Made by a program: the position numbers and the translations under genes | The notes under the pieces: model-generated | What the model saw: only the letters and a program-made list of their open reading frames with translations | What the model was told of the DNA's origin: nothing | Databases searched by the model: none | IMG/VR virus record: IMGVR_UViG_3300044814_000124 | Location: 1 to 23,513 of that record | Origin: a virus | Length of the DNA stretch: 23,513 bases | Reading direction: 5' to 3' (one strand) | In this document: positions 1 to 23,513 of the stretch, one piece after another | Position numbering within the stretch: the first letter of the stretch is position 1 | Layout: each line of letters starts with the position of its first letter

Positions 1-1
1 G

Positions 2-52
2 CTGGCAGGGGACTTCACGCAGGACGAGGAGGACGCCGGTGGCCAGCCTTAA
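2..52 (+). CDS. 3' end of an upstream head-tail connector gene (partial)
   Basis: An open frame enters from the left edge and ends at TAA 50-52, giving a 16-residue tail (LAGDFTQDEEDAGGQP). It overlaps the next gene by 14 nt, and its last codons carry that gene's purine-rich ribosome binding site (AGGACGAGGAGGA). Position just before the tail terminator suggests a head-tail connector or neck protein, but nothing diagnostic remains in the fragment. Confidence 0.5.
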   Translation: MAGDFTQDEEDAGGQP

Positions 53-464
53 CGACATCCGCTCCGCACTCGCTGCCCGGATTACCGCCGGGACGGGGCT
101 GCGCGCACTGCCGGAGGCCCGGGACCAGATCAGCCCCCCGGTCGCGGTCATCCTGCCTGGCCAGCCGGTGGTGATGTACGGGATGACGATGGACGGAACC
201 TTCACGGTAAACCTGCGGGTGCTGATCGCGATCAGTGACGCGCCGCCGAACGAGAAAGTGCAGCGGGCTCTGGATGCATACCTGGGGATCGGGTCTAACG
301 ACGCCTCGGTGAGCAGTATCGCCGCGGCCATCATGGCTGACCCGACGCTGGGCGGGGTCGTGCATTTCTGCGAGCCTGTATCTGCCGGGCAGTACGGGCG
401 TATCAGTTACAATGACGTTACTTACTTCGGGGCAAGGGTCGATGTTCAAATCGGGGCTGTCTAA
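39..464 (+). CDS. Tail terminator protein
   Basis: This 141-residue protein has the length and pattern of actinophage tail terminators, which cap the tail tube and join it to the head. It opens with an N-terminal helix (MASLNDIRSALAARI), followed by a proline-rich strand (PPVAVILPG), a beta region ending in LRVLIAIS, a helix with the KVQRALDAYL pattern, and a late IMADPTLGGVV motif before a C-terminal strand pair (YFGARVDVQIGAV). The GTG start at 39 is chosen because an AGGAGGA-type site precedes it at normal spacing and the start overlaps the upstream stop. Its place upstream of the major tail protein fits, although the two are separated here by more than 7 kb of inserted genes. Assignment rests on family pattern, not on a search. 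Confidence 0.8.
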   Translation: MASLNDIRSALAARITAGTGLRALPEARDQISPPVAVILPGQPVVMYGMTMDGTFTVNLRVLIAISDAPPNEKVQRALDAYLGIGSNDASVSSIAAAIMADPTLGGVVHFCEPVSAGQYGRISYNDVTYFGARVDVQIGAV

Positions 465-684
465 TGTGGAATGCCAGAAAAACCTGTCGGCACCCGGAAC
501 GGCGGTCTTGTTCCTGGTCTGGCAGCAGCCAACTGACAGGGCGCTGGCCGGCTGGGCGCCGTACCCTGGCCTGCACCCTGAGGGAATGAGCGCCGAGAGC
601 CTGACCCACTGGCTACGGGACCAGGTACTCCGGACCAGCGGCGAAGAGTATGATGTCACTTCGCTGAACCGGGTGTTAAACTAG
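442..684 (+). CDS. Small hypothetical protein after the tail terminator
   Basis: An 80-residue ORF overlaps the end of the tail terminator by 23 nt if read from ATG 442; ATG 412 and GTG 466 are in-frame alternatives. ATG 442 follows a GGGGCAAGGG stretch. The protein contains a hydrophobic strand (TAVLFLVW), a Trp/Pro-rich middle and a helix (SAESLTHWLRDQVL). I do not recognise a family. It contains a TTA leucine codon at 676, which is rare in high-GC actinobacteria. It is the last plus-strand gene before the terminator at 716-749 and the reverse block. It could be a small structural protein or an accessory gene. Confidence 0.5.
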   Translation: MFKSGLSNVECQKNLSAPGTAVLFLVWQQPTDRALAGWAPYPGLHPEGMSAESLTHWLRDQVLRTSGEEYDVTSLNRVLN

Positions 685-715
685 TAAGTGCTTGGTGTGC
701 TGTTGTGCTGTGGCA

Positions 716-749
716 AAAGGTCCCGGGTGCTGCCTCTCCCGGGACCTTT
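716..749. terminator. Bidirectional hairpin terminator between convergent genes
   Basis: A perfect 12-bp inverted repeat, AAAGGTCCCGGG at 716-727 and CCCGGGACCTTT at 738-749, encloses a 10-nt loop. The outer A/T pairs give a short U-run on either strand. It lies between the plus-strand ORF ending at 684 and the minus-strand lipoprotein ending at 759, so it can stop both transcripts. Confidence 0.85.
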
Positions 750-758
750 CGCATTCCT

Positions 759-1688
759 TTACTTGCCAGCGGTCGCAGGGACTGTCGGAGTGCCGACGTA
801 GAACGAGCACTTAGGACAGTTCGATGCCTCGTCCTGCAGCATCAGGGCGTAATAAGCATACGGGCCGTACAGCTTCTGGGCTGCGACTACCCGGGCCGCG
901 TTCGCCGTTGCCGCCTGCTCAGCGGCTACCTGCTTGTTGTAATTGGCGACGACGGACGGGTCGGCCGGGGTAACGTTGTTGACCACGACGGTCATCCGCG
1001 TGCACTTGCCCTGGCTGCTGCCCGAGCCGCAGAAAAATGAGTCCGGGGACTCGGTTTCGACGCCCAGCTGCGTGTCCAGGTTTGCCGCGATCAGGCCGGC
1101 CAGCTTGTCCCAGCTGCCCTGGTCCTGCCAGAGCGACGGGGTGAACTGCTGCACGGCGATCCGTGAGGCACGGTCGACGGCCGGCCCCATGTTTTCCAGC
1201 AGCATGTTCTCCCAGCCGGGAGTGGAGGAGTGCGCCGTGTTCGCGATGTCCGCGTTGCTCTGCGGATCGGTAGACGCGCAGCCGTACTTGAGGCAGAAGG
1301 GCAGGAAATTTTTCATGACGCTGTCGTTCTGGTTGGGGGTAAAGTACACCGACGTCCAGACATCGACTGGCATGCCCGGCGTGTTCCCCTGGGCGGCGGT
1401 GCGGACTGCGTACTCCGGTGCCTTCCGGTCGCCGCCAGTCGCCGCGGTGACGAAGTTGCGGTCGTTGCAGGGCCAGTACCAGGCGGTAGCGCCGTTGTCG
1501 ACCTGTACCTGCCCGCCCGGGTGAACGACGCTGGTAATGCCCTGCCCGCTGGAGCCGAAGCCCCCGTCGGTTGTCGCGGCGCACTCGGACAGTGCGGGAA
1601 CCGCCGTCGTACAGCCGGACAAGACCAGGGCACTTCCGATTGCGGTCGCTGCGAGGCCGGCGGCTGCCAGCCCGCGGATTCGGTTCAC
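759..1688 (-). CDS. Band-7/SPFH-like lipoprotein
   Basis: The 309-residue product starts with a classical lipoprotein signal peptide: basic MNRIRG, a hydrophobic Ala/Leu core and a lipobox ending LSGC, with the lipidated Cys at residue 26. The mature part has a strand-rich N-terminal half with YWPCNDRNF and a middle segment of the form GWENMLLENMGPAVDRASR, then FFCG and a KCTRMTVVVNNV strand. An Ala/Gln-rich helix and a C-terminal NCPKC pair follow. This matches, as I recall it, a family annotated as Band-7-like lipoproteins in Streptomyces phages. Function there is not established; surface lipoproteins from phages can block superinfection, which is inference here. The GTG start overlaps the upstream stop by 4 nt (GTGA), so translation is probably coupled. 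It is the last cistron of the reverse block. Confidence 0.7.
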   Translation of the reverse strand: MNRIRGLAAAGLAATAIGSALVLSGCTTAVPALSECAATTDGGFGSSGQGITSVVHPGGQVQVDNGATAWYWPCNDRNFVTAATGGDRKAPEYAVRTAAQGNTPGMPVDVWTSVYFTPNQNDSVMKNFLPFCLKYGCASTDPQSNADIANTAHSSTPGWENMLLENMGPAVDRASRIAVQQFTPSLWQDQGSWDKLAGLIAANLDTQLGVETESPDSFFCGSGSSQGKCTRMTVVVNNVTPADPSVVANYNKQVAAEQAATANAARVVAAQKLYGPYAYYALMLQDEASNCPKCSFYVGTPTVPATAGK

Positions 1689-1966
1689 GTGTCACTCTCT
1701 CGGTTGATTGCTTCCGTAACCGCCTCGTAGGCGTCTACGGCCTGCTTGCGCGTGTTCTCTTCGGCAAGCGGGTCTGAGATGGTGCTGGCCAGCGCATCAC
1801 GTGCGTCAGTCAGGATCTTCCTGGAGTGCTCGATCCGGTGCCGCTGCGCGTTAAACCGCCGGACCCAGGCGACTGTGACGAAGGTCCAGGCGGTAAGCAA
1901 GCCGATGACCAGTATCAGCCAGGGCAGCACCGGCATGAACGAGTTCAGGAAACTACTGCCTTGCAT
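1685..1966 (-). CDS. Single-pass membrane protein with cytoplasmic helix
   Basis: A 93-residue protein has one clear transmembrane segment at about residues 11-34 (VLPWLILVIGLLTAWTFVTV), followed by a basic stretch (RRFNAQRHR) that favours a cytoplasmic C-terminus. A long charged helix with coiled-coil character makes up the rest. It is preceded by an AGGAGAGG site and its start overlaps the end of the upstream gene by 14 nt; its stop overlaps the lipoprotein start. Being coupled to the lipoprotein suggests the two act together at the cell envelope. No family was recognised; weak LemA-like topology was considered but the sequence does not support it. Confidence 0.7.
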   Translation of the reverse strand: MQGSSFLNSFMPVLPWLILVIGLLTAWTFVTVAWVRRFNAQRHRIEHSRKILTDARDALASTISDPLAEENTRKQAVDAYEAVTEAINRESDT

Positions 1967-2144
1967 CTTCCTCTCCTGATTTCAGGGCGGCGTAGTCCAG
2001 GTAGAGGCCGGCCTCACTGAGCCGGCGCTGTGCCGTGGCCCGGTTGGGAGCGTAGATTACGCCGTCCACCCGGTACCGGTGCAGCACGGTCTGGCCGTCT
2101 GCGGCGATCACCGTCGCGGGCGCGTCCTGCGGGTTAGTGTTCAT
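1953..2144 (-). CDS. Small hypothetical protein
   Basis: This 63-residue protein has a beta-rich first half (ATVIAADGQTVLHRYRVDGV) and a helix (RATAQRRLSEAGLYLDYAAL). Its ATG overlaps the stop of the preceding cistron as ATGA, and its 3' end carries the ribosome binding site of the membrane protein that follows. Both junctions support it as a real member of the reverse operon. Family not recognised. Confidence 0.6.
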   Translation of the reverse strand: MNTNPQDAPATVIAADGQTVLHRYRVDGVIYAPNRATAQRRLSEAGLYLDYAALKSGEEDARQ

Positions 2145-2413
2145 TGCGGTCCTTCTTCGCTGGTGTCCTGCACGTATACCGGCAGCAGCTGCGCGATGCC
2201 GGGCAGGAACGGGTAGTTGCCGGGCAGTCGCAGCTGGTCGTAGATATTGACGTGCACGGGACTGGTACCCGGCTTGCCGAAGTAAATCAGCAGGTCGCCC
2301 GGCGCGTTAGCTAGCTCTTTCGGTGTGGCCTCACGCCAGATGGTGCCGTCGTCCGCGACGTGGCGAGTCGGCATGCCGTCCTGGTACGAGCCTTTGTACC
2401 CGGTAAATCTCAC
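2141..2413 (-). CDS. Small hypothetical protein
   Basis: I place the start at GTG 2413, giving 90 residues beginning MRFTGYKGSY. The frame is open further upstream (127 codons), but that extension would cover almost all of the small membrane-protein gene at 2415-2555 and reads as basic low-quality sequence. GTG 2413 lies 1 nt after that gene's stop and follows GGGGAGC. The protein is soluble-looking, with a WREATPKELANAPGDLLIYFG segment and proline-rich strands. No family recognised. Confidence 0.6.
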   Translation of the reverse strand: MRFTGYKGSYQDGMPTRHVADDGTIWREATPKELANAPGDLLIYFGKPGTSPVHVNIYDQLRLPGNYPFLPGIAQLLPVYVQDTSEEGPQ

Positions 2414-2414
2414 G

Positions 2415-2555
2415 TCAGATGCTCCCCAGGAACGTCCAGATACCGGATAGCCACTTGCCGACACTGTGGCCCGCGCCAGCCGGGTCGCTGCTGACGATAC
2501 GGAGCGCCGCGATAGCAATAGCACCCCAGATCAGGTACCTGGCCCACTTAGGCAT
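2415..2555 (-). CDS. 46-residue small membrane protein
   Basis: A 46-codon ORF starts at ATG 2555 after a good GGAGGA site. The product opens with a short basic-aromatic N-terminus (MPKWARY) and one hydrophobic helix (LIWGAIAIAALRIV). A short polar stretch and an amphipathic Trp-containing tail (VGKWLSGIWTFLGSI) follow. The stop is 1 nt before the next cistron's GTG, and the start overlaps the upstream gene's end by 8 nt. Its size and topology resemble the tiny membrane proteins common in actinophages; no specific function can be given. Confidence 0.6.
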   Translation of the reverse strand: MPKWARYLIWGAIAIAALRIVSSDPAGAGHSVGKWLSGIWTFLGSI

Positions 2556-2727
2556 CAGAATCCTCCAGCGCCTCGCGCCCTGCTTCTGTCAGCTGGTACG
2601 CGCCGCTAGTACCAGTTGGCTCGATCAGCCCTTTGGTTTCCAGGGCGTACACCCCGGGCAGGATCGCCGCCGCGTCCCAGATTCGCGGGCCGCTCTCGTA
2701 GCTGCGCAGCAGGTCCAGCTCGTTCAT
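2548..2727 (-). CDS. Small winged-helix-like protein
   Basis: The likely start is ATG 2727 (59 residues, MNELDLLRSYESG). It overlaps the upstream TGA as ATGA and follows AGAGGAA; a longer in-frame start at 2778 would intrude into the upstream gene. The C-terminal two thirds follow the recognition-helix plus wing pattern of winged-helix proteins: AALLPGVYALETKGLIE-like helix then GAYQLTEAGREALE. This hints at DNA binding and a regulatory role within the block. The fold call is pattern-based only. Confidence 0.55.
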   Translation of the reverse strand: MNELDLLRSYESGPRIWDAAAILPGVYALETKGLIEPTGTSGAYQLTEAGREALEDSDA

Positions 2728-2936
2728 GACTGGTATTCCTCTCTTGTCTTGCGGAAGTCGCGGAAGTGCTTCCCGCACAGGGTCAGTTCGCCCGCGCGGG
2801 TAAAGACGAGCCAGAGCGCGCTAACGCCCAGCCCGCACCCGTCACACAGCTCCAGCGTCTCCCAGCCGAGCCAGGTATCATCGGCCAGCGGAGAGGGCGC
2901 CGTTTCGGGAGCGCCGGTAACGGCACCTGTGATCAT
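2724..2936 (-). CDS. DUF7455-like small zinc-ribbon protein
   Basis: This 70-residue protein carries a CDGC pair, a hydrophobic strand (ALWLVFTRAGELTLC) and a CGKH pair near residues 31-56. The layout CxxC-strand-CxxH is that of DUF7455-type proteins, common in actinobacteria and their phages and likely to bind one zinc ion. Biological role unknown. Both ends overlap neighbouring cistrons as ATGA, indicating tight co-translation. Confidence 0.7.
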   Translation of the reverse strand: MITGAVTGAPETAPSPLADDTWLGWETLELCDGCGLGVSALWLVFTRAGELTLCGKHFRDFRKTREEYQS

Positions 2937-3136
2937 GGCTGTTCCCTCCCCAGTACGTCGACGAGCGCGTCAAGGACATCCTCGGGCCGCTTCTCCGCGA
3001 TCTTGAGAATGATTTTCAGCAGGTCTTCGTAGACCGGGAGATCCTCGCCTTCGAGCAGCAGGCGGATTTTCTGCTGCGTGTGCCGGTACGGTTTTCCCTT
3101 GTCCGGGTCGGGCGGGCCTGTGTAGCCACGGGCCAT
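2933..3136 (-). CDS. Small hypothetical protein
   Basis: A 67-residue, mainly helical and charged protein begins MARGYTGPPDPDKGKPYRHT and ends in a helix with LLKIILKIAEKRPEDVLDALVDVL. The start follows AAAGAGGTAA at a usable distance, and the stop overlaps the DUF7455-like gene as ATGA. The regular Leu/Ile spacing suggests a helical bundle or dimer. Family not recognised. Confidence 0.6.
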   Translation of the reverse strand: MARGYTGPPDPDKGKPYRHTQQKIRLLLEGEDLPVYEDLLKIILKIAEKRPEDVLDALVDVLGREQP

Positions 3137-3148
3137 GACGTTACCTCT

Positions 3149-3280
3149 TTACCTGGGCTTGTTGCACGATTCGCAGATGTGCTCATGATGTACACCGGGG
3201 AAGATCCACTCTCCGCACCCCTCTCCGCTGAGCCGGTCTGCTGCGACGCTACCGGGCATGTTCCCCATGATGCGCCGCAC
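3149..3280 (-). CDS. Tiny Cys-rich putative zinc protein
   Basis: An ORF of 43 codons from GTG 3280 (or 39 from ATG 3268) ends 12 nt before the next start. Its C-terminus reads CGEWIFPGVHHEHICESCNKPR, with three cysteines and three histidines in a zinc-ribbon-like arrangement, the last two in CxxC. No strong ribosome binding site is visible before either start, so the exact beginning is uncertain. The terminal Cys/His pattern and the fit between neighbours argue that it is real. Confidence 0.45.
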   Translation of the reverse strand: MRRIMGNMPGSVAADRLSGEGCGEWIFPGVHHEHICESCNKPR

Positions 3281-3316
3281 GGTCTTGGATCAGCCATCGC
3301 TACCCCCGCTGAGGGG

Positions 3317-3353
3317 GGTGCGGGAGCGGCACCGACCGCGCCGCTCCCGCACC
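3317..3353. other. Strong intercistronic stem-loop
   Basis: A perfect 14-bp inverted repeat (GGTGCGGGAGCGGC at 3317-3330, GCCGCTCCCGCACC at 3340-3353) has a 9-nt loop. It lies in the only sizeable gap of the reverse operon (3281-3446), where no gene is convincing. No U-run follows on either strand, so it is not a standard terminator; it could stabilise or partly attenuate the reverse transcript. Confidence 0.6.
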
Positions 3354-3446
3354 GGGGGAAGAGAGGGACCCAACCCCTTAAATCCCTTCCTCCCCCTGGG
3401 AAGATGCGGACTCCGGTTTTCCACGCCGGGGTGACCGCACCTGGGC

Positions 3447-3641
3447 TTAACTCGTTTCTTTCCACTCAGTAATGTCCCTGGCCTCGACCTCGGCGGACTG
3501 CTGGGTCTGCGGGCTTTCGTACCCGGCCAGGTCATCGACGGTCAGGTCGTCCGGGGTCATGCCGCCTGGTAGTTCGACCTCGGCCTCGTGATGCTCGAAG
3601 ACCTCGGTGTCCCAGCTGACCTTGTACTTGGTAAGAGACAT
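3447..3641 (-). CDS. Small acidic hypothetical protein
   Basis: A 64-residue acidic protein starts MSLTKYKVSWDTEVFEHHEAEVELPGG-like, a beta hairpin, then a loop with the DDLTVDDLAGYESP stretch, and ends VEARDITEW. It begins 2 nt after the DUF932 stop with no strong ribosome binding site, suggesting translational coupling to that gene. Family not recognised. The large hairpin at 3317-3353 lies just downstream. Confidence 0.6.
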   Translation of the reverse strand: MSLTKYKVSWDTEVFEHHEAEVELPGGMTPDDLTVDDLAGYESPQTQQSAEVEARDITEWKETS

Positions 3642-3643
3642 GG

Positions 3644-4735
3644 CTAGTTCGCCGCGACGAGCCTGGCGAGCTGGGCGGCCTTGGCCTTGAGGGGTTCCGC
3701 GCGCAGCAGCGACCGGTTCATCCTGGTTTCCCAGGTACGCGCCACACGAGCGTGGTCGAGGTACTCGCCCGCCGCGTTCACCAGCGCGTAGGCGGTGCCG
3801 CGGATGCCGGTGCCCTCTACTGTCGGCCCGTTCAGGAAGCCCAGCACCGCGGCGCGGGCCTCGGCGATGTTGGCGGCTACCCGGTCGGAGACCAGGCCGT
3901 CTGGCGGTGCGGGGATGAACTCGCGCAGGAACAGCTGCTCCTGCTCGGGCGTCACCTTGATGCCGAGCAGATCGGTCATCGCCGCGACGTACTCCTGCGT
4001 CTGGGTGCGGGCGTACATTAGCGCCTCCCGCGCCTCGCCCAGGCGGCCCTTCCAGTCGCTGCGGTGACTGAAGCTGTACACCGCGCCGGTGCGGTCGCCC
4101 TCAGCCTCAGCGGCAGAGAACGTGTTCCCGCAGACGATCCTGACCGTGGTCAGCCGGGCGGCACAGGATGCCTTCCCGTCATGAGAGCTGGTGAGTCCCA
4201 GGAACGGGAAGGTCATCGACCCGTCACCCGGCAGCGGGACCGGCTCGTCGATCCGGGCCAGCATCCACACCCTGCGGCCCCCGCCAAGGCAGCCGCCGGT
4301 CTCCAGCTTCACCAGGTCAGGCTCGACGTCCAGGATGGCCTGGATGATCTCGCCGAACGCGGAGTTGGGAATGATGTTGTAACTGTCCCGCTGGTAGGAC
4401 AGCGTGGCCAGGGTGTCGCTGCGGGCGATGCGCCGGAATTCCTTGTCGGTGCGCAGCGACCGCTCGTACAGGTCTGCCAGCGCGGCGGTGGTTTCGTCGA
4501 CGGTCTTCATCGACGAGTCGCGAACCAGCCGGGAGATCTCTTCCCTCAGCTGTGAATTAGTCATCAGCCGCTCGGCGGTCGGCACCGCGACGGGGTCCCA
4601 GCCTAGCCCGGAGAGCTTGCGCGCCTCGGCGAAACTTTGCGGGTAGTCTTCGGTGACGGTAGTGCGGTCCCCGGTTTCTGGCTTATGCCACGGCATTGCG
4701 CGTACTGAAAACATCTGTTCGATGTCGTGCGCCAT
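3644..4735 (-). CDS. DUF932 (TIGR03299-type) phage/plasmid protein
   Basis: The 363-residue product opens with MAHDIEQMFSVRAMPWH, the start typical of the TIGR03299 group of DUF932 proteins, where a near-N-terminal MFSVR and PWH are conserved. Other expected features are present: a glycine-rich CLGGGRRVWMLARI strand near the middle, a SSHDGKASCAARLTTVRIVC segment with NTFS, and a long helical C-terminal half. Members occur in phages, plasmids and mobile elements; their biochemical role is not established. The start follows AGGAGAAAA at good spacing. A TATACT element sits 34-39 nt upstream and a LexA-like box about 100 nt upstream, so this gene probably heads its own transcript, which continues into the smaller cistrons. 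Confidence 0.85.
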   Translation of the reverse strand: MAHDIEQMFSVRAMPWHKPETGDRTTVTEDYPQSFAEARKLSGLGWDPVAVPTAERLMTNSQLREEISRLVRDSSMKTVDETTAALADLYERSLRTDKEFRRIARSDTLATLSYQRDSYNIIPNSAFGEIIQAILDVEPDLVKLETGGCLGGGRRVWMLARIDEPVPLPGDGSMTFPFLGLTSSHDGKASCAARLTTVRIVCGNTFSAAEAEGDRTGAVYSFSHRSDWKGRLGEAREALMYARTQTQEYVAAMTDLLGIKVTPEQEQLFLREFIPAPPDGLVSDRVAANIAEARAAVLGFLNGPTVEGTGIRGTAYALVNAAGEYLDHARVARTWETRMNRSLLRAEPLKAKAAQLARLVAAN

Positions 4736-4768
4736 CTTGGTTTTCTCCTCGCGATTGGTGTATCAGTG

Positions 4769-4774
4769 AGTATA
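4769..4774 (-). promoter_or_regulatory. -10 element (TATACT) upstream of DUF932 gene
   Basis: On the minus strand TATACT fits the actinobacterial TANNNT -10 and would start transcription near 4762, about 27 nt before the ATG. No good -35 is present (AATGCA at 17-nt spacing). Two short inverted repeats, CCGGA/TCCGG at 4787-4801 and GTTAC/GTAAC at 4801-4816, lie just upstream and could bind regulators. Confidence 0.45.
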
Positions 4775-4826
4775 ACACCATAGCAGCCGGATGCATTCCG
4801 GTTACTCGCGGGTAACATAAGAGGAT

Positions 4827-4844
4827 TTTATAGAACAAGTGTTC
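4827..4844 (-). promoter_or_regulatory. LexA/SOS-box-like operator next to a -10-like hexamer
   Basis: GAACAAGTGTTC at 4833-4844 has the GAAC-N4-GTTC form of Gram-positive and actinobacterial LexA boxes. Read on the minus strand it abuts TATAAA (4827-4832), a good -10, so a bound repressor would cover this promoter of the DUF932 operon. A GAAC-N4-GTTC match is expected about 0.36 times by chance in a window this long, so the location in an AT-rich promoter gap is the main support. Confidence 0.5.
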
Positions 4845-4854
4845 GAGTAATAGC

Positions 4855-5052
4855 TTACGACCAGGCCGTGCAGTCGTGCCGGACCCGGTGCTTCGTGCAG
4901 GGCGGCGGAATTTCAGTGAGATGGAACGTATCCGGGGTAAACGGCGTCCGGGTCAGGGCACGCTGAAACGCGGACGTCTCATCGGGTGCCTCCAGGCCGA
5001 GGATTACCACCTGCCCGGCTGCTGACCGGAAGGTGACCTGCCAGTAGCTCAT
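4855..5052 (-). CDS. Small hypothetical protein
   Basis: This 65-residue protein starts MSYWQVTFRSAAGQVVILGLEAPDE-like with two strands and a helix (TSAFQRALTR), then a proline-rich stretch and a C-terminal CTKHRVRHDC pair with two Cys and two His. The Cys/His spacing (C-x7-C with H between) could bind a metal but is not a standard finger. Its ATG overlaps the upstream stop as ATGA. Family not recognised. Confidence 0.6.
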   Translation of the reverse strand: MSYWQVTFRSAAGQVVILGLEAPDETSAFQRALTRTPFTPDTFHLTEIPPPCTKHRVRHDCTAWS

Positions 5053-5234
5053 GTGTTGTGCAGTGCCACGTAGAACGGAAGTGCGACTGGCCAGAACAGG
5101 CCGACGGCAACAGCGACCACATGCCGGTCGAGGTCATCGTTCGTGTTGGAACTGACGGCTACGAACCGTGCGATCCCGCAGGCCGCGAACAGGTAGAAGA
5201 GAGGGACGGTGATTCCGAGAAGGGTTCCGAGCAT
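5049..5234 (-). CDS. Small two-helix membrane protein
   Basis: A 61-residue protein has two hydrophobic segments, about residues 4-26 (TLLGITVPLFYLFAACGIA) and 40-57 (VVAVAVGLFWPVALPFYVAL), joined by a polar acidic loop (SSNTNDDLDRH). It is most likely an inner-membrane hairpin. The start lacks a Shine-Dalgarno sequence, but a TACACT -10 ends 6 nt before the ATG, pointing to a leaderless message. The stop overlaps the next start as ATGA. Function unknown. Confidence 0.65.
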   Translation of the reverse strand: MLGTLLGITVPLFYLFAACGIARFVAVSSNTNDDLDRHVVAVAVGLFWPVALPFYVALHNT

Positions 5235-5240
5235 GCGCTA

Positions 5241-5246
5241 AGTGTA
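5241..5246 (-). promoter_or_regulatory. -10 element (TACACT) for a leaderless transcript
   Basis: TACACT on the minus strand lies 6 nt upstream of ATG 5234, exactly where a -10 would place the start of transcription on the A of the ATG. No ribosome binding site is present. No clear -35 was found. Confidence 0.4.
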
Positions 5247-5256
5247 TCAGCCGGTC

Positions 5257-6342
5257 TTACAATTCGTCGAGTGCGCGCAGCAGCCGCCTGGCGTTGCTGA
5301 CGAACGTCCGGTCCGCTACCGCGGCGCGGGCCAGCCGGGCCGCTTCCTCTCGCTCGGTGTCGTGTGCGAGCCACCAGCGAAGTTGCTCACTGGCGTCCTC
5401 GGGGGAGGTGAAGGTAGGCAGCATGTGCAGCAGCTTGTCTCCCTCGTCGCGCGGGTCGCGCAGGAACGGCAGCCCGCACGCGGCCATCTCTACCTCGCGC
5501 GGCCCCATCGCGATGGCGACGTCACCGGCGTGCTCGTCTTCGGACTCGCGCCGGTAGAAGTTGATGCCCATCCTGGAGCGGCGGTACAGGTCCGCGGTAT
5601 CAGTGTTGTGCACGCAGTCCGCGTCGACGAGCCCGGTCCCGATGTACGGCACGAGCGGGGAAGTCTCCGGGATTTTGCCCCAGTCATTGCCCGCCAGCAG
5701 GAAGTCGACTCCCTGGAAGTTCATCCGCTCGAAGAACTCAATGCGGGACTTGAACGCGGTGCCGATGAACGTCAGGTCGAGGGGGTCTTTCGCCGGTCTC
5801 TTTCGCGGGTAGTGCACGGCTGGCCGGTAAGCGTGCGGGACATACAAAGCGGGGATGCCGAGTTCGTCGTAGAGGTGCAGGTTAGCCGGGTCGTTGAGCA
5901 TGGTGAGGTCGGTAAACTGCGCCCGGGTCAGCTGCGCGTCTTCCTGGTACGGCGACTCGGTGTTCAGGAACACCACTTTATGGCCGCGCTTACGCACTAC
6001 TTCCAGCAGCCCGGCAGTGGTAAAGAAACCGCTGACGAAAAGCACCGTATCCGGCCAAAACGTGTACAGAGCGTGAGTGATTCCCTGCATAGCGAGAGTA
6101 AAGGCGCCTTCTTGGCTGAGAGCCTGGTGAACGACAGGCAGGCCAGCCTCGTCGCGGACCTCGTTACCGGACTTGTCGTACTGCATCATGAGGGCTTTCG
6201 AATAAAATATCAAACGATCGTTAAAGCCCCCTAAATTATAGAGAGCGACTTCGACGCCTGCTTCACGCAGCCCCTCGGCCCAGCCGGTGTAGACGTCATG
6301 AACCGAAAAATCCGGTCCCGGATGCACCAGTAGTACTCTCAT
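5257..6342 (-). CDS. Glycosyltransferase (CgeB-like, GT-B fold)
   Basis: The 361-residue product begins MRVLLVHPGPDFSVHDVYTGW, a Rossmann-type first strand with an acceptor loop, and has a central LTFIGTAFKSRIEFFERM segment (residues 190-207) that opens the second Rossmann domain. Near the end, PREVEMAACGLPFLRD (281-296) matches the donor-binding motif of CgeB-type glycosyltransferases (PF13524), followed by a helical tail with FVSNARRLLRAL. It should transfer a sugar from a nucleotide donor. The acceptor is unknown; glycosylation of virion proteins has been described in actinobacteriophages and would suit a gene next to tail genes. The start follows AAGGGATGGTGA. It is the first gene of the reverse block and is divergent from the HNH gene at 6457. 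Confidence 0.8.
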   Translation of the reverse strand: MRVLLVHPGPDFSVHDVYTGWAEGLREAGVEVALYNLGGFNDRLIFYSKALMMQYDKSGNEVRDEAGLPVVHQALSQEGAFTLAMQGITHALYTFWPDTVLFVSGFFTTAGLLEVVRKRGHKVVFLNTESPYQEDAQLTRAQFTDLTMLNDPANLHLYDELGIPALYVPHAYRPAVHYPRKRPAKDPLDLTFIGTAFKSRIEFFERMNFQGVDFLLAGNDWGKIPETSPLVPYIGTGLVDADCVHNTDTADLYRRSRMGINFYRRESEDEHAGDVAIAMGPREVEMAACGLPFLRDPRDEGDKLLHMLPTFTSPEDASEQLRWWLAHDTEREEAARLARAAVADRTFVSNARRLLRALDEL

Positions 6343-6364
6343 ATAACAATATCACCATCCCTTC

Positions 6365-6394
6365 TTGTGACGCAACTTCGCGAAATGATATTCT
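6365..6394 (+). promoter_or_regulatory. Sigma-70-type promoter for the plus-strand HNH gene
   Basis: TTGTGA at 6365-6370 and TATTCT at 6389-6394 are separated by 18 nt. This is the best -35/-10 pair seen in the window. It lies in the AT-richer gap between the divergent glycosyltransferase and HNH genes and would start transcription near 6401, about 55 nt upstream of the HNH start. Confidence 0.5.
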
Positions 6395-6401
6395 TTAGCG
6401 A

Positions 6402-6432
6402 CCCGGTCATGCTGTTCAGGGCAGCGACCGGG
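6402..6432 (+). other. Leader inverted repeat before the HNH gene
   Basis: CCCGGTC at 6402-6408 is complementary to GACCGGG at 6426-6432, with a 17-nt loop. It starts almost at the predicted transcription start, so it would form a 5' leader hairpin in the HNH mRNA. Confidence 0.4.
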
Positions 6433-6456
6433 CCTGACCGCAAATGAGGTGCGGCT

Positions 6457-7071
6457 GTGACTGATCCTACCGAACGTTGGAAGCCCGTCAAGAACTTCGA
6501 AGGTGCTTACGAAGTCAGCAGCGAAGGCCGGGTACGGAGTGTTGACCGTACGATAACTTCTCGTAACCGGTGGGGGCTGATGAAGAAGCGCCTGCGCGGT
6601 AAGGTACTCGCGCAGAACACCGACAACTACGGCTATCAAAGGGTCAATCTGTTCAAAAATGGTAAAAGTAAACCCTACCGGGTGCACCTACTCGTCGGGG
6701 AAGCTTTCCTCGGGCAGCGCTCGCCAGGACATGATATCCGGCACGGTCCGAAGGGACGCAAGGCCAACGCAGCTGCAGATCTCTGTTACGGAACGCGTGC
6801 CGAAAACGAGCAGGATAAGATCCGTGACGGTTCGTTCCGGCATGGCGGCGACGGTCGTTCCGGTGAGGCCGCTAGCCACCACAAGCTGACCTGGGTTATC
6901 GCCCGGGAGATCCGGCGCAGGCGTGCGGCGGGTGAACGCGGTAGTGACCTGGCTCGTGAGTTCGATGTCAGCTCGACGACGATTTACTACATAGCAACAA
7001 ACAGGCAGTGGAAGACTGAGCACGATCCGGGGAGGGTTATACTGGGAGAGACGCCACACCAGGGTGGCTAA
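6457..7071 (+). CDS. NUMOD4/HNH homing endonuclease
   Basis: The 204-residue protein has three parts. An N-terminal NUMOD4 module (residues 5-35) shows W-KPV-FEGAYEVSSEGRVRSVDR. A HNH nuclease (75-115) has the first His in RVHLLVGEAF (H77), a second in IRHGPKG (H96), the central Asn in KAN (N104) and the closing YGTRAEN. A C-terminal helix-turn-helix (142-188) reads KLTWVIAREIRRRRAAG...LAREFDVSSTTIYYI. The layout is that of free-standing homing endonucleases in phages, which cut intronless or empty alleles and spread by repair. The GTG start follows GAGGTG. Key residues look intact. It lies convergent to a related gene at 7456-8076. Confidence 0.85.
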   Translation: MTDPTERWKPVKNFEGAYEVSSEGRVRSVDRTITSRNRWGLMKKRLRGKVLAQNTDNYGYQRVNLFKNGKSKPYRVHLLVGEAFLGQRSPGHDIRHGPKGRKANAAADLCYGTRAENEQDKIRDGSFRHGGDGRSGEAASHHKLTWVIAREIRRRRAAGERGSDLAREFDVSSTTIYYIATNRQWKTEHDPGRVILGETPHQGG

Positions 7072-7119
7072 CCAAGCCTTACCGTAGTGACTAGCCACGC
7101 CACGTCCACTCTTACCTCA

Positions 7120-7458
7120 CCGACTAGTCATCCCTTTGCAGGCCTACCCTCGCCGCACCGACGACCCCTTCCCCGTCGCTTCATCCCGTCCCCGTTCACG
7201 CCGACTACCCTGCCCACCCCGCACCAATTCGACCCTCACCGACTTGCCAAATCTCACCCTCCCGGACCCTGCCGACTACCCACCCCAGTCCCGCCCGATC
7301 CTGTCCGACAAGTCACCCCGACCCGCGACTGCCCCTCCCGGACCCTGCCGACTTGCCACGCCTGCACTTACCGGGTCGTCCCAGCCCCCTCCGACTAACC
7401 TGTCCCGCCCAGGCCCCGCCGACTGCCCGCCTCCACCCTGCTCATCCCGGACCGACTA
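7120..7458. repeat. C-rich CCGACT repeat array between convergent HNH genes
   Basis: The gene-free stretch 7072-7455 holds an irregular array of CCGACT hexamers, often extended as CCGACTA or CCGACTT. Copies start at 7120, 7201, 7239, 7272, 7348, 7391, 7419 and 7452, with variants at 7305 and 7325. A 21-nt exact repeat occurs at 7257-7277 and 7333-7353. The plus strand is G-poor: 6 G against 31 C in 7201-7260 and 11 G against 32 C in 7261-7320. The last copy overlaps the stop codon of the minus HNH gene. Plus-strand ORFs here are proline-rich artefacts of the composition. Function unknown. Confidence 0.7.
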
Positions 7459-8076
7459 TCCTCGCCACCGCTTCTCAGCACCTTGACGTCCGTACTCCCG
7501 GCGGCGCTGCCGCATGTCTGGCGTGCTGATCAGTGATCGCCCGTCGATTTCCGGATCAGGGATGCCGTCGGCCAGATGTGCCCAGGTCTTGCCATGAATG
7601 GCGTTGCTCATGGCTCCCGAGGTGACACCAAACTCGGCGGCCAGGGCGACCTGCGTCTCACCCGCGGCATAACGGCGACGGCACTCCAGGACGATGGCTT
7701 CCGTCAGCTTAGCCCGTACGCTCCGTTCACCCTGGTTGCTAGTGCCGTCCCGCACCCGGTCCGCGCCCTGATTCCGGCTGCGCGTTCCCCATGACAAGTT
7801 ACCCAGGCTGTCGTCAAGCTGGCCGCCTGGGCCGTGGCAGGCCTCCTGTCCTGACGGGCGCGGACTGGCAAACGTTTCCAGAACCAGGTTGCTAATCCGG
7901 TAGAACTTCACTTTTCCGTACTTGGACAGCCCGACTTGCCGGTAGCCCTTCGTAGAGAGCTGCGGCTTCAGAACTTTCCCACGTGTGGTTGCCCGTGGCA
8001 GCGATGAGACGCGCCCGTAATTTGATACCTCGTACCAGCCCTGGTAACCGGGTACAGGTAGCCATCGTTCCTCCAC
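7456..8076 (-). CDS. NUMOD4/HNH endonuclease paralogue, active site altered
   Basis: The 206-residue protein shares the layout of the gene at 6457: NUMOD4 (residues 3-28, WLPVPGYQGWYEVSNYGRVSSL), HNH region (58-105, ending NLSWGTRSRN) and helix-turn-helix (122-168). The canonical first His of the HNH core is replaced by Ser 62 (YRISNLVLETF against YRVHLLVGEAF in the neighbour), and the expected Asn in the CHGPGGQLDD stretch is Asp 89. Cutting activity may therefore be lost or reduced. The GTG start has no separate leader: TATAAT lies 6 nt upstream. It points away from the intron-bearing major tail gene, whose start is 137 nt away. Confidence 0.8.
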   Translation of the reverse strand: MEERWLPVPGYQGWYEVSNYGRVSSLPRATTRGKVLKPQLSTKGYRQVGLSKYGKVKFYRISNLVLETFASPRPSGQEACHGPGGQLDDSLGNLSWGTRSRNQGADRVRDGTSNQGERSVRAKLTEAIVLECRRRYAAGETQVALAAEFGVTSGAMSNAIHGKTWAHLADGIPDPEIDGRSLISTPDMRQRRREYGRQGAEKRWRG

Positions 8077-8082
8077 GTATCA

Positions 8083-8088
8083 ATTATA
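8083..8088 (-). promoter_or_regulatory. Consensus -10 (TATAAT) of a leaderless HNH transcript
   Basis: TATAAT on the minus strand ends 6 nt before GTG 8076, placing the transcription start at the start codon. The -35 region is weak. The absence of a spaced Shine-Dalgarno sequence fits leaderless initiation, common in actinobacteria. Confidence 0.5.
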
Positions 8089-8177
8089 TGCCATTCACGT
8101 GCGGACAGGCTACCTAATAAGCTAGACTGCCGTTAGCAACGTATGGCCGCGGCCCTAGCCGATGCGACCGGAGCCGG

Positions 8178-8202
8178 CCTCCTCGTAACAAAAGTGAGGA
8201 GG
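8178..8202 (+). promoter_or_regulatory. Hairpin covering the ribosome binding site of the major tail gene
   Basis: CCTCCTC at 8178-8184 pairs perfectly with GAGGAGG at 8196-8202, loop 11 nt. GAGGAGG is the Shine-Dalgarno sequence of the major tail protein (ATG 8214). In the folded leader the site would be hidden, so translation could be switched or delayed. Confidence 0.5.
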
Positions 8203-8213
8203 TGAGCTGTAGA

Positions 8214-8978
8214 ATGTCCCGTATTCACGGTCAGCTCCCGGCCGCCTGACAGAGTGATCTGTTAGTGAAAACCGCGAGAATTGCTGGAAAGCCCGAGTCA
8301 CCTGGCCCCACCACAACGTGGCGTGAAAACGCGAGCGTGACGGTTCGAGAAGTGGCCAGCAGGGGTAATCAGCAGCCGAGCCCGCCTGGTTCGTCCGACG
8401 GGAAGGTTCAGAGACTATGTACGCGGCACCCCACGCGGGTGAAGATAGAGTCCGGACTGCGCAGAGATGCGCAGAGGCTAGCAGAAATGACTAGCCCGCT
8501 TGCCTCCACCACGGGGGGCGGGTAGTAACAAGATCGAGGAACGGTATCGCGTACGTCGCGGTTACTGGCAACGGCACCTTCGCAACAACTGATGTCGCTA
8601 GCCCCATGGCATTCCTTTTAGCTCAGCGACTGGAGTATAAATTTCGTCGTAAACAAGGTTGACGTCACCGCGATGGGTGACCAGAACCTGATCTGGGTAG
8701 CGGGCCTGCCGGACGCGTCTGGTGACTTCACCGGGTTCTATGACACCGCGTCCGCGCAGACATATGTCAGCGCCACCGACGGCCTGCCGCGCAGTTTCTA
8801 CCTCTACCCGTCAACCATCGCGAACCAGGTAGGGCCTCCCGGTCAGTACTTCTTCGGCCAGATCCTGCCTGACTACGCGATTTCCGGCGGTGTTACCGCG
8901 GCGGTCTCGCTCAAATCTACCTGGAATGCAGCCTCACGTATTCAGAGGTATCCTTCCGTCGGTCTCGCCGGCACCTGA
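8214..8978 (+). CDS. Major tail protein, split by a group I intron; frame break in exon 2
   Basis: Exon 1 (8214-8231) encodes MSRIHG after GAGGAGGTGA. Removing the intron 8232-8536 joins it to RNGIAYVAVTGNGTF..., restoring the MSRIHGRNG start usual for this family. Downstream, LSDWSINFVVNKVDVTAMGD, GLPDASGDFTGFYD, FYLYP, GQYFFGQILPDYAISGGV and a late SLKSTWNAAS are hallmarks of actinophage major tail proteins, which polymerise into the tail tube. About 152 residues would result, a normal length. However, the first part of exon 2 (8537-8620) and the rest (8622-8978) are in different frames: ASPMAFLL continues as AQRLEYKF, whereas LSDWSINF needs a +1 shift. ATG 8673 is inside the family's conserved region and is not a credible start. 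The break may be a sequencing error, recoding or a real mutation. Confidence 0.8.
8232..8536 (+). ncRNA. Group I self-splicing intron in the major tail gene
   Basis: The 305-nt element has all conserved core parts in order: P (AATTGCTGGAAAGCCC, from 8279), Q (AATCAGCAGCCGAGCC, from 8367), R (GTTCAGAGACTA, 8406-8417) and S (AAGATAGAGTCC, 8442-8453). Pairings fit: P3 CCGCG 8272-8276 with CGCGG 8422-8426; P4 TGCTG 8282-8286 with CAGCA 8370-8374; P5 8292-8294 with 8363-8365; P8 CACCC 8427-8431 with GGGTG 8437-8441; a peripheral CTGGCC/GGCCAG stem. P9-side hairpins lie at 8457-8474 (GAGA tetraloop) and 8476-8496. P1 pairs exon CGGU (8228-8231) with 8241-8244, giving the expected U-G at the 5' site. 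The 3' site is placed after G8536. No ORF lies inside. Exact splice sites are inferred from the restored protein. Confidence 0.9.
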
Positions 8979-9041
8979 TCCTAGCCCTTGCCGAAAGGTC
9001 ACGGGCTGCCGTGGCCTTCCGGCTCAACCCCGGGAGAAACC

Positions 9042-9635
9042 ATGCCCGAGCCAGAGGCAGACTACTCAATCGACTGGGACGACGAGCCACTGCCGAAGCT
9101 GTCACCACCGCCCCCGCCGACACCGGACCGGGAGCTGGCCGCCGTGCAGGCGCTCGCCGCCAAGGCCGAAGGCGGGAAGGTCGCCGAGGGCACCGTCACC
9201 GACAGCGGGAAGGTCGAGCTGCTCGGCAAGCACTTCCGCATCGCGGAGAAGATCGGCCTGATGCCGCTGCTCAAGTTCGCGTCCGCGTCTGACATCTCAA
9301 CCGAGGACCCGCGGGCGATGTCGGCTGTCTACTCGATGCTCAGGGACTGCATCTACGAGGGCGCTCCCGGGTGCGGCGAGTGCGATAAGTGCACCGCGGA
9401 TGACGAGACCGCGTGCAAGTCCTACGACAAGGGCGACTGGGCCGCGTTCGAGCAGCATGCGATCGATACCAAGGCAGACGCTGACGAGCTGCTGACGGTA
9501 ATCACCCAGGTGCTGGAGATTATCTCGGGGCGCCCTACCAGGCAGCCAGCTGGCTCCTCAGCTGGTCGGCGCGCAACGCGGCGCGTCTCGACGGGGAATT
9601 CCTCCGGCGGACGGGGCAAGGGATCGAGACGCTGA
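9042..9635 (+). CDS. Tail assembly chaperone (gpG-like)
   Basis: The 197-residue protein assists folding and loading of the tape measure during tail assembly. ATG 9042 is preferred to the in-frame 8988 because GGGAGA precedes it and the product then begins MPEPEADYSIDWDDEP, an acidic Pro-rich start typical of the family. Conserved segments follow: LGKHFRIAEKIGLMPLLKFA, AMSAVYSMLRDC, and WAAFEQHAIDTKADADELLTVI leading to SGRPT. An unusual Cys-rich loop (C111, C114, C117, C125) sits between RDC and DKGDW. Past SGRPT the frame reads basic low-complexity sequence, as expected for the unshifted product. The next ORF is reached by a -1 frameshift. Confidence 0.85.
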   Translation: MPEPEADYSIDWDDEPLPKLSPPPPPTPDRELAAVQALAAKAEGGKVAEGTVTDSGKVELLGKHFRIAEKIGLMPLLKFASASDISTEDPRAMSAVYSMLRDCIYEGAPGCGECDKCTADDETACKSYDKGDWAAFEQHAIDTKADADELLTVITQVLEIISGRPTRQPAGSSAGRRATRRVSTGNSSGGRGKGSRR

Positions 9636-9904
9636 CCGTCCGGCAGCTGCTCAACCTGGCCGCGGTCACCCTCATGCAGGGCATGGACGAAGACCAGGTA
9701 CGGGAATTCGAGGAAGAGATCGGCATGCGGGCGAACCCGGTGAAGGACGCGCGGGAAGCGCTGCTGGCGTACCAGGAGGCGCAGGGCATCACGTTCGAGA
9801 ACCCGGACGCGCCGGTCGCCCCGGACGCCAAGTCGGTCGCGATGGCCGAAGACGAGGAGCTAGGCGGGAACTACCTGGGAGGACCGCAACGTGGCCGCCG
9901 GTGA
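9042..9904 (+). CDS. Tail assembly chaperone fusion (gpGT-like, -1 frameshift product)
   Basis: In the -1 frame after about 9530 the sequence reads GAPYQAASWLLSW, LDGEFLRRTG, ETLTVRQLLNLA and QVREFEEEIGMRANPVKDAREALLAYQ, ending at 9904. This frame has no start codon of its own near its beginning; ATG 9674 would lose the conserved first part. The family makes such a G-T fusion by programmed slippage, here giving about 287 residues. The 3' end overlaps the next gene by 14 nt and contains its ribosome binding site (GGGAGGA). Confidence 0.75.
9525..9539 (+). other. Probable -1 programmed frameshift site
   Basis: In the zero frame the codons are TCG GGG CGC CCT ACC. A glycine tRNA on GGG (9528-9530) can re-pair perfectly with GGG at 9527-9529, moving to GCG CCC TAC; slippage of CCT to CCC at 9533-9535 is the alternative. 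There is no canonical XXXYYYZ heptamer, so the exact slip codon is uncertain, but the shift must fall close to SGRPT/GAPY. Confidence 0.55.
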
Positions 9905-10238
9905 GATTGACCTGGACGAGGCAGCGGTTACCGAGCTGCTCAACGCCGCGGACGGCCCGGTCGGCCGGATGCTGAGTGAGCTGAGCGAGCAGGCGGCCGG
10001 GGTCGCGCGGGGCAGGGTGCGGGTCCGGCACACGCGAACCTGGAGTGCGCGCAGCGACGCCTCCGCGCCTGGCTTCACGCTGGCAAGCATCAGTCCCAAG
10101 ATCGGTTATGACAGCCAGGGGCTGATCTACGGCGGGGTGACCGCGGCCGAGGACCCGACCGTTTTCCTGGAGGAACCGCGCGTTGACCGCCAGCGGTACC
10201 CGTTCCTTACTACGGGCCTGGACAGCCTGGAGCTGTGA
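9891..10238 (+). CDS. Small structural protein between chaperones and tape measure
   Basis: This 115-residue protein begins with an acidic helix (LDEAAVTELLNAADGPVGRMLSEL), continues into a basic RGRVRVRHTRTWSARSD segment, and has a SPKIGYDSQGLIYGGVTA strand pair and a YPFLTTGLDSLEL end. The end resembles HK97 gp10-type and other neck or completion proteins, whose C-termini often read PFL-x-AL. Position between the chaperones and tape measure is unusual for a neck protein, so only a tail-associated role is claimed. GTG 9891 follows GGGAGGA and overlaps the chaperone stop by 14 nt. Confidence 0.6.
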   Translation: MAAGEIDLDEAAVTELLNAADGPVGRMLSELSEQAAGVARGRVRVRHTRTWSARSDASAPGFTLASISPKIGYDSQGLIYGGVTAAEDPTVFLEEPRVDRQRYPFLTTGLDSLEL

Positions 10239-10255
10239 CATGACAGGCGGTAGCC

Positions 10256-13200
10256 GTGGCTAGGGATCTCGGGACAGCCTTCGTAGGCATTGTTCCCGAT
10301 ACCGGTGGCTTCCGGGCCAAGCTAATCGCCCAGCTTAAGGCAGCGATGGCCCGGGTCAGCGGTGATGTACCCATTGGCGCGGACGCCGCGAAACTAAATG
10401 CGGCCATCGCTGCGGCGCAGGCGAAAATAGCGACGCTGACCTCCAAGACATCAGACCTGCAGCTGGACGCTAACACCACGGCACTTGTCGCTAAGATCGC
10501 CGCGCTGCAGGCCCAGATAGCGCACCTGGGCGAAGCGATGTCGAAGATGACCGCGGACGTGGATATCCACGCGGCGGCGACCAAGATCCTTGCCCTTGAC
10601 GCGCAGGTCGCGGTGCTGAAGGACGCGGCAACTAAAATCAGGCTCGACGCGGACATCACCGCGATGACCGCTAAGCTCGCGCTGGCCAAGGCGGAAGTAA
10701 AGACGGTCGGTGATACCGCGACTACCGGGGGGACCCGGGCGTTCGGGCCGTGGTTCAACTTGTGGAGCCTGATCGGCCGTAAGGTTACCTTGTTCGGCGG
10801 CGCGTTCGGCACGACCGGCATCCTGGCCAGCGTCGGCGTGATCCACCTGCTCGCCCAGGGCATCCTGGAGGTCGGTGCGGTCGTCATCCCGGCCGCGGTC
10901 GCGCTGGGGGCGTTCGGAATCGCGGCTGCCTCAACGGTGAGCGATATCGTAAAGTCTGAACAGGCGATGCTTACGGTTACCACGGCCCTGGGGGGATCGT
11001 TCCCCGGGCTGACCGACGGGCTGCAGCATTTCACGGACTCGGTGAAGCCGCAGGTGTACATCTTGTTCGGCGAGGCGCTGAACACGATCAACGCCCATGC
11101 CGGGCTGTTCCAGCAGCTCGCTACCGGCGCCGGCCGGGTGCTCGACAGCCTGGGTGCACGGGCGGAGAACGCCCTCGGCGGCAACGGGCTGAACGGCCTG
11201 GTGTCCAAGGGCGTCGCGGACCTGCAGCTGCTCGGTGACATCATCGCTAACGTATTCGGGATTTTCGGGAACGTACTGAAGGTGCTGCCCGGGTACGCCC
11301 AGCTGCTCTTCTCCGCGCTGCGGGACGTGACCGGGGCGCTGGAGGCGATTACCGGCAGCTCCGCCGCGCAGGATCTACTCGGCATCGGGCTGGCCATGCA
11401 CGGGGCCGTCTTGTACGGCGGCCTGCTCGTTACCGCCCTCCTGCTCCTGCGCGGGCCGATTACCGCGCTGGGCAGCTTGTTTGTCACAGCGGGGCTGGCG
11501 CTAGCCGCTTACGTCGAGTCGGTTATCGTCGCCGAGGGCGCGACCGCCACATTCGCGGCGATCCTCGCGCCGCTGGCGCTGGTTAACCCGTTTGTCTGGG
11601 TGGCAGCGGGGATCGGGCTGCTGGTCGGCCTGGCCATCTGGCTCGGTAACGTCAAGACGGCAGCGCGGCAGGCCTATGACGCGATCATTTCGCAGGTGAA
11701 CGCGTCAACGACGTTCACCTCAGCGAATACGGCCCTCGCGCAGGGGCTCCAGCAGACGAACGAGCAGCTGAAGAACACGCCGAAGTACATCACGGTAACG
11801 ACCGTGGGAATGCACGGCCAGATGAGTACCATCAGGGAGCTGAACTCGCAGTACACCGGGCTGACGGATAACCAGAAGAACCTTTCCGCCACCCAGGTGA
11901 CATTGAACAGTCGCATGGCGGAGCTGACCAAGATCACCGGCAGCCAGTCGAGCGCCCTGGCTGACCTGAACTCCATCGGGGTGAAGGCGGGAGCGGTAGC
12001 CACCGAGTCGGACGCCGCGTTCAAGAGCCAGGTGACCCAGATCCAGGCGCTCGTTACCGCGGAGACGCAACTGGCCGGGTTCACCGGGGGTCCGGCTCTC
12101 GCGGCGCAGAACGCGCTGACCAACGTGTTCCTGAACGAGCAGCTGCCCGCCATCCAGAAGGTCGTCCAGGCCGAGGGCAACTTGCTCAGCGTGATCACCG
12201 GCGGCCAGGTCGCGTTCAACAACTTCCAGCAGTCGATTCAGGGCACGACGGCCAAGTTTGTCAGCCCCAGTGGCCTGGCGGACGCGGCAACGCTGGCCAA
12301 GGGCAACCTGTCCGGGCTGAACCAGCAGTCCCTGGCGTTCTCTAACACGCTGTACAACCAGAGCATCCCGGCGGCGCAGAAGCTGATCGGCTCGCTGCAG
12401 GAACAGAACATCAGCCAGAAGAACCTGACCACGGTGGTCGCTACCGCCGCCGGGCAGATGACCGCCTACACCGGCAAGAACACCGAGGCCAACTCGGTTA
12501 TCGTCTCGCTGATCAATAACGCGCTCGGCCCCGGCACGGTCAGCCTGAAGACGCTGAAAACCTGGGTGGACAACAACAGCACGTCGATGACCGGGTTCAG
12601 CTCAATCATCGCGGCGTCCACCATCAAGGCCGGCACGCTGGCGAACGTGCTGCAGACGCAGCTGACCGCGCAGTTCCAGGCCGACCTGCTCGCCAGCTCG
12701 GGCGCTACCGCCCAGATGAAGCTCTGGACTGACGCGATCACCAACGGGACCTCGCAGACGTCGGCCGGCAAGGCGACTCGTGACACGCTGATCGCCGACC
12801 TGGAGAAGACCGGGATGAGCGCCACCGCCGCCAAGACGCTCGTGGACAACATGCAGAAGTCCATCGACGCGATGAAGGGAAAGACGGTCGCGGTCGGCGT
12901 AGTCGGCAGCGGGTCAGGCACGATCACGTTCGCGGAACAGAACATCAAGAACGCGCAGACCGGCCTACTGGAGTTTCACGCGGCGGGCGGCCGGGTCGGC
13001 ACCGGAACCGGCACCAGGGACGATTACCCGGCGATGCTGACCCGGGGCGAAGTCGTCGTCCCGGTGGGCATGGTCAAGGCGGGCGCGGTCGATCACCTGC
13101 GCGGCAAGCTGCCCGGTTTCGCCAGTGGCGGCCTGGTCGGCCCGTACGGCGTGCTGTCCGGGGTCGGGCAGGACTTCATGGGCTCGGCGATGAGCCAGGC

Positions 13201-14980
13201 GGCTAAATCCGTCGAGGGGACGGCCGCAGCGCTGATGATCGCGGACATGAAGGCGAAGATCGCCGCGGCCCAGGCTGCGGCGGCGGCAGCGGCTACCAAG
13301 GCGGCGGCGGCCTTTACCGGATCGGGCGGCGCCAGCGGCGGGATTATCCAGTCGATGATGCAGCAGATGGCTGCCGCCCGCGGCTGGACCGGTGCGGAAT
13401 GGAGTGCGCTCGCCGCGGTCGAGAACCGCGAGGCCGGCTGGTCCATGACGGCGCAGAACCCCACAAGCGGCGCTTACGGCCTTGCCCAGTTCATTAACGG
13501 GCCGAGCGAGTATGCCCAGTACGGGGGAAATTCGACCACCGCACAGGGTCAGATTACCGGAATGCTGAATTATATTGCACAAAGGTACGGCGACCCGATT
13601 GCCGCCTGGAATCATGAGGCCAGTTTCGGCTGGTATAACCAGGGCGGCATGATTCCGGGATTCGCCAGCGGCGGGCTAGCGGGCAGCCTGGCGGCCGGGC
13701 AGGGAACTGAACGGAATGCCTTCAGCAGCGTACGGAGTGCCGTTGCCTCGGCGCTCTCGCACCCGAGTGCGTTCGTCAAGGCGAACAAGGCGTCTATCAC
13801 CAGTGAGCTGGGCACGCTGACTAAGCGGCAGGCGGCCGAGCAGACCGCTTACGCGCGCCTGGCCGGGAAGGGCCTGACCAGCGGGAACCTGTCAAAGCTA
13901 GACACGACGCTGCGCGAGGAGCTGCTGACCGACCAGGACAAGCGCATCGGCACGGCGGTTCCCGGGCCGGTTGCGAGCCTCGCCGGCGCCCTGAACGCAC
14001 TGAAGGCGGTTGCCACTGCCGGGGCACCAGCGGTCGCCGCCGCGGCCAAGGCGGCGGGTGCTACCACAACGGCAGCCAAGGCGGGTGCCAGCCAGCCGGC
14101 GGCGGGCGCTACCACTATGGCGCGGCTGGGCCAGCAGGAGCAGGCCGAGCAAGGTGACTTCGGTGCGCTGAGCAGTGCGATTACCTCGGCCCTCGCCAAC
14201 CCGAGCGCGTGGCTGAAGACGAACAAGACCTCGGTAACAAACGAGCTGGGCACCATCACCAAGCGCCAGCAGGCCGAGGTGGCTGCTTACGCGGCGCTGG
14301 CCGGGAAAGGACTGACCGCCGCGAACCTGTCTAAGTTCGGCACGGCCGCCCGCGCGGAGATCCTCACCACCGCCGACAAGGGGCTGAGCACTGCCGCGGG
14401 CGGCCCGGACAAGACCCTGGCCGCGGCCCTGGCCGTGCTGAGCAACTCCGCCAAGGCGGGGGTTATCCCGTCGGTTCCCGTCGCCACCGCCGTTAAGGCA
14501 GCGGCCTCGCACGCGGCGGCCACCACGAGCGAGGGCTCAGTACCGACCAGCGTCCTGTCTGAGTCGCAGTACACCGCGGACCTGTCGGCCGTGCACGGGC
14601 TGTCCATGGCGGATATCCGCGGGAACGCGCACCTGACGCACCTGTGGCACTTGCTGCACCTGCAGCACCTGGCGGATACCGGGCTCAGCCAGGGCGGGAA
14701 GGTCGGCGGCCTGGCGATGGTCCCGCGGCTCGTGCACGACGCCGGCGGCTGGATTCCGCCCGGGGTCAGCATGTCGGTTAACCGGACCGGCCAGTACGAG
14801 CAGGTGACCCCGCCCGGCGGCGGCAGCACCCGGAAGCTGAGCGCGGACGCGCAGGCGATCGTCGACGCGCTACGGGAGAACACCGCGGCTGTCCAGGGGA
14901 CGCCGCATGCCTTCGCCGGGGCGCTCAACTCGACGTCCACCGCTGCGGCCTACCGCGGCTCGTACTCGGCGAGGCGGTAG
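10256..14980 (+). CDS. Tape measure protein with lysozyme-like domain
   Basis: At 1574 residues this is the largest gene; it sets tail length and is ejected with DNA. The N-terminus has Ala/Leu coiled-coil repeats (about 40-155), then hydrophobic stretches at about 179-226 and 381-465. A DDYPAMLTRGEVVVP segment near 922-936 is typical of tape measures. A lysozyme/transglycosylase-like domain lies at about 1027-1128: VENREAGW with likely catalytic Glu 1059, then NPTSGAYGLAQF and QRYGDPIAAWNHE, for local peptidoglycan opening during entry. After it come GFASGGL linkers, a duplicated 95-residue module (1155-1249 and 1301-1396), and a run of five HLx triplets near 1459-1473. At about 1.5 angstrom per residue the tail would be near 230 nm. 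The GTG start follows AGGCGG. Confidence 0.9.
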   Translation: MARDLGTAFVGIVPDTGGFRAKLIAQLKAAMARVSGDVPIGADAAKLNAAIAAAQAKIATLTSKTSDLQLDANTTALVAKIAALQAQIAHLGEAMSKMTADVDIHAAATKILALDAQVAVLKDAATKIRLDADITAMTAKLALAKAEVKTVGDTATTGGTRAFGPWFNLWSLIGRKVTLFGGAFGTTGILASVGVIHLLAQGILEVGAVVIPAAVALGAFGIAAASTVSDIVKSEQAMLTVTTALGGSFPGLTDGLQHFTDSVKPQVYILFGEALNTINAHAGLFQQLATGAGRVLDSLGARAENALGGNGLNGLVSKGVADLQLLGDIIANVFGIFGNVLKVLPGYAQLLFSALRDVTGALEAITGSSAAQDLLGIGLAMHGAVLYGGLLVTALLLLRGPITALGSLFVTAGLALAAYVESVIVAEGATATFAAILAPLALVNPFVWVAAGIGLLVGLAIWLGNVKTAARQAYDAIISQVNASTTFTSANTALAQGLQQTNEQLKNTPKYITVTTVGMHGQMSTIRELNSQYTGLTDNQKNLSATQVTLNSRMAELTKITGSQSSALADLNSIGVKAGAVATESDAAFKSQVTQIQALVTAETQLAGFTGGPALAAQNALTNVFLNEQLPAIQKVVQAEGNLLSVITGGQVAFNNFQQSIQGTTAKFVSPSGLADAATLAKGNLSGLNQQSLAFSNTLYNQSIPAAQKLIGSLQEQNISQKNLTTVVATAAGQMTAYTGKNTEANSVIVSLINNALGPGTVSLKTLKTWVDNNSTSMTGFSSIIAASTIKAGTLANVLQTQLTAQFQADLLASSGATAQMKLWTDAITNGTSQTSAGKATRDTLIADLEKTGMSATAAKTLVDNMQKSIDAMKGKTVAVGVVGSGSGTITFAEQNIKNAQTGLLEFHAAGGRVGTGTGTRDDYPAMLTRGEVVVPVGMVKAGAVDHLRGKLPGFASGGLVGPYGVLSGVGQDFMGSAMSQAAKSVEGTAAALMIADMKAKIAAAQAAAAAAATKAAAAFTGSGGASGGIIQSMMQQMAAARGWTGAEWSALAAVENREAGWSMTAQNPTSGAYGLAQFINGPSEYAQYGGNSTTAQGQITGMLNYIAQRYGDPIAAWNHEASFGWYNQGGMIPGFASGGLAGSLAAGQGTERNAFSSVRSAVASALSHPSAFVKANKASITSELGTLTKRQAAEQTAYARLAGKGLTSGNLSKLDTTLREELLTDQDKRIGTAVPGPVASLAGALNALKAVATAGAPAVAAAAKAAGATTTAAKAGASQPAAGATTMARLGQQEQAEQGDFGALSSAITSALANPSAWLKTNKTSVTNELGTITKRQQAEVAAYAALAGKGLTAANLSKFGTAARAEILTTADKGLSTAAGGPDKTLAAALAVLSNSAKAGVIPSVPVATAVKAAASHAAATTSEGSVPTSVLSESQYTADLSAVHGLSMADIRGNAHLTHLWHLLHLQHLADTGLSQGGKVGGLAMVPRLVHDAGGWIPPGVSMSVNRTGQYEQVTPPGGGSTRKLSADAQAIVDALRENTAAVQGTPHAFAGALNSTSTAAAYRGSYSARR
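13718..14441 (+). repeat. Duplicated 95-residue module in the tape measure gene
   Basis: Two copies (about 13718-14002 and 14156-14440) encode alignable helical modules. Shared landmarks are NPSAW/HPSAF, NELGTITKRQ/SELGTLTKRQ, AYAALAGKGLT/AYARLAGKGLT and NLSK. They are separated by an Ala/Thr-rich linker. This is a protein-level tandem duplication. Confidence 0.75.
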
Positions 14981-14983
14981 GTC

Positions 14984-17900
14984 ATGGCTACCACCGTTTA
15001 CGACAGCCTGGTGATCGGCGAGGCGATCGAGCTGTGGGGTCCGCCGCTCGGCATCGCATCGGTCAACCCGATGTGCCCCGGGGCCGTTTTCCGGGTTCAG
15101 CCCCCGTTCAGCCTTGATGCCCCCCAGCCCACGACGGATTTCATCGCCAGCCTGATCGTTGACGGCGAGAAGCCGTTCGGTGACCGGGCGTCGGACCGGA
15201 CCATCACCCTGAACGTGCTGATCATCGCGCCGGACTACCGGACGCTGGCCGGGGCGCGCGAGCTGCTGCTGAAGACCATCGACGCGCCGCACTGGCCGCT
15301 TACCTGGACCAGGGCCTCGGGCGCGGACCCGCAGTCACTTCCGATGGTGCTGGACTGCTTCCGCGCGCAGCCCTCGGTTGTCCCGATGGGCGGCCCGGAA
15401 GAGTACCGGGTGCAGAGCCGCAACCAGGTAGAAGCCCAGGTGACGATCAAGTTCCAGGCGCTTCCCTACGGCCGGAGCGATACCCAGCAGCAGATCGCCT
15501 TCGCTACCCCGATCGCCTCGCTCAACGGCCCCGGTACTCCGCCCGCCCCGATCGTGCTGGACGCTTTCAGCACGATCAACAGCCCGCAGTGCGTGCAGTC
15601 CGCCCGGTGCATTGTCGGCCCGCGCTCCTGCTACTGGGACCCGCGGAACCCGCCGTATGACCAGGACGACGGCCAGAACAGCCCGCTGGTGTACAGCGCC
15701 GCGCTGACCGCACCGGTCAACCTGGGCGGGATGACCGGGCTGTCCCTGTGGCTCGGGCTCGGGTCCCGGCACTACTTCAACCACCACCCGCGCGGCCAGA
15801 CCCGGGTGACGCTGAACTTCAGCCTGACCGACACCAGCGGCGTCACCTTGTCCTGGACAGACAAGAACCGGTGGGTGCCCGTATCCGACGACCCGCAGAA
15901 CCCGGTTTTCACCCGGATAACAGTGCGCATCCCGCAAAATAGCGGTCAGTTCAATTACGGGTCGGTCACCGCCTACTCACTGACCATCATCAACCGGGCA
16001 CCGCGCTGGGATACCCCGGGCGGTGAGCTGCGCTGGACGGTGGCCTACCTGGACGCGCTGACCGCGTACTCGTCGTCGCAGGTAACCGCCAGCCCGTCGC
16101 CGCGGGGCAATGTCTATACCCTGCACGGGGTCGTCGGCACGCACCGGGCGCCGATGTCGATGCAGTTCCAGGGCGCCCTGGCCGCCGGGTCACCGACCAC
16201 TGTCACCGCGGCCGGCCCTGGAATCTACACCGTGCCGGGCGGAACCGTCTACCTGAAGGTAGAGGCCGTGGGCGGCGGCGGGGCCGGGGCATCCCAGACG
16301 GCTGCCGGGTTCGGCGGCGGCGGCGGTGGCGGTGAGTACGCGGCGGAGCAGATCTTCCCGGCCTCACCCGGTGACCTCATTCAGTACGCGATCGGCAGCG
16401 GCGACACCGCCGGGGCGTCGGCCAGCTTCGGGCGTCCCACCACGTTCGGGCCAGCCCCGGGCGGAACCTTGTCAGTAACCGCGCACGGCGGCAACTCGGC
16501 GGCGCAGAACTCCACCGCCGGCGGCCTCGGCGGATCGGGGTCCGCTAACTCGGTCGTCTTCCCGGGCGGGGCGGGCCGGACCGCGTCAGGGTCCGTCGGC
16601 GGCGGCGGCGGGTCCTCCGGTGGTAATACCAGTCCCGGAAACACCCCAGCCGGAACCGCGGCCACCGTGTTCACCTCCCCCGGGGCAAATACCTGGACCT
16701 GCCCGGCCGGAGTTACCCAGGTATACGCCGAGTGCTGGGGCGGCGGCGGGTCCGGCGGTACCGGGTCCAGCAACTTTAACGGCGCGGGCGGCTCCGGCGG
16801 TGAGTACGCGGCGGCATTCATTAACGTGACGCCCGGCAATACCTACAATTACACGGTCGGCGGAGGCGGGAACGCGGTCACCGGCACCGGCCTGACCGGG
16901 AACAACGGGAGCATCTCGGTTTTCACCGGGAACGCCGCGTCGGTCACCGCCAACGGCGGGCGGGCTGGTCCCGGCACCTTCACCAGCAGCGTGGCCGGCG
17001 GGACCGGCAGCGGCGCCACCGTGCACTTCGACGGCGGTAACGGCGGCGGGAACTCCCCGTACTCAGGCGGCGGCGGCTCCTCGGCAGGCACGGCGGCGCG
17101 CGGTAACCCGGGCAACAACTACGGAAGCGCGGGCACCGCCCCGAGCGGCGGCGGGAACGGCGGCGCGGGAACTGGCTCTGGCACCGGGAACGCCACGGCG
17201 GGCTCAGCTCCGGGTGGCGGCGGCGGCGGCACGTACTACAGCAGCACCACGTCCGGCGCGGGCGCGACCGGGCAGGTCCGGCTTACCTACCCGGGCGGCG
17301 CCCCGACCAATAACGGTGCAGCGGCAGTGGCCGGCGGCGGCGCGGGCGGGGCGGGCGGCCCGTCGGCTAACACAACCGGGTCAGCGGGCAGCGCGCCCGG
17401 CGGCGGCGGCGGCGGCGCGGATTCCTCGGGTGCCAGCGAGGCAGGCGGCGGCGGGGGTAACGGCCGCCTGATCATTACCCCGTACTCGACAAGCGCGTTC
17501 AAGACACTGATCGTGCACCGGCCCGGGACGTGGTCACCGCTCCAGCTCAACCCGTTCGTCCCGGTCGGAGCAGGGCTAGTCGCGCCGGGGGCCACCGAGT
17601 ACCCGGTGCCGTCCCTGGTCAGCGGGGTAAATGCCGACTTCAACGGGACTTACTCTGTCATCCTGACCAATTTCAGTTTCAACAGCCCCGCCTCACCGCG
17701 GACTATCTCGGTGACCATCCGGCAGTACGAGGCCCTCGGCGGGGCGCACTACGACACCACCACCACGCCGATTACCATCACGCCGAACACCCAGGTCACC
17801 AACGGGATCGTGCTGGCCGGCGTGCTGACCCTGCCGTTGAAGGCCGTCGCCGAAGACAATACGTCCGGTTACTACACCGCGCTGGTCAGCGATACCAACG

Positions 17901-18232
17901 GCTCGGACCGCTGGTACGACGTCCTGCTCCTCGACGTGCAAGGACAGACGGTCATCGTCAATGAGCCCACGACGGGCTACATCAACTACTACTTCGAGGA
18001 GCCGGACCCCTGCCACGACCTCGGGAACTACCTGGGCAGCCAGCTCGGGCGGCCCCAGGCCATCTCCGCCATGGACATCAACCCCGTCACCGGCGCCAAC
18101 GTTGTTACGATCAGCGGCGGCCCGCTCACCATCGAACCCGGGATCAACACCCTGATGGCCTACGCGCAGGAAGGCGCTCCTTCGATAGCTATTTCTTACT
18201 GGCCACGATGGCACATCGAGCGTCTAGAATGA
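14984..18232 (+). CDS. Minor tail protein: distal-tail-like with inserted glycine-rich domains
   Basis: The 1082-residue protein has an N-terminal part (1-160) with the pattern of distal tail proteins: IELWGPPLGI, a SDRTITLNVLI strand, an ARELLLKTIDAPHWPLTW segment and an EAQVTIKFQALPYG strand. A jelly-roll-like region follows to about 400. Residues about 406-835 are extremely glycine-rich and contain two related units, each opening with a short beta motif (IYTVPGGTVYLKVEAVGGGG and TWTCPAGVTQVYAECWGGGG) and each containing GGEYAA plus a PG...Y.VG strand; a shorter third stretch follows. These resemble Gly-rich domains of phage adhesins. The C-terminal 240 residues are beta-rich and end WPRWHIERLE. 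ATG 14984 lies 3 nt after the tape measure stop. It probably forms the tail tip and may contact the host. Confidence 0.75.
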   Translation: MATTVYDSLVIGEAIELWGPPLGIASVNPMCPGAVFRVQPPFSLDAPQPTTDFIASLIVDGEKPFGDRASDRTITLNVLIIAPDYRTLAGARELLLKTIDAPHWPLTWTRASGADPQSLPMVLDCFRAQPSVVPMGGPEEYRVQSRNQVEAQVTIKFQALPYGRSDTQQQIAFATPIASLNGPGTPPAPIVLDAFSTINSPQCVQSARCIVGPRSCYWDPRNPPYDQDDGQNSPLVYSAALTAPVNLGGMTGLSLWLGLGSRHYFNHHPRGQTRVTLNFSLTDTSGVTLSWTDKNRWVPVSDDPQNPVFTRITVRIPQNSGQFNYGSVTAYSLTIINRAPRWDTPGGELRWTVAYLDALTAYSSSQVTASPSPRGNVYTLHGVVGTHRAPMSMQFQGALAAGSPTTVTAAGPGIYTVPGGTVYLKVEAVGGGGAGASQTAAGFGGGGGGGEYAAEQIFPASPGDLIQYAIGSGDTAGASASFGRPTTFGPAPGGTLSVTAHGGNSAAQNSTAGGLGGSGSANSVVFPGGAGRTASGSVGGGGGSSGGNTSPGNTPAGTAATVFTSPGANTWTCPAGVTQVYAECWGGGGSGGTGSSNFNGAGGSGGEYAAAFINVTPGNTYNYTVGGGGNAVTGTGLTGNNGSISVFTGNAASVTANGGRAGPGTFTSSVAGGTGSGATVHFDGGNGGGNSPYSGGGGSSAGTAARGNPGNNYGSAGTAPSGGGNGGAGTGSGTGNATAGSAPGGGGGGTYYSSTTSGAGATGQVRLTYPGGAPTNNGAAAVAGGGAGGAGGPSANTTGSAGSAPGGGGGGADSSGASEAGGGGGNGRLIITPYSTSAFKTLIVHRPGTWSPLQLNPFVPVGAGLVAPGATEYPVPSLVSGVNADFNGTYSVILTNFSFNSPASPRTISVTIRQYEALGGAHYDTTTTPITITPNTQVTNGIVLAGVLTLPLKAVAEDNTSGYYTALVSDTNGSDRWYDVLLLDVQGQTVIVNEPTTGYINYYFEEPDPCHDLGNYLGSQLGRPQAISAMDINPVTGANVVTISGGPLTIEPGINTLMAYAQEGAPSIAISYWPRWHIERLE

Positions 18233-18314
18233 ATATTCGAGCGGTGCAGCTACATGTCAGAGCGCGTTCTCCGCGAAGCGATGGCGCGGCCGGGCTGTCC
18301 AGGGTAGCCGCCTT

Positions 18315-18560
18315 ATGGCTGATGACACGGCCTACTCCGGCGAGGAACGGCCACCGGCGACAACAACAGTTCGTTCTCAGATCGTCTCTGAAGGAAACCG
18401 TAAGCTCGGTCGTTCCTCTCTTTCCGGTGTGATGGGTCCACTTAATGATGCCCTAGATTGGCCCAGGCCGGAACCCGAACCTGTCGACGACGACGATGAT
18501 AAGTATCCAGGCATCCATCTGGTTCCCCCGCTAGAAGATGACGAAAGCGGTGGTACCTGA
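18315..18560 (+). CDS. Small acidic hypothetical protein in the tail tip cluster
   Basis: An 81-residue protein starts MADDTAYSGEERPP, has a short helix region (VRSQIVSEGNRKLGR), then a very acidic and proline-rich C-terminal half (PEPEPVDDDDDKYPG). Its TGA overlaps the next ATG as TGATG, which supports translation and coupling to the following minor tail gene. The ribosome binding site is weak (AGGG). Base composition is lower in GC than its neighbours. It looks largely disordered; a linker or assembly role is possible but unproven. The preceding 82 nt (18233-18314) hold only a 17-codon ORF of doubtful value. Confidence 0.55.
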   Translation: MADDTAYSGEERPPATTTVRSQIVSEGNRKLGRSSLSGVMGPLNDALDWPRPEPEPVDDDDDKYPGIHLVPPLEDDESGGT

Positions 18561-19702
18561 TGCCACTGCAGCGGCGTGACCAGTCGCAGATCTGTACTCT
18601 TACCCCGTCAATGACCCGCCCCCGGTGGCTCGGGCAGGTCGGGCACGTCGCCGCACTCAAGTACTCCTGGACGCTGCCGGGCGGCGCGGACCAGCTGAGC
18701 TGCAACCTGATGGTATCGGCCAGCACCCGGACCGAGGCGACTGACCCGGGCCGGATCGTTCAGGTGTACCGGGGCGGCGGGGTGATCTGGGAAGGCGTCA
18801 TGACGGAGCCGACTCCGACCACAGCCGGCTGGACGCTGTCCGCCGTCGGAGCCGGGAACTACGGCACCAACTACGCCGCGATTTACACGGACACCTGGCC
18901 AACCGGCGAGCCGGACGAGGCGGTCAACCAGGCCATTGCCCGCGGGCTGCGCTGGGTTAACCCGGGGATCGGCCTGCCGTCGGGCATCTGGGTCGGCCAG
19001 CCGGTCGACTCCGGGGCGCAGACGATCACCGACCTGCTCAACCTCACCTCCACCTACCAGGGCAACCTGACCTGGCAGGTGGCGACCGGGCCGTCCGGCA
19101 ACGTGCTGACCGTGTTCCCGCCGCCCGCTACGGTGAACCGGCTGCTGCTGGTCCGCCAGCCGGCCGCGCGCACCCTTGGCGGGGACGTCAACGTCATCTG
19201 GCTGCGGTACCAGTCGGTTGCTGACAACGCGACCGCGGGGACCGCCGCCACGTTCGCGGTTACCTCGGCTACGTCAGCGGCGTCGATCGCGCTGCACGGC
19301 CGCCGGGAAGCGTACATGGACCTGTCCAGCGCCGGAACCCTGAGCGCGGGGACAGCCCAGGCCGTCGGGAACGCGGTGCTCCTCCGGTACCAGCGGGCTA
19401 ACTTCGCCGGGCCGTTCGCCGCCGGGGCCGGGGACCTGATGACCACCGGCGGCCAGGGCATGGACCTCGGCCTGAACCACGCCGGCGCCGTCGCCCAGCT
19501 GGTCCTGGTCGATTACGGCTACGGCGGCGAGGTGACGCTGGGGCCGGTCACCTTCCTGATCGGCGGCTACGCGTACGACGACGACGCGCTGACCGGCACC
19601 GTCACCCCGTTCCAGTACCTGGACACCAGCTTCAGCGGCCTGATGGCTGCCGCTGTGGCGAACCTGCCAAAGCCCGCGGCCATCGCTGCCCCTACCGCGT
19701 AA
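18560..19702 (+). CDS. Minor tail protein (tail-tip/hub type)
   Basis: The 380-residue protein has the layout of actinophage minor tail proteins that follow the distal tail protein: an N-terminal beta region (KYSWTLPGGADQLSCNLMV, then RIVQVYRGGGVIWEGVMTEP), a middle with WVNPGIGLPSGIW, and a DLLNLTSTYQGNLTWQV segment typical of gp27/gp44-like hub domains. A C-terminal TLGPVTFLIGGYAYDDDALTGTVTPFQYLD stretch resembles wording seen in many siphovirus hubs. It probably forms the baseplate hub, linking the tube end to adhesins. The start overlaps the upstream stop (TGATG). Confidence 0.75.
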   Translation: MPLQRRDQSQICTLTPSMTRPRWLGQVGHVAALKYSWTLPGGADQLSCNLMVSASTRTEATDPGRIVQVYRGGGVIWEGVMTEPTPTTAGWTLSAVGAGNYGTNYAAIYTDTWPTGEPDEAVNQAIARGLRWVNPGIGLPSGIWVGQPVDSGAQTITDLLNLTSTYQGNLTWQVATGPSGNVLTVFPPPATVNRLLLVRQPAARTLGGDVNVIWLRYQSVADNATAGTAATFAVTSATSAASIALHGRREAYMDLSSAGTLSAGTAQAVGNAVLLRYQRANFAGPFAAGAGDLMTTGGQGMDLGLNHAGAVAQLVLVDYGYGGEVTLGPVTFLIGGYAYDDDALTGTVTPFQYLDTSFSGLMAAAVANLPKPAAIAAPTA

Positions 19703-19712
19703 GGAGAATCTT

Positions 19713-20528
19713 GTGAAGCGCTGGATGACAACCCTGGCCACTGCCGGCCTCGCTGAGATAGCGGCGCACTTCCTGAGCCTGACCTGGGGCTTCATGACGC
19801 TGCTGGCCGCGTTCGTGTTCGTCGCGGTGCACGCCATGGCCGGGGTCGCGTCAGTGAACTCGAAAGCGGTGGCGACCGAGGCCCGGCTGAACGCGCACGT
19901 GGTGGCGACCGCACCGGCGATTAACTTCGTCAGCAACGGCGGATCGGTGGGCGGCAGCGTCACCGTGAACGGCAACCAGCAGGTCAATGGCAGCCATACC
20001 GCTACCGGCAGTTACACGGGTGCCAGCATCCACGTGTCGGGGAATGCGATAACGGACGGGCAGCACAGCGCGGGCAGCTTCTCTACCGGCGGCAGCTACT
20101 CGGGTGCCAGCATCCACGTGTCGGGGAACGCGATAACGGACGGGCAGCACAGTGCGGGCAGCTTCTCTACCGGCGGCAGCTACTCCGGCGGCAGTATCCA
20201 CGTGTCGGGAAGCTCGCAGACGGACGGCAATCACACCGTAGGCGGCCAGTCCAGCGCGAACAACTTCTCCGGCGGCAGTATCCACGTATCGGGGAGCGCG
20301 CAGGCGGACGGGAACTTCACCGCTGGAGGGCAGTCCACCGCGAACAACTTCTCCGGCGGCAGCCTCCACGTGAGCGGAAATATCCTGGCTGACGGAAACT
20401 TCACCGGCAGCTACCATGGCGGCCAGGGCGGAGTATCAACAGTGGGCGGGGGCACGGCTGAGGAAACCGCGCTGGCATCAGCAATTAACGGAATTATCTC
20501 CCGGTTGAACTCATCAGGTCTCATTTAA
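19713..20528 (+). CDS. Repeat-rich tail fibre-like protein with hydrophobic N-terminus
   Basis: The 271-residue protein follows a strong AAGGAGA site and starts at GTG 19713. Residues 20-45 are hydrophobic (LSLTWGFMTLLAAFVFVAVHAMA), enough for a membrane or tail-anchoring helix. From about residue 75 the chain consists of Gly/Ser/Thr/Asn-rich repeats; five 28-residue units (residues 99-238) follow the pattern GS-Y-GASIHVSGN-x3-DG-QH-x-AG. Such short GxxHVSGN-type repeats suggest a beta-solenoid or trimeric beta-helix shaft. The C-terminus (EETALASAINGIISRLNSSGLI) is a short amphipathic helix like trimer-forming ends of phage fibre proteins. A tail fibre or spike is the best guess. Confidence 0.6.
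   Translation: MKRWMTTLATAGLAEIAAHFLSLTWGFMTLLAAFVFVAVHAMAGVASVNSKAVATEARLNAHVVATAPAINFVSNGGSVGGSVTVNGNQQVNGSHTATGSYTGASIHVSGNAITDGQHSAGSFSTGGSYSGASIHVSGNAITDGQHSAGSFSTGGSYSGGSIHVSGSSQTDGNHTVGGQSSANNFSGGSIHVSGSAQADGNFTAGGQSTANNFSGGSLHVSGNILADGNFTGSYHGGQGGVSTVGGGTAEETALASAINGIISRLNSSGLI
20007..20426 (+). repeat. Five tandem 84-nt repeats in the fibre-like gene
   Basis: Units at 20007-20090, 20091-20174, 20175-20258, 20259-20342 and 20343-20426 encode the 28-residue motif. The first two are nearly identical at DNA level, while later ones diverge. The gradient suggests recent duplication at the 5' end and scope for slippage-driven length change. Confidence 0.85.
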
Positions 20529-20543
20529 AAAAGGAGAACGACG

Positions 20544-21671
20544 ATGTCTTACATCAAATGGGGCCAGGGGTACCGCAATAACGGTATAAGCGGTGGCTGG
20601 GTACTCGACATTCAAACTGCCTCTGGCAGTACCCAAATGTTTTTCTATACCGGATATCCGCAAAACGGTGACCCGGATGCACTCACGCTAGCCAACTCAG
20701 ACAATACCGCTGCCGCTCTAAAGGTTGCCGTGGACGGCCTAGCCACGGTGACGGCTTCTACGCTCACGCTGTTTACTGTCTCAGGCGGCAGCGCTCAGCC
20801 GCTGTTTGACGCGGACAAGTGGGCTTCGTTCATCTTCAGCATCACGTTGCCGACCGAATTCGGAGGCAATTCCGACTCGGCTCAGCTCACGTCAGCTTCA
20901 CCCGCCGACGGCAAGCTCACCGCCGCTGACCTGGCTACAGTGACATCCGTACTGGTGACATTCATAGAGACACTACCCACCGTAACGGCCTGCACGGTCA
21001 CGCAGCAGACTGTTATCCCGAGCACAGCGATTACCTTCGCTCCAAGTAACCCTGCCCCGGTTTTCACTGAAGTCGGACCACCAATCTCCCCGACTGTCTC
21101 CAGCAAGACGTTTACCCTGGTTCCGACGGCGGTTGGCGACTTCATCCTGCTTGGCGTCGTTTGCACGGGTACGACTGCCGATTGGGCCACGGCGCTGTCC
21201 AGTGCGGGCGGAAACGTCACCTGGTCGGCACCGGTACCTCATTTCGCGTCCGGGAGCAGTGGCAACAACGTCACTGAAGCGGTGTTCATCGGGCACGTTA
21301 TCATCGCTAGCTCCCACCTGGTCACCATCACAACTAATGCCGGGTCACCAACAATACGGGCGGGCGGACAGGAGTTCTTCAGTAGTGCCGGATTCAGCGC
21401 AGTGACCCTCGACGCATCCGGCACGATCGACGTGGCAAGTGCCGGCAAGTTCGCTGCTGTTACTCCAGACCACGGCGCGGGCGACCTGTACTGGTCGTTC
21501 ATTTATAACAATGGCATCGGCGTCGCTGGCACCACGAGTGGCTACAGGTACCACCTCGACAGCAACGGCAACTTGCAGACGTACAATCTGCTCTGCGCGA
21601 GCACCTTGCAGCAGCCGGGCATCGGCGACACCAATGGCACATCCGGCATCGCTGTCATGCTGTACGCCTAG
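20544..21671 (+). CDS. Putative receptor-binding or tail-tip protein
   Basis: This 375-residue beta-rich protein has a strong AAAGGAGAA site. The N-terminal third (MSYIKWGQGYRNNGISGGW to about residue 160) has repeated ADLATVTS/DGLATVTAST-type segments; the C-terminal half looks like a single beta-sandwich (KTFTLVPTAVGDFILLGVV, TEAVFIGHVIIASSHLVTIT, GDLYWSFIY, ending GIAVMLYA), a pattern seen in carbohydrate-binding tail proteins. It is the last plus-strand tail gene before the lysis genes. GC is low locally (31 of 60 at 20641-20700 against 44 of 60 at 19141-19200), as expected for a horizontally exchanged receptor-binding gene. No direct homologue recognised. Confidence 0.6.
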   Translation: MSYIKWGQGYRNNGISGGWVLDIQTASGSTQMFFYTGYPQNGDPDALTLANSDNTAAALKVAVDGLATVTASTLTLFTVSGGSAQPLFDADKWASFIFSITLPTEFGGNSDSAQLTSASPADGKLTAADLATVTSVLVTFIETLPTVTACTVTQQTVIPSTAITFAPSNPAPVFTEVGPPISPTVSSKTFTLVPTAVGDFILLGVVCTGTTADWATALSSAGGNVTWSAPVPHFASGSSGNNVTEAVFIGHVIIASSHLVTITTNAGSPTIRAGGQEFFSSAGFSAVTLDASGTIDVASAGKFAAVTPDHGAGDLYWSFIYNNGIGVAGTTSGYRYHLDSNGNLQTYNLLCASTLQQPGIGDTNGTSGIAVMLYA

Positions 21672-22447
21672 GGATGATGAATGACGACCGCGATCACGAT
21701 GTTGACCACGATGATGATAACGCTGACCGCTACGCCGAGCATGATCAGCCGCTGGTTAATGCCCTCGCGGGACTCTGTCCGCCCCTCGCGCAACTCGCTG
21801 CGGGTAACCGCGGTGGCCAGCCCGCCCGCTTCCAGGCGCACCAGGCGGTCTTTCAGGTCCGCGATGGTGGCCACCAGGGAGGCGAGCTGGCTGGCGGTCT
21901 GCGCCGCGTTGGCCAGGATCGTCTCCTTAGTCGCCTGCTCTGACTTAGTGATAGCCAGCGTGTTCGATTTATTCTGTTCAGCTGCCGCTTCTTTCTGGGC
22001 AGCAAGGGCCGCGGTCAGGGCGAGCGCGTTAGACCCGAACGTGCCGTCGATCGCCGCGAACTTCTCCTGCGCCACAGCCTCCACACTGTGAATCTCCCCC
22101 GTCAGGATGGTGCGCAGCGCGGCGAGGCGCTTGTCCGTCTCTGAGGGAATCTGGCCCACGCTGTCCGCCAGCAGCTTGGTCGCGGTATCCATGCCGTCGA
22201 TCCGGGCGCCGAGCAGGTCTTTCAGTGCGCCAACCGCCTTGTCCGTCTCGGTCGGGACGTGGTTCAGCGTGGCGGCGAGCAGCTCGGTGGCCTTGTCCAT
22301 CGAGTCAAGCCGCGTTTCGATTAGCTTCTGTACCGCGGCCATGTCCCGCCGGAACGACTCAGTCGCCCGGTCAACAGCCTCGTTAGTCCGCGCGGTCGGG
22401 TCCCCAGGAGGAACCCACCCGCCGATCCGGTCAGGAACCTCAGTCAT
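21668..22447 (-). CDS. Tail-anchored coiled-coil membrane protein
   Basis: From ATG 22447, preceded by AGGAGTGGTG, the 259-residue protein begins MTEVPDRIGGWVPPGD and is mostly helical. A 36-residue unit occurs twice in tandem (MDKATELLAATLNHVPTETD... and MDTATKLLADSVGQIPSETD...). A FGSNALALTAALAAQKEAA-AEQNKSN segment follows, then a helix ending DLKDRLVRLEAG, and a C-terminal transmembrane segment (LIMLGVAVSVIIIVVNIVIAVVI) with a short HHP tail. Similar coiled-coil membrane proteins with AAQKEAA-EQN-SN motifs are common in environmental and actinobacterial phages near lysis genes; function unknown. It runs opposite to its neighbours and its stop codon overlaps that of the receptor-binding gene within one CTAG. 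Confidence 0.7.
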   Translation of the reverse strand: MTEVPDRIGGWVPPGDPTARTNEAVDRATESFRRDMAAVQKLIETRLDSMDKATELLAATLNHVPTETDKAVGALKDLLGARIDGMDTATKLLADSVGQIPSETDKRLAALRTILTGEIHSVEAVAQEKFAAIDGTFGSNALALTAALAAQKEAAAEQNKSNTLAITKSEQATKETILANAAQTASQLASLVATIADLKDRLVRLEAGGLATAVTRSELREGRTESREGINQRLIMLGVAVSVIIIVVNIVIAVVIHHP

Positions 22448-22541
22448 CACCACTCCTGTGCAGGTCAGGACGTTAGAAATAGTGGCCCGCACAAAAGTGG
22501 CTGCTGCAAGTTAGAATACGCTTGTAGACAGGAGTTCTGCC

Positions 22542-22901
22542 ATGAACGTCACCGTACCGAGAGCGCTTAACGTAAACACGAACCCGGCCGGGCTGCTTGC
22601 CGCCGCCGGAGTTGTTTACGCTGCCGTGATCATGGTTTACAACGCGATCAACCATCACGGGGTGATCGACACCAATGTCATCGTCGCCGCGGTCGGCGCC
22701 ATCGCCGCCCTGCTCACCCGGCAGGTCGTCACCCCGGTCACCGACCCGAAGAACGGGGCAGGCGTACCGCTGGTCCCCGCGGGCTCGCTGACTTCCCTGG
22801 CACCCGGCCAGTACACCCAGACGGCCAGCGGGGCGGTGATCCCGGAACCTCCTACCTCCGGCAGCAGCACAGTCGTCGTGACCGCCCCGCCCGCATCGTG
22901 A
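22542..22901 (+). CDS. Holin-like membrane protein
   Basis: The 119-residue protein starts after GACAGGAG and contains two predicted membrane helices, about residues 16-37 (AGLLAAAGVVYAAVIMVYNAI) and 45-60 (NVIVAAVGAIAALLTRQVV), then a Pro/Thr/Ser-rich hydrophilic tail. Two helices with a soluble C-terminus next to a peptidase gene is the usual arrangement of phage holins, which permeabilise the membrane at lysis. A TAGAAT hexamer at 22512-22517 is a possible -10 with no clear -35. The last codon overlaps the next GTG as GTGA. A structural membrane protein is the alternative. Confidence 0.6.
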   Translation: MNVTVPRALNVNTNPAGLLAAAGVVYAAVIMVYNAINHHGVIDTNVIVAAVGAIAALLTRQVVTPVTDPKNGAGVPLVPAGSLTSLAPGQYTQTASGAVIPEPPTSGSSTVVVTAPPAS

Positions 22902-23077
22902 GCGAAACCCCGGGTCAGGCGGCACAGCGCGTATGGGAAGCCACGGGCAACTGGGACGATGTCGCGAAAGCAGCAATGAACGCCGCGGTTAACAGCCTGC
23001 TGAGCGCTACCGGGGTCACCCTGGACGAGGTTATTACCGCTGTCACCGCCATCGTGCCCGAGGAGCCCGCGTCATGA
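22898..23077 (+). CDS. Small helical protein between holin and hydrolase
   Basis: A 59-residue ORF runs from GTG 22898 to TGA 23077. It overlaps both neighbours by 4 nt (GTGA and ATGA). The product, MSETPGQAAQRVWEATGNWD..., has a helix (DDVAKAAMNAAVNSLLSATG) and a second helix (TLDEVITAVTAIV). It has no membrane segment. The tight overlaps indicate a translationally coupled lysis-module member. Function unknown. Confidence 0.6.
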   Translation: MSETPGQAAQRVWEATGNWDDVAKAAMNAAVNSLLSATGVTLDEVITAVTAIVPEEPAS

Positions 23078-23513
23078 CTTTCATCCACTCCCCGCAGCCC
23101 GGTGACGTGCTGGCTGTCCCTGGCGGGGGCGTCCCCGGATGGCTGCTCAGCGTAGGGCAGGCCATCGCCGGAAAACCCTCACTCGCCGACCATGTAGTCG
23201 TGGTAACACACCAGGATGTCAAAGGCCGGTGGATCGGCATTCAGGGGATGCCCGGCGGGGTGTCACTGCGCGATATTACCCCGTACCTGACGGACAGCCG
23301 GGCGCGGAGCAATTACCTGCAGCCCCGGGCAAACGACCACCAGCAGCTGACCACATTCCTGGCCGGGGCCGCCAAGTCCCTCGGCCTGCAGTATGACTGG
23401 GCCGGGATCGCCGAGGACATATCAAAGGTCGTCGCGCCCGATCTCAGTGGTGCTATCGATGACCTGTGGCGCTGGCCGTCGGACAAGAACCTGCTGCCTG
23501 GTCATGTCGTCTG
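23074..23513 (+). CDS. Permuted papain-fold (NlpC/P60-like) hydrolase, 5' part
   Basis: The first 146 residues are visible; the gene runs off the window. MTFIHSPQPGDVLAVPGGG is the PGDV strand typical of NlpC/P60-related and YiiX-type hydrolases. A conserved His (ADH40VVVV) follows, then IQGMPGGVSLRD, and a Gly-x-x-YDWAGI segment (YDWAGI, residues 107-112). In circularly permuted members the catalytic Cys comes after these; the window stops at TG of the codon after PGHVV, which fits the start of a Cys codon. It may be the endolysin or a tail-linked peptidoglycan hydrolase. The ATG overlaps the upstream TGA as ATGA. Confidence 0.6.
   Translation, partial: MTFIHSPQPGDVLAVPGGGVPGWLLSVGQAIAGKPSLADHVVVVTHQDVKGRWIGIQGMPGGVSLRDITPYLTDSRARSNYLQPRANDHQQLTTFLAGAAKSLGLQYDWAGIAEDISKVVAPDLSGAIDDLWRWPSDKNLLPGHVV

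Follow-up and report, generated by a model that had tools for sequence, protein, structure and literature searches.

The window, by which we mean the whole 23,513-nt stretch of DNA analysed here, is a complete 23.5-kb IMG/VR virus record from an uncultivated soil phage. Its gene order, a tail terminator gene (39–464), a tail gene and a gene of tape-measure size (10256–14980), fits the identity assigned to the tail gene, and all 18 aligned relatives of the encoded protein match the PHROG family 'major tail protein' (best E = 1.5e-10). The features at and around this gene are as follows.

6457–7071, + strand: second NUMOD4-HNH homing-endonuclease-like gene, with a 77% identical homologue in the related locus L002
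7456–8076, − strand: free-standing NUMOD4-HNH homing-endonuclease-like gene (Pfam NUMOD4, 6e-17; PHROG HNH, 7e-39), with positional homologues in relatives
8214–8231, + strand: exon 1, which encodes MSRIHG and has U as its last base, at the 5' splice site; an AGGAGG-type ribosome-binding site lies ahead of it (from the sequence and the intronless alignment)
8232–8536, + strand: group I intron of 305 nt without an ORF (RF00028, 70.6 bits; family model R1, 318.9 bits; boundaries)
8247–8249, + strand: UGA stop 15 nt past the 5' splice site, in the reading frame of exon 1
8537–8978, + strand: exon 2, with its stop codon at 8976–8978, in two frames owing to the insertion below
8615–8621, + strand: 7-nt frameshifting insertion, CTTTTAG, between MAF and LSDW, absent in aligned relatives (placement ambiguous by about 1 base)

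Scanning both strands of the whole window against Rfam yielded a sole significant match, RF00028 (Intron_gpI), at 8222–8474 on the + strand, which spans the full model (1–253) with a score of 70.6 bits (E = 2.5e-16) against a gathering cut-off of 50 bits. The original prediction, made from the sequence alone, had placed a group I intron at 8232–8536 and had proposed this covariance-model search; its coordinates coincide with the natural splice boundaries, which lie between U8231 and C8232 and between G8536 and A8537. The last exon base is thus U and the last intron base, as set by alignment of the exons, is G, as is characteristic of group I introns. An 86-aa ORF within the intron (8265–8525) overlaps the ribozyme core and was taken as incidental.

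Intronless relatives read straight through the insertion site

We identified 73 distinct loci encoding relatives of the joined tail protein, most of them uninterrupted. With the intron excised, the window message reads MSRIHG followed by RNGIAYVAVTGNGTFATTDVASPMAFL, so that the joined flanks encode MSRIHG-RNGIAYVAV... across a CACGGT + AGGAAC junction. The DNA of intronless relatives has CACGGx followed directly by AGGAACGG or by CGxAAyGG, and such empty sites are present in 40 distinct intronless relatives. Because these relatives run on uninterrupted, the objection that they might not join CGGT to AGGAAC falls away. Residues R3, H5, G6, R7, N8 and G9 are invariant in the alignment of relatives, and the intron therefore lies within the most conserved N-terminal stretch of the protein. 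The proposals that the element interrupts a major tail protein gene after codon 6, that it does so within the most conserved N-terminal codons, and that alignment with intronless homologues would reveal the junction, are each borne out by these comparisons.

Searches of an annotated phage collection with the DNA and the tail protein recovered no relative, neither the tail protein nor the 18-member alignment recovered a confirmed relative from GTDB genome contigs, and a search of solved structures with the tail-protein profile gave no match. For annotation, the locus carries a warning, in that automatic gene calling would split the tail gene or lose its start.

Covariation supports a complete group I core

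All of the helices P1, P2, P3, P4, P5, P6, P7, P8, P9 and P9.1 could be placed on the window intron, the following at these positions.

8228–8244, + strand: P1, exon CGGU and intron C (8228–8232) paired with the internal guide sequence GGCCG (8240–8244), with a U8231·G8241 wobble at the splice site
Within 8272–8426, + strand: P3 (8272–8276/8422–8426) and P4 (8282–8286/8370–8374), from Rfam and covariation
Within 8272–8426, + strand: P5 (8292–8294/8362–8364), with the extension P5a–c, and P6 (8381–8384/8399–8402)
Within 8413–8452, + strand: P7, the guanosine-binding helix, GACUAU/AGAGUC (8413–8418/8447–8452), with one mismatch, A8417·G8448
Within 8413–8452, + strand: P8 (8427–8431/8437–8441)
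8457–8496, + strand: P9 (8457–8463/8468–8474) and P9.1 (8476–8481/8491–8496)

The structure derived from the window, P1 to P9.1 including the P3/P7 pseudoknot, was scored on a MAFFT alignment of 21 related introns. Standard pairs occupied 96.0% of pair cells, compared with 33–41% when the partners were slid, and 40 of the 66 pairs showed changes on both sides; none of 500 shuffles attained such values. Covariation takes in P3, P7 and P9, and in P7 a U-A pair is replaced by C-G in seven rows. The mutually consistent core pairings claimed by the original prediction are accordingly upheld, and the P3–P8 core is conserved apart from one P7 mismatch: the A8417/G8448 pair is mismatched in the window alone, the other 20 rows having no mismatch at that pair. 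This mismatch counts against the main reading of the window element given below.

Relatives of the window intron are known to splice

The covariance model R1, which was built from 11 introns, recovers members of the family by the dozen from IMG/VR loci. It also recovers the introns of the mycobacteriophages Baka (51.5 bits) and LittleE (44.2 bits), both of which have been shown by RT-PCR to be spliced (PMC3706429), and the 3' end that it assigns in Baka, at record position 28,450, is the published 3' end (PMC3706429). By analogy, the recovery of these two introns is the best evidence at hand that the family splices. The Cluster J introns (Baka minor tail gene, LittleE capsid gene) are likewise of group I and interrupt genes for structural proteins in actinobacterial phages (PMC3706429), share with the window intron a U before the splice site and a G at the end, and have a P7–P9 stretch in common with the window family (79% over about 58 nt); the Baka intron, like that of the window, is also without an endonuclease gene. 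They differ in the genes that they occupy and in a P3–P6 core of another subtype.

A Baka-like P3–P6 core is present, too, in an intron of locus L053 that occupies the same insertion site as the one in the window. There, an intron at 3872–4141 combines the guide region and P9 end of the window family with a P3–P6 core like that of Baka and LittleE; it scores 95 bits with R1, was missed by Rfam, and looks as though introns at a single site had exchanged cores. Just 5' of the tail gene in the window, the sequence GTAACAAAAGTG (8185–8196) is identical to the 3' terminus of introns of this family, for example that of L075; it may be what is left of another intron, or a chance match.

Taken together, these data make it very probable that in this uncultivated, high-GC phage the major tail (tail-tube) gene is interrupted at 8232–8536 by a mobile group I intron without an ORF. 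That there is instead no intron, and that a structured regulatory RNA was inserted near the start codon, is extremely improbable; the element does stand just after the start codon and the leader fold is stable (z −2.87), but such an RNA is at odds with the complete ribozyme core, the match between guide and exon, the terminal G, the empty sites and the homologues of proven splicing. A separate idea, that the leader fold masks the ribosome-binding site, was dropped; the leader sequences of relatives have no such fold.

From the fold, boundaries and empty sites, all of which we observe, we infer the catalysis. The intron RNA would fold so that its guide GCCG keeps CGGU of the exon in place at the 5' splice site. 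Two guanosine-initiated transesterifications would then cut the intron out precisely behind codon 6 and leave CACGGU joined to AGGAAC. Guanosine-dependent splicing of the window intron is thus a prediction, which accords with the splicing of its Baka and LittleE relatives in vivo (PMC3706429).

In-frame stops lie close behind the 5' splice site

Most group I introns carry a stop codon that bars ribosomes (reviewed in PMC3073962). The reading phase could be set for 16 introns, and in every one of them a stop in frame with exon 1 occurs 0–22 nt past the 5' splice site, compared with a median of 89 nt for the other frames. A UGA homologous to that of the window is present in 12 of the introns and is in frame in all 12, even though its spacing from the splice site is 9, 12, 13, 15, 18 or 19 nt, and this holds also for two introns that lie in a different phase. 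That the stop is kept in frame despite varied spacing and phase suggests selection in translated, spliced messages, with the proviso that the introns are related and the cases are not all independent. In the window, the UGA observed 15 nt past the 5' splice site would halt ribosomes on the unspliced message and thereby keep them off the ribozyme core.

The window copy carries a frameshift in its downstream exon

At the position of the 7-nt insertion (8615–8621) aligned relatives read MAFL-SDW, and a search of IMG/VR for the exact pattern of the insertion found none. As a consequence of the extra bases, the spliced window frame is shifted after codon 33 and stops at about 48 residues. Excision leaves an open frame encoding the full-length tail protein in nine of the ten intron-bearing genes, the window being the exception. 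As assembled, the spliced gene would therefore specify no complete tail protein, owing to the insertion in the downstream exon. The original prediction had envisaged a splice-dependent structural gene; interruption of the gene by an intron stands, but a working gene of this kind is not supported for the window copy because the frameshift ends the spliced frame.

The frame 3' of the insertion is open to the stop codon, and its substitution rates relative to L002 (dN 0.15, dS 1.78) point to purifying selection. Since this downstream frame is still conserved, the damage should be recent, artefactual or recoded, and the frameshift together with the P7 mismatch leaves decay, recoding and misassembly as possible readings of the window copy. 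That it is decaying, such that a genuine intron, perhaps weak or dead, sits in a tail pseudogene of a phage or prophage remnant, is possible but on the doubtful side. The frameshift is unique among aligned relatives, the P7 mismatch is unique among the 21 introns, and the branch that ends in the window is longer than that of L002 (0.13 versus 0.05); decay is, however, hard to square with the open and evidently selected frame beyond the frameshift and with the intact state of other tail genes, including a 1574-aa ORF. An assembly or strain-mixing error, in which case the spliced tail gene of the real phage is intact, is a real possibility that stops short of being probable. It is favored by the strength of purifying selection on the downstream frame, by the lack of the insertion in any relative and by the apparent integrity of the remaining late operon, although assembly errors seldom take the form of a clean 7-nt insertion. 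Recoding, finally, is very improbable: a ribosome hop from CUU (8615–8617) to the cognate CUC (8622–8624) would give exactly the conserved MAFL-SDW junction, a +1 shift is another way in which the tail protein might be made, and the frames on both flanks are conserved, yet no relative shares the insertion, a conserved recoding signal was not found, and a simple mutation or error is the better account.

Related introns occupy six sites in one gene

Irrespective of the state of the window copy, introns related to it occur at six positions of the tail gene family.

After codon 6: introns in the window, L053, L065, L081, L090 and L127
After codon 9: intron in L083
Before a conserved W: intron in L093
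Between FV and V: intron in L060
Between KV and D: intron in L062
Between MG and D: second intron of L065, which thus has two introns in one gene

At all six sites a guide tetramer base-pairs with the four bases that end the exon, five tetramers (GCCG, GTCG, GCGA, GCCT and GCCC) serving different exons, and the U·G wobble is kept in 13 of 13 introns examined. The codon-6 and codon-9 sites have a common target, ACGGU, and the same guide sequence. Intron presence is patchy on the tail-protein tree (eight changes, of which at least six are forced by well-supported branches). A tree of intron cores by site was largely unresolved and did not recover site A as one clade; a pattern search for site A returned 37 stretches, most of them unrelated, and gained L127.

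The family thus appears to have spread repeatedly to the codon-6 site and to neighboring sites of the same gene, either through insertion guided by a guide match of 4–6 nt or through homing by the neighboring free-standing HNH endonucleases. The divergent HNH gene at 7456–8076, whose start codon lies 137 nt upstream of the tail gene, is a candidate partner for intron mobility. Of the 10 intron-bearing lineages, 7 have an HNH homologue no more than 1.7 kb upstream of the tail gene, compared with 10 of the 40 that lack an intron (Fisher p = 0.02), though paired comparisons on the tree were without power. The expectation of homing put forward in the original prediction is hence plausible given the patchy distribution and the nearby HNH genes, while the nominal association of HNH genes with introns was not significant once independent pairs on the tree were compared.

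Collaborative homing, in which the adjacent NUMOD4-HNH enzyme would cut intronless tail genes in the insertion region and carry the intron along, is plausible by analogy, though we would not call it probable. In its favor, an ORF-less intron lies beside a free-standing HNH gene not only in the window but also in L053, L060, L062, L065 and L093, an arrangement with precedents in T7-like phages and in a cyanophage (PMC3984707, PMC10448857). On the other side, the HNH gene also adjoins intronless tail genes in at least eight lineages, in L090 and L127 no HNH gene was detected close to the intron, the phylogenetic pairs have no power to support it, and six intron sites do not suit one fixed cleavage site. 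Judged from the sequences, six retargeted sites would be better explained by reverse splicing than by a single cleavage site. Even so, it is rather unlikely, if worth entertaining, that a single family of introns without endonucleases moves by reverse splicing, time and again, to new positions within the same structural genes of phages, with the guide re-matched to 4–6 nt of each new exon. If true, such spread would be the source of the six tail-gene sites, two of them only 9 nt apart (target ACGGU), and would also account for related genes with five introns and exons of under 90 nt.

The region between the tail terminator and the tail gene (700–8100, about 7 kb) holds mostly reverse-strand genes, among them glycosyltransferase-like and DUF932 genes, a lipoprotein-like ORF and the two HNH genes; homologues of these genes lie near the tail gene in several relatives.

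Comparison with other phage introns

Introns in phage structural genes, including the tail-tube gene of Twort and the genes of Cluster J mycobacteriophages, are already known. In Staphylococcus phage Twort, orf142 (Landthaler and Shub 1999, as cited in PMC11878797) resembles the window family in that a tail-tube protein gene has several group I introns; Twort is, however, a low-GC phage, and on the cited account the likeness extends to gene and intron class. The introns of the Bastillevirinae, whose splicing has been shown in vitro and in vivo, likewise occur several to a gene with a small internal exon, but they reside in replication, nucleotide-metabolism and packaging genes, average 802 nt and in many cases have embedded genes (PMC11878797). 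In the collaborative homing loci of T7-like phages and the cyanophage, an ORF-less group I intron also stands beside a free-standing homing endonuclease gene (PMC3984707, PMC10448857); there the endonuclease target at the insertion site has been demonstrated, whereas for the window enzyme such a target would be a prediction, and the window family differs in having several insertion sites.

What is new here is an unusually rich, multi-site intron family in one tail gene. It adds a natural series in which small introns, all close relatives, occupy six positions of a single short gene; every one has a guide that matches its own exon, many empty sites lie beside them, and the series is related to introns of proven splicing. 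The series makes it testable how introns that lack an endonuclease reach new sites, whether by reverse splicing or with borrowed endonucleases.

Five related group I introns were also seen in each of two other genes (L097, 2378–5283; L107, 115–3574), which probably belong to the major-capsid region; a piece of L097 matches phrog_13692 (E = 2e-37) and, weakly, SU10_MCP (E = 0.0017). The phage-intron literature that we consulted for comparison reports three introns per phage gene at most. By model boundaries, the internal exons include ones of about 38 and 50 nt in L097 and of 52 and 84 nt in L107. In L145 (616–1188, − strand) just about 29 nt of exon (ILLQEMMLG) stand between two family introns, and L103 has a similarly short exon.
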